This document shows, piece by piece, positions 1 to 64,000 of a DNA stretch of 64,000 nucleotides (positions within the stretch are counted from its first letter, which is position 1; each line of letters opens with the position of its first letter). The notes beneath the pieces were generated by a model that had not been told where the DNA came from, searched no databases, and saw only the letters and a program-made list of their open reading frames with translations. The DNA comes from Photobacterium sp. DA100. GTDB lineage: Bacteria > Pseudomonadota > Gammaproteobacteria > Enterobacterales > Vibrionaceae. A program made the position numbers and the translations under genes. The stretch lies in assembly GCF_029223585.1 (NCBI RefSeq), contig NZ_CP119423.1:434001-498000 (forward strand), written 5' to 3'.

Positions 1-52
1 CTGCATATATTCAATTTTATACCAATGTGAAGAAAGCATCACTTTGCGGTAT

Positions 53-766
53 TTACTGGTTGAATTTTATGCGGCGGTCAATGTAGAGCTCCGTTGGAGT
101 CAATACCGCCTTGTAACACAGGATCTCTACGCCAGCCCGCTCTGCTTGTTGAATTAATGAAAAGTAATCCGGGTCTATATGGTGCGCCGCAGATACTTTT
201 TCAATCCCCGAATGTAAAATTGCGAAAAAAAGTATGGCACGCTCACCATTTTGTGCCACCTCAATTAGTTCCCTAAGGTGCTTTTGCCCCCGGGGGGTGA
301 CGGCATCCGGGAAATACCCTTGCCCTTCCTTTCCCTGATCCAGCAGGGTGACACTTTTTACCTCGATGTAGCAGTCTGGTTTGTGCCCATCTTGTAACAA
401 AATATCTATCCTACTGTTTTCACTACCATACTTAACTTCTGTACGAAGTGACGAATAGCCTTCCAATTCTGTGATGACATTCTTGTTAATCGCCTCTACC
501 ACCAGCCGATTGGCCTGGGCGGTGTTGACACAAATGCTATGTCCTTGCGGTGTCTGTGATAATTCCCAGCTGTACGGGTATTTGCGCTTCGGGTTGTCCG
601 AGGTCGAATACCACACCGTATTGCCCGGCTCTGCGCATCCGGTCATGGCCCCGGTATTGGCGCAGTGGATGGTGGTGATTGAGCCGTCGGGCAGGGTGAT
701 GTCGGCTAGAAACCGCTTGTAGCGCTTGATCAGGGTCGCAGGTTGCAGTGGCGGGGTGAAATTCAT
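53..766 (-). CDS. sfsA: SfsA, sugar fermentation stimulation / DNA-binding nuclease-fold protein
   Basis: 237 residues, close to the roughly 234 of enterobacterial SfsA. The protein begins [20 protein letters not shown]. It carries the family hallmarks [11 protein letters not shown] near residues 35-45 and [10 protein letters not shown] near 135, where the acidic and lysine residues of a PD-(D/E)XK-like fold sit. An upstream in-frame ATG at 811 would add 15 residues. The start at 766 is preferred because it has a good AAGGACAAGG ribosome site and matches the family N-terminus. It lies 17 bp after thpR on the same strand, so the two are probably co-transcribed. In relatives dksA follows; here the window ends. 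The biochemical role of the family is poorly settled, so identity is sure but function is not. Confidence 0.93.
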
Positions 767-783
767 GCCTTGTCCTTTGGTTG

Positions 784-1341
784 TTATTGCTGGCGGCTGC
801 CGAGGGGCCATTGGTCAATCCTGTGGTACTGGACGCCTTGGCGGCCGTCATGGCTGACTGGCTTGGAAATATACAGGCCAAAGTGTTTGAAGTGAAAATC
901 TATTTTGTCGAATGCCGGTAGTCGTTCCGGGCGCCTGGCGACAGACTTGGCGAGGGTGATATGGGGCTTGTACGGGCGGGATTCCTGCTCCAGGCCGCAA
1001 TCTATGGCGAGGGAGCTTAGCTGCTGGGCCAGTGCCAGTAATGGCTGGGGGGGCCGTTCGGGGGCTAGCCATATGACCTTGCTGCGCTTCCAGTAGCCGA
1101 GCGTGGTCAGCTGTAATGAAAAGGGCGGGGGAGGTGCTAGCTGCTTGGCGGCGGCGACAATGGTATTGGTCTGCTCGTCAGTGACCATGCCGAGGAAAGC
1201 CAGGGTAATATGCAGGTTGTCCGCGGCGACCGGTCGGCCGAACTGGCCACATTGCGATGAGAGGCGGGCAAGGCGGTGAAAGGCTTCGCAGTGGCTAGCG
1301 GGCGATAATGCAAAGAACAGGCGCTGCTTTTTCTCTTTCAT
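784..1341 (-). CDS. thpR: RNA 2',3'-cyclic phosphodiesterase ThpR (LigT family)
   Basis: 185 residues. Two HxT motifs of the 2H phosphoesterase superfamily are visible: HITLAFLG in the N-terminal half and HITLAK near residue 130. They form the catalytic pair that opens 2',3'-cyclic phosphates to 2'-phosphates. Older annotation calls this family 2'-5' RNA ligase. An upstream in-frame ATG at 1461 would add 40 residues with no family similarity, so the ATG at 1341 ([14 protein letters not shown]) was chosen. Its ribosome site is weak. It sits between sfsA (17 bp downstream) and the divergent hrpB, an arrangement common in vibrios. Confidence 0.92.
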
Positions 1342-1491
1342 GGGGTGATACCAAAAATGAGCAATATTCCGGCCTATCCGCGAGAATAAAAAGGGATAGG
1401 AACTAGGTGGTGGATTGCCAGTGTATTCATATCCATCAAAATCAAGCGGTATGAGGTACAATGGTCAAGCCTAAATTGAATATGACACAAG

Positions 1492-3966
1492 GTGTTTCCA
1501 TTGTCACAGCTGCCTATTGATGATGTGCTTCCTGCACTGCTGACCCAACTAGATGCCCGCTCGCAACTGATCCTCAAAGCCCCGCCCGGTGCCGGTAAGT
1601 CGACCCGCTTGCCTCTGGTGCTACTGCAGCAGGGAGCGGTCACGGGCAAAATAGTGATGCTGGAGCCGCGTCGTCTGGCGGCAAGGAATATTGCCCGCTA
1701 CCTGGCCTCCCAGCTGGGTGAGCAGGTGGGGGACACTGTCGGCCTTAGGATCAGGGGAGAGACCCGCGTCAGCAGCCAGACCAAACTTGAAATCGTCACC
1801 GAAGGGGTCATGACCCGGATGTTGCAGCAGGATCCCGAGCTGGCGGGGATTGAGCTGCTGATCTTCGATGAATTCCACGAGCGCAGTATCCATGCCGATA
1901 CGTCGCTGGCGCTGGCATTGGAGGTACAGGAAGCGCTGCGCGATGATCTCAAGCTGCTGGTGATGTCGGCGACGCTGGATGCTGATGCTCTGACCGGGTT
2001 ATTACCTGAGGCAGGCTATATCGAGTCTGAAGGGCGTAGCTTCCCGGTTGAATTACGCTACAAGAAGCTGACGGACAATACCCAAATTATCGAAGCGGCT
2101 GCAAGGGAGATTGTGACGCTGCTGTCCCTGGAGTCGGGCTCCATGCTGGTTTTCTTGCCGGGAGCAGGGGAGATCCGCCGCCTGGCCGAGCAGCTTGATG
2201 GCAACCTCGGTGGCGATGTGCTGGTGTGTCCGCTATATGGCCAGTTGACGGGAAGCCAGCAACAGCAAGCTATTACACCGGCACCGAAAGGCAAGCGTAA
2301 GGTGGTGTTGGCGACAAATATTGCCGAAACCAGTTTGACCATCGAAGGGATCAGGATGGTAGTGGACTGCGGGCTGGAGCGTATTGCCCAGTGGGATCCG
2401 AAAACCGGGATCAGCCGTTTGGAATCGGTACGTATCGCCCGCTCTTCTGCTGAGCAGCGTGCTGGCCGAGCCGGCCGTTTGGAGCCGGGGATCTGCCTGC
2501 GCTTGTACAGTGAGGAGATGTTGGCGCGTCAGCCGGCCACACCGCAACCTGAGATCTTGCGTGCTGATCTCACCTCGCTGGCGATGGAATTGGCTCAATG
2601 GGGCTGCCAGTCCGCCGCGGATCTGCACTGGTTGGACTTGCCGCCTGAACCTGCCCTGAAGCAAGCCCATGCGCTACTGGTCGGCCTGGGCGCAATGGAT
2701 GAGGCCGGTCGGTTGACCGAGATGGGCAGTGCGATACAGACGCTGGGCGTCGAGCCTCGCCATGCCGCGATGCTGCTGATGGCCCAAAAGCACGGTCACA
2801 AGGCCATGGCCACTGCAGCGCTACTGGTTGCCTTGCTGGAAGAGCCGCCAAGGGGCAACAACAATCCGGATTTACACTTCCAGCTCAACCTCATCGAAAG
2901 TGGTAAGCAATCGCGTAGCAAGGCCTACCAGCAACGGGCCTCGCAGCATTTGGCGAAACTGGGCGCCAATAAGGTGGCTATCTGCATCGCAAGCGAGTGG
3001 ATTGCCCCTTTGCTGGCGGCAGGCTTCCCGGATCGCATCGCCCTGTCTCGCGGCAAAGACAGCCGTTATCAGCTCGCCAATGGCCAAGGTGCGATGATGA
3101 TGCCGGATGAGCCGCTGGCGGACGAAGAGCTGTTGGTGGTGGCCGATATTGTCAAGACTCGCCAGGGGGACAGCCGGATCTTCTCCGCGGTACCGGCCCA
3201 ACTGACCGAGTTGCAGCGGGCCTTGCCTCATCTGTTTAGGTGGCGGGAATGGCTGGACTGGGATGACAAGAAAGGCCGCCTGAGTGCAGAGAAGCATTTG
3301 TGCTGCGGTAAGCTGGTACTCGAGCGCCAGCCGATGGGCGAGCCTGAACCGGCCAAGGCTAGCGAAGCTTTGCTCAATGCAGTACAGCGCAAGGGACTGG
3401 CGCTTTTGCCGTGGAGCAAGTCAGCAGAGGGGCTGTTGAGCCGTGCCCGCTGTGCTATTGAATGGCTGCCTGAGCTGGCGCTACCGGCGATGGATGATGA
3501 TGCTCTGCTGGAGGATGCTGAGGCGTGGTTGCTGCCCTATATGAACGGGATGAAAACCCTCAAGGCGCTGGAGCGGCTTGATTTGGTGGCGGCATTGGAA
3601 GCCAGGCTGGGATGGGATAAAAAGCAGAAGCTCGATGAGGCGTTGCCCACCCATTACACTGTGCCGACAGGGTCGCGTTATGCGATTCGCTACCAGCCCG
3701 GGCAATACCCGGTATTGGCTGTCAAGCTGCAGGAAATGTTTGGCGAGAAGAGCTCGCCAATGATTGCCAATGGTAAGGTGGCAGTGGTACTGGAGTTGCT
3801 GTCGCCGGCACAGCGGCCATTGCAGATCACCCGTGACTTGGCCGCTTTTTGGCAGGGATCTTACCGTGAGGTGCAAAAAGAGATGAAAGGGCGTTACCCT
3901 AAACACCCTTGGCCGGATGATCCGGCCAGCCATGCGCCGACCAAAAAAACGAAAAAATACATGTAG
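1492..3966 (+). CDS. hrpB: HrpB, DEAH-box-type ATP-dependent RNA helicase
   Basis: 824 residues, the usual length of HrpB. Walker A is APPGAGKST at residues 30-38 and the DEAH-equivalent box is DEFH at 126-129. The SAT motif (VMSATLD) and the QRAGRAGR motif VI follow. The C-terminal HrpB-specific domain ends in the conserved YPKHPWPDDP. The start given is GTG at 1492; TTG at 1501 is an equally plausible start by comparison with the E. coli N-terminus. HrpB is a non-essential helicase of unclear substrate in proteobacteria. It is transcribed divergently from thpR and lies 12 bp before mrcB, so the two are likely one transcript. Confidence 0.95.
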   Translation: MFPLSQLPIDDVLPALLTQLDARSQLILKAPPGAGKSTRLPLVLLQQGAVTGKIVMLEPRRLAARNIARYLASQLGEQVGDTVGLRIRGETRVSSQTKLEIVTEGVMTRMLQQDPELAGIELLIFDEFHERSIHADTSLALALEVQEALRDDLKLLVMSATLDADALTGLLPEAGYIESEGRSFPVELRYKKLTDNTQIIEAAAREIVTLLSLESGSMLVFLPGAGEIRRLAEQLDGNLGGDVLVCPLYGQLTGSQQQQAITPAPKGKRKVVLATNIAETSLTIEGIRMVVDCGLERIAQWDPKTGISRLESVRIARSSAEQRAGRAGRLEPGICLRLYSEEMLARQPATPQPEILRADLTSLAMELAQWGCQSAADLHWLDLPPEPALKQAHALLVGLGAMDEAGRLTEMGSAIQTLGVEPRHAAMLLMAQKHGHKAMATAALLVALLEEPPRGNNNPDLHFQLNLIESGKQSRSKAYQQRASQHLAKLGANKVAICIASEWIAPLLAAGFPDRIALSRGKDSRYQLANGQGAMMMPDEPLADEELLVVADIVKTRQGDSRIFSAVPAQLTELQRALPHLFRWREWLDWDDKKGRLSAEKHLCCGKLVLERQPMGEPEPAKASEALLNAVQRKGLALLPWSKSAEGLLSRARCAIEWLPELALPAMDDDALLEDAEAWLLPYMNGMKTLKALERLDLVAALEARLGWDKKQKLDEALPTHYTVPTGSRYAIRYQPGQYPVLAVKLQEMFGEKSSPMIANGKVAVVLELLSPAQRPLQITRDLAAFWQGSYREVQKEMKGRYPKHPWPDDPASHAPTKKTKKYM

Positions 3967-3978
3967 AAACAGAAGATC

Positions 3979-6450
3979 ATGATGACAGAGCAAGCAAGGC
4001 GTTCGGTGGCTTCTGCCTCTAAACTGCAGGCCGCCAAAAAGCCCGCCGCCGGCAAGGATGATACCAAAAAGCCGATTCGTAAGCGCAAACCGGCGGCAGC
4101 AAGCAAAACTAAGGCGGCCGCCAAGAAGCGGCCGGCCAAGTCGGCCCGAGGCCGCAAGAAGAGCCCTAAAGGGAAGCGACAGGGCCTGCCGGGCTGGTTC
4201 AAGTGGCTGCTTGGCTTCGGCCTGAAGTTATCCGTCGCAGTACTTGCGGTGCTGCTGGTGGTCGGGATCTATCTCGACAATATTGTTCGCGACCGTTTTG
4301 ATGGCCAGCTATGGAACCTGCCTGCCGTTGTCTACGGCCGGGTGCTGGATTTGCAGCCGGGACAGGCCATCAGCCTGAATGAAGTGCGCCGCGAGCTGGA
4401 TCTGCTGCAGTACCACAAGGTGCGGACACCGCAGCGCAATGGGGAGTATTCGTCGTCAACAACCCGGATAGAGCTGATCCGCCGCCCGTTTGAGTTTGCT
4501 GATGGTCCGGAAGGCGCCCGGCATATTATGCTGACCTTTGAGGGCAGTGAACTCAAGAGCATCCAGGAAGCGGGCTCCAAGCGGCAGCTAGGCTACCTGC
4601 GTATTGAGCCGAAGATGCTGGGGATGCTGGAAACGGGGGAGAGTGAGCAGCGCCTTTTCTTGCCGCGCGAGCAGTTCCCCGAGGTCTTAGTCGATGCTTT
4701 GCTGGTTACCGAAGACCGCGATTTCTACCACCATGACGGGGTCTCGCCGTTGGCGATTGCCAGGGCAATGGTAGTCAACCTCAAGGCGGGCAGAACCGTG
4801 CAGGGAGGCAGTACCCTGACCCAGCAGCTTGCCAAAAATATGTTCCTGAGCCGCGAGCGTTCGTTGTGGCGAAAGATCCGGGAAGCCTACATCGCTATTA
4901 TTATTGATTACCGCTACAGCAAAGATCAGATCCTCGAAGCTTATCTCAATGAGATCTATCTGGGGCAAAATGGCGGCAAGGAAATCCATGGCTTTGGGCT
5001 GGGGGCAAGGCTGTATTTCGGCCGCCCGCTGCAGGAGCTTCGGATCGACCAGCAGGCGTTGCTGGTGGCCATGGCGAAAGGCCCTTCCTACTACAACCCG
5101 TGGCGTAACCCCGAGCGGGCCAAGCAACGCCGGGACTTGGTGCTGAGGCTGATGATGGACAGCGGGATCTTGTCCGGCCAAGATTATGAGTTGGCCGCTT
5201 CACGACCGCTGGATGTGCAGGCGAGCCCGATGATCGCCCGCCGCCAGCCGGCCTATTTCCAGCAACTCCAGCGTGAGCTCAAGCTGCGGGTGGGCAAAAA
5301 CTATTCTCCGGGTGTTGGCTTGCGGATCTTCAGTACCTTGGATCCCCTGTCGCAGAAAGAAGCGGAAGAGGCGATTGTCAGTATGGTGCCGAAGCTCAGG
5401 CAGAAGGCGGGGGTAGGGCTTGAAACGGCACTGGTGGCTGCTGATCGCAGAACCGGTGAGATCAGGGCGATGATCGGCGGCAGCAATCCGGGCTATGCCG
5501 GTTTTAACCGCGCTTTGGATGCCAGCCGACAGATAGGATCTCTGGTCAAGCCGGCGGTATACCTGGCGGCTTTGCGCCATCCAGATCAATTCACGCTAGC
5601 AACCACGGTCGAAGATAAGCCGATCATGCTAAGTGGCAGCAAGGGGAAAAGCTGGCAGCCACGCAACTACGATCGCAAGTTCCGCGGCGAAGTCCCTCTC
5701 TACTATGCGCTGGCCAAGTCACTCAATGTTCCAACCGTTAATCTGGGCATGCAGGTTGGGCTCAATGAGGTGATTGATACCATGGTGGACTTGGGGGTTG
5801 ACCGCGGGGAGGTACCCAAACTGCCATCTATCTTGCTTGGGGCTTTCACCCTGACGCCGTTTGAAGTGACCCAGATGTACCAGTCGGTTGCCAGTGGTGG
5901 TATGAGAGCCGAGCTCACTGCATTGAGGTCGGTGGTCGACCAACAGGGCAACCAGTTATACCAGTGGATGCCCCGAGCCAGTCAGGTGGTGCCCGAGCAG
6001 GCTGCCTGGTTGACGACCTACGGGATGAAAAATGTGGTCTCGCAGGGAACCGCTCGGTTCCTACAGCCTCAGTTTGGCTGGGCTGCATTGGCTGGGAAAA
6101 CCGGTACGACAGACAAGAATCGTGACAGCTGGTATGTCGGTGCCGATGGCCGTGAAGTGGTTACGGTATGGGTCGGCCGGGATGACAATACACCAGTTAA
6201 CCTGACGGGCTCTGCTGGGGCGCTGCGCCTGTATGGCGACTACCTCAATCGCCGTCAGCCGGAGCGCTTGGCACTGCCATGGCCGCAGCAGTTAACAACG
6301 GCCAAGTTCAGCCAGATGCCAAATGGCACCTTGGTGAGGGACTGTGCTGGGCAGCACTCTCTGCCGATGTGGGACCAGGACGGTTCCGTCAAGGGCTACT
6401 GTGACGGTAGCAAGCCCGCAGGCTGGATCAAAGAGATGTTCAGCTGGTAA
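3979..6450 (+). CDS. mrcB: Penicillin-binding protein 1B, bifunctional transglycosylase/transpeptidase
   Basis: 823 residues. A Lys/Ala-rich cytoplasmic tail (1-70) is followed by one membrane segment (about 75-98), a UB2H-type region (about 110-200), the GT51 glycosyltransferase with catalytic Glu in EDRDFYHHDG (245-254) and GGSTLTQQL, and the transpeptidase with SLVK (521-524, acyl-Ser 521), SLN (581-583) and KTG (707-709). It polymerises and cross-links peptidoglycan at the inner membrane. The UB2H domain is the docking site of the outer-membrane activator LpoB in enterobacteria; vibrios use other activators, and no lpo gene is adjacent. Two tandem ATGs (3979, 3982) are possible starts. 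A strong terminator follows. Confidence 0.97.
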   Translation: MMTEQARRSVASASKLQAAKKPAAGKDDTKKPIRKRKPAAASKTKAAAKKRPAKSARGRKKSPKGKRQGLPGWFKWLLGFGLKLSVAVLAVLLVVGIYLDNIVRDRFDGQLWNLPAVVYGRVLDLQPGQAISLNEVRRELDLLQYHKVRTPQRNGEYSSSTTRIELIRRPFEFADGPEGARHIMLTFEGSELKSIQEAGSKRQLGYLRIEPKMLGMLETGESEQRLFLPREQFPEVLVDALLVTEDRDFYHHDGVSPLAIARAMVVNLKAGRTVQGGSTLTQQLAKNMFLSRERSLWRKIREAYIAIIIDYRYSKDQILEAYLNEIYLGQNGGKEIHGFGLGARLYFGRPLQELRIDQQALLVAMAKGPSYYNPWRNPERAKQRRDLVLRLMMDSGILSGQDYELAASRPLDVQASPMIARRQPAYFQQLQRELKLRVGKNYSPGVGLRIFSTLDPLSQKEAEEAIVSMVPKLRQKAGVGLETALVAADRRTGEIRAMIGGSNPGYAGFNRALDASRQIGSLVKPAVYLAALRHPDQFTLATTVEDKPIMLSGSKGKSWQPRNYDRKFRGEVPLYYALAKSLNVPTVNLGMQVGLNEVIDTMVDLGVDRGEVPKLPSILLGAFTLTPFEVTQMYQSVASGGMRAELTALRSVVDQQGNQLYQWMPRASQVVPEQAAWLTTYGMKNVVSQGTARFLQPQFGWAALAGKTGTTDKNRDSWYVGADGREVVTVWVGRDDNTPVNLTGSAGALRLYGDYLNRRQPERLALPWPQQLTTAKFSQMPNGTLVRDCAGQHSLPMWDQDGSVKGYCDGSKPAGWIKEMFSW

Positions 6451-6472
6451 ATGAGATCGAGCGGTAATAAAC

Positions 6473-6498
6473 ACGCCCCTATTTGGGGCGTTCTTTTT
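6473..6498 (+). terminator. Rho-independent terminator of mrcB
   Basis: A 7-bp GC-rich stem ACGCCCC/GGGGCGT with a 5-nt loop is followed by TCTTTTT. It sits 20 bp after the mrcB stop. Confidence 0.85.
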
Positions 6499-6529
6499 AT
6501 CTGGGGGGACGATTTGGATATGGGCCAGG

Positions 6530-7786
6530 TTAGTCATCGGGATCGAAGTACAAGGAAATCCGGCTGCGGGGGTTAAGGTAGTCGTGGACTTTGTCCGGCA
6601 GCTTGCTGGGGTGGATCACCTGCTCGATGCGCAGGTGGCTTTCTTCCAAGTCGATGATCGGTGCCTCGTTGGAGGGGACCGTCGGGTCATAAAGCAAGAT
6701 ATTGGGTGTGAGGAGGCTTTCTGAGTTTACCGAGATAACCAGCCCCAGTTGCTGGTTTGACAGTTGCACCACACTGCCCGGCGGGTAGACCCCGAGCAAG
6801 CGGATTAGCAGGGCCAGGTAGTCATTGTTGTATTGTTCTTTCTTGTGCTTGAACAAGTAGGAGAGGGCGCTGTAGGGGATCCGTGCTTTGGCAGGATCCT
6901 GCGGATGGCACAGGTTGTCATAAGCATTGACTACCGCAACCAGTTGGGCCTTGGGATCGATTTGGTCTGCCGTGAGCCGGTTGGGATAGCCACTGCCATC
7001 AAGCAGTTCGTGGTGCTGATAAAGGATCGGTTTGGCCTGCTCGGTAAAGCTGTCTGACAAATTGGCCAAGTCAACGCTGTACCGAGGATGGAGCTTGAGG
7101 TAGTTCTCCTCCGGCTCGGTCAGCGGCGTGGTCTTGCGGGTAATGGCCGTTGGTACCTTCAATTTACCCATGTCATGGAACAGTGCCCCGATGGCAATGG
7201 TTTTGATATCTTGCCCCTCCATCCCGCATGAGCGGGCCAGCATCATTGACATGATGGCCACGTTGAGCGAATGGCTGTAGATATCTTCGTTATCGCTGCC
7301 TTCGTTCATCAGGTGAAGGGCGACGTTGTCGGTTTCAAGTAGGGCGTCTACCATCTCCTCAACCAGGCTCTCCGCTTCCTTGACGGCGGTAACCGGCCGG
7401 CTTTTGATTTTGCCGACAATCGAGCGCAGCTGTGCCACTGAGCGGTTGAAGTTTTTTTCACAACGCTGCAGCTTTCGCTTGTAGTTCTTGAGCTTCTCTA
7501 TGCGGCCCTGTTTCTCTTGCCATAGCTTTTCAGCCTGCTGGTCGAGAAAACGGCTTTCGTGCGCGCTGATAGCTTCCAGGGCATTGTCTGGGGCAAGAGG
7601 TTGGGTATCGCTTTTTTCTGGGATCAGGAAGACGTATTTGATTCCTAGGTTCTTGATCAGCCTGATTTGCTGGTTGTCTTTGATTTTGAAATGGTTGAGG
7701 AGAAAAGGGTGCTCGGTCCACTGTACTGGCAGCTTGATATAAAGGCCTTCGGTTAAGCGCTCTACTGATAGTTTGATACTGGCCAT
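6530..7786 (-). CDS. DUF3391 + HD-GYP domain protein, probable cyclic-di-GMP phosphodiesterase
   Basis: 418 residues. The N-terminal ~110 residues resemble the DUF3391 regulatory domain (MASIKLSVERLTEGLYIKLP). A charged helical stretch follows (85-130), then the HD-GYP domain. Metal-binding positions are intact: H172 (SHSLNV), HD 204-205 (LFHDMGKLKVP) and HHELLDGSGYP at 258-268, the canonical HD-GYP signature. The protein has no signal peptide and no membrane segment, so it is soluble. HD-GYP enzymes hydrolyse c-di-GMP to pGpG or GMP. Vibrios carry several paralogs of this architecture and the sequence does not say which one this is. It converges with mrcB. Confidence 0.9.
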   Translation of the reverse strand: MASIKLSVERLTEGLYIKLPVQWTEHPFLLNHFKIKDNQQIRLIKNLGIKYVFLIPEKSDTQPLAPDNALEAISAHESRFLDQQAEKLWQEKQGRIEKLKNYKRKLQRCEKNFNRSVAQLRSIVGKIKSRPVTAVKEAESLVEEMVDALLETDNVALHLMNEGSDNEDIYSHSLNVAIMSMMLARSCGMEGQDIKTIAIGALFHDMGKLKVPTAITRKTTPLTEPEENYLKLHPRYSVDLANLSDSFTEQAKPILYQHHELLDGSGYPNRLTADQIDPKAQLVAVVNAYDNLCHPQDPAKARIPYSALSYLFKHKKEQYNNDYLALLIRLLGVYPPGSVVQLSNQQLGLVISVNSESLLTPNILLYDPTVPSNEAPIIDLEESHLRIEQVIHPSKLPDKVHDYLNPRSRISLYFDPDD

Positions 7787-7928
7787 GGTGTCCGGTGCAA
7801 CCTGTTGATAATGAGGCTCAATTCTACCTAACCAGATTCATTTCCCAAATATGACAGAAGTTGCTTATTCTCTAGAGGCTAGAGGAAATACGGCCCCAGA
7901 TAAATAGACCCGGGGTAAACGACAGGCG

Positions 7929-7956
7929 AAAAAAAACCTCATCAAAGATGAGGTTT
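7929..7956 (-). terminator. Terminator of the first tRNA array
   Basis: On the minus strand a 9-bp stem AACCTCATC/GATGAGGTT with a TTT loop runs into eight consecutive T. It starts 8 nt after the last tRNA of the array. Confidence 0.9.
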
Positions 7957-7963
7957 CAAAGGA

Positions 7964-8039
<76 letters not shown>

Positions 8040-8082
8040 AATTTATTCTTATTATTCAAGCTAAGAAAGCTTAAATCGAAAG

Positions 8083-8158
8083 TGGCTCCCCCTGCAAGAC
8101 TTGAACTTGCGACATACGGATTAACAGTCCGCCGTTCTACCGACTGAACTAAGGGGGA
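8083..8158 (-). tRNA. tRNA-Asn (GTT), variant T-arm isodecoder
   Basis: 76 nt with encoded CCA and anticodon loop CTGTTAA (GTT). The T-arm is CAAG-TTCAAGT-CTTG instead of the CAGG-TTCGAGT-CCCG version of the other Asn genes, and the D-loop reads AGTCGG rather than AGTTGG. The same variant recurs at 9918. Confidence 0.97.
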
Positions 8159-8164
8159 ATTGTA

Positions 8165-8240
8165 TGGTGCCTCGAGGCGGAATCGAACCACCGACACGAG
8201 GATTTTCAATCCTCTGCTCTACCGACTGAGCTATCGAGGC
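8165..8240 (-). tRNA. tRNA-Phe (GAA)
   Basis: 76 nt with encoded CCA. The acceptor is GCCTCGA/TCGAGGC and the anticodon loop TTGAAAA gives GAA. Six nt separate it from the following Asn gene. Confidence 0.97.
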
Positions 8241-8267
8241 AAAAGTGCAGTCATAGGACTGACTTTT
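8241..8267 (-). other. Hairpin in the tRNA precursor spacer
   Basis: The Thr-Phe spacer contains an inverted repeat AAAAGT-(C/g)-CAGTC with a 4-nt loop, directly abutting the 5' end of the tRNA-Phe at 8165. An identical copy is at 10076-10102. It could be a processing signal or a weak internal terminator. Confidence 0.55.
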
Positions 8268-8301
8268 GCAAATGTTGTTTACACAACGCTTTGCTAAATA
8301 A

Positions 8302-8377
<76 letters not shown>

Positions 8378-8387
8378 ACACTAAAAG

Positions 8388-8463
8388 TGGCTCCCCCTGC
8401 GGGACTCGAACCTGCGACATACGGATTAACAGTCCGCCGTTCTACCAACTGAACTAAGGGGGA
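8388..8463 (-). tRNA. tRNA-Asn (GTT)
   Basis: 76 nt with encoded CCA. Anticodon GTT, standard T-arm CAGGTTCGAGTCCCG. Ten nt before the Thr gene. Confidence 0.97.
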
Positions 8464-8511
8464 ATTATCTTTTTACGTCATGTTGCTAATTTCAAGCACC
8501 ATAACTGAATA

Positions 8512-8587
8512 TGGTGCCTCGAGGCGGAATCGAACCACCGACACGAGGATTTTCAATCCTCTGCTCTACCGACTGAGCTATCGAGGC
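8512..8587 (-). tRNA. tRNA-Phe (GAA)
   Basis: 76 nt with encoded CCA, anticodon GAA, same sequence as the Phe gene at 8165. Confidence 0.97.
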
Positions 8588-8638
8588 AAAGCAAGAGCGG
8601 TTAAGACTCTGCTTCATCTTACCGAAGTAAGGAATAAA

Positions 8639-8714
<76 letters not shown>

Positions 8715-8724
8715 ACACTAAAAG

Positions 8725-8800
8725 TGGCTCCCCCTGCGGGACTCGAACCTGCGACATACGGATTAACAGTCCGCCGTTCTACCAACTGAACTAAGGGGGA
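8725..8800 (-). tRNA. tRNA-Asn (GTT)
   Basis: 76 nt with encoded CCA, anticodon GTT, standard T-arm as at 8388. Confidence 0.97.
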
Positions 8801-8845
8801 ATTATCTTTTAAATCATGTTGCTATCAAGCACCACAATATGAATA

Positions 8846-8921
8846 TGGTGCCTCGAGGCGGAATCGAACCACCGACACGAGGATTTTCAATCCTCTGCTC
8901 TACCGACTGAGCTATCGAGGC
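8846..8921 (-). tRNA. tRNA-Phe (GAA), first gene of array 1
   Basis: 76 nt with encoded CCA, anticodon GAA. First gene transcribed in the array; the stable-RNA promoter lies 10 nt upstream. Confidence 0.97.
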
Positions 8922-8931
8922 AACGGGGCGC

Positions 8932-8960
8932 ATTAAAAAGGTTTTCGGCCTTTGCGTCAA
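8932..8960 (-). promoter_or_regulatory. Stable-RNA promoter of tRNA array 1
   Basis: On the minus strand: -35 TTGACG, exactly 17-bp spacer, -10 TTTAAT, followed by a GC-rich discriminator (GCGCCCCG). This combination is typical of growth-rate and ppGpp-controlled rRNA/tRNA promoters. Confidence 0.85.
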
Positions 8961-9054
8961 TGGTTTTTTGATAAAAACACGCTGACTTTGCCTTTTTTGC
9001 ACTGATCGCTCGGTTTTTGAACTTATTGCTAACTCTATACGGCTTGCAGCACTG

Positions 9055-9687
9055 TTATTCGCTATCCAAAAGCGTGCGGTTTTCACGGTCAAGAGCACGC
9101 GAAAGAGCCGGGCGGCGGCTGACAAATTGGCGGTATTTTTCAAGTTTCAGCGGTAGCTTCTGATCAAACTTCACCGCCCAGTTAAGGGTATGAGCCAGCA
9201 AAATATCGGCCACGGCAGGAAAGTGCCCCAATAAGTACTCATCACTCTGAAGGCGAGCTTCTGCCACCTGCAGTGCCTTTTTGAACTCCCAGGCGGCGAC
9301 GGGCAGCATCTCAGGCAGGCGGATTGACTCGGGGAGGGCAAAGCGGTGTTTGCCCATGCTCCAAAGCGGCTGCTCCAATTCGGTAATGATATAGCTGATC
9401 CACTCATGGTGACTGGCGGACTCGGCGCTACCGGGTTCCGGTAGCCAGTGATGGCCATATTTTTCTGCTAGGTAGAGGCAAATGGCCGAGGATTCACAGA
9501 TGGTGATGCCATCATCAATCAAGCAGGGGACTTTCCCCTGTGGGTTGAGGGCAAGGAACTGGGGGGAGCGATGATCATTTTTGGCAAAATTCACCAAGCG
9601 GTAGTGCCAGTCGAGGCCGAGTTCTTCAAGTAGCCAAGAGACACGGAGAGAGCGGGTGCGCGGGTAGCCGTAAAGGGTGATCATCAT
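9055..9687 (-). CDS. Glutathione S-transferase family protein
   Basis: 210 residues. It has an N-terminal thioredoxin-like domain with the cis-Pro motif NPQGKVP (48-54) and the glutathione-binding ESSAI (65-69), then an all-helical C-terminal domain with a conserved N-capping segment (FPAVADILLAHTLNWA). Two adjacent ATGs (9687, 9684) follow an AAGGAAG ribosome site. The enzyme would conjugate or reduce substrates with glutathione in the cytosol; the substrate cannot be told. The gene stands alone between two tRNA arrays that are direct repeats of each other, so recombination between the repeats would delete it. Confidence 0.88.
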   Translation of the reverse strand: MMITLYGYPRTRSLRVSWLLEELGLDWHYRLVNFAKNDHRSPQFLALNPQGKVPCLIDDGITICESSAICLYLAEKYGHHWLPEPGSAESASHHEWISYIITELEQPLWSMGKHRFALPESIRLPEMLPVAAWEFKKALQVAEARLQSDEYLLGHFPAVADILLAHTLNWAVKFDQKLPLKLEKYRQFVSRRPALSRALDRENRTLLDSE

Positions 9688-9881
9688 TTCTTCCTTGGTT
9701 TTTATATTTTGTTGATATTAAAGTTAGCAAAAAATAGACGAACTGCAGGCTGGGCGTCAAAGTGCTGACACTGGCGGGAGACGAAAAGCGGCGTGAGATG
9801 AGCCCCCTGTTAGGCTTTCGTCGGGGACGCCCAGTCTTGGCTGTTTTTTCTGGAAGTGCTCAGGGATAAATCGCAGATACG

Positions 9882-9908
9882 AAAAAGCCGCGTCAAATGA
9901 CACGGCTT
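9882..9908 (-). terminator. Terminator of the second tRNA array
   Basis: On the minus strand an 11-bp stem AAGCCGTGTCA/TGACGCGGCTT (one G-T pair) with a 2-nt loop ends in TTTTT. It differs in sequence from the terminator of array 1. Confidence 0.85.
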
Positions 9909-9917
9909 TCTCTAAAG

Positions 9918-9993
9918 TGGCTCCCCCTGCAAGACTTGAACTTGCGACATACGGATTAACAGTCCGCCGTTCTACCGACTGAACTAAGGGGGA
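9918..9993 (-). tRNA. tRNA-Asn (GTT), variant T-arm isodecoder
   Basis: 76 nt with encoded CCA. Anticodon GTT, with the same CAAG/CTTG T-arm variant as the gene at 8083. Last gene of array 2. Confidence 0.97.
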
Positions 9994-9999
9994 ATTGTA

Positions 10000-10075
10000 T
10001 GGTGCCTCGAGGCGGAATCGAACCACCGACACGAGGATTTTCAATCCTCTGCTCTACCGACTGAGCTATCGAGGC
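10000..10075 (-). tRNA. tRNA-Phe (GAA)
   Basis: 76 nt with encoded CCA, anticodon GAA. Confidence 0.97.
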
Positions 10076-10136
10076 AAAAGTGCAGTCATAGGACTGACTT
10101 TTGCAAATGTTGTTTACACAACGCTTTGCTAAATAA

Positions 10137-10212
<76 letters not shown>

Positions 10213-10222
10213 ACACTAAAAG

Positions 10223-10298
10223 TGGCTCCCCCTGCGGGACTCGAACCTGCGACATACGGATTAACAGTCCGCCGTTCTACCAACTGAACTAAGGGGGA
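10223..10298 (-). tRNA. tRNA-Asn (GTT)
   Basis: 76 nt with encoded CCA, anticodon GTT, standard T-arm. Confidence 0.97.
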
Positions 10299-10346
10299 AT
10301 TATCTTTTTACGTCATGTTGCTAATTTCAAGCACCATAACTGAATA

Positions 10347-10422
10347 TGGTGCCTCGAGGCGGAATCGAACCACCGACACGAGGATTTTCAATCCTCTGCT
10401 CTACCGACTGAGCTATCGAGGC
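10347..10422 (-). tRNA. tRNA-Phe (GAA)
   Basis: 76 nt with encoded CCA, anticodon GAA. Confidence 0.97.
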
Positions 10423-10473
10423 AAAGCAAGAGCGGTTAAGACTCTGCTTCATCTTACCGAAGTAAGGAATAAA

Positions 10474-10549
<76 letters not shown>

Positions 10550-10559
10550 ACACTAAAAG

Positions 10560-10635
10560 TGGCTCCCCCTGCGGGACTCGAACCTGCGACATACGGATTA
10601 ACAGTCCGCCGTTCTACCAACTGAACTAAGGGGGA
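10560..10635 (-). tRNA. tRNA-Asn (GTT)
   Basis: 76 nt with encoded CCA, anticodon GTT, standard T-arm. Confidence 0.97.
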
Positions 10636-10680
10636 ATTATCTTTTAAATCATGTTGCTATCAAGCACCACAATATGAATA

Positions 10681-10756
10681 TGGTGCCTCGAGGCGGAATC
10701 GAACCACCGACACGAGGATTTTCAATCCTCTGCTCTACCGACTGAGCTATCGAGGC
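10681..10756 (-). tRNA. tRNA-Phe (GAA), first gene of array 2
   Basis: 76 nt with encoded CCA, anticodon GAA. First gene after the array 2 promoter. Confidence 0.97.
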
Positions 10757-10767
10757 AACGGAGCGCT

Positions 10768-10796
10768 ATTAAACGGTTTTTCGTTCTTTTCGTCAA
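10768..10796 (-). promoter_or_regulatory. Stable-RNA promoter of tRNA array 2
   Basis: On the minus strand: -35 TTGACG, 17-bp spacer, -10 TTTAAT, GC-rich discriminator (AGCGCTCCG). The boxes equal those of the array 1 promoter but the spacer sequence has diverged. Confidence 0.85.
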
Positions 10797-10877
10797 CCAT
10801 TTTTTTGAGAAAAATTTCATTGCCGCACTCGGTTGCCTGCTTTTTGCCCAGAAATGCCGGTTGTGGCTATTTCCTTG

Positions 10878-12023
10878 TCACTGGGTCAGATTTTTCCCTT
10901 GGTTGAACTCCTTCTGGAATGCGGTGACTTTCTCCAAATATCGCCGGGCTTCGGCATTGCGGTGCTTGTTGGTCAGTGCCCAATAAACTTGGTTAGGTTG
11001 CAAATTGTTCAAATTGGTCATCGCCCGCTGGCGGTCGGTGCTGTGGAAGGTGTTGAGTACTCCTCCGGTGCCGCCGTTATAGGCGGAAATCATGCTGTAG
11101 TGCAGTGACAGTGGATCGCGGACATCTTTCAAATAGCGGGTACGCAAGATGTAGAAGTAAGCGGTGCCCGTATCAATATTTCTCACTGGGTCAAACAGAT
11201 ATTCTGGGGTCGGTATGCCCGGCTTGTTTTTGACCAGTTTGAATACATCGGCCCCAGCGGTCTTCGGCACGACCTGCATCAGGCCATAGGCGTTGGCATG
11301 GCTGACCGCATAGGGGTTGAAGCTGCTCTCGGTCTTGATGATGGCATAGATCAAATCTTCGGCGATGCCGTAGCGGCGGGAAGCGTCGCGGACAATATCG
11401 GCGTACTTATAACTACGCTGGTTGGCGTGGTCGGCCACCATGGGGATCTCAACGTAGTAGACTTGGTGGAAACGTTCCGAGCGTTTCTTCAGTTTGCCGT
11501 TGATCAGGTAGTCTGCAAAACGGTTGGCACGCCACGACCACTCAATCGGTTTGCCTTCGTTGTCGAGTACCTGGCCATAGAGAAACGGCTTGCCGTTCAG
11601 ATCCACGGCCGAGTCGGAGTACAGGTCGACTCCGCCGGGGTTATCCGGTGTCAGCAGGGTGGTGGTGATGGCTTCCTTGAGGTGCTTGGTCGGCTCGGTT
11701 TTGGCGACGGTTTCGACAATAACAACACCACGTTCGAAATCGACATGGGCCCGGCTTTGGTAACCGTCGGTGTATTTGACGTATTGGCGCTTGCTGGCAA
11801 CCAGCGAGTCGTTATCCCCCCAATAGCGCTTTACCTGACCGCTGAATGAGTTCATCAACCGGTCAAGCGCGGCCGTGTCCTGGGTGAACTGGCCGGGCAG
11901 CGGGGCAAGGTTGTTGGCAAACCGGTTGGTCGTGTTGTAGTCGACATCGTAGAGTTGTTCGATAAACTCCCGGCTACAGCCGCTCAGCAGGAGCAGGGAC
12001 AAAAACAGCGCGTGTAATTTCAT
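10878..12023 (-). CDS. mltC: Membrane-bound lytic murein transglycosylase C
   Basis: 381 residues with a lipoprotein signal, LLLLSGC, placing the lipidated Cys at residue 16. After a DUF3393-like N-terminal half comes the SLT goose-lysozyme domain with catalytic Glu in KTESSFNPYAVS and the typical YGLMQV and YNGG motifs. The enzyme cleaves glycan strands to 1,6-anhydro muropeptides from the outer-membrane inner leaflet. A longer ATG at 12047 would place eight residues before the signal peptide, so 12023 was chosen. It is followed by a tRNA array and preceded by yggX and mutY on the same strand, the gene order known from enterobacteria and vibrios (mutY-yggX-mltC). Confidence 0.96.
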   Translation of the reverse strand: MKLHALFLSLLLLSGCSREFIEQLYDVDYNTTNRFANNLAPLPGQFTQDTAALDRLMNSFSGQVKRYWGDNDSLVASKRQYVKYTDGYQSRAHVDFERGVVIVETVAKTEPTKHLKEAITTTLLTPDNPGGVDLYSDSAVDLNGKPFLYGQVLDNEGKPIEWSWRANRFADYLINGKLKKRSERFHQVYYVEIPMVADHANQRSYKYADIVRDASRRYGIAEDLIYAIIKTESSFNPYAVSHANAYGLMQVVPKTAGADVFKLVKNKPGIPTPEYLFDPVRNIDTGTAYFYILRTRYLKDVRDPLSLHYSMISAYNGGTGGVLNTFHSTDRQRAMTNLNNLQPNQVYWALTNKHRNAEARRYLEKVTAFQKEFNQGKNLTQ

Positions 12024-12149
12024 AGTTCCGAAATACGAAAAAGGCATCGTTTGCCCAGTTTCCTAACCAGTTACAAAAGATGCCTGAATGAATGACTAAG
12101 GTGCTTCCCTTGAATTAAACGACCAAGCGAGGGGGAAGCATTAACGGAA

Positions 12150-12422
12150 TTATTCGCTCGGCGGCGTGTAACCGTCGATAACAACGTCCTGGCCTTCGAA
12201 CAAGAACTTCACCATTTCAGTTTCCAGCAACTTACGGTGATCCGGATCCATCATGTTAAGTTTTTTCTCGTTGATCAGCATTGTTTGCTTGCCTTGCCAC
12301 TCGGCCCACGCTTCTTTCGAGATGTTGTCGAAAATACGCTTGCCCAGTTCCCCCGGGTAGAGTTGGAAATCAAGGCCTTCAGCGTCTTTCTTAAGGCGGG
12401 CACAAAATACTGTACGGCTCAT
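12150..12422 (-). CDS. yggX: Fe(2+)-trafficking / oxidative protection protein YggX
   Basis: 90 residues, the usual size. It begins [20 protein letters not shown] with the conserved Cys 7, and has the family segment [20 protein letters not shown]. It is a small cytosolic protein thought to protect Fe-S enzymes and limit labile iron. The longer reading from 12509 includes intergenic repeat sequence and was rejected in favour of the ATG at 12422, which follows AAGGAAC. It is downstream of mutY, an Fe-S enzyme, in the conserved mutY-yggX pair. Confidence 0.95.
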
Positions 12423-12455
12423 CAGGAAGTTCCTTCGTTTTAAGGTTTGCTTGGA

Positions 12456-12518
12456 TATACCCAAGTCTCTTGGATACCTATTTATACCATGCCTATATAC
12501 CCAAGTCATTTGGGTATA
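12456..12518. repeat. Pair of TATACCCAA palindromes between mutY and yggX
   Basis: Two 23-bp inverted repeats stand in tandem. At 12496-12518 TATACCCAA and TTGGGTATA flank a 5-nt loop perfectly. At 12456-12478 the same design is slightly degenerate (TTGGATACC). Related half-elements occur at 20323 and 51049. They look like a small dispersed palindromic repeat family. Confidence 0.7.
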
Positions 12519-12523
12519 AAGGT

Positions 12524-13582
12524 CTATTTGTTCAGCTCGTAACGCAAGCTCTCTAGGATTTGCTGGACTGGTGCTGCCAGGCCGATTTCTGCAGGTTGAT
12601 TGAGGTTATACCACTGGCCGTTGCCAGATTCACCGATGCCATTGGGTTGCTCAGACAGGCTCAGTTTGACAGGGACAATATCGAGGTGATAGTGGCTGAA
12701 GGTATGGCGGAACCCAATGAGCTGTTCTTGCGCAACGATGATTTCCCGCTGGCCAAGGCGCTGTTCGATCACCGGAGTAAGATCAGCCTGATCCTGCTGC
12801 GGGAAGCACCACAGACCGCCCCAGATCCCGACGGGGGGGCGCTTTTCCAGCCAGACATATTCACCGTACTGGAAGATCGCAAACCAAGCCTGTTTTTCCG
12901 GTAGGGTTTTCTTTGGTTTCTTGCCCGGGAAATCGGTTTGACGGCCCTGTGCCTTGGCTTCGCACAGCTTTGCTACCGGGCACAGCTCGCACTTGGGCTT
13001 GCTGCGGGTGCAGATCATCGCCCCCATATCCATCATCGCCTGGTTGTAGCGCTCCACACCTTGTGCTGGGGTGTTGGCCTCGGCAATGTCCCACAGTTTG
13101 TTTTCAACCGGTTTTTTGCCCGGCCAGCCTTCGACGGCATAGCAGCGGGACAAGGTCCGTTTCACATTGCCGTCAAGAATGGGGTGGTGCTGTTTGAGGG
13201 ACAGTGACAGCACGGCACCGGCGGTTGAGCGGCCGATACCCGGCAGGGCAATGACCTGTTCGAGGTCGGTCGGGAACTCGCCGTTATGGTGATCAACGAT
13301 ATGCTTGGCCGCCTTGTGCAGGTTGCGGGCACGGGCGTAGTAGCCAAGGCCGGTCCATAGGTGAAGCACCTCGTCCTGCTCGGCGCCAGCCAGATCGGCA
13401 ACGGTAGGGAAGCGCGCGATGAAGCGCTCGAAGTAGGGGATCACCGTGGCGACCTGGGTTTGCTGCAGCATGATTTCCGACAGCCAGACCTTGTAAGGGG
13501 TCTTTTGCTGCTGCCACGGCAGGGTTTTCCGGCCAAATTTGTCATACCACGCTAAAATGGCATCAGAGAAGGTATTGGTCAC
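12524..13582 (-). CDS. mutY: Adenine DNA glycosylase MutY
   Basis: 352 residues. The catalytic Glu is in [10 protein letters not shown] (E36). The helix-hairpin-helix is [12 protein letters not shown] and the catalytic Asp is in ILDGNVKR. The [4Fe-4S] loop is [17 protein letters not shown] (C-x6-C-x2-C-x5-C). The C-terminal NUDIX-like domain recognises 8-oxoG. The enzyme removes adenine mispaired with 8-oxoguanine. No ATG is available near the expected N-terminus, so the start is GTG at 13582. It is divergent from trmB and upstream of yggX. Confidence 0.97.
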
Positions 13583-13737
13583 AGTTTCAAGCTCACTTTA
13601 ATGACAGCCGTCTTCGCCTGTCTTATTTTTGGCCCTGATTGCACCACAAAGTTAGGGGCGCCGCAATCGATAGACTTGCACTTGCGCTGTAACTTTGGAT
13701 AATGCCGTTCCGTTTCTTTTTTGTTTGGATAGTAAGC

Positions 13738-14475
13738 ATGAGCGAAGTTTCAAAGAAGTCAGGTGAGGTTACCCTGAACGAATTTACCGAAGACGGCAAA
13801 CTGGTACGCAAGGTACGTAGCTTTGTTCGTCGTGAAGGTCGTTTGACCAAGGGCCAGGAAGCGGCCATGGAAAATAACTGGCCGGCGATGGGTATCGACT
13901 TCGCTCAGCAGATGCTGGACTGGAAAGAAGTGTTCAAGAACGAAAACCCAGTAACTCTGGAAATCGGCTTTGGTATGGGTGCCTCGCTGGTTGAGATGGC
14001 GAAGAACGCACCGGAGAAGAACTTCATCGGTATCGAAGTGCACAGCCCGGGTGTGGGTGCCTGCCTGATGGGTGCAGAAGAGGCGGGTCTGACCAATTTG
14101 CGCGTAATGTGCCACGATGGTGTGGAAGTGTTCGAGCACATGATCCCTGACGGCAGCCTGGACTGCGTTCAGCTGTTCTTCCCTGATCCATGGCACAAGG
14201 CGCGTCACCACAAGCGTCGTATCGTTCAGCCTGCTTTCGCAGAAATGCTGCGCAAGAAGCTGAAAATCGGTGGTATCTTCCACATGGCGACCGATTGGGA
14301 AAACTATGCCGAGCACATGGTTGAAGTGATGGATGCTGCGCCGGGCTATCGCAACACGGCGACAGATGGCCCTTACATCCCACGTCCTGAAGACCGTCCG
14401 CTGACCAAGTTTGAAGCTCGCGGCCACCGTTTGGGCCACGGCGTATGGGACATGAAATACGAGCGCACTGAATAA
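13738..14475 (+). CDS. trmB: tRNA (guanine-N7)-methyltransferase TrmB
   Basis: 245 residues. The SAM-binding motif is EIGFGMG followed by the acidic EVHSPG, and the catalytic segment is [15 protein letters not shown], diagnostic of TrmB. It makes m7G46 in the variable loop of many tRNAs. The ATG at 13738 was preferred over 13702 because the extra 12 residues (hydrophobic, Phe-rich) are absent from the family and the chosen start follows GGATAG. It is divergent from mutY, an arrangement shared with E. coli and vibrios. Confidence 0.96.
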
Positions 14476-14534
14476 GCTTTCAGGCGTTGTTGGGCAAGGT
14501 ATTGCCACGCACCGGTGGGTGCATCAGTTGTTCG

Positions 14535-14563
14535 AAAAAGCCAACCTCAGGTTGGCTTTTTTA
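14535..14563 (+). terminator. Terminator between trmB and glutaminase
   Basis: An 11-bp stem AAAAGCCAACC/GGTTGGCTTTT with a TCA loop and a T-run. It ends 17 bp before the glutaminase start codon. Confidence 0.85.
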
Positions 14564-14579
14564 TCCTTGGAGATAAGTA

Positions 14580-15500
14580 ATGAAACCAACAGAGCAGTTG
14601 CTAAATGATATTTTAGATGAAGTCAGACCGCTGATCGGCAAAGGAAAGGTGGCTGATTATATCCCGGCTTTGGCGGAAGTTCCGGCCAGCAAGCTGGGGA
14701 TTGCTGTGTGTTATAACGATGGTGAAATTATCCAGGCTGGCGATAGCGAGGAAGGTTTCTCGATCCAGTCGATTTCCAAGGTGCTCAGCCTGACCCTGGC
14801 GATGACTCTCTATCAGCCGGAAGAAATCTGGCAGCGGGTAGGCAAGGAGCCATCGGGCCATGCGTTCAATTCGATGATCCAGCTAGAGCTGGAAAACGGT
14901 ATTCCGCGCAACCCGTTTATCAATGCCGGTGCCCTGGTGGTCTCCGATCTGCTGCACAGCCGCCTGTCGGCCCCACAGTACCGGATGCTGGAGCTGGTAC
15001 GTAACTTGGCCCAGAACCCGCACATCTGCTACGACAAGGTCGTTGCGGCATCTGAGATGCAGCACAGTGACCGCAATGCTTCGATTGCCTACCTGATGCG
15101 CTCATTCGGTAACTTCGACAACGAAGTGATGCCGGTACTGACCAATTACTTCAGCTATTGCGCGCTGAAGATGAGCTGTGTTGATTTGGCTAAGACTTTC
15201 AGCTACTTGGCAAATAAAGGGCTTCCTTTGGGCGCAAAAAAAACAATTATCACCCAAACTCAGTGTAAGCAAATGAATGCACTGTTGGCGACCTGTGGCT
15301 TGTATGACGGTGCTGGAGAATTTGCCTATCGGGTTGGTATGCCAGGCAAGTCCGGTGTGGGCGGTGGGATCATCGCTATCGTACCGGGTGAGATGGCCAT
15401 CGCGGTATGGTCACCAGAACTGGATCCTTCGGGGAACTCTCTGGCTGGCACGGCAGCCCTTGAATTGCTGGCCGAGCGGATCGGCCGTTCAATCTTTTAG
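14580..15500 (+). CDS. glsB: Glutaminase (serine-dependent beta-lactamase fold)
   Basis: 306 residues, full length for the family. The nucleophile motif SISK (residues 62-65) sits in [12 protein letters not shown], with [10 protein letters not shown] and the C-terminal [12 protein letters not shown] also conserved. It hydrolyses glutamine to glutamate and ammonia in the cytosol. GGAGATAAGTA precedes the ATG. The symbol follows the vibrio/E. coli single-domain glutaminase; glsA would be an equally valid label because the two cannot be separated here. A short DUF2884-like gene follows 51 bp later. Confidence 0.93.
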
Positions 15501-15551
15501 CGGGGTAGCAGGGACTTAACCTTGGCCTATCCCGAAGATGGGGAGAGGCTT

Positions 15552-15953
15552 ATGTTGTTGCGTGTTGGTGGGGTCAAAATAGCGGTCTTAGGGATAGCCT
15601 TGTCATTTGGCGTGCAGGCCGATGAAGCGCCGGTGTGCCAGCTGGAGTGGCACAACCGCCTGAGTATGCAGGATGGGGCACTCAATCTGGAGCTGGAAGG
15701 CGAGAGCTTCCAGATCGAACCCAGCGGGCAGCTCTATTTCGGTGTCCACAAGGTGAAGCTCAGTGACGACCAGTCGGCCCTGCTGGCAGACTACCACCGC
15801 CTGATGGTCGACGACCTACCGTATACCCTGTCGCATTCGCAGCTGATCGACCAGGAACTGTGTGATCGGGTAGCTATGCGACAGGCTAAGGAAAGCGAAA
15901 TCCAATCCCAGATCCCCGCCCTCAAGCGCTGGCAGAGCGTGACTCTGGACTGA
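15552..15953 (+). CDS. Short DUF2884 (YggN)-like periplasmic protein
   Basis: 133 residues with an N-terminal signal peptide (LGIALSFGVQA, predicted cut before DEAP). The segment LELEGESFQIEPSGQLYFGV and what follows resembles the N-terminal half of YggN/DUF2884 (a core with ITPDGNVMFNG in E. coli). Only about half of the usual 230-240 residues are present. The stop is clean and I see no continuation in another frame in the next 150 bp, so this is either a short form or a truncated gene. The start at 15552 follows GGGGAGAGGC; an ATG-less extension to 15522 has no support. Function unknown. Confidence 0.65.
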   Translation: MLLRVGGVKIAVLGIALSFGVQADEAPVCQLEWHNRLSMQDGALNLELEGESFQIEPSGQLYFGVHKVKLSDDQSALLADYHRLMVDDLPYTLSHSQLIDQELCDRVAMRQAKESEIQSQIPALKRWQSVTLD

Positions 15954-15987
15954 TTCGTAAACTGCTAATGAGTTCAGGAAGCAGGGC

Positions 15988-16077
15988 AAAATTTCAAAAC
16001 CTATCCGCCATGGATGACCCGGGCTGGCGCACCTGAGGCGGAGCTACACGGATGTATCTATGCGTTTTTGAAATTTT
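15988..16077. repeat. 90-bp structured element with 12-bp terminal inverted repeats
   Basis: AAAATTTCAAAA at the left end is the exact reverse complement of TTTTGAAATTTT at the right end. Inside are CCGCC and GGCGG, which could form a second stem. It fills the convergent gap between the DUF2884-like gene and hemW. It may serve as a bidirectional terminator or be a dispersed mobile repeat. Confidence 0.6.
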
Positions 16078-16106
16078 CGTTCTGATGCCTGATTTATTTA
16101 TTGATT

Positions 16107-17270
16107 CTATTCTTCCTCTTCGTCGACAAATGCAGCGAGCAGGTCGTTGAGGAACAGTTTGCCGTGCTCGGTGATCTGCCATTGATCGCCTTTGTCTTCG
16201 AGGTAATTTTGCTCCAGCGCCCAGTCGATTGGCCCTTCAATGCTGGATAGCGGTAGGCCGGTACGCTCGACATAATCGTGTTTCGGACAAGCCTCAAGCA
16301 GGCGGAAGCGGTTCATGAAGAACTCGAACGGGCGCTCGCTATCGTCTACCTGAGTTTCCTGATCCAGGTAAGGTTTGGTCGGGTTGAGGTAGCCGCGCGG
16401 GTGCTTGACCTTGACGGTGCGGGTAATGGTCCCGTCGGCAAAACTCAGCTTGCCGTGGGCACCACAACCAATGCCCAGGTAATCCCCGAAACGCCAGTAG
16501 TTGAGGTTATGGCGGCACTGGCGGCCCGGTTTGCTGTAACCGGAGATCTCATACTGGACGTAGCCCGCTTCGGCCAGCATTTTGTGGCCTTGCTCGAAGA
16601 TCTCCCACAGATCGTCGTCGTCCGGTAACACCGGCGGCTTGGAATAGAACAGGGTGTTAGGCTCGATAGTGAGCTGGTACCAAGACAGGTGCGGCGGTTC
16701 TAGGGCAATGGCTTGTTTGAGATCCGACAGGGCATCATCGATGCTCTGATCCGGCAGGCCATGCATCAGGTCAATGTTGAAGCTATCAAGCCCCGCTTCT
16801 TGGGCGAGTTCCGCGGCGGTGATCGCCTCGCGGCTGCCGTGGATACGTCCGAGGCGTTTGAGTTTTTCGTCCTGGAAGCTCTGGATGCCGATCGAGATAC
16901 GGTTGACGCCGACTTCGCGGTAGGCGTTGAAACGGTCGGCCTCGACGGTGCCCGGATTGGCTTCCATGGTGATTTCGATATCGCTGCTGAATGGGATCCG
17001 CTGCTTGACGGCCTCAAGCAAGCGGCCGATCTCCGGCGCGGAGATCAGGCTCGGGGTACCACCACCGATGAAGATGGAATGCAGCTCCCGGCCCTGACTT
17101 GCCAAATCGTATTTTGCCAAGTCGGTATCGAGATCTTCGATAAGCGCATCAATATAGTCGAGCTCGGGAATATCAGCTTTCAGCGCATGGGAGTTGAAGT
17201 CGCAGTATGGGCACTTCTGGACACACCATGGGATGTGGATATACAGGCTCAGTGGTGGTGGTACTAGCAT
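16107..17270 (-). CDS. hemW: HemW, radical SAM heme chaperone
   Basis: 387 residues. The radical-SAM motif is CVQKCPYC with Cys 16, 20 and 23 and the extra aromatic/Asn pattern (FNSH) that separates HemW from oxygen-independent coproporphyrinogen oxidase HemN. The C-terminal HemN_C-like region is present and ends in an acidic tail (VDEEEE). The family binds heme and is proposed to insert it into respiratory enzymes; many databases still mislabel it hemN. It lies 3 bp after rdgB on the same strand, a conserved pair. Confidence 0.94.
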   Translation of the reverse strand: MLVPPPLSLYIHIPWCVQKCPYCDFNSHALKADIPELDYIDALIEDLDTDLAKYDLASQGRELHSIFIGGGTPSLISAPEIGRLLEAVKQRIPFSSDIEITMEANPGTVEADRFNAYREVGVNRISIGIQSFQDEKLKRLGRIHGSREAITAAELAQEAGLDSFNIDLMHGLPDQSIDDALSDLKQAIALEPPHLSWYQLTIEPNTLFYSKPPVLPDDDDLWEIFEQGHKMLAEAGYVQYEISGYSKPGRQCRHNLNYWRFGDYLGIGCGAHGKLSFADGTITRTVKVKHPRGYLNPTKPYLDQETQVDDSERPFEFFMNRFRLLEACPKHDYVERTGLPLSSIEGPIDWALEQNYLEDKGDQWQITEHGKLFLNDLLAAFVDEEEE

Positions 17271-17273
17271 GGT

Positions 17274-17867
17274 TTATGCTTCCTTCAGGGCGGCAAACAG
17301 CTTGGCAAGGGCCTTGCCGCGGTGTGACAGTTGTTTCTTACGTGCTGGCTCAAGCTCGGCAGAAGAGCACTGGTCTTCCGGCACCCAGAAAATCGGGTCG
17401 TAGCCAAAGCCATTTTCGCCGTGGGCTTCGGTTAGGATCTTGCCTTCCCAGCTGCCGTGGCAGACAAGCGGAGTCGGGTCGTTCTCGTGGCGCATCATGA
17501 CCAAGACGCAGTGGAAGCGGGCAGTACGCTTCTCTTCCGCAACGCCTTCCATTTCTTTGAGCAGTTTCTGCAGGTTTTCTTGATCAGAGGCCTCCTCGCC
17601 GGCAAAGCGGGCTGAGTAGATCCCCGGTGCCCCTTGCAGGTAGTCCACTTCGAGGCCCGAGTCATCGGCAATCGCCGGCAGGCCGGTTTCCTTGGTGGCG
17701 TGACGGGCTTTGATAATGGCGTTTTCGATAAAGGTGGTGCCGGTCTCGGCCACCGAAGAAACGTTGTAATCGCTCTGGGCGACGACATCGAAACCGAAAT
17801 CGGCCAGTAGGCTAGCCATTTCTTTCACTTTGCCCTGGTTACCAGTGGCCAGTACTAATTTGCTCAT
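17274..17867 (-). CDS. rdgB: dITP/XTP pyrophosphatase RdgB (Ham1 family)
   Basis: 197 residues, the same length as E. coli. It starts [17 protein letters not shown] with the SHR/K-type nucleotide-binding motif, has [20 protein letters not shown], and ends with the conserved LSHRGKAL. It removes non-canonical purine nucleoside triphosphates. The ATG at 17867 has a GAGGAAC ribosome site; an ATG at 17882 adds five residues only. It is followed 3 bp later by hemW. Confidence 0.96.
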
Positions 17868-17914
17868 CACAGTTCCTCGCAATAAAGAGGGCGCTATCTT
17901 ATCTCACTGCCCGG

Positions 17915-17943
17915 AAAATAAAAGGGGAGCACGAGGCTCCCCT
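17915..17943 (-). terminator. Terminator downstream of the DUF4426 gene
   Basis: On the minus strand the stem AGGGGAGC/GCTCCCCT with a 5-nt loop is followed by TTTATTTT. It separates the DUF4426 gene from rdgB. Confidence 0.8.
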
Positions 17944-17979
17944 GTCTATACCGTCAATGAAGGCGACGAATTTATTGGT

Positions 17980-18417
17980 TCAGTCGACATAGAACGTCTG
18001 GTCAAACTCGATGCTGCCCCGGGTACCGTTGTGGGAGACATCAATGGAAAAGCTAAAGCGCTCTTCATTGGCATGTTTGATTTCAGCGATGTAATAAATG
18101 GCCGTCCCTTCCCGGACTTCGCGGAAGGACAGGTTTTTAATGGTGCCGAGCAGGTTCTTGGCCTGGCCATTGAGTACTGCGGTCACCGCAGGTTTGCCCG
18201 GCTGGGCCTTATCCAGCACGGTGACATTGATAACGGCTGAATACCGGCTGCGCTGGATCTTGTAGGTACTGGCCACGTCCGGGGTCAGGAAGGTCGACGG
18301 GAAGCTTGAATAGTGTACTTCCAAATCACCAATATTCTTGAACTGCTCGGCATGGGCCGCAAAGCTGGTGCTCAGGCTGGCGACTAGCAGGGCAAATAGG
18401 CTGAAAAGACGAGTCAT
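17980..18417 (-). CDS. DUF4426 domain periplasmic protein
   Basis: 145 residues with a clear signal peptide (LFALLVASLSTSFAAHA, cut before EQFKN). The mature part carries the segment GDLEVHYSSFPSTFLTPDVA and a predicted immunoglobulin-like beta fold, matching the DUF4426 family found in vibrios, Pseudomonas and Shewanella. In these genomes it typically sits between rdgB and yggU, as here. No function is established. It is bounded by its own terminator, so it may be a separate unit. Confidence 0.82.
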   Translation of the reverse strand: MTRLFSLFALLVASLSTSFAAHAEQFKNIGDLEVHYSSFPSTFLTPDVASTYKIQRSRYSAVINVTVLDKAQPGKPAVTAVLNGQAKNLLGTIKNLSFREVREGTAIYYIAEIKHANEERFSFSIDVSHNGTRGSIEFDQTFYVD

Positions 18418-18574
18418 TTTATTATCCTTCTATACGCACTGGGCAGAGTATTCCCCTGCACTGTTAGTGGGTATTGCTTAGTTCCATTATAGTTGTGACC
18501 AATGAGTCATGAAAAAGACTCAGATGAAAAACAGCCCGGCGTCTTAGCGGCGCCGGGCTGGTCATGGCTGTCGG

Positions 18575-18868
18575 TTACAGCAGAGCCTTGATCGGCTCGG
18601 GTATTGTTTTGGGGGCGGTGATACGCACTTGCTTATGACGTCCCAGCTCCCCTTTCTCGATGTCAATCTGGCCCTTGGCGACCTTGAACTGCTTGGACAG
18701 GTATTTGGCCAGATGGGCATTGGCCTTGCCATCTACCGGCGGGGCGGTGATCGCGACTTTGACTTCATCGCCGTGCAGGCCAACCACTTGGTCACGGCTA
18801 GCTTTGGGCTGGATATAAAGTCGCAGGATCAAATCGTCACCGTTGAGGTAGACAGCCTGTTGGCTCAT
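18575..18868 (-). CDS. yggU: UPF0235 / DUF167 protein YggU
   Basis: 97 residues. The family motifs [13 protein letters not shown] and [17 protein letters not shown] are present. It is a small cytosolic protein of unknown function whose structure is known in E. coli. Its start overlaps the yggT stop by 4 bp (ATGA), so the two are translationally coupled. Confidence 0.93.
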
Positions 18869-19419
18869 AGCTGGAACCAGATAGGACCAACGAAATCACC
18901 AATCAGGAAGTTGGCGAACTGCAGGCCGATAAACAGTACCAGCACACTCAGATCCAAGCCGCCCATTGCCGGAATGATACGGCGGATTGGGGCTGTCATC
19001 GGTTCGGTTAGCTGGTGCATCACGTATTCAACCGGGCTGCGACCCTGGCTGACCCAGCTCAGGATCGCGCGAAGCAGCAGTACCCAGAACAGCAGGCCGC
19101 CAGCGGCTTTCAGCAGCGACAGGGCGCCAATCCAGAAGTATTCAGGAGTGAACATGAAGCCACCGCCCAATACCAGCTGCAGGATAACGAACTTGCCCAT
19201 ACTCAGGATGTAGGCGAACAGCAGCGTAGCCACATCCAGTGAACCGATGGACGGGATAACGCGGCGTAGCGGGCCAACCACCGGCTGGGTCGCCTTGACG
19301 ATAAACTGTGAAAACGGATTGTAGAAATCGGCACGCGCCCACTGGAGCCAGATGCGCAGCAGCACGACCATAATGTAGAGATCAAATAGAGTACTGACTA
19401 GAAAACCAATTGAGTTCAT
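18865..19419 (-). CDS. yggT: YggT family integral membrane protein
   Basis: 184 residues with two YGGT repeats, each with a paired hydrophobic segment and the motif [20 protein letters not shown] or its second copy ([20 protein letters not shown]). About four to five membrane segments are expected. Homologs have been linked to cell-envelope and osmotic functions, but none is firm. It lies 9 bp after proC and overlaps yggU. Confidence 0.93.
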
Positions 19420-19428
19420 ATACTAACC

Positions 19429-20247
19429 TTAAAATAATTTTTCCATTTCTTCCGCGCGGGAAACGGCAGCACGCATTGCTTTTGCTACGGTATCACTAAG
19501 TTGGCACTCGTTGAAAGTACGGATTGCCTCAGCGGTTGTGCCGCCTTTCGATGTGACCTGCGCACGGAGTGTTGCCAAGTCGGTTTCCGGGTTGGCGACC
19601 ACCATTTCCGCCGCGCCGAGCGCCGACTGCTGCACCAGCATACGGGCTTGCTCGGCAGTAAAACCTTGCTTAATAGCTTCTTCCTGCATCGCTTCCATAA
19701 ACAGGAAGAAATAGGCCGGTGCACTGCCTGCAGCCGCAATAATACTGTTTATGCCTGACTCTTGCTCGACCCAGCATACCTCTCCGACAGCCTGCATTAA
19801 GCTTTCGGCAAATTGGCGGTCGTTAGGGTTAAGAGCGCTGGATGCATAAAGGCCGCTCATGCCCTTGCCGATCAGCGATGGGGTATTGGGCATCACGCGC
19901 ACCAGGTTTAGCTTGGTGGCCAGCATCTCATTCAATCGCTCGGCACCGATCCCGGCCGCAATGGAAATCACCAGTTTGCCGGAGAAGTCGAGGATCTGCA
20001 GCGGGCGGCAGACTTCTTCCATCAGTTGAGGCTTCACTGCCAGGACAATGACATCGGCATCCGAGGCGGCGCTCAGGTTATTGTCGGTGGTATGAATTCC
20101 GTAATCACGGGCCAGTGGCTCTCGACGGGCTGGGCTTGGTGCTGTAGCGGTGATTTTGTCTGGCGCATAGCCGCTGGCCACGAGGCCGGCGATGATAGAG
20201 CGGGCCATGTTACCGGCACCAATGAAGGCAATCGAGCGTTGTTCCAT
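19429..20247 (-). CDS. proC: Pyrroline-5-carboxylate reductase
   Basis: 272 residues. The N-terminal Rossmann motif is FIGAGNMARSIIAGL and the C-terminal ProC signature is VTSKGGTTAEAI. It performs the last step of proline synthesis, reducing P5C with NAD(P)H. ATG at 20247 follows AGAGGATGTAAC. It is the second gene of the conserved yggS-proC-yggT-yggU run. Confidence 0.97.
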   Translation of the reverse strand: MEQRSIAFIGAGNMARSIIAGLVASGYAPDKITATAPSPARREPLARDYGIHTTDNNLSAASDADVIVLAVKPQLMEEVCRPLQILDFSGKLVISIAAGIGAERLNEMLATKLNLVRVMPNTPSLIGKGMSGLYASSALNPNDRQFAESLMQAVGEVCWVEQESGINSIIAAAGSAPAYFFLFMEAMQEEAIKQGFTAEQARMLVQQSALGAAEMVVANPETDLATLRAQVTSKGGTTAEAIRTFNECQLSDTVAKAMRAAVSRAEEMEKLF

Positions 20248-20360
20248 GTTACATCCTCTGTGTTTTCAAGGCCGGGAAGGACAGTGGTGTCCTTCCTAGA
20301 CGTTAAAATTGTCAGGCTATTATATACCCAAGCGATGAAAGGGTGCTGAGTATAATTCGC

Positions 20361-21071
20361 TTACTGCTTGGCTGAATAATCGCGGGCACCAAAAATTGCG
20401 GTACCGATCCGGACGATGGTACTGCCTGCAGCGACGGCGGCATCGAGATCACCGCTCATGCCCATCGATAGGGTATCAAGTTGCGGGTGTTTGGCCTTGA
20501 GCTTGTCCATCGCCTCGGAGAGGCTGGAGAAGGCTGCCAGTTGGCTGTCATAGTCATCGGCCTTTTGCGGAATAGACATCAGGCCGCGCAATACTAGGTT
20601 CGGCATCGCCGCCACCTCGTCGGCCAGGGCAGCGACTTCGTCGAAAGCCAATCCCGATTTGGAATCCTCCCCGCTGGTGTTGACCTGAAGCAGGACATTG
20701 AGCGGGGGCATGTCGGCAGGGCGCTGCTCGCTCAGGCGGCGGGCTATCTTGGCGCGATCTACCGAGTGGACCCAGTCAAAGTGCTCGGCAATCGGGCGAG
20801 TTTTGTTGGACTGGATAGGGCCGATGAAGTGCCAGCTCAATGCTGGGCCGGCATCTTGCTGGGCAAAGTACTGGACCTTCTCGACGCCTTCCTGAACATA
20901 GTTTTCACCGAAAGCGCTATGGCCTGCGGCAATCGCTTCTTCGATGGCGGCAATAGGCTTGGTCTTGCTTACTGCAAGCAGTTGCACTGTTTCGGCATCT
21001 CTACCGCATTTTTCTGCTGCCAGGCCGATCTGGGTGATGACCTGTTCAATGTTTTGCTTGATACTATTCAT
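20361..21071 (-). CDS. yggS: Pyridoxal-phosphate homeostasis protein YggS (PLPBP)
   Basis: 236 residues. The PLP Lys is K36 in LLAVSKTKP, with the fold-type III barrel motifs FGENYVQEGVEKV, WHFIGPIQSNK and LSMGMSGDLDAAV. It binds PLP without a known catalytic activity and buffers vitamin B6. It is divergent from pilT, with start codons 23 bp apart, a layout seen across vibrios and pseudomonads. The 113-bp gap before proC contains a degenerate TATACCCAA repeat. Confidence 0.96.
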   Translation of the reverse strand: MNSIKQNIEQVITQIGLAAEKCGRDAETVQLLAVSKTKPIAAIEEAIAAGHSAFGENYVQEGVEKVQYFAQQDAGPALSWHFIGPIQSNKTRPIAEHFDWVHSVDRAKIARRLSEQRPADMPPLNVLLQVNTSGEDSKSGLAFDEVAALADEVAAMPNLVLRGLMSIPQKADDYDSQLAAFSSLSEAMDKLKAKHPQLDTLSMGMSGDLDAAVAAGSTIVRIGTAIFGARDYSAKQ

Positions 21072-21094
21072 AATTGATTCTGTGGGGAAAATTT

Positions 21095-22132
21095 ATGGAT
21101 ATCACCGAACTACTGGACTTTAGTGTAAAGCATAACGCCTCTGATCTGCACCTTTCTGCGGGGGTTCCGCCAATGATCCGTGTTGATGGTGATGTGCGCA
21201 AGCTGAGCCTGCCGGCCCTCGAGCACGGTGAAGTACACCGTCTGGTATTCGATATAATGAATGACGCCCAGCGGCGGGAGTTCGAAGAGCGGCTGGAAGT
21301 CGACTTTTCGTTCGAGTTGCCCGATGTCGGCCGCTTCCGTGTTAATGCCTTCAAGCAGGCACGCGGCAGCGCGGCGGTATTCAGAACCATCCCGGTTAGC
21401 ATTCCAACCCTGGAGTCGCTGGGAGTGCCTGATGTGTTCTATCAGATCGCCCAGTGCCAACGGGGCCTGGTGCTGGTGACAGGGGCAACGGGATCGGGTA
21501 AGTCCACCACCATCGCCGCGCTGGTGGATTACATCAACGAGAATTTCAACCGCCATATCCTGACCATTGAGGATCCGGTGGAGTTTGTCCATACCGGCAA
21601 GCGCTGCCTGATCAACCAGCGGGAGGTCCACCGCGATACCCACAGTTTCCATAATGCCCTGCGCTCTTCGCTACGTGAAGATCCGGATGTGATTGTGGTC
21701 GGTGAGCTGCGCGATCGTGAAACGATCAGCTTGGCACTGACGGCAGCAGAAACCGGGCATTTGGTGCTGGGTACCTTGCATACCAGCTCGGCGGCTAAGA
21801 CCGTTGATAGGGTTATCGATGTGTTCCCGGGCAACGACAAGGCGATGGTGCGCTCGATGTTGTCGGAGTCGCTCCGCGCCGTGGTATCGCAGAACCTGCT
21901 CAAGTGCACCAGTGGCGGCCGTATTGCCGCCCACGAGGTGATGATGGCAACCCCGGCGATCCGCAACCTGATCCGCGAAGATAAGGTGGCCCAGATGTTC
22001 TCGATGATCCAGACCGGCTCGGCGATGGGGATGCAGACTATGGAGCAGAGCGTCAAGATGTTGGTAGCCCAAGGGCTGGTTGATGCCGAGGAAGGCCGCC
22101 GGGTAGTTGATTCTGGCTTGTCGCAATTTTAG
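21095..22132 (+). CDS. pilT: Twitching motility ATPase PilT
   Basis: 345 residues. Walker A is GATGSGKST (130-138), with an Asp box, Walker B (DVIVVGELRD) and His box. The PilT-specific AIRNLIRE motif (288-295), required for retraction, is intact. It is a hexameric retraction motor at the base of type IV pili. The ATG at 21095 follows TGGGGAAA; an earlier ATG (21074) would overlap the promoter region and lacks family similarity. It is followed 15 bp later by pilU. Confidence 0.97.
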   Translation: MDITELLDFSVKHNASDLHLSAGVPPMIRVDGDVRKLSLPALEHGEVHRLVFDIMNDAQRREFEERLEVDFSFELPDVGRFRVNAFKQARGSAAVFRTIPVSIPTLESLGVPDVFYQIAQCQRGLVLVTGATGSGKSTTIAALVDYINENFNRHILTIEDPVEFVHTGKRCLINQREVHRDTHSFHNALRSSLREDPDVIVVGELRDRETISLALTAAETGHLVLGTLHTSSAAKTVDRVIDVFPGNDKAMVRSMLSESLRAVVSQNLLKCTSGGRIAAHEVMMATPAIRNLIREDKVAQMFSMIQTGSAMGMQTMEQSVKMLVAQGLVDAEEGRRVVDSGLSQF

Positions 22133-22147
22133 TGGGGAAAAATAGCA

Positions 22148-23254
22148 ATGACTTTGCAACACGCTCTCAACGAAATGGTCAGCCGCAAGGCGTCGGATCT
22201 CTACATTACAGTCGATTCCCCTTGCTTGCTGCGCATCGATGGCCACCTCCATCCGCTCGGCGAGACGCTTGATCTGCAGGCGGTCGAGCGGATGGTTGCC
22301 GAGGCGATGGACACCGGGCTGGAAGCGGAGTACCGCGCCAGCAAGGAAGCCAATTTTGCTCTGGTAAGGGGGGAATATCGTTTCCGGATCAGTGCGTTCT
22401 GGCAGCGTGAACTGCCGGGGATGGTGATCCGCCGCATCGAAACCGAGATCCCGGATATCTTCTCGCTCAATCTGCCGATGGACATGCAGAAGATGGCGCT
22501 GGCCAAACGCGGGCTGGTGCTGGTGGTGGGGGCGACCGGTTCGGGTAAGTCGACCTCAATGGCGGCGATGACCGGATACCGCAACGCCAACCGTAGCGGC
22601 CATATCCTGACTGTCGAAGACCCGATTGAGTTTGTCCACAAGCACAACAAGTGTATCGTCACCCAGCGCGAAGTAGGGCTGGATACCGAAAGCTACGAAG
22701 TTGCGCTGAAGAACTCCCTGCGCCAGGCGCCGGATATGATCCTGATCGGCGAGATCCGCACGCCCGAGACCATGGAGTATGCGATGAACTTCGCCGAGAC
22801 CGGCCACCTGTGTATGGCGACCCTTCATGCCAACAATGCCAACCAGGCGCTGGAGCGGATCCTGCATCTGGTCCCGAAAGAGCGGCGCGAGCAGTTCCTG
22901 TTCGATCTGTCGCTGAACCTCAAGTGCATCCTGGCCCAGCAGTTGATCCCCGATGCCCACGGTGTCGGTAGGCATGGGGCCTTCGAGCTGTTGATCAACA
23001 CCCCGCGGGTGGCCGATCTGATCCGCCGTGGTGAGCTGCATGAAATCAAAGAGGCAATGGCCAAGTCGAACGAGTCGGGCATGATGACCTTCGACCAGTC
23101 GCTCTATGAGCTCTACAGCGCCGGCAAGATCACCGAGCAAGATGCCTTGCACCACGCCGACTCGGCCAATGATCTGCGCCTGATGATCAAAGTCGGCAGC
23201 AAGAGCCAGCTTAGCAACAATTCGCTGTCTGGAGTGACGGTCGATATGGGGTAG
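22148..23254 (+). CDS. pilU: PilU, PilT-dependent retraction ATPase
   Basis: 368 residues. Walker A GATGSGKST is at 128-136 and Walker B is DMILIGEIR. In place of AIRNLIRE it has RVADLIRRGE, the pattern of PilU. PilU works with PilT to add retraction force and is not sufficient alone. The tail after residue 340 (QLSNNSLSGVTVDMG) is also typical. A terminator follows. Confidence 0.96.
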   Translation: MTLQHALNEMVSRKASDLYITVDSPCLLRIDGHLHPLGETLDLQAVERMVAEAMDTGLEAEYRASKEANFALVRGEYRFRISAFWQRELPGMVIRRIETEIPDIFSLNLPMDMQKMALAKRGLVLVVGATGSGKSTSMAAMTGYRNANRSGHILTVEDPIEFVHKHNKCIVTQREVGLDTESYEVALKNSLRQAPDMILIGEIRTPETMEYAMNFAETGHLCMATLHANNANQALERILHLVPKERREQFLFDLSLNLKCILAQQLIPDAHGVGRHGAFELLINTPRVADLIRRGELHEIKEAMAKSNESGMMTFDQSLYELYSAGKITEQDALHHADSANDLRLMIKVGSKSQLSNNSLSGVTVDMG

Positions 23255-23280
23255 ATCAACCGATCTGCCAGCGGTAAACC

Positions 23281-23318
23281 AAAAGCATTGGGGTTGCTAT
23301 GATCCTAATGCTTTTTTT
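23281..23318 (+). terminator. Terminator of pilTU
   Basis: A 9-bp stem AAAAGCATT/AATGCTTTT with a 16-nt internal loop partly paired by GGG/CCT, followed by seven T. Confidence 0.75.
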
Positions 23319-23378
23319 GTTGATCATTTTTTCTAAGATATTGAAATTAAACAGAATGAAAAATGACAGGGATATAAG

Positions 23379-23525
23379 TGTACAGCGATATGAGCTTTTG
23401 GGTTTAAATAGTCCAAAAGCTGTACAAGCTGATCGCCCCTTGAGCTTTGTGGGCCAGATAGCGGCAATGATTCAAGATCTTGGTCGGTGATCGCTTTGGG
23501 CTGTAAATATAGGAAAAAGCTGTAC
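23379..23525. repeat. Imperfect repeated hairpin in the pilU-ruvX gap
   Basis: AGCTTTTGG (23393-23401) and CCAAAAGCT (23413-23421) form a perfect 9-bp stem, extended by GTACAG/CTGTAC-like sequence. A degraded second copy occurs about 100 bp later (CGCTTTGGG at 23492, then AAAAAGCTGTACA at 23514-23526). No convincing gene is present in this 339-bp gap. Confidence 0.55.
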
Positions 23526-23551
23526 AGGTGAGAAGGGGAAGAGCGTGGTGG

Positions 23552-23583
23552 AAAAACCTAGGTTCTAGGAGCTAGAACCCAGG
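23552..23583 (-). terminator. Terminator of ruvX built from heptad repeats
   Basis: On the minus strand GGTTCTAG/CTAGAACC forms an 8-bp stem, then CTAGGTTTTT. The 28 bp at 23556-23583 divide into four 7-bp units (on the plus strand ACCTAGG, TTCTAGG, AGCTAGA, ACCCAGG) related to the arrays at 27217 and 39032. Confidence 0.65.
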
Positions 23584-23593
23584 CTCTGGTTTT

Positions 23594-24022
23594 TTACCCG
23601 TACTGCTGCTCGAACCAGCTCTCGAGGATAACCACGGCGGACTGCGAGTCGATATTGCCTTTGCTGAGGTTGCGGTAGCCGCCACGCTCGAACAGTTCGG
23701 TGCGGGCTTCGGCGGTGCTGAGACGCTCGTCATGCAGCTCCACCTGGCAGCCGAAGCGGCCGTGGAGGCGGTTGGCAAACTTCTTGGCTCGAGGGGTGAT
23801 GGCCTCAAGCTCGCCACCCTGCATATCAAGCGGCAGGCCGACAACCACTAAGTCAGGCTGCCATTCTTTGAGGATTTTTTCGATGTCATCCCAGTTCGGG
23901 ATCCCATCTCGCGCCTTCAGGGCGGCAAGCGGGCTGGCGGTGCCGGTCAGCTCTTGGCCGATGGCGACACCGATACTTTTCGTACCGTAATCAAAAGCGA
24001 GTACGCTGCGAGATTGACTCAT
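23594..24022 (-). CDS. ruvX: RuvX / YqgF, Holliday-junction-resolvase-fold nuclease for 16S rRNA maturation
   Basis: 142 residues. The N-terminal [13 protein letters not shown] (10-22) carries the first catalytic Asp of the RNase H-like fold. DLVVVGLP and DERLSTAEA carry further acidic residues. Family members process the 5' end of 16S rRNA; the resolvase name is historical. It overlaps yqgE by 4 bp (ATGA). It ends 340 bp from pilU in convergent orientation. Confidence 0.95.
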
Positions 24023-24582
24023 GCGTGTCCTTGTTCTGTAGAAAGGTGGGCGGCACTAATACCCAGTTGGGCAATGGCCTTGTTCCAGCGTTCGTTGACC
24101 GGGGTGTTGAACACCACATCGGTATTGGCTTCTGTTGTCAGCCAGACATTTTCAATCAGCTCTTGCTCGAGTTGTCCGGCATCCCAGCCGGCGTAGCCGA
24201 GGGCGACCAGAAAATTATCCGGTGATTCACTGGTACCGAGCAGCGAGAGGATATCCTTGGAAGTGGTGATAGAGACCTCGTCGGTGACATCGATGCTCGA
24301 GCTCAACCGGCCAACCCGGTTATGCAAGACAAAACCGCGATCGGCAGATACCGGACCACCATTGAACACCGGTTGGTCAAGGCAAGCAGGATCCCTGACG
24401 GGCAGCTCGCGTTCAATCTCAATTTGATCGAGCATGTTGCCTACCGAAATTTCAATCGGCAGGTTAATGACGATACCCATTGCACCTTCGTCGTTGTGCT
24501 CGCAAATGTAGACAACACTTCCTTTGAAATTCGGATCTTGCATGCTCGGCATGGCTACCAGAAAGTGGTTAGTCAAGTTCAT
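24019..24582 (-). CDS. yqgE: UPF0301 / AlgH family protein YqgE
   Basis: 187 residues beginning [20 protein letters not shown], with [18 protein letters not shown], the family hallmark. The protein is cytosolic. AlgH in Pseudomonas was linked to alginate regulation, but the molecular function is unknown. It is translationally coupled to ruvX and lies 146 bp after gshB, with a hairpin between them. Confidence 0.95.
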
Positions 24583-24670
24583 GGGAAGATACCTACAACC
24601 GATCGACTTACTTACAGTATGCCGACTAATTAACAGAATTGGTATTAATGGGAGAGGATTTTGAAAATTA

Positions 24671-24710
24671 ATGCAACCCCATCAATGCCGCATCGGAGGG
24701 GCATTGAGGG
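24671..24710 (-). terminator. Hairpin between gshB and yqgE
   Basis: On the minus strand ACCCCTCAATGCC pairs with GGCATTGATGGGGT with one bulged base. The following sequence (TGCATTAATTTTC) has only a weak T-run, so this may attenuate rather than stop transcription. Confidence 0.45.
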
Positions 24711-24728
24711 GTGCGTCGTTTTGCAATA

Positions 24729-25676
24729 TTACGCGTTGATGCGTCGCTCGATAGCATCCATCAGCTTGCCGGTGATCGAGATATCAAACGCCGCCTCGAT
24801 TTCGCGGATACAGGTCGGGCTGGTGACATTGATTTCAGTGAGCTTGTCGCCGATCACATCAAGACCAACGAAGATCAGGCCTTTCTCCTTCAGTACCGGA
24901 GCGACTGTTTCTGCGATCTTGCGGTCGGTTTCGCTGATAGGGCGGGCTTCGCCCCGGCCGCCAGCGGCCAGGTTGCCACGGGTTTCCCCTTTGGCCGGAA
25001 TTCGTGCCAGGCAGTAAGGCATCGGCTCGCCGTCCACCACCAGGATGCGCTTGTCACCGTTGCTGATATCTGGCACGAAAGTCTGTGCCATGCAGAAGTT
25101 CTGGCCGTGGTTGGTCAGGGTTTCGATGATCACCGAGACGTTCGGATCGCCCTTCATGACACGGAAGATCGACGAGCCGCCCATGCCGTCGAGCGGCTTG
25201 AGGATCACATCGCCGTGCTTTTGGTGGAACGCTCTGATCTTGTCTGCACTGCGGGTAACCACGGTAGTTGGGGTCAGATCAGGGAACCAAGCCGTGAACA
25301 GTTTCTCGTTGCAGTCTCGCAAGCTTTCTGGCTTGTTGACGATCAGCGCGCCTTCATCTTCGGCGCGCTCGAGGATGTAAGTGGCATAAATATATTCGGT
25401 GTCGAAAGGCGGATCTTTACGCATCAATACGGCGTCAAGATCGGACAGCGCGATCTCCTGCTCGTTATGGAACTCGAACCAGCCGGTAGGATCTTCTTTC
25501 AGGCTAACGACACGGGTACGGGCCATGGCTTTGCCTTGTTCCAGTGACAGGTCGTTCATTTCCATATAGTGGATTTCCCAACCACGGCGCTGGGCTTCCA
25601 GCATCATGGCAAAGCTGGAGTCTTTTTTGATGTTGATAGACTCGATAGGGTCCATCACGATACCCAGTTTGATCAT
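24729..25676 (-). CDS. gshB: Glutathione synthetase
   Basis: 315 residues of the bacterial ATP-grasp type. MIKLGIVMDPIESINIKKDS is the conserved N-terminus. LKPLDGMGGSSIFR is the ATP-loop, and the C-terminal INVTSPTCIREIE binds metal and substrate. It joins gamma-glutamylcysteine and glycine. It lies in the conserved metK-sprT-rsmE-gshB-yqgE-ruvX run, 33 bp after rsmE. Its product serves enzymes such as the GST at 9055. Confidence 0.97.
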   Translation of the reverse strand: MIKLGIVMDPIESINIKKDSSFAMMLEAQRRGWEIHYMEMNDLSLEQGKAMARTRVVSLKEDPTGWFEFHNEQEIALSDLDAVLMRKDPPFDTEYIYATYILERAEDEGALIVNKPESLRDCNEKLFTAWFPDLTPTTVVTRSADKIRAFHQKHGDVILKPLDGMGGSSIFRVMKGDPNVSVIIETLTNHGQNFCMAQTFVPDISNGDKRILVVDGEPMPYCLARIPAKGETRGNLAAGGRGEARPISETDRKIAETVAPVLKEKGLIFVGLDVIGDKLTEINVTSPTCIREIEAAFDISITGKLMDAIERRINA

Positions 25677-25709
25677 TGCTTTCTCCTAATTATTTCCCTT
25701 GGGTGAGCG

Positions 25710-26441
25710 TTAGCCTAGATCGCCGAAGCGGACTTGCAGGGCTGTGATTGCTGTCATCGCGGCAGTCTCGGTACGGAGAACACGCGGGCCAAGCAGGATT
25801 TCGTCGAATTTGTACTGTTCGGTCATGCTGATCTCTTCAGCAGACAGGCCGCCTTCCGGACCAATCAGCAGCCGGACCTTGCTGACAGGTGCCGGCAGGG
25901 TGTTGATCGAGTAGTTGGCACGCGGGTGCAGGTTGAGCTTGAGGCCATCGTATTGCTCGGCGCACCAGTCCTCCAGTTTCATGATCGGGCGAATTTCCGG
26001 TACCGTGTTGCGACCACACTGCTCGCAGGCGCTGATGGCGATCTTCTGCCACTGCTGAAGTTTTTTCTCGAAACGCTCAGCATTCAGTTTTACTCCGCAA
26101 CGCTCTGAAATCAGTGGAGTAATGGTGTTGACGCCAAGCTCAACCGATTTCTGGATGGTAAATTCCATCTTCTCACCACGAGAAACCACCTGGCCTAGGT
26201 GGATATCCAGCGGGGATTCGACACTGTTCTCAATACGTGCCTGGATCTCCACTTCCACACTTTTCTTGCTGGCATTGGTGATCACTGCCGGGAACTCGGC
26301 ATTGCTGCCGTCAAAAAGCAGGACTTCCTGGCCGGCCTGCATGCGCATGACACGGCCGACATGGTTGGCGGCCTCTTCGCTGAGCATAACGGTTCCAGAG
26401 CCTGGCAATGGTTCTGGGTGGTAAATACGTGGGATTCTCAT
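25710..26441 (-). CDS. rsmE: 16S rRNA m3U1498 methyltransferase RsmE
   Basis: 243 residues, starting [17 protein letters not shown]-like N-terminal domain is followed by a SPOUT knot with [14 protein letters not shown] and [11 protein letters not shown], the SAM-binding trefoil motifs. The start at 26441 matches the family; 26459 adds six residues. In E. coli and many vibrios endA (or dns) precedes rsmE; here only 120 bp separate it from sprT. Confidence 0.96.
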
Positions 26442-26561
26442 GGCTATCTTGTAACCCATTGGTTGTAGTCTGGCTGCATTATATCAACTCTCCCGCTGAT
26501 TGCAGGCGGTTGGTAAATAGATGGACGCTGGATAGACGAAAAACAAGGGCAAGAGGGAAAT

Positions 26562-27068
26562 TTAGCCGCGAGTCGATAATCGCCCTTGCTGCTGGAAGGC
26601 CAGTGTGTGCCCGCATTGGCGGCAGCGGTAGTGGGCTTGGCCTCGTTGGACTCTGTTGTGACGGCGAACCGTCATTTGGTGTTCGCCGCACTGGCAGCGG
26701 TAGAGGAAGGTCTGGCCCTGTACCGAGCTGACATCGAAGCTGTGGGTGGTGCGCGGCGTAACGCCGAAGACTTCCTGCATAATGACCTGCCACTCCCTGC
26801 CGTGCGGGCGAACCTTGCCAAACAGCTTGAACACCACCAGGTGAGCCACTTCGTGCGGCACGACCTCACTGAGGAAGGCCTCTGGGTTCTCTTCCAGCAG
26901 CACAGGATTGAAACGGACTTCCCAGCCTTGAAGCCGAGCGCTGCCGGCAATCTTGCCGCGCTGGCTAAAGCGGACTTCGGGCATCGCGAGGCGTTTGTTG
27001 AGGCGCCGGTTGGCTTGGTCGATGCATTGCCTCACGCGGTCGATAACTTGGTGTTGCAGGGCGGTCAT
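26562..27068 (-). CDS. sprT: SprT family zinc metalloprotease-like protein
   Basis: 168 residues. The SprT-like HEVAH motif is at 72-76 with a third metal ligand later (GREWQVIM region). A C-terminal zinc ribbon is made by CQCG and CRQCG. The fold matches the eukaryotic Spartan protease domain; no physiological function is known in bacteria. It is followed by rsmE directly. Upstream lies a 250-bp repeat-rich gap after metK. Confidence 0.92.
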   Translation of the reverse strand: MTALQHQVIDRVRQCIDQANRRLNKRLAMPEVRFSQRGKIAGSARLQGWEVRFNPVLLEENPEAFLSEVVPHEVAHLVVFKLFGKVRPHGREWQVIMQEVFGVTPRTTHSFDVSSVQGQTFLYRCQCGEHQMTVRRHNRVQRGQAHYRCRQCGHTLAFQQQGRLSTRG

Positions 27069-27099
27069 GGTCTTTCCAAGGCTTGCTGGTGGAGGTGGG

Positions 27100-27251
27100 G
27101 AGTATAGGTGGAAGAGCGGCGGGAGGGAAGAGCGGCCCTAGGCACGGGGCCCTAGGAAAAGCGAAAACGAGGTCCTTGGAAGAGCTTGACATCGATTAGC
27201 CAGTAGAAACGCTTTTGGACCCAGGGCCCAGGGCCCAGGGCCCAGGACCCA
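27100..27251. repeat. Composite repeat element 3' of metK (heptads plus conserved block)
   Basis: Five 7-bp units at 27217-27251 read GGACCCA, three GGGCCCA, and GGACCCA. Next to them is TTGACATCGATTAGC (27187-27201). Further left are repeated GGAAGAGCG-like words and two CCTAGG-centred sequences, one of them CCTAGGAAAAGCG. The same blocks in the same order occur at 38937-39128. Confidence 0.8.
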
Positions 27252-27261
27252 ACTTTAAAAA

Positions 27262-27288
27262 CAAAAAAGGAAGCCGAAGCTTCCTTTT
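27262..27288 (-). terminator. Terminator of metK
   Basis: On the minus strand AAAAGGAAGC/GCTTCCTTTT closes a C(TTCG)G tetraloop, followed by T. The tetraloop makes it unusually stable. Confidence 0.88.
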
Positions 27289-27321
27289 TGCAACCAGACT
27301 GTATCTGACAAACTTAGGCGC

Positions 27322-28476
27322 TTACTTGATGTTAGCGAAGTCGCGTAGGATGTCAGCTTTGTCAGTTTTTTCCCAAGGGAACTCTTCACGACCGAAGTGA
27401 CCGTATGCCGCAGTCTTCTTGTACATTGGCTTAAGCAGGTCAAGCATTTCGATCAGGCCGTATGGGCGCAGGTCGAAGTGCTGGCGTACCGCTTCAACGA
27501 TGATGTCGTGCGATACTTTCTCGGTACCGAATGTTTCGATCATGATAGATGTTGGATCAGCAATACCGATTGCGTAAGAAAGCTGGATTTCACAACGGTC
27601 AGCCATGCCAGCCGCGATGATGTTCTTCGCTACGTAACGTGCTGCGTAGGCTGCTGAACGGTCAACTTTCGATGGATCTTTACCGGAGAATGCACCGCCA
27701 CCGTGACGTGCTGCGCCGCCGTAGGTGTCAACGATGATCTTGCGGCCAGTCAGGCCACAGTCACCCATTGGGCCACCGATAACGAAACGGCCGGTCGGGT
27801 TGATGAAGTACTTGGTGTCTTTGTTCAGCCACTCAGCAGGCAGTACCGGCTTGATGATTTCTTCCATTACTGCTTCTTGCAGTACAGGTAGTTCGATGCT
27901 GTCGCAGTGCTGGGTTGAAAGTACTACCGCATCGATACCAACGATTTTGCCTTGGTCGTAGGCAAACGTCACCTGGCTTTTCGCATCAGGGCGAAGCCAA
28001 GGTAGGGCACCGTTCTTACGTACTTTTGCTTGGCGCTCTACCAGGCGGTGAGCGTAAGTAACAGGCGCTGGCATCAGTACGTCAGTTTCGTTGGTCGCGT
28101 AACCGAACATGATACCCTGGTCACCGGCACCCAGCTCGCGCGGGTCTTCGCGGTCAACACCCTGGTTGATGTCTGGAGACTGCTTGCCGATTGCGCTCAG
28201 TACCGCACAAGAGTTGGCATCGAAGCCCATGTCTGAGTGTACGTAGCCGATTTCACGAACGGTTTCACGGGTTAGCTCTTCGATGTCAACCCAAGCAGAG
28301 GTAGTGATTTCACCACCAACCATCACCATACCGGTTTTTACGTAAGTCTCACACGCAACACGTGCTTTCGGATCTTGCTCTAAGATCGCATCCAATACTG
28401 CATCTGAAATCTGATCTGCAATTTTATCTGGATGACCTTCTGATACCGACTCAGAAGTAAACAGGTGCTTCGACAT
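27322..28476 (-). CDS. metK: S-adenosylmethionine synthetase
   Basis: 384 residues, identical in length to E. coli MetK. It starts [18 protein letters not shown] with the ATP-binding His. [12 protein letters not shown] and [20 protein letters not shown] are the family signatures. It makes AdoMet from methionine and ATP. The ATG at 28476 was preferred over 28542 on family length. The upstream region carries a run of six octamers resembling MetJ boxes. Codon use is strongly biased, as expected for a highly expressed gene. Confidence 0.98.
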
Positions 28477-28550
28477 GAGCGCTCCCATAAATATATGTGT
28501 TAGTTGATGTTGTTGGGCTCTATAACCATGCTTGATGGTCACATACTTGC

Positions 28551-28598
28551 ATACGGATATACGTTTGTATGTATAGAGCTACCTCCGTCTAGACGGCT
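28551..28598. promoter_or_regulatory. Candidate MetJ operator (six tandem met boxes)
   Basis: In one 8-bp register the sequence reads ATACGGAT, ATACGTTT, GTATGTAT, AGAGCTAC, CTCCGTCT, AGACGGCT. Matches to the AGACGTCT consensus are 5, 6, 4, 4, 5 and 7 of 8. It lies 75-122 bp upstream of the metK start. A TATAAT (28598-28603) faces the other way, toward tkt. Confidence 0.55.
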
Positions 28599-28884
28599 AT
28601 AATACCTTTTGTTGGTTGAAAATCAACTTGCAATAAGTAGGGGTACTAAAGCTAAATTCTAAGCAATCGTTTACCCTGTAACGCTTTTATTACAGTTAGT
28701 TGCCTCGAGTAACGGTGTGAAGTTGTCATCATTGTCTTGATATAGAACTTATTTTTCTCAGGAAATCGTTTGCAGTTATAGCCCAGTCTTTGCGACAATA
28801 CCCGCCCGCCGAACTGCGGCTAATCTTAACCATTGACGGTAAGGGTAGCCGAATATTCAACGTCTACGAATTTCTGGAGCAGAC

Positions 28885-30879
28885 ATGTCTTCTCGTAAAG
28901 ATCTTGCTAATGCAATCCGTGCCCTGAGCATGGACGGTGTTCAACAAGCTAACTCTGGCCACCCAGGTGCACCTATGGGTATGGCTGATATCGCTGAAGT
29001 ACTGTGGCGTGGCCACATGAACCACAACCCACAAAACCCTGAGTGGGCTGACCGCGACCGTTTCATCCTGTCGAACGGCCATGGTTCAATGCTGATTTAC
29101 TCTCTGCTTCACCTGACTGGCTACGATCTGTCTATCGACGATCTGAAAAACTTCCGCCAGCTACACTCAAAAACACCGGGTCACCCAGAATACGGTTACG
29201 CACCGGGTGTTGAAACCACTACTGGCCCTCTAGGCCAGGGCATCACTAACGGTGTGGGTATGGCGATGGCTGAAAAAGCCCTTGCTGCCCAGTTCAACCG
29301 TGACGGCCACGACATCGTCGACCACTACACTTACGTGTTCATGGGCGACGGCTGCCTGATGGAAGGTATCTCTCACGAAGCGTGTTCTCTTGCGGGCACC
29401 CTAGGCCTTGGCAAATTGATCGCATTCTGGGATGACAACGGCATCTCTATCGACGGTGAGGTTGAAGGCTGGTTCTCTGACGATACGCCTAAGCGTTTCG
29501 AAGCCTACGGCTGGCACGTAATCCCAGCAGTAGACGGCCACGATGCAGACGCTATCAACGCGGCTATCGAAGCGGCTAAAGCCGATCCGCGCCCTACGCT
29601 GATCTGTACCAAGACTATCATCGGTTTCGGTTCACCAAACAAAGCCGGCTCGCACGACTGTCACGGTGCGCCACTAGGCCACGATGAAATCGCTGCGGCA
29701 CGCGAGTTCCTGGGTTGGAGCCACGGTCCATTTGAAATCCCAGCAGACATCGCTGCCCAGTGGGATGCGAAAGAAGCGGGTGCTGCCAAAGAAGCGGCTT
29801 GGAACGAGAAGTTCGAAGCCTACGCAGCGGCTTACCCTGAACTAGCTGCAGAATACAAGCGCCGCGTAAACGGTGAACTTCCTGCACAGTGGGAAGAAAA
29901 AGCGAACGCTATCATCGCTGATCTGCAAGCTAATCCAGCGAACATCGCATCTCGTAAAGCCTCACAGAACGCACTAGAAGCGTTCGGTCAGATGCTACCT
30001 GAGTTCATGGGCGGCTCGGCTGACCTAGCACCTTCTAACCTGACTATGTGGTCTGGTTCTAAGTCGCTAGAAGCGAACGACTTCTCTGGTAACTACATCC
30101 ACTACGGTGTACGTGAGTTCGGCATGACCGCAATCATGAACGGCATCGCGCTACACGGTGGTTTCGTACCATACGGTGCAACGTTCCTAATGTTCATGGA
30201 ATACGCGCGTAACGCAATGCGTATGGCAGCACTGATGAAAGTGCAGAACATCCAGGTTTACACTCACGACTCTATCGGTCTGGGTGAAGATGGCCCGACT
30301 CACCAGCCGGTTGAGCAGATGGCATCTCTGCGCCTGACTCCTAACATGAGCACATGGCGTCCATGTGACCAGGTTGAGTCTGCCGTAGCATGGAAACTGG
30401 CTATCGAGCGCAAAGACGGCCCAACGTCTCTGATCTTCTCGCGCCAGAACCTAGCACAGCAGGAGCGCAGCGAAGCACAGGTTGCTGACATCGCGAAGGG
30501 TGGCTACATCCTGAAAGATTGCGAAGGCAAGCCAGAGCTTATCTTTATCGCCACCGGTTCTGAAGTGGAGCTAGCGGTAGAAGCGGCTGCCCAGCTAACC
30601 GCAGAAGGCAAGAAAGTACGCGTTGTTTCAATGCCATCTACCGATGCATTCGACAAGCAAGACGCGGCATACCGTGAAGCGGTTCTGCCATCAGATGTCA
30701 CGGCTCGTGTTGCTATCGAAGCGGGTATCGCTGATTTCTGGTACAAGTACGTGGGCTTCAACGGCCGTATCATCGGCATGACGACCTTCGGCGAATCAGC
30801 ACCTGCAGGTGAGCTATTCAAGATGTTTGGTTTCACCACCGAAAACGTGGTAAACACAGCGAAAGAATTGCTGGCATAA
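28885..30879 (+). CDS. tkt: Transketolase
   Basis: 664 residues. The thiamine diphosphate motif begins [13 protein letters not shown] and ends at Asn in [10 protein letters not shown]. The N-terminal [17 protein letters not shown], the substrate His motifs and the C-terminal domain are complete. It links glycolysis and the pentose phosphate pathway. It is divergent from metK across 408 bp, and followed by its own terminator and epd. Codon use is that of highly expressed genes. Confidence 0.98.
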
Positions 30880-30936
30880 GCCTAGCCTGAATTAAACCGC
30901 TGGATGCGCTGCGCAAGGCGATTTATTTCGAAGGAT

Positions 30937-30969
30937 GAAAAAAAGACTCCGTAATGGGGTCTTTTTTTA
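30937..30969 (+). terminator. Terminator of tkt
   Basis: A stem AAAAAGACTCC/GGGGTCTTTTT (one G-T pair) with a short loop and a run of seven T. Confidence 0.85.
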
Positions 30970-31153
30970 TATGAAATGCGATCCCTGTCACGCCATAAAT
31001 TGCTGGTAAAGACCAGCATAAATGCAAGGTTTTTAATCTAAGGTTATGAAATATTAGCTTTTTGCTGTCTTGGGTGATTCGGCTCACATTTATGGTGATT
31101 ATCAGCAAGGCTTGTTATACACTAACGCGGCTTATTAATTTTGTAGCACGGAT

Positions 31154-32194
31154 ATGACACTAAAAGTCGCAATTAATGGATTTGGCCGTATTGGTCGCAG
31201 TGTGCTTCGCGCACTCTACGAGAGCGGTAAAGATCAGCACATCGACGTCGTGGCGGTCAACGAACTGGCTGAGCCGGAAGCTATGGCTCATCTTCTGCAG
31301 TATGACACCAGCCATGGACGTTTCTTCAAGCCTGTCAGCCATGACCAGGAGCACTTGTTTATTGCTCACGAGAACGGCGAGAAGGACAGTATCCGTATTC
31401 TCCACCAAAGCGAGATCCACTTGCTGCCCTGGAAGGACCTCGACATCGACATTGTCCTGGACTGTACCGGCATCTTTGGCAGCCGTGCCGACGGCGAAGC
31501 CCATATTAACGCGGGCGCCAAGAAAGTGTTGTTTTCCCACCCTGCTGCAAATGATATCGACAATACCATTATCTATGGTGTGAACCATGACTCGCTCAAG
31601 CCTGAGCATCATATCGTTTCCAACGGCTCCTGCACCACCAACTGTATTGTCCCTGTTATCAAACTGCTGGATGACGCCTTCGGCATCGAGTCCGGCACCA
31701 TTACCACGATTCACTCGGCGATGAATGACCAGCAGGTCATCGATGCTTACCATAGCGATTTGCGCCGAACCCGAGCTGCCAGCCAGTCGATTATTCCCGT
31801 TGATACTAAACTTCATCTGGGTATTGGTCGTATCTTTCCGAAATTTTCTGACAAATTTGAAGCCATCTCTGTGCGCGTGCCGACAATTAACGTCACCGCG
31901 ATGGATTTAAGTGTCACTGTAAAAACAAATGTGAAAGTTAATGACGTAAATCAATCACTGGCCGAGGCGTCTCGTTGTACATTAGATGGCATAGTGGATT
32001 ACACAGAAGCGCCACTTGTCTCAATAGACTTCAATCACGATCCCCATAGCGCGATTGTCGACGGTACCCAGACCCGGGTTAGTAACCAGCACCTTATCAA
32101 GCTGTTGGTCTGGTGTGATAACGAATGGGGTTTTGCCAACCGGATGCTGGACACCGCCTTGGCAATGCAGGCTGCCGACCAGGCTGCCAAGTAG
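31154..32194 (+). CDS. epd: D-erythrose-4-phosphate dehydrogenase
   Basis: 346 residues of the GAPDH family. The NAD motif is [15 protein letters not shown]. The catalytic Cys is C160 in SNGSCTTNC and the partner His is in [11 protein letters not shown]. The longer N-terminal loop and its place directly before pgk identify Epd rather than GapA. It oxidises erythrose-4-phosphate for pyridoxal phosphate synthesis. It lies 86 bp before pgk. Codon bias is visibly weaker than in tkt, pgk and fbaA. Confidence 0.94.
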
Positions 32195-32280
32195 TAGATG
32201 TAAGAATTATTGGGCTTGGCAGTGACGCTGGGCCGACAAAAACTTTGACTTTAAATTAATCAATGTTGAGAGGACAAACC

Positions 32281-33444
32281 ATGTCTGTAATCAAGATGAC
32301 TGATCTGGAACTAGCAGGTAAACGCGTATTCATCCGTGCGGACCTAAACGTGCCAGTAAAAGACGGTAAAGTAACTTCTGATGCACGTATCCTTGCATCT
32401 CTGCCAACTATCAAGCACTGCCTAGAAGCTGGCGCAAAAGTAATGGTTACTTCTCACCTAGGTCGTCCAACTGAAGGCGAGTACGCGGAAGAGTTCTCTC
32501 TACAGCCTGTTGTTAACTACCTAAACGACGCTCTAGACTGCGAAGTTAAGCTAGCAAAAGACTACCTAGACGGTCTTGAGCTAAACACTGGCGAGCTAGT
32601 GGTTCTTGAAAACGTTCGCTTCAACAAAGGCGAGAAGAAGAACGAAGAAGAGCTTTCTAAGAAGTACGCGGCACTGTGTGACGTATTCGTAATGGACGCA
32701 TTCGGTACGGCTCACCGTGCACAGGCGTCTACTCACGGTGTAGGTATGCACGCGCCTGTTGCTTGTGCTGGTCCTCTACTAGCGAACGAGCTAGACGCAC
32801 TAGGCAAAGCAATGGACAAGCCAGCTCGTCCAATGGTTGCTATCGTTGGTGGTTCTAAGGTTTCAACTAAGCTGACTGTTCTTGAGTCACTATCTAAAGT
32901 TGCTGACCAGCTAGTAGTTGGTGGCGGTATCGCTAACACCTTCATCGCGGCTGCTGGCCACAATGTTGGTAAGTCTCTATACGAAGCAGACCTAGTTGAC
33001 ACAGCTAAGAAGCTAATGGACGAGTGTGCAATCCCAGTTGCCACTGACGTAGCGTGTGCAAAAGCATTCGACGAGAATGCAGAAGCTGAAATCAAGCACG
33101 TTTCTGAAGTTCAGGACGACGACATGATCTTCGACCTTGGTCCAGAATCAACTGCAGCTCTAGCTGAAATCCTTAAGAACGCTAAGACTATCCTATGGAA
33201 CGGCCCAGTAGGTGTATTCGAGTTCAAGAACTTCGAAGCAGGTACTGAAGGCATCTCTCGCGCGATCGCTGACTCAGAAGGTTTCTCTGTAGCGGGCGGC
33301 GGTGACACCCTAGCAGCTATCGACAAGTTCGGTATCAAGGCTGACGTTTCTTACATCTCTACAGGTGGCGGTGCGTTCCTTGAGTTCGTTGAAGGTAAAG
33401 TACTTCCAGCGGTTGCAATGCTAGAAGAGCGTGCTAAAGCTTAA
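32281..33444 (+). CDS. pgk: Phosphoglycerate kinase
   Basis: 387 residues, as in E. coli. [23 protein letters not shown] and [12 protein letters not shown] are present, and the C-terminal nucleotide site includes WNGPVGVFE. It generates ATP in glycolysis. ATG at 32281 follows GAGAGGAC; the in-frame ATG at 32263 is upstream of that ribosome site. Leucine is almost always CTA or CTT and the base composition is lower in GC than epd, a sign of strong translational selection. Confidence 0.98.
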
Positions 33445-33590
33445 GTAATTCGAGGGCGGGAGCTCTGAACAGCGCTTCCGCACTTAATTGTTTGTGAATA
33501 AGGTCATGTTTTTGTAGAATATGGGCGCTTCGCAAACGATTGCACAGATTTATATTTATATAAGACAACAAGGCAAATAGGACTATTGTT

Positions 33591-34667
33591 ATGTCTAAGA
33601 TCTTCGATTTCGTAAAACCTGGTGTTATTTCTGGCGACGACGTACAGAAAGTATTTGAAGTAGCGAAAGAAAACAAATTCGCTCTTCCAGCGGTTAACGT
33701 TGTTAACACTGACTCTGTAAACTCTGTACTAGAAGCTGCTGCTAAAGTTAAAGCACCAGTTGTTGTTCAGTTCTCTAACGGCGGTGCTGCATTCTTCGCT
33801 GGTAAAGGCCTGAAACTAGAAGGTCAAGAAGCTCAGATCATGGGTGCTGTTGCTGGTGCGAAATACGTACACGCTGTAGCTGAAGCTTACGGTGTGCCAG
33901 TTATCCTTCACACTGACCACGCTGCTAAGAAACTTCTTCCATGGATCGACGGTCTACTAGACGCGGGTGAAGAGTTCTTCGCGCAAACTGGTAAGCCTCT
34001 ATTCTCTTCTCACATGATCGACCTTTCTGAAGAGTCTCTAGAAGAGAACATCGAAATCTCTGGCCAGTACCTAGAGCGCATGGCTAAGATGGGTATGACT
34101 CTTGAGATCGAACTAGGTTGTACTGGTGGTGAAGAAGACGGCGTTGACAACACTGATATGGATCAGTCTGAGCTGTACACTTCTCCTGAAGACGTTGCTT
34201 ACGCTTACGAGAAACTAAACGCTATCAGCCCACGTTTCACTATCGCTGCCTCTTTCGGTAACGTACACGGTGTATACAAGCCTGGTAACGTTGTTCTAAC
34301 TCCAACTATCCTACGTGACTCTCAGGCATACTGTGCAGAGAAATTCGGTATCGCACCAAACGCTCTGAACTTCGTATTCCACGGTGGTTCTGGTTCTTCT
34401 CAGGAAGAAATCGAAGAGTCAATCGGCTACGGTGTTATCAAAATGAACATCGATACTGATACTCAGTGGGCGACTTGGGACGGTATCCGCCAGTACGAAG
34501 CGGCTAACCGTGACTACCTACAGGGCCAGATCGGTAACCCAACTGGCGAAGACGCGCCTAACAAGAAGTACTACGATCCACGCGTATGGCTACGTGCTGG
34601 TCAGACTTCAATGATTGATCGTCTTGAGCAGGCATTCAAAGATCTTAACGCTATCGACGTACTATAA
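33591..34667 (+). CDS. fbaA: Class II fructose-bisphosphate aldolase
   Basis: 358 residues. Zinc ligands are in LHTDHAAKK and the C-terminal FHGGSG and NIDTDTQWA motifs of class II A aldolases. It cleaves fructose-1,6-bisphosphate. It follows pgk by 146 bp. Very strong codon bias (CTA, GTT, TCT, GAA). A cTTCGg-loop terminator follows. Confidence 0.98.
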   Translation: MSKIFDFVKPGVISGDDVQKVFEVAKENKFALPAVNVVNTDSVNSVLEAAAKVKAPVVVQFSNGGAAFFAGKGLKLEGQEAQIMGAVAGAKYVHAVAEAYGVPVILHTDHAAKKLLPWIDGLLDAGEEFFAQTGKPLFSSHMIDLSEESLEENIEISGQYLERMAKMGMTLEIELGCTGGEEDGVDNTDMDQSELYTSPEDVAYAYEKLNAISPRFTIAASFGNVHGVYKPGNVVLTPTILRDSQAYCAEKFGIAPNALNFVFHGGSGSSQEEIEESIGYGVIKMNIDTDTQWATWDGIRQYEAANRDYLQGQIGNPTGEDAPNKKYYDPRVWLRAGQTSMIDRLEQAFKDLNAIDVL

Positions 34668-34692
34668 GTTACGTTTAGCTTTAAGCTTTGCG

Positions 34693-34719
34693 AAAAACCC
34701 GCTTCGGCGGGTTTTTTTA
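34693..34719 (+). terminator. Terminator of pgk-fbaA
   Basis: AAAAACCCGC/GCGGGTTTTT closing a C(TTCG)G tetraloop, followed by T. It ends 26 bp after the fbaA stop. Confidence 0.92.
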
Positions 34720-34942
34720 TGCCTGTAGTTATTTGTGATTCACATCAATTTTTTGTTGGTTTTTTTTTAGGCTCAGGAGTATCATCCGGCGCGAAAAAGG
34801 GCTTCTAAAGATCCCTCAAATGAATAAATCGCTGTTATAGTAGTGATTGCATAAGTAATTAACATAATTAAGCCTATGATTATTTGTGCTCCCGTGGCCT
34901 TTTTTGCGGGAAAGGAAATAACATTTGCAGGATGAGAAAGGT

Positions 34943-35866
34943 ATGAGTGAGAGTAGTGTTACAGATACCGTAGCGGATACCGTCACTGGTGTTGCGGATA
35001 CGGTGGTGGATACCATCAAGGACAATGAACTAACCACGGGTGTACTCAATGCCGGTACCTGGGTGGCGGATAATCAGGAACTATTGATCCAGTACGGGGT
35101 GAACATCCTGTCTGCGCTGGTTATTCTGTTCGTCGGTAATATCATTACCAAGAGCATTGCTAACGGTGTGGCGAAAATGCTGCGCCGCAAGGACATGGAT
35201 GAAGCGGTCGTTGAGTTCTTGCACTCCCTGGTTCGCTATCTGCTATTTGTTATTGTGCTGATCGCCGCCCTTGGCCGTGTCGGCGTACAGACGGCCTCAG
35301 TGGTTGCCGTGATCGGTGCCGCCGGTTTGGCGGTCGGCCTGGCTCTGCAAGGTTCGCTGTCAAACTTTGCTGCAGGTGTACTGATTGTCGCCTTCCGTCC
35401 GTTCAAGTCCGGTGACTTTGTCGAGATCGGCGGTGTATCTGGCTCGGTTGAGTCGATTCAGGTGTTCTCGACCATTTTGAATACCCCAGATAACAAGATG
35501 GTGGTGGTACCTAACTCATCGGTGATCGGCGGCCCGATCACCAACTATTCGCGCCACAAAACCCGCCGTATTGATTACGTGATTGGCGTCTCGTACAAGT
35601 CTGATCTGAAGAAGACCAAAGCGGTGCTGCAGCGCGTTGTTGCTGCCGAAGAGCGGGTTCTTAAAGATCCTGAGCCGACTATTGGTGTCGTGGCACTGGC
35701 GGATTCTTCGGTGAACTTTGTCGTCCGTCCGTGGGTCAATACCGCAGACTACTGGGCGGTGTACTTTGATCTGCTGCAGGCGATCAAGGAAGAGCTGGAC
35801 AAAGAAGGTATCGAGATCCCATTCCCGCAAATGGATGTCCATCTCAATAAGATGCTCGACAAATAA
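34943..35866 (+). CDS. mscS: Small-conductance mechanosensitive channel MscS
   Basis: 307 residues. Two N-terminal membrane helices are followed by the pore helix TM3 with the Gly/Ala pattern VIGAAGLAVGLALQGSLSNFAAG and the cytosolic beta domain beginning FRPFKSGDFVEIGG. It opens on membrane tension during hypo-osmotic shock. The N-terminal tail, ahead of TM1, is longer than in E. coli and built of repeated D-T-V units (TDTVADTV, ADTVVDTI). ATG at 34943 was chosen; TTG at 34925 is possible. It is a single gene after fbaA, as in other vibrios. Confidence 0.93.
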   Translation: MSESSVTDTVADTVTGVADTVVDTIKDNELTTGVLNAGTWVADNQELLIQYGVNILSALVILFVGNIITKSIANGVAKMLRRKDMDEAVVEFLHSLVRYLLFVIVLIAALGRVGVQTASVVAVIGAAGLAVGLALQGSLSNFAAGVLIVAFRPFKSGDFVEIGGVSGSVESIQVFSTILNTPDNKMVVVPNSSVIGGPITNYSRHKTRRIDYVIGVSYKSDLKKTKAVLQRVVAAEERVLKDPEPTIGVVALADSSVNFVVRPWVNTADYWAVYFDLLQAIKEELDKEGIEIPFPQMDVHLNKMLDK

Positions 35867-35876
35867 CACAAGCAAT

Positions 35877-35903
35877 AAATGGAGCCGCAAGGCTCCATTT
35901 TTT
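35877..35903 (+). terminator. Bidirectional terminator between mscS and the YbaK-like gene
   Basis: AAATGGAGCC/GGCTCCATTT with a GCAA loop, T-run on the plus strand. It serves mscS, and possibly the convergent gene. Confidence 0.88.
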
Positions 35904-35909
35904 ATGTCC

Positions 35910-36425
35910 CTAATCGGATGAGACTTCGGCTTCAGCTGGCAAAGACAACACCCGGTTGGGTAGGGCTGCCAGTAACCGCTCGAGATCGGCGCTGGCAAAA
36001 GCAAAGGTCATGTCCGGTTTTCCTGGAGTGAACATCAGCTCCTGGTAGCTGTATACGATGGGGTCGATCAGCAGCGTGATCTCGGCAGGCAAGCCGAACG
36101 GACACACCGCACCCGGCGTACAGCCTATGGCAGCAATCATCTCTTCATGGGTGCAGACCGATACCCGCTTGCCCAATATTTGCTTGACCAGCTTGCTGTT
36201 GAGCCGGCGGTCACGATGGGTCAGCAGCAGGCAGTGACCGCCTCCTTTGACCTTCATGAACAGGCTCTTGGTCGGTGCGGCTGTCCAGCCGAGTGCCTTG
36301 CCGATCCGCTCGTCCGCCTCGAAATCGAGGATCGGCTCGTGCTGCCAGTGCTGGTAGCTGACATTGGTTTGGCTGAACAGGTCAAGGTTAGATTGGTAGA
36401 TACGCTCTATTTTCTCAGGCTGCAT
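35910..36425 (-). CDS. YbaK/EbsC-domain protein, probable aminoacyl-tRNA editing deacylase
   Basis: 171 residues. The segment SLFMKVKGGGHCLLLTHRDRRLNSKLVKQIL and GCTPGAVCPFGLP match the YbaK/ProX editing fold, in which the GxxPG-type loop binds the aminoacyl end. Such proteins hydrolyse mischarged tRNA; the substrate (Cys-, Ala- or other tRNA) cannot be told. It overlaps argO by 11 bp and so is co-transcribed after it. A second YbaK-domain protein is at 49520. Confidence 0.8.
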   Translation of the reverse strand: MQPEKIERIYQSNLDLFSQTNVSYQHWQHEPILDFEADERIGKALGWTAAPTKSLFMKVKGGGHCLLLTHRDRRLNSKLVKQILGKRVSVCTHEEMIAAIGCTPGAVCPFGLPAEITLLIDPIVYSYQELMFTPGKPDMTFAFASADLERLLAALPNRVLSLPAEAEVSSD

Positions 36426-37047
36426 ATTGGCTCCATAATCCCTGCGCCAGGTGAGTGGCGATGAAGAACATCATAGCGGCAACGGCCAGATCGATTCCGC
36501 GCTTTACCTTGGGTTTTGACAAGGTCGGGCCCAATTTGGCGGCACCCATCGACAGGGTGTAGAACCAGACAAACGAGGCCAGGATGGTACCGATAGCAAA
36601 CGCCACCCGGTCATTGCCTTCGAACTGGCCGCCGATAGAGCCCAGGATAACCACCGTATCGAGATACATGTGCGGGTTCAATACGGTCACCGCCAGCGCG
36701 CCCAGAATCACTGCCCGGCGGCCACGGGCCAGCACCTCTTTGCTTTTTTCTTGCTCGGATGGCTTGCGCAGGGCGCTGCTTAGCGATAGGCAACCGTAAA
36801 AAGTTAGAAACAGGATACCGCCGATAGTCACGCTGGTCAGCAGGGTTTGATTGCTTGATAGCAGAGCGCCGCCGCCAAAGATCCCCAGGCTGATAAACAG
36901 GGTGTCGAGGATGCTGCAGACGGTTGCGGTCGTGAGGTGGTGGTTACGCTTGATCCCCTGATTGAGTACAAAGGCGTTCTGTGCCCCGATCGGAATAATC
37001 ATCGACGCGCCGAGTCCAAATCCTTGTAATAACGCCCAAATGCTCAT
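36415..37047 (-). CDS. argO: ArgO, LysE-type arginine exporter
   Basis: 210 residues with five to six hydrophobic segments. It begins MSIWALLQGFGLGASMIIPIGAQNAFVLNQG, the LysE/ArgO signature, and has AVTVLNPHMYLDTVV in the second half. It exports arginine (and toxic analogs) across the inner membrane. It is divergent from argP, whose product activates argO in enterobacteria, which supports the substrate call. Confidence 0.93.
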   Translation of the reverse strand: MSIWALLQGFGLGASMIIPIGAQNAFVLNQGIKRNHHLTTATVCSILDTLFISLGIFGGGALLSSNQTLLTSVTIGGILFLTFYGCLSLSSALRKPSEQEKSKEVLARGRRAVILGALAVTVLNPHMYLDTVVILGSIGGQFEGNDRVAFAIGTILASFVWFYTLSMGAAKLGPTLSKPKVKRGIDLAVAAMMFFIATHLAQGLWSQYAA

Positions 37048-37224
37048 GTTACTGCTTACCTTATCGTTTTGTTTTTATGGCAGCTCCCGTCTCTGGGAGG
37101 CCTGTGTGAATGTGATGGCGCAAGCATACTCCTGCCACCATTATTAAGTACAACTAATAAAATTTATGTAATATAAGAGTTTCTAATGAGGTGGTTTTGT
37201 GGTCATAAAACGGGGTGAAAAAGG

Positions 37225-38121
37225 ATGCGGGGACTGGATTACCGCTGGATCGAAGCGCTGGATGCGGTGATTTCGCAACGGGGTTTTGAGCGGGCGGCGG
37301 AGTATCTGTGTATTACCCAATCGGCGGTATCACAGCGGATCAAGCAGTTGGAAAAGTTGATGGCCCAGCCGATGCTGGTCAGGGAGCAGCCGCCGCGGCC
37401 AACGGCGGCAGGGCAGAAAATACTGGGGCTATACCGCCGGGTAAGGCTGCTCGAGCAGGAACTACTGCCCGAGCTGACTCCTGATGACAGTAGCCAGCCA
37501 CTGTCAGTGTCGATAGCGACCAATGCCGACAGTTTGGCCACCTGGTTGCTGCCGGCGTTAAGTCCACTGCTGCGCTCACGGCGTATCGAACTCAATCTGA
37601 TGATCGAGGACGAAGCCCGTACCTTGGATAAACTGCGAAGCGGTGAAGTGGTGGGGGCGATCAGTATGGAATCGACCCCGATGCCGGGGTGTGTCGCCGA
37701 TTATCTGGGAAGGGTGGACTTTCTTTGTGTCGCCAGCCCGTCGTTTGCCGACAAGTATTTTGCCCAAGGGGTGAACCGCGACACCTTGCTGGCCGCACCC
37801 GGCGTGGCGTTTGACCATCATGATGATATGCACGAACGCTTTATCCACCAGCACTTCAACCTGCCGTTCGGCAGCGTGATGAAACACACGGTGCGCTCAT
37901 CGGAGGCGTTTGTCAGGATGGCGGTGGAAGGCATTGCGTATTGCCTGATCCCGCGCATTCAGATCCAGCAGGAACTGGACACGGGAATGCTGGTCAATCT
38001 GACTCCCGATATTTTCCTGACCCGGCGAATGTACTGGCATCACTGGGCGCTTGAGAGCGGGGTACTGTCAGAACTGTCCGAGCAGCTGACCCTGTATGCA
38101 GGGAATGTCCTGCCCCAATAA
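37225..38121 (+). CDS. argP: ArgP (IciA), LysR-type regulator
   Basis: 298 residues. The N-terminal winged helix (about 19-43: [20 protein letters not shown]) is followed by a periplasmic-binding-like effector domain. [16 protein letters not shown] is typical of ArgP. It senses lysine and arginine and activates argO and other genes. The 177-bp divergent promoter region to argO should contain its site. yggE follows 103 bp later. Confidence 0.95.
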
Positions 38122-38224
38122 AACAATGTACAAAAAAATCACAGTTGAGGGAATTTTTTGCCCTGGCCTGTTGTCATATGGTCAAGCATGAAAAAAACAG
38201 ACTCGGATAACAGGAATAAGCCAG

Positions 38225-38923
38225 ATGAAAAAACAACTTATCGCAGTGATGTTAGGGTTGGGTTTAATGGGCACCAGTGGTATCGCAGCGGCCTCGGTCA
38301 GTGTTCCGCATTTGCAGACAACCGGTAACGGCGAAGTGACGGCCCAGCCGGATATGGCAGTTTTTGCCGTGGCGGTAGAAGAAATCCGTCCCACAGCCAA
38401 AGAAGCCAAGCAGGCGGTGGATAAAGCGGTTGAAGCCTTTGTTGCGCGTTTGCTTAAAGAGGGGATAGACCGTAACCAGATCCAGAGCGCGAATATCAGC
38501 CTGCATCCACAGTACCGCTACCCGAAAGACAAAGAGCCCGAGCTCAAGGGTTACCGTGCCAGCCGCCATGTGACGGTGACGGTTAATGAGCTGGATAACC
38601 TCAATACCTACCTTGACAGCGCGTTGGGTGATGGCATCAACCGTATCAACAACATTGAGCTCAAGGTCAGCAACGAGGATGAGTATCTAGAGCAAGCGCG
38701 TCAGGCGGCGATCAAGGATGCCATCGCCAAGGCGGAGTCGCTGGCCAAAGGGTTCGGCGAGTCACTGGACGGGGTATGGCAGATCTCCTACCAGGCCAGC
38801 CAGCCGCGCCCGATGATGATGCGCATGGCGATGGACGCCGCGCCGGAGAGTGCGGTGAGCTACCAGGACACCCAGATCACTATCCGCGACCGGGTCGAGG
38901 TGGTGTTTAAGCTGGAAGAATAG
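38225..38923 (+). CDS. yggE: YggE, SIMPL-domain (DUF541) periplasmic protein
   Basis: 232 residues with a signal peptide (LGLGLMGTSGIAAA, cut near ASVS). TTGNGEVTAQPDMAVFAVAVE is the start of the SIMPL domain, which runs to the end. E. coli YggE lowers oxidative stress by an unknown route. Its place next to argP and argO matches the enterobacterial order argP-argO-yggE neighbourhood. A repeat-rich gap separates it from the convergent serA. Confidence 0.92.
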   Translation: MKKQLIAVMLGLGLMGTSGIAAASVSVPHLQTTGNGEVTAQPDMAVFAVAVEEIRPTAKEAKQAVDKAVEAFVARLLKEGIDRNQIQSANISLHPQYRYPKDKEPELKGYRASRHVTVTVNELDNLNTYLDSALGDGINRINNIELKVSNEDEYLEQARQAAIKDAIAKAESLAKGFGESLDGVWQISYQASQPRPMMMRMAMDAAPESAVSYQDTQITIRDRVEVVFKLEE

Positions 38924-38936
38924 TTTAAGGATCAAG

Positions 38937-39128
38937 GAAGATCTGGCCCTCGGACCTAGGAAAAGCGGGAAGAGCGAAAGAACAAGAGCGAAGAGATTGA
39001 CATTGATTAGCTAAGAGTAAACGTTATTGCAGGACCCAGGACCCAGGACCCAGGACCCAGGACCCAGGACCCAGGACCCAGGACCCAGGACCCAGGACCC
39101 AGGACCCAGGACCCAGGACCCAGGACCA
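38937..39128. repeat. Composite repeat element 3' of serA with 13 tandem heptads
   Basis: Thirteen perfect copies of GGACCCA occupy 39032-39122, with a partial unit to 39128. To the left are TTGACATTGATTAGC (38997-39011), GGAAGAGCG-like words and CCTAGGAAAAGCG (38956-38968). The same words in the same order are found 3' of metK at 27100-27251. Confidence 0.9.
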
Positions 39129-39158
39129 AAAACAAAAGGAGAGCCGATGCTCTCCTTT
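39128..39158 (-). terminator. Terminator of serA
   Basis: On the minus strand AAAGGAGAGC/GCTCTCCTTT with a 4-nt loop, then TGTTTTT. It abuts the heptad array. Confidence 0.87.
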
Positions 39159-39182
39159 GTCGTTTGTGGTCGCCGCTTGCGC

Positions 39183-40412
39183 TTAGTGCAGGATACGGGC
39201 GCGGATAGTACCGTCGATAGCTTTCAGCTTGGCCAGGGCCTGCTCCGAACGCTCGGTCTCGACATCGATAACCACGTAGCCGATTTCAGGACCGGTCTGC
39301 AGGTACTGGGCAGCGATGTTGATCCCTTCAGAGGCAAAGATTGTGGTGATCTGGTTGAGGATCCCCGGGCGGTTTTCGTGGATGTGCAGCAGGCGCGAGC
39401 AGTTCTTGTGCTCAGGCAGCGATACTTCAGGGAAGCCAACCGCAGACAGGGTCGAGCCGTTGTCAGAGTATTTCGCCATCTTGCCTGCCACTTCCACGCC
39501 GATATTGGCCTGGGCTTCCTGGGTTGACCCCCCGATATGCGGGGTCAGCAATACGTTGTCGAATTTGGTCAGTGGGCTCTCGAACGGATCGTTGTTGGTT
39601 TGGGGCTCAACCGGGAACACGTCGATAGCCGCGCCGGCAATATGGTTGCTTTCCAGGGCGCTGCACAGTGAATCGATATCGACCACGGTACCGCGTGCGG
39701 CGTTGATGAAGATAGCGCCCGGTTTCATGCGGGCAAACTCCTCGGCCCCCATCATGTCCTGGGTCTCCGGGGTTTCCGGCACGTGGAGGCTGATCACATC
39801 GCACTTGTTCAGCAGCTCGGTCATTGATGGTACCTGGGTGGCATTACCCAGCGACAGTTTGTTCTCGATGTCATAGAAGTACACCTTCATGCCGAGGTTT
39901 TCCGCCAGGATCCCAAGCTGGGTACCGATATGGCCGTAGCCGATGATCCCGAGGCGCTTGCCGCGGGCCTCGAAAGAATGATCGGCAGACTTCAACCATT
40001 CGCCGCGGTGGGCCTTGGCATTTTTTTCCGGGATCCCGCGCAGCAGCAACAGGATTTCCCCCAGTACTAGCTCGGCCACGCTTCGGGTGTTGGAAAATGG
40101 CGCGTTGAAGACCGGGATCCCGCGTTTGGCTGCGGCATCAAGGTCAACCTGGTTGGTACCGATACAGAAGCAACCAACCGCGATCAGTTTCGGTGCGGCG
40201 TTGAATACTTCTTCGGTCAGTTGGGTACGGGAGCGAATACCCACGAAGTGGGCATCTTCAATGGCGGCAAGCAGCTCGTCACCGGATAGGGAGCCTTTGT
40301 GGTATTCGATATTGCTGTAGCCCGCCTGCTGCAGCACTTCAATTGCAGAAGGGTGAACACCTTCTAACAGCAGGATCTTTATTTTGTCTTTTTCCAGTGA
40401 AACTTTAGCCAT
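39183..40412 (-). CDS. serA: D-3-phosphoglycerate dehydrogenase
   Basis: 409 residues, the E. coli-type length. The NAD-binding motif is GIIGYGHIGTQLGILAENLG. The active-site regions are INAARGTVVD and LLTPHIGGSTQEAQ. The C-terminal ACT domain (about 335-409: RLLHIHENRPGILNQ) gives serine feedback inhibition. It is the first step of serine synthesis. AAGGATGAG precedes the ATG. It lies downstream of rpiA, whose terminator separates the two. Confidence 0.97.
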   Translation of the reverse strand: MAKVSLEKDKIKILLLEGVHPSAIEVLQQAGYSNIEYHKGSLSGDELLAAIEDAHFVGIRSRTQLTEEVFNAAPKLIAVGCFCIGTNQVDLDAAAKRGIPVFNAPFSNTRSVAELVLGEILLLLRGIPEKNAKAHRGEWLKSADHSFEARGKRLGIIGYGHIGTQLGILAENLGMKVYFYDIENKLSLGNATQVPSMTELLNKCDVISLHVPETPETQDMMGAEEFARMKPGAIFINAARGTVVDIDSLCSALESNHIAGAAIDVFPVEPQTNNDPFESPLTKFDNVLLTPHIGGSTQEAQANIGVEVAGKMAKYSDNGSTLSAVGFPEVSLPEHKNCSRLLHIHENRPGILNQITTIFASEGINIAAQYLQTGPEIGYVVIDVETERSEQALAKLKAIDGTIRARILH

Positions 40413-40593
40413 TGATACTCATCCTTAACGCTAGGGCTGAGGGGCTCATGGGAGCCGGGCAGAGGCAGGAAAAGGAAGGAATAGATTTCCTGTGTACGGG
40501 CTATCCATGAGCACCACATTCGGTTTGCTTACATGCTGCCAGTTAAGTTACCAAAAAATGACCATAATGGGTAAGAATATTACAGGATTGATA

Positions 40594-40622
40594 ATAAAAA
40601 ACGGCATATATTATGCCGTTTT
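40594..40622 (-). terminator. Terminator of rpiA
   Basis: On the minus strand AAAACGGCATA/TATGCCGTTTT with a 3-nt loop and a run of six T. Confidence 0.88.
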
Positions 40623-40685
40623 GAAAGTGAGTAACGCATAAAGCGCCTTTTTCTGGTCAATCAAGTTGAAAAAGGGGCGGGGCGA

Positions 40686-41345
40686 TTACTTTTCGAATTT
40701 TTTCACGCCGTCAGGGCTGCCTACCAGCAGTACGTCTGCGCCGCGGTGGGCAAACAGGCCAACCGTTACCACGCCTGGTAGGGCGTTGATCTTATCTTCC
40801 ATCGCTTTCGGATCAGTGATTGCCATGTTGTGGACATCCAGGATCATATTGCCGTTGTCCGTGATGCAGCCCTCGCGGTACTCAGGATCGCCACCGAGCT
40901 TAACCAGCTCACGGCCGATGAAAGAGCGTGCCATCGGGATCACTTCAACCGGTAGTGGGAATTTACCCAGCACATCGACCTGTTTGGTGTCATCGACGAT
41001 ACAGATAAACTGCTTGGCAATCGCGGCAACGATTTTCTCACGGGTCAGGGCTGCGCCGCCGCCTTTGATCATGTCGAAGTCGCCGTTGATTTCGTCGGCG
41101 CCATCAACGTAAACGTCCAGGCTAGAGACTTCGTTGGCATCAAATACAGGGATACCGATCTGCTCAAGGCGCTCTGTTGAGGCGACAGAGCTTGATACTG
41201 CACCTTTGATTTCTTCTTTGCGGGTAGCCAAAGCATCGATGAAGTGATTAACCGTCGAGCCAGTACCGACACCGACAATGCTGCCTTTCTTTACGTATTC
41301 CAGAGCAGCCCAGCCAGCAGCTTTCTTCATTTCATCTTGTGTCAT
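40686..41345 (-). CDS. rpiA: Ribose-5-phosphate isomerase A
   Basis: 219 residues. [13 protein letters not shown] binds phosphate, and [24 protein letters not shown] carries the catalytic Asp, Glu and Lys. It interconverts ribose-5-phosphate and ribulose-5-phosphate. It works with tkt in the same window. ATG at 41345. A PurR-type palindrome lies 165-180 bp upstream. Confidence 0.97.
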
Positions 41346-41507
41346 GCTTATCTCCTAGTGATGACAAACGTTGCGCGGAGCGCCGATTATAGCCAAATCA
41401 CGGTCTGACGTCAGTCCCTATCTGGCCTGATAACTGCAACCTTAGTGGAGGGAAAAAGACAAATCTATTAATAACATAGGGTTAAGTGCGGCTGTGTGGC
41501 ACAGAAA

Positions 41508-41523
41508 AAACAAACGTTTGCGC
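41508..41523. promoter_or_regulatory. Candidate PurR-type operator upstream of rpiA
   Basis: The 16-mer AAACAAACGTTTGCGC matches the PurR consensus ACGCAAACGTTTGCGT at 13 of 16 positions, including the central AAACGTTTGCG. It sits in the 233-bp fau-rpiA gap. Other LacI-family proteins bind similar palindromes. Confidence 0.45.
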
Positions 41524-41578
41524 CAGGGGCCGGGTTTTCTGGTGCCATACCGGTCTGCCCATAGCTATTTGCTTGCGG

Positions 41579-42181
41579 TTACCAGCGGAAATGGTAAGAC
41601 GGAGTAATGATTTCAGGCAGGGGGACATCCCAGGCTTCAAACGGCAGGTTGTCGACTTGCTGGCAGTCGTGGGCCAGGCCTATCGGACGGGGGCCGCGCT
41701 GCTCGCTATGCCACAGACTCAAGGTTCGGTCGTAATATCCGCCGCCCATGCCAAGCCGCTGGCCGGTATTGTCAAATGCTACCAAGGGGGTACAGATGAT
41801 ATCCAGCTCCTGGACCGGTTTCACCAGGCGGATATCCAAGTCGGGCTCTTGGATGCCGTACCGGTTGCGGGTCATCCGTGTCGTCGGTGTATAGTGGAGA
41901 AACAGCAGGTGCCCTTTGCTGAACGGATGGAGTACCGGGAGGTAGACCTCTTTTCCTTGCCGCCACAGCCATTCGATCACAGCGGTGGTATCTAACTCGC
42001 CGTCATTGGCGAGGTATAGCGCAATATGCTGGGCACCGAGTAAATGGGTGGCCTGCTTGCAGTGCTCAAGCAAATCGCGCGCGGCTGCTGTCTGCTGAGC
42101 AGGTGTTAGCTGGCGTCTGCGTGCTCGGGTTTGCTGGCGGAGGTGTTGCCGTGTGGCTGATGCAGGTACCTCAGATCTCAT
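41579..42181 (-). CDS. fau: 5-formyltetrahydrofolate cyclo-ligase
   Basis: 200 residues. The motif GMGGGYYDRTLS near residue 150 and the N-terminal basic RQQTRARRRQL match the family. It converts 5-formyl-THF to 5,10-methenyl-THF with ATP. The ATG at 42181 was preferred to 42274, since the longer form would extend toward the 6S RNA gene. It follows ssrS, the order known from E. coli (zapA-ssrS-fau), where the two can be one transcript. Confidence 0.92.
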   Translation of the reverse strand: MRSEVPASATRQHLRQQTRARRRQLTPAQQTAAARDLLEHCKQATHLLGAQHIALYLANDGELDTTAVIEWLWRQGKEVYLPVLHPFSKGHLLFLHYTPTTRMTRNRYGIQEPDLDIRLVKPVQELDIICTPLVAFDNTGQRLGMGGGYYDRTLSLWHSEQRGPRPIGLAHDCQQVDNLPFEAWDVPLPEIITPSYHFRW

Positions 42182-42261
42182 AGGTCGTCCAGTGACTAAA
42201 GGTTCTGTGGGAAGCTGGGGATGAAAGTGAGCGATACGGTCTGCTCTGTTTTCATCTGGAA

Positions 42262-42445
42262 AGGTATGCCCCAAGGTGCCGTTGCGAATTGTGGCCCTTG
42301 AACCAGATGTTCAAGGTGGATCAGCAACATTAACCGTAGGCTTCTCGGTACGTGCCGAGCATGCTCAATAGCTAATTAAAGCTGATCCTGGGTTTTTGCT
42401 TATCGGCTCGGGGACGTTAATCCGCTGACGCACACCCCAGGGTCA
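42262..42445 (-). ncRNA. ssrS: 6S RNA
   Basis: About 184 nt between zapA and fau on their strand. On the minus strand the closing stem starts near CCCTGGGGTG and pairs with the 3' segment CACCTTGGGG. In between are the conserved GTCCCCGAGCCGATAAGC, GAGCATGCTCGGCACGTACC followed by GAGAAGCCT, and the 3' hairpin CCTTGAACATCTGGTTCAAGG, all resembling gammaproteobacterial 6S. It sequesters sigma-70 RNA polymerase in stationary phase. Ends are estimated to within about 5 nt. Confidence 0.92.
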
Positions 42446-42453
42446 ATTCATTA

Positions 42454-42756
42454 TCAACGCTTTGGCTGATATTGCAATGCCTTCTCCAATAAATCTTCCA
42501 TCTCATTGATTCTATTGGATAATATTTCAGCATTGCGTTGTTGTTCTTGGCGCTCGCTATGCAGCTCGTTACAGATATTCAAACCGGTAAACATCAGCAG
42601 CTGTTCGGCGTTGGTGATTTTGGTGCGCTCGGAAAGATCTTTCAAGCGTTGGTCAAAATCGGCGGCTGCTGCACGCAGGGCGTCTTCCTGGCCTGCTGGG
42701 CAATTCACCTTGAAGGTGCGGCCATATACCTGAATTTCTACTGCCTGGTTACTCAT
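42454..42756 (-). CDS. zapA: Cell division protein ZapA
   Basis: 100 residues. The N-terminal part starts with VEIQVYGRTFKVNCPAGQE. A coiled coil follows (ERQEQQRNAEILSNRINEMEDLLEKA). It bundles FtsZ filaments at mid-cell. It lies directly upstream of 6S RNA and is divergent from ygfB, the conserved layout. Confidence 0.94.
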   Translation of the reverse strand: MSNQAVEIQVYGRTFKVNCPAGQEDALRAAAADFDQRLKDLSERTKITNAEQLLMFTGLNICNELHSERQEQQRNAEILSNRINEMEDLLEKALQYQPKR

Positions 42757-43018
42757 AAATGTTTAATCTGCTCCGTGCCAGATCGTCCAATTTGGCATTC
42801 CGCTGCGAGATGCGCTAGAAGGCCAATATAGAAAAAGCCCTATCAACATGCAAGTGACCCCGTCATGCTTTAGAACGAATTGTGTCTAATTAATCAGATA
42901 TTAACCAGATTGAGGTAAACATCGCCCTAAGACCGGAAATGCCGAGTGACTGCACTTTTGGATAAGTGGTAGCATACCACAAGACGATTTACACCCATGA
43001 CAATAAGGTGAACCGCCC

Positions 43019-43645
43019 ATGAGCGACGTAAAACTACCTAGCTATGAAACCCTGGAGCCAATGCTGAAAGAGCAAGGCCTGGCCGTTACCCCGTCAGAGC
43101 TGCATGGCCTGCTCTGCGGCATGATCTGCGGCGGGATGGCTGTTGACGGAGAGCAGTGGCTGGCACCGGTTTGCGATTATGCCAACCAGGGCGAAGCATT
43201 GACCGATGGTGCCAAGACGGTAGTTCGCTCGGTATTTTCTGCTGCGGCGAGTGAGCTCGGTGGTTTGACCCAAACCCTGTTCACCTCTACGGCTGCCGAG
43301 TTGGCTGAGATGGAGTTTGCGGTCGAGCTGCTGCTTCCTGCTGAAGGCAGTGAGCTGATGCTGCGTGCCGAGGCACTCAGCGAGTGGGTGACAAACTTTA
43401 TTTCTGGTCTTGGTCTAATGGGCATGGACAAAAAGCAGCTGTCCGACGATGTCACGGAAGCGGTCGCCGCGCTGGAGGAAATTGCCCAGCTTGGCATCGA
43501 TGAAGACGAGGATATGCAAGAACAGGCCATGCTGTTCGATAACGTTGTGGCGTATGTACCGGAATGCGTACTTACGTGCTTGGTAGGCCTGAGCCAGCGC
43601 GGCGAGGCCGAAGACGAAACAGCAGCCAAACCTACTCTCCACTAG
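43019..43645 (+). CDS. ygfB: UPF0149 family protein YgfB
   Basis: 208 residues. LHGLLCGMICGG near residue 30 is the family signature. The C-terminus is acidic, and the second half carries GLGLMG and VAYVPECVLTC. The function is unsettled. In E. coli and most vibrios pepP follows; here ubiH follows after 26 bp. A small inverted repeat GTGGTA/TACCAC lies at 42966-42980 in the promoter region. Confidence 0.9.
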   Translation: MSDVKLPSYETLEPMLKEQGLAVTPSELHGLLCGMICGGMAVDGEQWLAPVCDYANQGEALTDGAKTVVRSVFSAAASELGGLTQTLFTSTAAELAEMEFAVELLLPAEGSELMLRAEALSEWVTNFISGLGLMGMDKKQLSDDVTEAVAALEEIAQLGIDEDEDMQEQAMLFDNVVAYVPECVLTCLVGLSQRGEAEDETAAKPTLH

Positions 43646-43671
43646 AAGCAGGACTTTCTTAAGGGACGGAT

Positions 43672-44859
43672 GTGAAGCAGTACGATGTCGTGATAGCCGG
43701 CGGGGCAATGGCCGGCGCAACCTTGGCAATTGCATTGGATAAACTCGGTGGCGGCAGGCTGCGGATTGCCGTCGTGGAAGCGGTGGAGCCGAAGCTGGAT
43801 CGGCATCCTGGCTATGATGCGCGCAGTATCGCCCTGTCTCTGGGCTCGGCGCAGTTGCTTGACACCATTGGCTGCTGGCAGGCGCTAGCGGGTGTTGCAA
43901 CGGCGATCTCCCAAATCCATGTTTCCGATCGCGGCCATGCCGGGATCGTCCACCTTGATGCCCGCGAGCAGGCGGTGGAGGCGTTGGGCTACGTGGTTGA
44001 ACTGGCCGATGCCGGCCGGATCTTCCATCACAAGCTCGCCAAGCTGGATCAGGTCGATCTGTTCTGTCCGGCCCGGATCGCCGAGATCGAGCGCCACCAG
44101 CAAGGGATCGACCTGGTATTGGACAATGGCGAGCAGCTGCACAGTCGCTTGCTGGTGGCTGCTGATGGTGCCCAGTCGTCAGTATGTGACATGCTTGGGC
44201 TGGGCCGCAGCGAGCATGATTTCGCGCAGGTGGCGGTGATCGCCAATGTGACCACCGAGGAAGCCCATCAGGGGCGGGCGTTTGAACGCTTTACCCCGCA
44301 GGGGCCGGTGGCGCTGCTGCCGATGTCGGAAGGGCGCAGTTCCTTGGTATGGTGTATCCGTCCAGGTGATCAGGCCGAAGTGATGGGGTGGAATGACGAG
44401 ACGTTTCTTGCCAAACTGCAGCAGGCATTCGGCTGGCGTCTTGGCCGCTTGAGCCAGACTGGCGTGCGTCATGCCTATCCGCTATCGCTGCGCCAATCCC
44501 AGCGCCTGACCTCGCACCGGGTTGCCGTGGTAGGCAATGCGGCGCAGACGCTGCATCCTATTGCCGGGCAGGGATTCAACCTTGGCCTGCGTGACGTGAT
44601 GAGCCTGGCCGAGGAAGTTTGCCGTGAATGGGACCAAACCGGTGATGCCGGCCATATCCGGGTACTGAGCCGCTACCGCCAGCGTCGGGAGCCGGACCGT
44701 GAGGCAACAGTGGGCATGACGGCGGGCTTGGTTGGGGTGTTTGCCAATGACAGCATGCCTTTCGTGGCTGGCCGCAACCTTGGCCTGATGGCGATGGAAT
44801 GTGTAGATGTATTGAAAGCCCCGCTGGTTCGGCGGGCAATGGGACAGGTAGATAGATAA
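43672..44859 (+). CDS. ubiH: 2-octaprenyl-6-methoxyphenol hydroxylase UbiH
   Basis: 395 residues, flavin monooxygenase. The FAD dinucleotide motif is IAGGAMAGATLA (8-19), where the usual GxGxxG reads GGAMAG as in other UbiH. The second FAD motif is GNAAQTLHPIAGQGFNLGLRD. It hydroxylates the ubiquinone ring at C4. Start GTG at 43672 follows AAGGGACGG. It lies 2 bp before ubiI. Assignment of ubiH versus ubiI rests on order and similarity. Confidence 0.92.
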   Translation: MKQYDVVIAGGAMAGATLAIALDKLGGGRLRIAVVEAVEPKLDRHPGYDARSIALSLGSAQLLDTIGCWQALAGVATAISQIHVSDRGHAGIVHLDAREQAVEALGYVVELADAGRIFHHKLAKLDQVDLFCPARIAEIERHQQGIDLVLDNGEQLHSRLLVAADGAQSSVCDMLGLGRSEHDFAQVAVIANVTTEEAHQGRAFERFTPQGPVALLPMSEGRSSLVWCIRPGDQAEVMGWNDETFLAKLQQAFGWRLGRLSQTGVRHAYPLSLRQSQRLTSHRVAVVGNAAQTLHPIAGQGFNLGLRDVMSLAEEVCREWDQTGDAGHIRVLSRYRQRREPDREATVGMTAGLVGVFANDSMPFVAGRNLGLMAMECVDVLKAPLVRRAMGQVDR

Positions 44860-44861
44860 CC

Positions 44862-46070
44862 ATGATGCAAAGTGTTGATGTCGCCATTATTGGCGGCGGT
44901 ATGGTGGGACTGACCCTAGCGGCAGCCCTGGCCGATACGGAACTGCGGGTCGCCGTGATTGAAGGAAAGCTACCTGAGACGGCGCTCGAGCCTCTACCGG
45001 ATGTTCGGGTGTCGGCGCTGAGCCGAGCCAGTGAGCGCATCCTGCGTCGGGTTGATGCCTGGGAAGGAATCGCGGCAAGGCGGATGGCACCCTACAGCAA
45101 GATGCAGGTATGGGAGCAGGACAGCTTTGCCAGTATCGCATTCGATGCCGCCCGGCTGGCACAGCCGGACTTGGGGCATATCGTCGAAAACCGGGTGATC
45201 CAGCTGTCATTGTTGGATCGTGTCAAGCAGTTGCCGAACGTGACCCTGCTGGCGCCGGAGCGCTGCCAGAGCATCGCCTTTGGCGAGAGTGAAGCGTGGC
45301 TTAGCTTGGCATCTGGCCGCAACCTCACGGCCAAGCTGGTGGTGGGGGCCGATGGCGCCAACTCCTGGGTGCGTCAGCAGCTGGCTATCCCTTTGACCCA
45401 TTGGGATTACGGCCACAGTGCTGTCGTGGCCAACATCCGCTGCAGCGAGCCGCACCAGGACACGGCACGGCAGATCTTCCGTCCGGAAGGGCCGCTGGCC
45501 TTCCTGCCGCTGGCCGAGCCGGATCTGTGCTCGATTGTCTGGTCGCTGCCGCCCGAAGAGGCGAGCCGCTTGTGCGAAATGCCGGAGCAGGAATTCAACA
45601 AGCGCTTGACCGCAGCATTCGACAACCGTTTGGGGCTGTGCAAGGTCGAGGGCGAACGCCAGGCTTTCCCGCTCAAGATGCGTTATGCCCGTGACTTTGT
45701 CCGTGAGCGTGTGGCATTGGTCGGTGATGCCGCCCATACCATCCATCCGTTGGCGGGGCAGGGGGTCAACCTAGGCCTGTTGGATGCTGCCAGCTTGGCC
45801 CAGGAGCTCAAGCAGTTGTGGCTGGCAGAGAAAGATATCGGCCGTCAGAGCCACCTGCGCCAATACGAGCGCTGGCGCAAAGCGGAAGCGGCAAAAATGA
45901 TCGCGGCGATGCAAGGCTTCCGGGATCTGTTCGACGGCAGTCATCCGGCCAAGAAGCTGGTGCGTGATCTGGGCATGCTGTTTGCCGACAAGGCTCCGGG
46001 CCTGAAAGACGAATTTATGCGCCGGGCGCTCGGGCTAAGCGGCGAGTTGCCAGAGCTGGCCCGGCACTGA
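44862..46070 (+). CDS. ubiI: 2-octaprenylphenol hydroxylase UbiI (VisC)
   Basis: 402 residues, paralog of ubiH. The FAD motif is IIGGGMVGLTLA. The second is VGDAAHTIHPLAGQGVNLGLLD. It hydroxylates C5 of the quinone ring. It is co-transcribed with ygfB and ubiH. The next gene is gcvH after 352 bp and a terminator. Confidence 0.93.
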   Translation: MMQSVDVAIIGGGMVGLTLAAALADTELRVAVIEGKLPETALEPLPDVRVSALSRASERILRRVDAWEGIAARRMAPYSKMQVWEQDSFASIAFDAARLAQPDLGHIVENRVIQLSLLDRVKQLPNVTLLAPERCQSIAFGESEAWLSLASGRNLTAKLVVGADGANSWVRQQLAIPLTHWDYGHSAVVANIRCSEPHQDTARQIFRPEGPLAFLPLAEPDLCSIVWSLPPEEASRLCEMPEQEFNKRLTAAFDNRLGLCKVEGERQAFPLKMRYARDFVRERVALVGDAAHTIHPLAGQGVNLGLLDAASLAQELKQLWLAEKDIGRQSHLRQYERWRKAEAAKMIAAMQGFRDLFDGSHPAKKLVRDLGMLFADKAPGLKDEFMRRALGLSGELPELARH

Positions 46071-46108
46071 AGCAGATGCCCGCAGGCCTGACGATATACC
46101 GCGCGTTC

Positions 46109-46134
46109 AAAACCGCCGAGCTGGCGGTTTTTTT
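46109..46134 (+). terminator. Terminator of ygfB-ubiH-ubiI
   Basis: AAACCGCC/GGCGGTTT with a 5-nt loop and a T-run. The remaining 288 bp before gcvH hold no gene and no glycine-riboswitch-like pattern that I could see. Confidence 0.85.
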
Positions 46135-46422
46135 GTGCCTGCTGTCAGTATGGGTGAAACCCATAACATCTTGACCGGTAAGGGACGAAACAGGGAGGGC
46201 CGGGATGATTGATGGAAATGACAAAAAATTGTTATCCAATTTGGTGATTTTCTCCTACATTAAATATCAGGAAAAATACAGAGCTGGCAGTAACCGGCCC
46301 AGGCGTTAGTTTTCAGCTTGTTAGCCCTGATAAATACTGGCTTATGCTCGTCCCTGCGATAACTGATACTGCTGGCCCGCATGAGAGTGGCGATAGGCAG
46401 GCTTTCATAAGGAAGTTTCACT

Positions 46423-46818
46423 ATGAGCTATATTCCCTCTGAGTTGAAGTTTACCAATACCCATGAATGGGTCCGCCATGAAGGTGACGGGATATTTACG
46501 GTGGGTATTACCGATCATGCCCAGTCGCTGCTGGGTGACATGGTGTTTGTCGATCTGCCGGAAATTGACGCAGCGACGGAAGCGGGGGAGGACTGTGCGG
46601 TGGCGGAGTCGGTCAAGGCTGCCTCGGATATCTACGCGCCGTTATCTGGGTTTGTGATTGCTATCAATGAAGATTTGGAAAACTCGCCCGAACTGGTCAA
46701 CAGTGATCCCTATGGTGACGGTTGGTTGTTTCAGCTCAAAGTTGAAGATGACGGGGAGTTTGCCGACTTGCTCGATGCCGACAGCTATTCGGACTTGGTT
46801 GATGAAGACAGTGACTAG
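46423..46818 (+). CDS. gcvH: Glycine cleavage system H protein (orphan)
   Basis: 131 residues. The lipoyl Lys is K65 in [13 protein letters not shown]. The hallmark [18 protein letters not shown] is present. The C-terminus is unusually acidic ([12 protein letters not shown]). GcvH carries the aminomethyl group between GcvP, GcvT and Lpd, and also relays octanoyl/lipoyl groups. In E. coli gcvT-gcvH-gcvP follows ubiI; here only gcvH is present, with neither partner nearby. It could be a second copy or serve lipoylation. Its own terminator follows. Confidence 0.93.
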
Positions 46819-46841
46819 CCATTGATGGCTGGCCGGATAAA

Positions 46842-46871
46842 AGAAAAGCCCATCATGGGCTTTTCTTTTTT
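46842..46871 (+). terminator. Bidirectional terminator between gcvH and ytfK
   Basis: An 11-bp stem AGAAAAGCCCA/TGGGCTTTTCT with a TCA loop and T-run on the plus strand. The A-rich left side also allows use from ytfK. Confidence 0.88.
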
Positions 46872-46879
46872 CTGCGATA

Positions 46880-47080
46880 TCAGCAGTCCTTGAGGCGACG
46901 AATTTCTTGGTTGATTTCGTTTACCGTTTGGTAATGGCGCTGTTGTGCCTTCACTGGCACCAGTAGCAGACCATTGTTAAATTCATAGCCGCCCCGACCG
47001 TCAATGTAGATCCTTCCACTGAATAAACGACTTACGTGCTTTGCGATCATCTTCGGCACGTAGCGTTTGAACATCCGCAT
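46880..47080 (-). CDS. ytfK: DUF1107 protein YtfK
   Basis: 66 residues (E. coli YtfK has 68). MRMFKRYVPKMIAKHVSRLF, then GRIYIDGRGGYEFNNGLLL and the final NEINQEIRRL align with the DUF1107 family. E. coli YtfK promotes (p)ppGpp accumulation through SpoT under phosphate or fatty-acid limitation. The longer reading from 47161 adds basic residues without family support. AAAGGTTGGC precedes the chosen ATG. Confidence 0.82.
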   Translation of the reverse strand: MRMFKRYVPKMIAKHVSRLFSGRIYIDGRGGYEFNNGLLLVPVKAQQRHYQTVNEINQEIRRLKDC

Positions 47081-47404
47081 AGTTAGCCAACCTTTCCTTT
47101 TGTTTTTGACGGCCAGAATTATAAAACAACGCGCATGATGCTTTTGTGATGCCTTCAGCATAATAGGGATGTTAAATAACCTTGGGTTTACTTTTTCTTT
47201 TTTCTATAGCGGTGTGGGCAGATTTTTATTCTGCTGGTGTATGTTATGGGTTAACGTATTGAGAGCGAATATTATTCACGTTTTCTTGCATGGTTTTCAA
47301 TTAATCAAATACTTTTAGAGACTTATGATTATTGAGCGGCTTGATGGACAAAAAAACAGCAAATTTGTCGGCGGGGAATGGGGACTCAAACATGACAATA
47401 TTAG

Positions 47405-47421
47405 GTAGCACGCCGTGCTAC
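47405..47421. promoter_or_regulatory. Perfect 7-bp inverted repeat upstream of the DUF134 operon
   Basis: GTAGCAC and GTGCTAC flank a 3-nt loop. It lies about 65 bp upstream of the 26-bp palindrome. It may be a regulator site or an RNA hairpin. Confidence 0.4.
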
Positions 47422-47485
47422 ATAGATGAAAATGCTGATTGCCATAACTGGACCGATCTGTAAGAAAGCTGCTTTGGATCAAAGA

Positions 47486-47511
47486 TTATTATTGGCATAT
47501 GCCAATAATAA
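47486..47511. promoter_or_regulatory. Perfect 26-bp palindrome, candidate operator of the DUF134-nqrM operon
   Basis: A 26-bp sequence equal to its own reverse complement, with arms TTATTATTGGCAT and ATGCCAATAATAA meeting without a loop. It is centred 43 bp upstream of the DUF134 start codon, inside the expected promoter. The absence of a loop argues for a dimeric protein site rather than an RNA stem. Confidence 0.7.
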
Positions 47512-47541
47512 CGGTTTTAGCCATTACCTTCGTAGCCAGCC

Positions 47542-47853
47542 ATGCCTAGACCGAAAATCCAGCGGCGGATCCGGTGCCGCCCCGCTTATAGTTGCTTCAA
47601 GCCCAACGGGGTACCGATGTCCGAGCTTGACTCCCTGCCATTGGCAGCCGATGAACTGGAGGCCCTGAGACTGGTTGATCTCAACGGGCTCAGCCAGCAG
47701 GACGCAGCACAGGAGCTGGGGGTGTCTCGCCAGACGCTGGGCAATATCGTTGCCGCGGCCAGGCACAAAGTGGCGAGCGCATTGGTAAAAGGTATGGCGC
47801 TGGAGCTGGACAGTGCCGCCACGCCAAACAATGAAAAGGAGCCATCATGTTAG
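47542..47853 (+). CDS. DUF134 (UPF0251) DNA-binding protein
   Basis: 103 residues. MPRPKIQRRIRCRPAYSCFKP is the family N-terminus. A sigma-70-region-4-like helix-turn-helix occupies about 48-70 (LSQQDAAQELGVSRQTLGNI). Family members are predicted regulators often found beside NifX/NifB-type iron-cluster genes. The 26-bp palindrome just upstream is a likely self-regulation site. The stop overlaps the next start by 7 bp, so the genes are coupled. Confidence 0.85.
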   Translation: MPRPKIQRRIRCRPAYSCFKPNGVPMSELDSLPLAADELEALRLVDLNGLSQQDAAQELGVSRQTLGNIVAAARHKVASALVKGMALELDSAATPNNEKEPSC

Positions 47854-48323
47854 TAGCTATCGCCGTCACCCCCAACCATGAGGTGGCCGGGCACTTCGGG
47901 AAAGCCGCCGGCTTTGTTGTTTACGATGAGCAAGGAAGACTGGTTGCCGAGCTGATTAACCATGGGCGCAAAGAGGTTGGGTGCAAACACAAAAAGCAGC
48001 TTCAGGCCCAATTGGCAGCGCACGATGTAAAGACACTCGTGCTCGGCAATGTCGGCCAGCGCTCGTTGGCTCGCTTGCTGCGCGCCGGCTTTGCGGTGTT
48101 CCGAGTACCAAACAGAGCGTCGGTGCAAGATGTCCTGGGCGGTAAGGTTGTGCGGGAGCCATTGCTGGCAGCCGAGCAGGGCCGCCCGTGCAAGCGCGAG
48201 AAAGGCGATTGCGGCTGTGGGTGCGGCAGCAAGAAAGCGGCGAAACCCGCTAAAATTGGTATGACGGTAAGCGGTAATGTCAATGTCACTGGACTGACCA
48301 AGATCGGAGGCTTCAAGCTATGA
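47847..48323 (+). CDS. NifX/NifB C-terminal-type iron-cluster-binding protein
   Basis: 158 residues. It has the dinitrogenase iron-molybdenum cofactor biosynthesis fold: MLVAIAVTPNHEVAGHFGKAAGFVVYDE at the N-terminus and VLGNVGQRSLARLLRAGFAVF in the middle. A Cys-rich tail follows (C115, then DCGCGCG with C122, C124, C126), and C46 is in the core. Members bind iron-sulfur or iron-molybdenum clusters non-catalytically. No other nitrogenase gene is present, so a role in nitrogen fixation is unlikely. The overlap with nqrM suggests iron delivery to Na+-NQR; this is inference. Confidence 0.85.
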   Translation: MLVAIAVTPNHEVAGHFGKAAGFVVYDEQGRLVAELINHGRKEVGCKHKKQLQAQLAAHDVKTLVLGNVGQRSLARLLRAGFAVFRVPNRASVQDVLGGKVVREPLLAAEQGRPCKREKGDCGCGCGSKKAAKPAKIGMTVSGNVNVTGLTKIGGFKL

Positions 48324-48517
48324 CCTACTTGTTCACAGTACTGGTTTTTCTGTTGGTAATTGCTGCGATGGCCATCGGCTGGGTGTTCCGCAAAAAAGCC
48401 ATCCAGGGGAGCTGCGGCGGGCTCGCCAATGTCGGGGTAGATAAGGAGTGTGGCTGCAAGGAGCCATGCGACGAGCACAAGCTCTACCAGATCAGCGAGC
48501 CGGAAGCGAAACAGTAA
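48320..48517 (+). CDS. nqrM: NqrM, Na+-NQR maturation factor
   Basis: 65 residues. One N-terminal membrane helix (about 4-22) is followed by four Cys: SCGGLANVGVDKECGCKEPC with C32, C44, C46 and C50. This matches NqrM, required to insert the iron centre at the NqrD/NqrE interface of the sodium-pumping NADH:quinone reductase. It is normally at the end of the nqr operon with apbE; here it overlaps by 4 bp an iron-cluster-carrier gene. A strong terminator follows. Confidence 0.88.
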   Translation: MTYLFTVLVFLLVIAAMAIGWVFRKKAIQGSCGGLANVGVDKECGCKEPCDEHKLYQISEPEAKQ

Positions 48518-48531
48518 CGGGTGACTGAATG

Positions 48532-48562
48532 AAAAAGCGCAGCTTGCCAGCTGCGCTTTTTT
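48532..48562 (+). terminator. Bidirectional terminator after nqrM
   Basis: A 12-bp stem AAAAAGCGCAGC/GCTGCGCTTTTT with a 6-nt loop, T-run on plus. It also faces the end of the convergent LysR gene. Confidence 0.9.
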
Positions 48563-48569
48563 GTCGGCG

Positions 48570-49508
48570 TTAACTGATCTGCTGTAGCTCTTCAACCCGC
48601 AGGGTAACCGCATCGGCGACGCACTGGCGCAACCATTGCAAGCGCGGGTGGTTGGTATTGCGGCGCAGCCAAAGCATGTTGATATCAAAGTCGGGAATGT
48701 CGACCGGCGGCCGGCATTGGCTCAGGTTATCGTGGAACACATCGAGCCGGGCCATCAGGGTCGAGACCACGCATAGCAAGTTTCTTCCGCTCAGTAGGTG
48801 GCGGATAGTTAGGAAACTGCTGGAGCCTACGGCAATTTGGCGCTGGAAGCCCTGTTGCTGCAGCTGGTTGTCGACGTTGGTCAGTAATTTGCCATCGGGG
48901 GAAACCAGTGCCTGCGGTGTCTGGATATAGCGGGCCAGATCTATCGGCGAGGACAGGCCGGTGGCCTTGGCGTCGAACAGGCAAACATGATCTTCGGTAT
49001 ACAGGTATTGGCTGTCGAACTCATGGGGCAGGTTGGTCATCGAGCCGATGATCAGATCGATTTTCTGGCTCTCGGTAGCCTGCTGGTAGTTGTTGCGGTC
49101 AACGTTGCAGAAGCTGAGCTGGCTGTGCGGGGCTGCTTCGCGGATGGCATCAAACAGCGCCGGGGCGAACAGCAGCTCAGCATAGTCGGTCAGGCCGATC
49201 CGGAAAGTGCCCTGATATTCCTTGGCGGAGAACTTGTCTGGCTGGAGGATCTCGCTGGTGATCAGCTGGAGGATATGCTCCACAACCGGGATGAGTTCCA
49301 CCGCTTTCTCGGTGGCGATCATCTGGTGGCCGCGGCGCTCGAACAAGGGATCGTCGAGCAGGGCTCGCAACCGCGATAAGTTGTGGCTCATGGCCGATTG
49401 GCCAATTGACAATTTTGCGGCGGCTTTGGTGACACTGCGGGTCTCCATCAGGGCCGAGAAGGCGACCAGCAGGTTGAGGTCAATGCCTCGCCAGTTGATA
49501 TTGTTCAT
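48570..49508 (-). CDS. LysR-type transcriptional regulator
   Basis: 312 residues. The N-terminal MNNINWRGIDLNLLVAFSALMETRSVTKAAAKLSIGQSAMSHNLSR region holds the winged helix (about 24-45). The effector domain (about 98-305) has the periplasmic-binding fold. It belongs to the NodD/SyrM-like branch by its N-terminus. Target and inducer are unknown. The next gene on this strand upstream is the YbaK-like gene, 11 bp before it, so the regulator may be the last gene of the ygfZ-ybaK transcript. Confidence 0.85.
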   Translation of the reverse strand: MNNINWRGIDLNLLVAFSALMETRSVTKAAAKLSIGQSAMSHNLSRLRALLDDPLFERRGHQMIATEKAVELIPVVEHILQLITSEILQPDKFSAKEYQGTFRIGLTDYAELLFAPALFDAIREAAPHSQLSFCNVDRNNYQQATESQKIDLIIGSMTNLPHEFDSQYLYTEDHVCLFDAKATGLSSPIDLARYIQTPQALVSPDGKLLTNVDNQLQQQGFQRQIAVGSSSFLTIRHLLSGRNLLCVVSTLMARLDVFHDNLSQCRPPVDIPDFDINMLWLRRNTNHPRLQWLRQCVADAVTLRVEELQQIS

Positions 49509-49519
49509 GCAACTCCAGT

Positions 49520-49981
49520 TTAGCGGCAGATATCGGCAAACAGCGGATCACAGAGCACCAGCAGATCATCGGTGGCCAGCTCGACGCCGGCCATCCGGTC
49601 ACCGCTGCTGATATTGACCAAAGTGTGGGCGGTGATCTGATGATCGAAAATGACCGGCAGCGGGCGCTTGAGCCCGATGGGGGCCACCGTGCCGATGACC
49701 AGCCCGGTGACTTTTTCGACATCGCTGGCATCGGCGCAGGTCATCCGCCGGCAGCCGAACATCGCACGGACTTTTTTCGGGTCAACCTGGGCCGGGCCGG
49801 GTACACACGCCAGGACGTGGAATCCTGCCATATCCCGCAGCAAAATGGATTTGACCATCTGCCGGGGATCAACACCGCGCTCGCGGGCGGCTTCCTCAAT
49901 CGTCTTGGCCGGCTGGCTGTGGTGGAGAAGGCGGTATTCCACGCCTTCCTTGTCCAGGTAATGAGTAACCGGGGTATTCAT
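49520..49981 (-). CDS. YbaK/EbsC family aminoacyl-tRNA deacylase
   Basis: 153 residues covering the whole YbaK fold: YRLLHHSQPAKTIEEAARERGV at the N-terminus, MVKSILLRDMAGFHVLACVPG, and GTVAPIGLKRPLPVIFD, the substrate loop with a GxxxPxG pattern. It probably removes wrong amino acids from tRNA. It is distinct from the paralog at 35910. It lies 3 bp after ygfZ, and the close spacing indicates co-transcription. Confidence 0.85.
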   Translation of the reverse strand: MNTPVTHYLDKEGVEYRLLHHSQPAKTIEEAARERGVDPRQMVKSILLRDMAGFHVLACVPGPAQVDPKKVRAMFGCRRMTCADASDVEKVTGLVIGTVAPIGLKRPLPVIFDHQITAHTLVNISSGDRMAGVELATDDLLVLCDPLFADICR

Positions 49982-49984
49982 CGC

Positions 49985-50965
49985 TTAGCCGTTGTCATCC
50001 AGCGAATAAGGCAGGGCTTGCAGGTGCCATACGTCCTCGCCCTCGGCCAAGCGGAAAGTCGTGCCCTCGTCCAGATCGTTGGGTAGCACGACCAATGCCG
50101 TGGCCTGGCCATCGGTAAATTGATAGCCGGCCACAATCGTGCCGCCTTTGCGCCAGTTCTCGCCGACGCTGCGCTCCAGGCTGTCACCGGCCTGCGGACC
50201 GTGTTCTGCCGGACCGCTGACAATGTACATTGCCCGCTTGTTGATCCCGCGGTACTTGGCGCGGGCCACGGTTTCCTGACCGGTGTAGCAGCCTTTGGTG
50301 AAGCTGATCCCGCCGAGGGCCTGCAGGTTTACTGCCTGCGGGATGAACTCAAGCTCGGTGGCGGCATCAACCCGAGGGAACGCGGCGCGGATATCGTACA
50401 GATCCCACAGGCTGTCGTCGCTCAGTACGGCAGTGGCTGCCAGCTTGTTGGCAATATCGCCAGCGGCATCGGCATGTAACGCCAGCAGCCAACGCTGGCT
50501 GTCGATTTTAACTGCAGTACCGCCATTGACGGCACGGACATCGCCCTCACCTCCGAATAGTTGTGCGATCTGAGCATCGGCTTCGCTGCCGGCAATACCC
50601 AGCAGAACATCACTGCTCGCTTCGATATCGACCTTGGAGAAAATGGCGTATTTTTTCAGCTCAGGGAGCTGGGTGGCCATTACGCTGCGGCGCTGCAAGA
50701 AGCCATAGCCGTCATTGTGGTGGAACAGGCGGAACACCGTCCGTAGCTTGCCTTTGGCATCGCAATGGCCGGCCAAAGTGCTTTGGTCGGCGGCAAGTCC
50801 CACCACATCACAGGTTACCTGGCCGTGCAGGTAAGATTTTTTGTCATCACCGATCAGGGTTACCAGTGCCCAGTTAGAGAGATCAATGAGAGCGAGGGAA
50901 GGCAGGGAATCGCCCGAGGAGAGGGGGATTCGATCAAAATTGAGGTTTTCAGACCAGTTGCTCAT
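49985..50965 (-). CDS. ygfZ: YgfZ, folate-binding Fe-S cluster repair/tRNA modification protein
   Basis: 326 residues with the GcvT-like fold. The signature KGCYTGQE (224-231, Cys 226) is intact. It helps maintain certain Fe-S enzymes, such as MiaB, using tetrahydrofolate. It is divergent from sdhE, as in E. coli. Confidence 0.95.
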   Translation of the reverse strand: MSNWSENLNFDRIPLSSGDSLPSLALIDLSNWALVTLIGDDKKSYLHGQVTCDVVGLAADQSTLAGHCDAKGKLRTVFRLFHHNDGYGFLQRRSVMATQLPELKKYAIFSKVDIEASSDVLLGIAGSEADAQIAQLFGGEGDVRAVNGGTAVKIDSQRWLLALHADAAGDIANKLAATAVLSDDSLWDLYDIRAAFPRVDAATELEFIPQAVNLQALGGISFTKGCYTGQETVARAKYRGINKRAMYIVSGPAEHGPQAGDSLERSVGENWRKGGTIVAGYQFTDGQATALVVLPNDLDEGTTFRLAEGEDVWHLQALPYSLDDNG

Positions 50966-51269
50966 AGGACTTCCAGTTGAGAGACGTTGATAGATGATGT
51001 GCGATTAATAGCGTCTATGTTAAAGCGCTCGCTGGAATTTGTCAGCATAATACCCAAGGAAGCGGGTCAGATATTGCCGGCGGTACTGGCTGGCGAGAGC
51101 ACGCAGTGCAAAATCGATCCTAGCTCTCAACTTGGGGTAATGTTTGTGCTACCTCATGGTCGCTGGCTTAACGGGCTGCTAGTATGGTGGACATTGTTAA
51201 CGTCCGGGGCTATTGCGATCGACTCGCGCCCTTCGAAGGCCGCCCCGGGATCAGTAATGAGGTTGTAAA

Positions 51270-51530
51270 ATGTTGAGTGCAGACGATAAAGCACGGGTTA
51301 AGTGGGCGTGCCGCCGCGGTATGCTGGAGTTGGATGTGATTATCATGCCGTTTTTCGAGGAGTGCTTCGATACCCTATCCGAGCAAGAGCAGCTGGATTT
51401 TGTCTCTCTCCTGAAGTGTGATGATCCTGATTTGTTTACCTGGATGATGCAGCACGGCCGCAGTGAAAACCCGGCCCATGCCGCAATGGTCGATAAGATT
51501 GTCGCCCACAACAACAGCAAGCTTCGCTGA
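51270..51530 (+). CDS. sdhE: SdhE, FAD assembly factor (YgfY/CptB)
   Basis: 86 residues. The RGM motif is at 16-18 in CRRGMLELD, required for flavinylation of succinate dehydrogenase. The helical-bundle pattern FFEECFDTLSEQEQLDFVSLL is typical. The 304-bp gap to ygfZ contains a TACCCAAG half-repeat but no supported gene. Confidence 0.95.
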   Translation: MLSADDKARVKWACRRGMLELDVIIMPFFEECFDTLSEQEQLDFVSLLKCDDPDLFTWMMQHGRSENPAHAAMVDKIVAHNNSKLR

Positions 51531-51927
51531 TCTCACCCTCACTCCTTCCTACCGTTTAATGGGCGCGCTGGCATTGCTGTATGCCGGTGCGCTTGTTCTG
51601 TTGCTTCTCTGCGTATTTCGCCAGACGCTTCCTCTGCCGGCTTTTTTTGCGGTTGCTTGGTGGCTGCTCTGTGAAGGTGAGAGGCGCTTGCTCGATCTTG
51701 GCGCACTGGCTGGCAGGCTTCAGATCTCCCGCGAGGGAAATATTCGCTGGCAAGGCCAGTCATGGCAACTGCACTCTTCACGTGTGCGTTCCGGCCTCAT
51801 CCTCCTTTGGCGACTCGAAGGAGAGACAGAGCGGGTCTGGTTACCGATCAGCCCCGATGCCTGCTCAAGCACGGCCTACCGCAGCCTGGCGCTGTATTCC
51901 CATCATTACCACGCGATATCCGGTTAG
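51463..51927 (+). CDS. ygfX: YgfX (CptA) membrane protein
   Basis: Up to 154 residues. Two membrane helices (about 32-50 and 54-70) are followed by a soluble domain with GNIRWQGQSWQLHSS, the YgfX pattern. It overlaps sdhE. The start is uncertain: ATG 51463, ATG 51478 and TTG 51499 are all inside sdhE, and a start just before LTPSYRLMG is expected from the family. YgfX has been described both as an SdhE partner and as the toxin-like half of a type IV toxin-antitoxin pair. Confidence 0.78.
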   Translation: MKTRPMPQWSIRLSPTTTASFADLTLTPSYRLMGALALLYAGALVLLLLCVFRQTLPLPAFFAVAWWLLCEGERRLLDLGALAGRLQISREGNIRWQGQSWQLHSSRVRSGLILLWRLEGETERVWLPISPDACSSTAYRSLALYSHHYHAISG

Positions 51928-52115
51928 ACACCGCCAGCCATAAATTTTTTTTGGTGAGTTAAAACTGGCCATCTTCATGAACTCTAAATGATTTTTTTGT
52001 GAGGTAGGTCGCTTGAAAATGAAACCTTCATTTTTTGTTTCAAGTGATTTTCTGCAGTGCCGATTAATATAGGTTGCTGCAGTCAGGCAGTGTAGAGCGA
52101 CAAACAGGAAGGGTA

Positions 52116-53945
52116 ATGAAAATCAAACATAAGTTGCTGGGGCTGACGCTAATCTCAGTCGTGGCATTGGGCGCGGTGCTGGCTATCGGTTTAACGGCTG
52201 GCCAGCGGGTTGTCAGTATCAACCAGGCGATGACAACCGTCAGTGATATGGAAGTTGCATTGCTGAACTTGCGCCGCAATGAGAAAGACTTCCTGATGCG
52301 GATGGACATGAAGTATCAGGCTACCTTTGAAGGCAATTTCAATCGCTTCAAAGCGTTAGAGTCTCAGCTATCAGAGCAGGCGCAAAGTTTGTCACTGTCT
52401 CTTCCTGAGTTAGGCCAGCTCGGGCGTGTCATGGCCAATTACCGCCAGGGGATGCTGGCTCTGATGGCTGGCTATCAACAGCTTGGCCTCACGCCTGATG
52501 AAGGTATGCTGCGTGAGTATTTTGCTGCAGCGGATAACGTGGTGAATGTTGCTGATCAGCAACTGGAAGATGTCAGCCCGCTGTTTGCCTTGGTGATGGC
52601 GAGCAAAATCATGGTACTCGAAGGTACCCAGGACAGTGTCTCCGATTTTGTTGCTAAAAAGCAGGCCTATGACGAGCCGTTCTCTGTGTTGTTGGGGGCT
52701 GATTATCAGCGCTACCAGCACGCCACCGAGCAGGTCCGCCAGCAATTGATCCAGATTGGCCTGAGCCATAACCAAGGGTTACGTGGCGATATCCGGGAAC
52801 AAGCGCACCAAGTCGAGGCAATGTTTGAGCATGTCAAGCAACAGCTAGGCAAGACCGTCGCTGATGCCCAGCAGCAGCTATCATCAATGTTGCTGGTTGC
52901 CGTTGTGCTGGTGGTTGTCGCGCTGCTTTGCCTGTCATGGTGGATAAGCCAGTCGATCAACCGCCGCTTGGCCGGGATGAGCCAGCTGATGGCAGAAATT
53001 GCGGGCAGCCACGACCTGACCCGAACGGCTGATCAGGAGGGAAGCGATGAGCTTGCCGATATGGCGGCGAATTTTAATTACTTGCTCGGTAGCTTGCGCC
53101 AGCTTGTCGGTGATGTGAAGGTGGCCGTGTCTGAATTGGGCTGCGCTTCGCTCCAGCTCCAGCAGCGCAGTAACGAAGCGGAACAAGCCCTGCGCCAGCA
53201 GCAGGGGGAAACCGAATCGGTAGCGGCGGCGGTGACCGAGATGGGGATGACGATCCGGGAAATCGCCAGCAACACTGAAACGGCGGCAGGCAATGCCGAG
53301 CGCAGTTACCGGGGCGCGACCGACGGCCTGCAGGAGGTGGCTGACACCAAACGCAAGATCGGTGAGCTCTCCGAGGATTTGGCCGGTACCAGCGAGCAGG
53401 TTTCTAACCTGTCCAGTCTGTCGGATAATATTGGCTCGGTACTGGATGTGATCAAAGATATTGCCGAGCAGACCAACCTGTTGGCACTCAATGCCGCTAT
53501 CGAGGCCGCCCGCGCCGGAGAGCAGGGGCGCGGTTTTGCCGTGGTTGCTGATGAGGTGCGGACCCTGGCGCTGCGTACCCGCCAGTCGACAGAGGAGATC
53601 ACCACGATTATTGGCTCCCTGCAGGCGCAAACCGGGCAGGTGGTTGAGCATATTAGCCACTGCCGCGAGCTGGGTGGGCAGAGTGTCGTGCAAGCTGAAA
53701 GCGCGGAGCAGAAAATCGACCTCATCATGACGGATATGCAGCAGATCATGGATACCAGCCACCAGATTGCCGCTGCCGTCGAGCAGCAAAGCCTGGTATC
53801 GGAAGAGGTCGGGCAGAATGTCTCGGCTATCAGTGAGCTGACGTCGGTCAACTCCGCGGTGGCACACGACAATGTCCAGGCTGCCCAGGCTGTTGCGCAG
53901 CAAGCCAGCGGGCTGGAACAAGCCATTGCCGGTTTCCGGGTGTAG
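52116..53945 (+). CDS. Methyl-accepting chemotaxis protein with HBM-type sensor domain
   Basis: 609 residues. TM1 is about 8-27, a roughly 230-residue helical periplasmic domain follows, TM2 is about 258-278, then HAMP and the signalling domain. The tip reads [20 protein letters not shown]. The periplasmic segment starts [12 protein letters not shown], a mark of the helical bimodular (HBM) domain, which binds carboxylates or amines in known cases. No C-terminal CheR-binding pentapeptide is present. GGAAGGGTA precedes ATG 52116. It is inserted between ygfX and nadB and stands alone. Confidence 0.9.
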
Positions 53946-53981
53946 AGGCGGCTGACTGGCGGGGACGAGTGCACTGTAATG

Positions 53982-54012
53982 AAAACGAGCGCCGTGTGGC
54001 GCTCGTTTTTTA
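53982..54012 (+). terminator. Bidirectional terminator between the chemoreceptor and nadB
   Basis: A 12-bp stem AAAACGAGCGCC/GGCGCTCGTTTT with a GTGT loop. T-runs are available on both strands. Confidence 0.9.
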
Positions 54013-54026
54013 TATTGGCCGCTTGA

Positions 54027-55643
54027 TTATTGTTGCTCCGGGACCAGCACGGTAGGCTTGGCCTCACCCGATGTCTCCGGGTAGTCGAGGGTATAGTGCA
54101 GACCGAGGCTCTCCTTGCGCTCGAGGGCACAGCGTACCATCAGTTCGGCAACCTGGAGCAGGTTGCGCAGCTCCAGCAGGTTGTTGGAAACCTTGAAGTT
54201 GCTGTAATACTCATCAGTCTCGTCTTTGAGCAGCTGGATCCGGCGCATGGCGCGCTCAAGGCGCTTGGTGGTACGGACGATTCCCATGTAGTCCCACATG
54301 AACAGGCGCAGTTCGTGCCAGTTGTGTTGGATCACGACCTCTTCATCTGAGCAACTGACCTGGCTCTCGTCCCAGCAAGGCAGTGAGGGTGGTAGTTCAA
54401 CACTCTCGAGTTTCGCGGCAATACTCTCTGCAGCGGACCAGGCGTAGACCACGCATTCCAGCAAGGAGTTGGATGCCATGCGGTTGGCACCGTGCAGGCC
54501 GGTATAGCTGACCTCGCCGATGGCATAGAGGCCATCGAGATCGGTCTGGCCCTGCTTGTCGACCACCACCCCGCCGCAGGTGTAGTGGGCGGCCGGCACT
54601 ATCGGGATCGGCTCTTTGGTAATGTCGATGCCGAAGGTGAGCAACTTCTCGTAAATTGTAGGGAAATGCTTGATGACAAACTCGGCCGGCTTGTGGCTGA
54701 TATCGATATACATGCAGTCGGCCCCGAGGCGCTTCATCTCGAAATCGATGGCGCGGGCGACGACATCTCGCGGTGCCAGCTCGCCACGCTCATCGAAATC
54801 TTTCATAAACCGTGAACCGTCCGGGCGGCGCAGGTAGGCACCTTCCCCGCGCAGGGCTTCGGTCAGCAGGAAGTTGCGGGCATCGGGGTGGAACAGGCAG
54901 GTGGGGTGGAACTGGTTGAATTCGAGGTTGGCCACGCGGCAGCCAGCACGCCATGCCATGGCGATACCATCACCGGAGGAGACATCCGGGTTGGAGGTAT
55001 ACTGGTACACCTTCGAGGCACCACCGGTCGCCAGCACCACGAACTTGGCCCTGACGGTCTCTACCGCCTCGAGGTTGCGGTTCCAGACATAGGCGCCCAG
55101 CACCCGGTTAGGTTGTTCGGTCTGGCCCAGCTTGTGGGTGGTGATCAGATCCAGCGCATTATGACGCTCAAGGACCTCAATGTTCGGGTGGTTGTGAACA
55201 TTGTCCTGCAACGAGTTCTGTACCGCCATCCCGGTGGCATCGGCGGCATGGAGGATACGGCGATGGCTGTGGCCGCCCTCGCGGGTCAGGTGATAGCGCG
55301 GGGCATCGTCGCTGTCGCTGTCTTCGCGGTCGAACGGCACCCCACCGTCGATCAGCCATTGGACACAGTGCTTGGCATTCTCGGCTATGAAGCGCACCAC
55401 GTCTTCATCACACAGATGAGCACCGGCAATCTGGGTGTCTTCGACATGGGAGTCGATGCTGTCTGACTCGTCGAACACGGCGGCGATCCCGCCCTGGGCA
55501 TAGAAGGTTGCCCCTTCGCTACGCGGTCCCTTGCTCAGGACGATCACTTTGCCCATGGGTGCCAGTCGAAGGGCCAATGATAGTCCTGCCGCACCACTAC
55601 CAACTACAAGCACATCGCATTGATGTTCACGGTTTTCGTTCAT
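54027..55643 (-). CDS. nadB: L-aspartate oxidase
   Basis: 538 residues. The FAD motif is [32 protein letters not shown] and the active-site [13 protein letters not shown] are family marks. It makes iminoaspartate for NAD synthesis. ATG 55643 ([15 protein letters not shown]) was chosen over 55691. It is divergent from rpoE, the standard vibrio and E. coli layout. Confidence 0.97.
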
Positions 55644-55742
55644 AATGATTTCATATCCCTGTGGTAATCCCGCTATCTTACCAAATTCCATTCATTTTGT
55701 TCATTTTTGACGGATGGTTCACAAAACACCCGCCATAAGCGA

Positions 55743-55748
55743 TATAAT
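55743..55748 (+). promoter_or_regulatory. rpoE: Candidate sigma-70 -10 box toward rpoE
   Basis: TATAAT followed by G. A TTCACA lies 19 bp upstream, a poor spacing. It may be a housekeeping promoter of rpoE, about 295 bp before its start codon. Confidence 0.35.
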
Positions 55749-55846
55749 GCACAAATTGGCGTGACCAAAGCGTACATCAAGCAGTCATACTGCTTTAATA
55801 CAATGAAAAAATCGCGCACTATTAATGGAAAATTACTTTTTCATCG

Positions 55847-55874
55847 GGAACTTTGCCAGTATCTCTAGGTCTTA
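55847..55874 (+). promoter_or_regulatory. rpoE: Sigma-E-dependent promoter of rpoE
   Basis: GGAACTT (55847-55853), 16-bp spacer, TCTTA (55870-55874). The -35 box is an exact match to the sigma-E consensus and the spacing is right. It would give a leader of about 165 nt and autoactivation of the operon. Confidence 0.72.
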
Positions 55875-56043
55875 AATAGTGCTCACGCTCATATATTTTT
55901 ATCATATTGTTTTGATTGAGCATGCCCGTTATTGCAAGACGGGTTTGGCACAAGGTGTACCAGCAAAAAGAGTTGGTTTTTTGGTTTCAAGCCGGAACAA
56001 CTGATAAAAATGCGGTGAATTTGATATAGGAGTACACGCTCGA

Positions 56044-56622
56044 ATGAGCGAGCAGCAAACTGATCAGGTATTAATTGAGCGGGTACAGCGTGGTGACAAG
56101 CAGGCATTCAACTTACTGGTAGTGAAGTACCAGAATAAAGTCTGCAACTTGGTTGCCAGATACGTCAGCAACTCCGGTGATGTGCCGGATGTCGCTCAGG
56201 AAGCGTTTATTAAGGCGTACCGGGCTTTGCCCACCTTCCGGGGGGAGAGTGCGTTTTATACATGGCTGTACCGTATTGCTGTCAACACAGCAAAAAATTA
56301 CTTAGTGGCTCAGGGGCGTCGTCCACCCGCGTCAGATGTGGATGCGGAGGAAGCGGAATATTATGAAAGTGGCAATGCACTGAAAGAAATTTCGAACCCT
56401 GAGAACCAAATGTTGTCTGATGAATTAAGGCGGGTAGTTTTCAGTACTATTGAAGGATTGCCGGATGATCTCAAAACCGCGATTACCTTGCGCGAGCTGG
56501 AAGGCTTAAGCTATGAGGAAATTGCAGAGGTCATGGGGTGTCCGGTCGGTACAGTTCGCTCCCGGATATTTCGTGCGCGAGAGGCGGTTGAAAAGCGTAT
56601 TCGACCTCTTACACAGCGATAG
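56044..56622 (+). CDS. rpoE: Envelope-stress sigma factor RpoE (sigma-E)
   Basis: 192 residues, ECF type. Region 2 contains DVAQEAFIKAYRALPTFRGESAFYTWLYRIAVNTAKNYL; region 4 ends with LSYEEIAEVMGCPVGTVRSRIFRAREAVEKR. It directs transcription of outer-membrane-stress genes. ATG at 56044. It is followed by rseA, rseB and rseC in one operon with its inhibitor. Confidence 0.98.
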   Translation: MSEQQTDQVLIERVQRGDKQAFNLLVVKYQNKVCNLVARYVSNSGDVPDVAQEAFIKAYRALPTFRGESAFYTWLYRIAVNTAKNYLVAQGRRPPASDVDAEEAEYYESGNALKEISNPENQMLSDELRRVVFSTIEGLPDDLKTAITLRELEGLSYEEIAEVMGCPVGTVRSRIFRAREAVEKRIRPLTQR

Positions 56623-56645
56623 TGTTGGGCCAAACGGTGAAAAAG

Positions 56646-57311
56646 ATGGCTGATAAAGAAAAAATCTCGTCATTGCTTGATGGCGAAGAACTAGATCAGA
56701 GCATTATCAATGCATTGGCTGTCGATGAGGACAGTCAGCAGACCTGGCAGAACTTCAACCTCATTGGTGATGTGATGCGCGGGGAAGCACCGCAAAACAA
56801 GGAATGGGACATTGCGGCTAAGGTAGCACTGGCGCTGGAGGATGAACCTGCCCATACAGGAACAGGTCAGTTACAGGCAGAGCCTGCCTCTGTAGTTTCG
56901 ATTGCGACGGCGCGTGAGGCGCGGATTGAGGAAGCTCAGCCGACCCCTCAGCAGGCCAAGCGCAGAATGCCGGCTTGGTTAACCCAATTCGGACAGGTGG
57001 CAGTTGCCGCGAGTGTTTCTCTGGCAGTTATTGTTGGTGTCCAACAATACAATGGCGGTGAAGAGTCACTGACCACGTCGGCCGGGGATGCACAACTACC
57101 CGTTTTAGAGACTATTCCGTTTGCGGGAACAGCTGAGCCTGTTAGTTTGACACGTGATTCCGTTCGTTCGAGCCGCCATGCTGGGCCGAGCGAAGAGCAG
57201 GTGATGGAACAACGTCGCCGCATCAATGCCATGCTGCAGGATTATGAATTACAGCTTCGTCTCAACGCGGAAGACGGTTCTATTGACCGTACCATGCTCG
57301 AAGTGAATTAA
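56646..57311 (+). CDS. rseA: RseA, anti-sigma-E factor
   Basis: 221 residues. The cytosolic RpoE-binding part is 1-~110 (MADKEKISSLLDGEELD, then WQNFNLIGDVMRGE). One membrane helix lies at about 116-133. The periplasmic part is cut by DegS in relatives. ATG 56646 was chosen, 23 bp after rpoE; the in-frame upstream start (56622) overlaps rpoE and adds eight residues. Confidence 0.95.
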   Translation: MADKEKISSLLDGEELDQSIINALAVDEDSQQTWQNFNLIGDVMRGEAPQNKEWDIAAKVALALEDEPAHTGTGQLQAEPASVVSIATAREARIEEAQPTPQQAKRRMPAWLTQFGQVAVAASVSLAVIVGVQQYNGGEESLTTSAGDAQLPVLETIPFAGTAEPVSLTRDSVRSSRHAGPSEEQVMEQRRRINAMLQDYELQLRLNAEDGSIDRTMLEVN

Positions 57312-57325
57312 TCGATGGCGGATAA

Positions 57326-58300
57326 ATGAAGAGACTCCTGGTCGGTGTATTGACACTGGTCAGCCTCGCGATGCCGTGCCAAGCCTCTGCTGAAGAACCG
57401 GTTTCTTCTGCCGAGGCTTTGTTGCATCAAATGGACGAGGCTAGCCGTAAGCTCAGCTATGAGCTGTCGTATATCTTAATCAAGAAAAACAGTATTGAAC
57501 CCCTGCGTTATCGCCATGCTCTGGAAGATGGCGAGACCTACGCTCATCTGGTTTATCTCAGCGGTCCGCCGCGCGAGGTGATCCAGCGCGGGCAGGAGGT
57601 CAGCTATTTCGAGCCGGGGTTGGATCCGTTCACCATCGACAGTAACAAGATGGTGGCGCCACTGCCGCCAATTATGAAAACCGACATCGATGAACTGGCC
57701 GGCTATTATGACTTCATCTCAATGGGTCGGGCCCGGGAAGCCGGGGTGGCCTGCGATGTGGTCCGGATCGCGCCCAAGGACGGTGCCCGTTATTCCTACT
57801 TGCTGTGGATTGATACCCGCAGCAAGCTGGTGATGCGGGCCGACTTGCTCGACCGTGACGGTGAGCCGCTGGAGCAATACCGCGCGGTGTCGTATGTCAT
57901 CAACTCGAAAGTGGCCGATGTGCTGAAAAGCCTGAAAAGTGTCGAGCTGCCGGCCGTGGTGCAATTGCCTCCCCAGCCGCAGGCGGATCTTGACTGGCAG
58001 GTGAATTGGTTGCCTCAGGGGTTTGAGTCGATTTCACGCAACCGCCACCGGTTGATGATGACCGAGCGTCCGGTTGAGAGCAAGATGTACAGCGACGGCC
58101 TGTTTAGTTTCTCGATTTACATTTCCGCGGCCGATAACTTCACCGTTAGGGAGCAGCTGGTGCGCCAAGGTCGCCGTACCCTGCACAGCTACCTGCTCAA
58201 CGGCAAGGAAGTCACGGTTGTTGGTGATATTCCCCCGGCGACAGCCCGGCGGGTTGCCGAATCGGTGGTGTTCGGTAACCGTGGGAGCCACACTCCATGA
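57326..58300 (+). CDS. rseB: RseB, periplasmic sigma-E regulator
   Basis: 324 residues with a signal peptide (LTLVSLAMPCQASA, cut near EEPV). The MucB/RseB N-terminal lipoprotein-binding-like domain and smaller C-terminal domain are both complete. It binds RseA and shields it from DegS. It overlaps rseC by 4 bp. Confidence 0.96.
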   Translation: MKRLLVGVLTLVSLAMPCQASAEEPVSSAEALLHQMDEASRKLSYELSYILIKKNSIEPLRYRHALEDGETYAHLVYLSGPPREVIQRGQEVSYFEPGLDPFTIDSNKMVAPLPPIMKTDIDELAGYYDFISMGRAREAGVACDVVRIAPKDGARYSYLLWIDTRSKLVMRADLLDRDGEPLEQYRAVSYVINSKVADVLKSLKSVELPAVVQLPPQPQADLDWQVNWLPQGFESISRNRHRLMMTERPVESKMYSDGLFSFSIYISAADNFTVREQLVRQGRRTLHSYLLNGKEVTVVGDIPPATARRVAESVVFGNRGSHTP

Positions 58301-58794
58301 TGCGCTCGCTTGCCGAAGTGATTGCTGCCAAGCCTGGCGAGATCACCGTCAGCTGCCAGCAGCAAACCAGCTGCGGCAGCTGTGCCTCACGAGATAGCTG
58401 CGGTACCGGCATTGTCAGCAAGGCATTGCCGGGACGCCAGCACCAGCTCACCATTGCTACCGACAAGCCGGTCAGGGTCGGCGATGTGGTCGAGATTGGC
58501 CTGTCCGAACGCAGTATGCTTCATTCAGCGGCCCTTGTTTATGTACTGCCTTTGCTATGCTTAGTGCTAGGTGCGGCGCTGGGCCAATGGTGGTTTGTGG
58601 TATTGGCGGGCGGCGGAGAGCTGGGCGTGATCCTGACTGCGCTCGGGTGCGCAGCCTTTGGGTTATGGCTGGCAAGGCGCCTGGCGGTGCGGGTTGAAGG
58701 GGATTTGGCCTATAAACCCCACCTAATACGGGTACTGGGAAGTCCGGTTTCTGCAGGGTTAGCGATAAATGGCGCATCGAAAGATAGCGACTAG
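58297..58794 (+). CDS. rseC: RseC, SoxR-reducing/positive regulator of sigma-E
   Basis: 165 residues. Four Cys lie in a N-terminal cluster: C20, C26, C29 and C35 (CQQQTSCGSCASRDSC). Two membrane helices follow (about 74-92 and 98-120). E. coli RseC works with the Rsx complex to keep SoxR reduced. It is the last gene of the rpoE operon; lepA follows after 79 bp. Confidence 0.94.
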   Translation: MMRSLAEVIAAKPGEITVSCQQQTSCGSCASRDSCGTGIVSKALPGRQHQLTIATDKPVRVGDVVEIGLSERSMLHSAALVYVLPLLCLVLGAALGQWWFVVLAGGGELGVILTALGCAAFGLWLARRLAVRVEGDLAYKPHLIRVLGSPVSAGLAINGASKDSD

Positions 58795-58873
58795 CGGCGA
58801 AATTCGGTAGAATCCGTCAACTTGATCTGTAGATCCCATTCATTTATTAATCACGAGTTAGTCACGCCAATTC

Positions 58874-60670
58874 ATGAAGCACATTCGTAACTTTTCGATT
58901 ATTGCACATATCGACCATGGTAAGTCGACCCTATCCGACCGTCTGATTCAAGTATGTGGCGGCCTTTCCGATCGTGAAATGGCTGCTCAGGTTCTTGATT
59001 CCATGGATCTTGAACGCGAACGCGGTATTACCATCAAGGCTCAGAGCGTGACGCTCGACTATACAGCCAAAGATGGTGAAACCTACCAGCTGAACTTTAT
59101 CGACACCCCGGGACACGTGGACTTCTCGTACGAAGTATCTCGTTCTCTGGCAGCCTGTGAAGGGGCCTTGCTGGTGGTTGATGCCGGCCAGGGGGTAGAA
59201 GCCCAGACATTGGCAAACTGCTACACCGCCATTGAGATGGATCTGGAAGTCGTGCCAATCTTGAACAAGATTGACCTGCCAGCTGCCGATCCTGAGCGCG
59301 TAGCGGAAGAAATTGAAGAAATCGTTGGTATCGATGCCCTGGAAGCGACGCGCTGTTCAGCGAAGACTGGCCTGGGTGTTGAAGATGTTCTGGAGAACAT
59401 CGTATCGGCGATCCCTGCGCCGGAGGGCAATCCTGAAGGGCCGCTTCAGGCTCTGATCATCGACTCCTGGTTCGATAACTACCTGGGTGTTGTTTCTCTG
59501 GTTCGTATCAAGAACGGCCAGCTGAAGAAGAATGACAAGATCAAGGTAATGAGTACCGGCCAGGTTTGGGGTGTTGACCGTATCGGTATCTTCACGCCGA
59601 AACAGGTTGATACTGATATCCTGCGCACTGGCGAAGTAGGCTGGGTGGTATGTGGTATCAAGGACATCCTTGGTGCACCAGTAGGTGATACCCTGACCCA
59701 CGCCAAGCATGGCTGTGAAGCGCCGCTACCAGGTTTCCAGAAAGTGAAGCCTCAGGTCTATGCGGGTCTGTTCCCAGTTTCTTCTGATGATTACGAGAAC
59801 TTCCGTGATGCACTGGGCAAGCTGAGCCTCAACGATGCGTCCTTGTTCTACGAGCCAGAGAGCTCGGCGGCACTGGGCTTCGGTTTCCGCTGTGGCTTCC
59901 TGGGCATGCTGCACATGGAAATTATCCAGGAGCGCCTGGAGCGTGAATACGATCTGGATCTGATCACCACGGCACCAACGGTAGTGTACGAGGTGAAGAA
60001 GACCGATGGGACGATGATTTACGTTGATAGCCCGTCCAAGCTACCGGCTGTGAACGATATCGACGTGATCGGCGAGCCTATCGCCCGCTGTAATATCCTG
60101 GTTCCGAGTGAGTACCTGGGCAACGTGATCACCCTGTGTGTTGAGAAGCGTGGTGTGCAGGTAGACATGGTTTACCACGGCAACCAGGTTGCCCTGACAT
60201 ACGATATTCCGATGTCAGAAGTGGTACTGGACTTCTTCGACCGTCTGAAGTCGACGTCTCGCGGCTATGCGTCACTGGATTACAATTTCCAGCGCTACGA
60301 AGAATCGGACATGGTTCGTGTGGATATCCTGCTGAACGGTGATCGCGTTGACGCCCTGGCGATTATCACGCACAAGGATAACGCCCATTACCGCGGTCGT
60401 GACTTGGTTGAGAAGATGAAGGAATTTATTCCTCGCCAGATGTTTGATATCGCGATTCAGGCGGCGATCGGTAACCACATCATCGCCCGTTCGACGGTGA
60501 AGCAGCTGCGCAAGAACGTTATCGCCAAGTGTTACGGCGGTGACGTAAGCCGTAAGAAGAAGCTCCTGCAGAAGCAGAAGGAAGGTAAGAAGCGAATGAA
60601 GCAGATCGGTAACGTCGAACTGCCACAGGAAGCTTTCCTTGCTATCTTGCATGTGGGTAAAGACAAGTAA
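58874..60670 (+). CDS. lepA: Elongation factor 4 (LepA)
   Basis: 598 residues. The GTPase G1 motif is AHIDHGKST, the switch II motif DTPGHVD and G4 NKID. The C-terminal domain unique to EF4 contains [15 protein letters not shown] and ends [10 protein letters not shown]. It acts on the ribosome and in 30S assembly. ATG 58874. lepB follows 174 bp later, as usual. Confidence 0.98.
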
Positions 60671-60844
60671 CTATAACTCATTGTTATCACTGGACGCTTT
60701 TGTGTTCGCCTTGCTACCATTAGCGAAGGCATTGATAACAAAGACAATGCAGCAGGCTAGGCTTGCTGCATTGTTATATCGAGTGGGCGACAACGGCAAA
60801 GGCCGCTGCGGCTTGCTCGGTAGTTGATATAAGTAGGGAAGATA

Positions 60845-61744
60845 ATGGCAAATACTTTTTCGCTTATCCTGGTGCTAGCAACACTGGTGACCGGGATCAT
60901 TTGGGCTCTGGATAAATTTATCTGGGCGCCAAAACGTCAATTGAAAATTGAAGCGGCGGCAGCCAATGCCGGCGATCAGGTGGATGCCAAAACCCTACAG
61001 ACCGTGGCACCGCAACCGAGCTGGGTAGAATCTGCCAGCTCGATGTTTCCGGTGATCGCGCTCATTATGGTATTTCGCTCATTTATTTATGAGCCGTTCC
61101 AGATCCCATCCGGATCGATGATGCCGACCTTGCTGGTTGGCGATTTTATTCTGGTTGAGAAGTTTGCCTACGGTCTGAAAGACCCGGTTTTCCGTCATCA
61201 AATGATTGAAACCGGTGAGCCGGAGCGTGGTGACATTGTGGTATTCAAATACCCGCCTCAGCCGAACATCGATTACATCAAGCGCGTCGTTGGCTTGCCG
61301 GGCGACACCGTTCGTTACAATGCCAACAAACAACTTTGTGTGGCGACGAAAGGTTCAGGCGAGTGTAAGCCGGTACCGTTGACAGAGATGACCGACAGCG
61401 AATTTAGCCAGGGCATGACCCGCATGGTGCAGTTCAACGAGCAGTTGGGCGAGCATGAGCACCAGATTCTGGTTAATCCACTCAAGCGTGACCGTACGCT
61501 GGCCTATCAGCCACGTCCGGGGATCAGCGAATGGGTGGTGCCGGAAGGCCAGTACTTCGTGATGGGTGACAATCGCGACAACAGTGCAGACAGCCGTTAC
61601 TGGGGCTTTGTGCCAGAAGCTAACCTAGTGGGCAAAGCGGTCGGGATCTGGATCAGCTTTGAGTTTGAACGAGGTGCTGACAGTGCACTTCCATCTTGGA
61701 TTCCTACCGGTGTGCGCTTTAGCCGCATCGGTGGCATAAACTGA
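60845..61744 (+). CDS. lepB: Signal peptidase I
   Basis: 299 residues. Two N-terminal membrane helices (about 4-24 and 65-82). The catalytic Ser is S91 in [11 protein letters not shown] and the Lys K146 in [12 protein letters not shown]. The [16 protein letters not shown] motif is complete. It removes signal peptides from secreted proteins. It lies 10 bp before rnc. Confidence 0.97.
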
Positions 61745-61754
61745 TCGGGAAAAA

Positions 61755-62429
61755 ATGACCACTCCTGCAAATAGACTCCAGCGCAAGCTGGGCTACCAAT
61801 TTAACAATCTTGATTTGCTGACCCTGGCACTGACACACCGCAGTGCCAACGGGACACACAACGAACGCCTGGAATTTCTGGGCGACTCGATCCTCAGCTT
61901 CGTGATCGCCGACGATCTCTACCATCGCTTCCCGGCGGTGGATGAGGGCGACATGAGCCGCATGCGTGCCACACTGGTACGGGGCAAGACGCTGGCCGAG
62001 TTGGGCCGCGAGTTCGACCTGGGCGATCACTTGCTGCTGGGGCCGGGCGAACTGAAAAGCGGTGGCTTCCGCCGTGATTCGATTCTGGCCGACTGTGTTG
62101 AGGCAATCATCGGCGCTATTTATCTAGATAGTGACATTGAAAATGTACGCGGCATCGTGCTGCGCTGGTATCAATCTCGCCTTGAAACCATCAAGCCGGG
62201 CATCAACCAGAAAGATCCGAAAACCCGTCTGCAGGAATGCCTGCAGGGGCGCCGCCAGCCATTGCCAGCCTATACGGTGACCAAGGTACATGGTGAGGCC
62301 CATAACCAAGAGTTTACGGTGCAGTGTGAAGTGGCAGGTTTGGAGAAACCTGTTATCGGTAAAGGCGGCAGTCGGCGCAAGGCAGAGCAGGCAGCGGCAG
62401 AAATTGCGCTTAAGCAGTTGGAATCATGA
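61755..62429 (+). CDS. rnc: Ribonuclease III
   Basis: 224 residues. The signature [15 protein letters not shown] (36-50) holds the metal-binding Glu and Asp. A second acidic patch is [14 protein letters not shown]. The C-terminal dsRNA-binding domain (about 153-223) is present. It processes rRNA and structured mRNA. It overlaps era by 4 bp. Confidence 0.97.
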
Positions 62430-63331
62430 CAGACAAGCAACATTGTGGCTTTATTGCCATCGTCGGTCGCCCGAACGTGGGCAAATCGACGCTCCTGAAC
62501 CGTCTGGTCGGCCAGAAGCTATCTATTACTTCGCGTAAGCCTCAGACCACGCGCCACCGTATTATGGGTGTCGATACTCGCGATGGCTATCAGGCGGTTT
62601 ACGTAGATACCCCTGGCCTGCACATTGAAGAGAAACGAACCATCAACCGCTTGATGAACCGGGCGGCCAGTAGCTCGCTGACCGATGTCGAGCTGGTGCT
62701 GTTCTTGGTCGACGGTACCATGTGGACCAAAGACGACGAGATGGTACTTAACAAGTTGGCTAAGTCCCAGCTGCCAACCGTTTTGCTGGTCAACAAGGTT
62801 GACAACGTCAAAGACAAGCACGAGTTGTTCCCGCACTTGCAGGAGCTTTCGAGCAAGATGGAATTTGTCGATGTGGTGCCGGTATCAGCCAAACACGGCA
62901 CCAACATTGATGCGGTCGAGAAGATCGTGCGAGAGCACCTGCCTGAGGGCGAGTACTACTTCCCGGAGGAGTATGTGACCGATCGCTCGCAGCGCTTCAT
63001 GGCGTCTGAGATCATCCGTGAGAAACTGATGCGCTTTACCGGCGATGAGCTGCCATATTCGGTGACGGTCGAAATCGAGCGTTTCGACTACAACCCGGAT
63101 ACCGACGGCTTTGACATCAATGGCCTGATCCTGGTTGAGCGCAAGGGCCAGAAAAAGATGGTGATCGGCAAAGGTGGTGACAAGATCAAGACCATCGGCC
63201 GTGAAGCCCGTATCGACATGGAAGATCTGTTCGAGCGCAAGGTTTACCTTGAGCTGTGGGTGAAAGTGAAATCCGGTTGGGCGGATGACGAACGTGCCCT
63301 GCGCAGCCTGGGCTATATTGACGATCTATAA
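62426..63331 (+). CDS. era: GTPase Era
   Basis: 301 residues. The G1 motif is GRPNVGKST (14-22), G3 DTPG and G4 NKVD. The C-terminal KH domain contains [13 protein letters not shown]. It binds the 3' end of 16S rRNA in 30S assembly. It is coupled to rnc by an ATGA overlap, and recO follows by 8 bp. Confidence 0.98.
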
Positions 63332-63339
63332 GGTAGCGA

Positions 63340-64000
63340 ATGGAAGGGCTTCAGCGTTGTTTTGTCCTTCATACTCGTCCTTATAGCGAGACGAGCCTGA
63401 TCCTCGACGTCTTCAGCGAGGACTCGGGCCGTCTTACCCTCCTGTCGAAGGGGGCGCGACGCAAGCGCTCCAACCTCAAAGGGGCGCTTCAGCCTTTTAC
63501 CCCGCTCTTCATGAAATGGTCCGGCAAGGGCTCCATGCCCGTACTCACCCATGCTGAGCCAATCAGCATCGGCTTGCCGATGCGCAGTTATATCCTCTAT
63601 TCGGCTATGTACGTCAACGAGTTGCTAGCCCGGGTGCTGGAAACTGATACCCCTTACCCCGTGCTGTTTCTGGATTACCTGAATGTGCTGCGTGAGCTGG
63701 CACAGGCGGAGAATCCAGAGCCTGCACTGCGCCGTTTTGAACTGGCTTTGCTCGATCATCTCGGCTATGGTGTGGACTTCCTCCATTGTGCGGGCAGTGG
63801 CCTGCCGGTGGATGACACCATGACTTATAACTACCGGGAACAACGGGGATTTATCGCCTCGTTGACAGTCGGCCAGCTGACTTTCACCGGTGAACAACTA
63901 AAGGCGATTGCCGCTAGGCGGTTCGAGAACCCGGATCAGCTCCGGGCAGCCAAGCGCTTTACCCGTATCGCGCTTAAGCCCTACCTGGGCGGCAAGCCAT
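63340..64000 (+). CDS. recO: RecO, DNA repair protein (5' part, runs off the window)
   Basis: The first 220 codons are present with no stop before the window end; full RecO has about 240. It begins [20 protein letters not shown], with the OB-fold N-terminal domain ([22 protein letters not shown]) and the start of the zinc/helical C-terminal domain. RecO loads RecA on SSB-coated single strands with RecR. It is the last gene of the conserved rnc-era-recO run. Confidence 0.94.

Follow-up and report, generated by a model that had tools for sequence, protein, structure and literature searches.

In the 64,000-nucleotide stretch of Photobacterium DNA analysed here (the window), a perfect palindrome precedes three overlapping genes, which encode a DUF134 protein, a protein of the NifX fold and a second paralogue of the NQR maturation factor NqrM, here called NqrM2. 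The arrangement of the locus as one operon with a shared operator is well supported, and the three genes are very likely co-regulated. Our main reading, to which we give a probability of roughly 40%, is that a single DUF134-controlled operon joins a NifX-fold holder of iron or of a cluster to NqrM2, which would act as a second maturation factor of NQR or RNF. Because the same genes and the same palindrome recur in related genomes, the grouping is more than chance. The original prediction, in which the middle protein hands iron or a cluster to NqrM and the DUF134 protein controls the set, is partly supported as a whole. No description of such a module was known to its author, and none was found in the literature, as judged largely from titles and abstracts, with subscription papers mostly outside this coverage.

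The operon and its NqrM paralogue

The palindrome (TTATTATTGGCATATGCCAATAATAA, 26 bp, with the core TTGGCATATGCCAA) spans positions 47486..47511 and is the likely operator of the operon. On the forward strand, it is followed by the gene of the DUF134 (PF02001) helix-turn-helix protein, the likely regulator (103 aa; E 6.5e-21), at 47542..47853; by the gene of the NifX/NafY/ORP-fold protein (PF02579; 158 aa; E 6.1e-14), which has a Cys46 and a Cys-rich tail, at 47847..48323; and by nqrM2 (PF04400; 65 aa; E 8.2e-19), whose product has an N-terminal hydrophobic helix, four Cys and the C-terminal sequence LYQISEP, at 48320..48517. Each of the three Pfam matches lies above the curated cut-off. The DUF134 and NifX-fold ORFs overlap by 7 bp and the NifX-fold and nqrM2 ORFs by 4 bp, and through these overlaps the three genes are predicted to be translationally coupled. 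A terminator-like hairpin with a T run is located on the same strand at 48532..48562 (-24 kcal/mol, z -4.1). A consensus scan did not include this hairpin among its calls and returned no sigma-70-like promoter at the palindrome. The overlaps, the four Cys of the window's NqrM, the Cys-rich tail of the middle protein and the flanking palindrome and hairpin had all been described in the original prediction, and the ORF coordinates, the translations and the hairpin energy bear them out. On the opposite strand before the operon, a small ORF (window positions 47315-47482), which may be due to chance, is 56% identical to a match in P. rosenbergii (L006).

According to the accessible text of two reviews, NqrM is a maturation factor of Na+-NQR, and the canonical nqrM gene is located in the nqr operon after apbE (PMC6209661, PMC12174285). 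The 6.0-Mb host genome, in two contigs, contains two NqrM matches: the window copy and a copy elsewhere that lies directly behind apbE in the nqr operon (nqrF-apbE; gene names assigned by reading the translations). The original prediction had named the nqr operon as the usual site of nqrM. Since the canonical nqrM is still present behind nqrF-apbE, the odd site in the window is that of a paralogue, and a relocation of nqrM out of the nqr operon is ruled out.

NqrM2 matches PF04400 with 67.6 bits (cut-off 22) and matches no NqrM model in NCBIfam. It shares with canonical NqrM (DUF539, PF04400) the family profile, the four Cys and a single hydrophobic helix, which was recognized by reading the sequence. 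It differs in being a second copy outside the nqr operon, where the position after apbE is occupied by the other copy, in being paired with the NifX-fold and DUF134 genes, and in its tail, which is LYQIxEP where the canonical tail is charged. Cys 32, 44, 46 and 50, as well as L55, I58 and P61 of the tail, are invariant in 34 aligned rows. The Cys region comes after a basic stretch, which in turn follows the hydrophobic helix. As a basic stretch beside a membrane helix marks the cytoplasmic side (the positive-inside rule), the Cys region of NqrM2 is probably cytoplasmic.

Among the best 120 of 3786 database matches to an NqrM2 profile, 119 have an LYQI-type tail or a near variant, and one has FYQIQEP. 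A database record of Aliivibrio fischeri also contains an NqrM with the LYQIxEP tail. When the same profile was run on 369 genomes of the class, the window NqrM2 scored 128.5 bits, the host's own canonical copy 81.1 bits and other genomes at most 78.2 bits. In 394 genomes of the order, matches with the full tail were also found in other families, at least f188, f190, f191, f192, f193 and f203; canonical copies in this set reach about 91 bits, and the type was therefore assigned by the tail. In an NqrM tree of 118 rows and 70 columns, whose bootstrap had not settled, the LYQIEEP protein of one f203 genome (G537) falls in a group of 72 rows without internal resolution, composed of all NqrM2 rows and six rows labelled canonical. 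Among the latter, L007 and L157 turn out to be NqrM2 proteins whose tails vary, and the other four (L101, L108, L110 and L125) are canonical types from other families. NqrM2 was not recovered as a single clade in this tree: the label needs three changes and none of the bootstrap trees accommodates it with a single one, so a single origin of NqrM2 receives no support from it.

An NqrM2-like protein at L052:7254-7610 lacks the GSCGG motif and keeps CGCQEPC and LYQIREP; the retention of the latter hints that the tail may matter for the paralogue. Elsewhere, a second, strongly altered NqrM-like ORF with most Cys positions changed is located near the module at L049:7913-8386, perhaps decayed or present by chance, and two consecutive NqrM2 copies, the second truncated at its start, are located at L191:5549-6135.

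The NifX-fold protein, the DUF134 protein and the palindrome

The only significant Pfam match of the middle protein is PF02579 (52.5 bits, cut-off 26.3), and no other protein of the host genome matches this model. Its nearest records are from Photobacterium gaetbulicola (91 and 88%). The AlphaFold model has a pLDDT >=90 at 93 of 158 residues, its tail being unreliable from residue 130 on, and all 13 PDB matches obtained with Foldseek at E <0.001 have the NifX/NafY/ORP/MTH1175 fold, in agreement with the NifX-type assignment made earlier from the letters alone. Based on this model, the nearest structures would be ORP (2wfb), the NafY core (1p90), NifX (9ian), MTH1175 (1eo1) and their relatives. 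In contrast to NifX, the protein is far below the cut-off of the NifX equivalog TIGR02663 (28.9 bits against 112) and has an extra Cys-rich tail. Its translation contains Cys46 and Cys 115, 122, 124 and 126. An alignment of 40 rows shows no variation at F17, C46, K49, G70, L74 and L77 and very little at the tail Cys 126; the invariance of Cys46 would be consistent with metal-cluster binding.

By sequence, the protein also shares its domain type with MrpORP of Desulfovibrio, in which a PF02579-type domain binds an iron-sulphur cluster. According to the accessible text of the MrpORP study (PMC6345978), its Di-Nase domain can bind a [3Fe-4S] cluster in vitro, and the isolated domain reaches 44% of the aconitase activation of the full protein; the authors attribute the transferred cluster mainly to the P-loop domain and regard a structural role as possible for that of the Di-Nase domain. 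Unlike MrpORP, the middle protein has no P-loop ATPase domain: it scores 19.1 bits with the MrpORP model (cut-off 450), and the P-loop NTPase fusion is absent.

The DUF134 protein is the only PF02001 match in the host genome (75.2 bits, cut-off 27), and no other member of the set matches a helix-turn-helix profile; its ORF also matches sigma-70 region 4 and HTH_3 at about 4e-6. The residues S62-R63-Q64-T65 (SRQT helix) are invariant in 33 rows, 29 of which have at least two Cys in the first 22-23 residues. For the DUF134/UPF0251 family, we found neither a function nor a DNA site in print, in a literature seen largely as titles and abstracts. The profile and the helix-turn-helix are common to the family and the window protein, which differs from the family as printed in being tied to a palindrome, and this conserved palindrome is what it may bind.

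Within the window, the 12-bp core with up to one mismatch has one match, which by itself is unremarkable because 25 of 100 shuffles equal it. In the host genome there are two exact cores, that of the operon, which is intergenic, and one inside a coding ORF; of the 24 one-mismatch cores, 13 were inspected, all but one of which are located inside ORFs. As only one of the two exact cores is intergenic, we reject, as far as these sites show, the idea that exact palindromes form a larger set in the host genome.

The comparison of loci bears out the palindrome noted before the set as a conserved operator tied to it. With up to two mismatches allowed, the core was sought in a stretch that begins 200 bp before each gene and reaches 90 bp into it. 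Of 85 distinct loci, the window's own left out, 79 have it before the module. As a control, random segments of the same loci reached two mismatches in 3 of 1408 cases and one mismatch in none. Of the 43 tandem loci with NqrM2, 40 have the core at DUF134, one has it at NifX and two (L082 and L188) have it at neither; L082 has an exact core, and its ORF start was extended past it. In convergent loci, the core is always at NifX (18/18, 16 of them with NqrM2) and never at DUF134 (0/18). It is also present in all five loci with NifX alone, in all three with DUF134 and NqrM2 but without NifX, and in three of six with DUF134 alone (absent from L018, L020 and L028). Where loci are rearranged, the core of the palindrome keeps its place with the NifX-NqrM2 unit.

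Pairs of DUF134 and NifX genes without NqrM2 mostly have the same palindrome: of the ten tandem loci, eight have the core at DUF134, four have it at NifX and one (L027) has it at neither, and both convergent loci have it at NifX. These pairs, together with the early Cys residues of most DUF134 rows, would suit a NifX-fold protein that is a metal- or cluster-sensing partner of DUF134, with NqrM2 as one of several targets. We consider this explanation improbable, as NifX has no match in two Vibrionaceae genomes (G029 and G039) in which DUF134 and NqrM2 persist with a near-exact operator, and DUF134 lies outside the NifX transcript in the convergent loci.

In 50 Photobacterium genomes, 51 exact cores were found, 36 beside the DUF134/NifX module and 15 elsewhere; a reversed control pattern gave 11. 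An exact core lies beside the module in 26 of the 42 DUF134-bearing genomes, many of the others having been seen with 1-2 changes, and one exact core is present somewhere in 3 of the 8 genomes that lack DUF134. These two counts speak against a strict link between DUF134 and the exact core.

Gene orders and distribution of the module

The suggestion that nqrM neighbourhoods be compared across Vibrionaceae was followed, and the grouping recurs in relatives, which rules out a strain-specific grouping. Among 150 Vibrionaceae genomes, 94 have DUF134, 95 have PF02579 and 82 have two NqrM matches; given the relatedness of these genomes, the counts are not independent events. DUF134 is present in all 82 genomes with two nqrM genes and PF02579 in 80 of them, the exceptions being G029 and G039, and two nqrM genes occur in 0 of the 56 genomes that lack DUF134. 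Twelve of the 94 DUF134-positive genomes have a single NqrM match (G003, G009, G013, G018, G023, G028, G033, G038, G043, G048, G110 and G134), and one of these, G013, contains an additional degenerate NqrM2-like ORF outside the count of the Pfam search. PF02579 is found without DUF134 in three genomes (G132, G143 and G149). In Photobacterium, 42 genomes have all three genes, and 8 have none of them and a single NqrM. Plasmid records gave no match.

As most of the loci L018-L082 had been fetched by DUF134 or NifX, linkage rates were taken from loci fetched by NqrM2. The fairest set consists of the loci of the 30 best matches to the NqrM2 profile in the order, i.e., 29 loci (L129-L157) with the window's set aside; the profile itself derives from linked loci, and its rows include some from at least five of these genomes (G045, G102, G104, G106 and G112). 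The NifX gene adjoins NqrM2 in 23 of the 29 loci, DUF134 lies within the same 3.2 kb in 22, and five loci (L130, L147, L153, L154 and L156) have neither. With the same profile, canonical-type NqrM loci of the class (L100-L128) have NifX or DUF134 nearby in 0 of 29.

The gene orders were counted over 70 distinct NqrM2 rows, which include the window's, the degenerate L052 protein and the truncated L191 copy; many of these rows were fetched by DUF134 and some loci cover only 3 kb. In 60 rows, NifX precedes NqrM2 on the same strand, often with a 4-bp overlap, rearranged loci included; it is convergent in one row and absent in nine. DUF134 is upstream on the same strand in 45, faces NqrM2 from downstream in 17 and is not nearby in eight. 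Based on these counts, the linkage persists through at least three gene orders. The NifX-fold gene is not obligatory for NqrM2: G029 and G039 have DUF134-NqrM2 with a near-exact operator and no PF02579 match, and NqrM2 does not adjoin NifX in G668, G689, G833, G809 and G664. Pairs of DUF134 and NifX without NqrM2 also occur.

A hotdog thioesterase gene, which has no evident role in iron metabolism, lies near NqrM2 in 26 of the 70 rows. Since NifX is not obligatory and this gene is present in many relatives, the function of the set seems to extend beyond the transfer of iron to NqrM. DUF134 could be the switch of a shared stress regulon in which the NifX-fold protein, NqrM2 and often the thioesterase are independent effectors under cold, metal or sulphur stress, NqrM2 aiding NQR and the NifX-fold protein acting elsewhere without any hand-off. 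The occurrence of the hotdog gene also near DUF134/NifX loci that lack NqrM2, and of NqrM2 and NifX each without the other, points in this direction, as does a temperature response in P. damselae. According to the accessible parts of PMC6312309, an RNA-seq table comparing 25 with 15 C lists VDA_001251 (NifB/NifX domain) at -6.1 and VDA_001252 (NqrM) at -3.0, both genes being lower at the higher temperature; the discussion deals only with the NifX domain, as nitrogen fixation, and the main text has no mention of VDA_001250. The presumed orthology of VDA_001251 and VDA_001252 was judged from their consecutive tags and from a P. damselae NqrM record with an LYQIQEP tail. Nevertheless, the same-strand position of NifX upstream of NqrM2 in most rows, often with overlapping reading frames, is a tighter coupling than a shared switch needs, and we regard a regulon of independent effectors as somewhat unlikely.

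Nine loci (L061, L062, L063, L068, L069, L070, L072, L073 and L079) lack NqrM2 but contain DUF134 and/or NifX genes close to the gene of a PaaI-like hotdog thioesterase (HCxxCG motif), and most of them share the palindrome or have one that differs little from it. The genes are separated by that of a TDT/TehA-type transporter in L068 and by that of a similar-looking protein in L073. In one genome of genus g9, a likely toxin-antitoxin pair, recognized by eye, is located between DUF134 and the NifX gene (L051:6742-7387).

Client of NqrM2 and possible role of the module

Kostyrko et al. reportedly presented NqrM (DUF539) as a Na+-NQR maturation factor in 2016. In the distant genome G537, the only NqrM match is the protein with the LYQIEEP tail, and its gene lies directly behind an apbE-like gene of the nqr operon (297 bits, below the model cut-off of 498; NqrB-F by reading). 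Because of this position, it is plausible that an LYQIxEP-type NqrM serves NQR maturation, and the LYQIxEP tail is plausibly compatible with this function.

The membrane subunits RnfA/RnfE and NqrD/NqrE both belong to one family, PF02508, of which the host genome has four members. This shared family and the divergent tail of NqrM2 would favour an NqrM2 dedicated to the iron site of RnfA/RnfE, canonical NqrM serving NqrD/NqrE. PF02508 matches were counted in 80 genomes, 40 NqrM2 carriers and 40 others, with 7 further non-carriers left out. All 80 have matches, 78 of them four or six, G548 (75% complete) three and G001 two. Copy number does not separate carriers from non-carriers among these genomes and so points to neither NQR nor RNF as the client. 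As non-carriers have the same counts, RNF seems to manage without NqrM2, and the LYQIxEP-tailed NqrM of G537 is situated within an nqr operon; we therefore give little credence to a paralogue reserved for RNF.

In our main reading of the operon, DUF134 would bind the palindrome, whose conservation is observed, and control the NifX-fold protein and NqrM2 together. Cys46 and the Cys-rich tail would enable the NifX-fold protein to hold iron or an iron-sulphur cluster. NqrM2, anchored in the membrane with its four Cys probably in the cytoplasm, would be a second, conditionally made maturation factor beside the NqrM of the nqr operon; it would act on the intramembrane iron site of either NqrD/NqrE or their homologues RnfA/RnfE. 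The parallel change of the consecutive NifX-type and NqrM genes in P. damselae and the cluster binding of the related Di-Nase domain are in line with this reading. The NifX-fold protein may hand iron to NqrM, a direct transfer to NqrM2 being the least certain step of this proposal; alternatively, it may buffer metal for DUF134 or report metal status to it. A more specific version, which we hold to be unlikely, would make the module a dedicated inducible second route by which NQR/RNF receive their intramembrane iron-sulphur site; the NifX-fold protein would then be the soluble donor to NqrM that is missing so far, and DUF134 would be a cluster- or metal-responsive switch at TTGGCATATGCCAA.

A role of the module in iron supply is plausible, and the recurrence of both the grouping and its DNA switch in related bacteria suggests an undescribed second supply route. 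The accessible parts of the NqrM literature covered do not give the source of its iron. A conserved NqrM paralogue, a protein with a cluster-carrier fold and one operator would provide a candidate iron donor and a candidate switch for this process. Additionally, two paralogues share the name 'NqrM' in databases, and the DUF134 family acquires a candidate DNA site and a candidate set of targets. Based on one data set, as far as the accessible text goes, lower temperature may be a natural condition for the module (PMC6312309).
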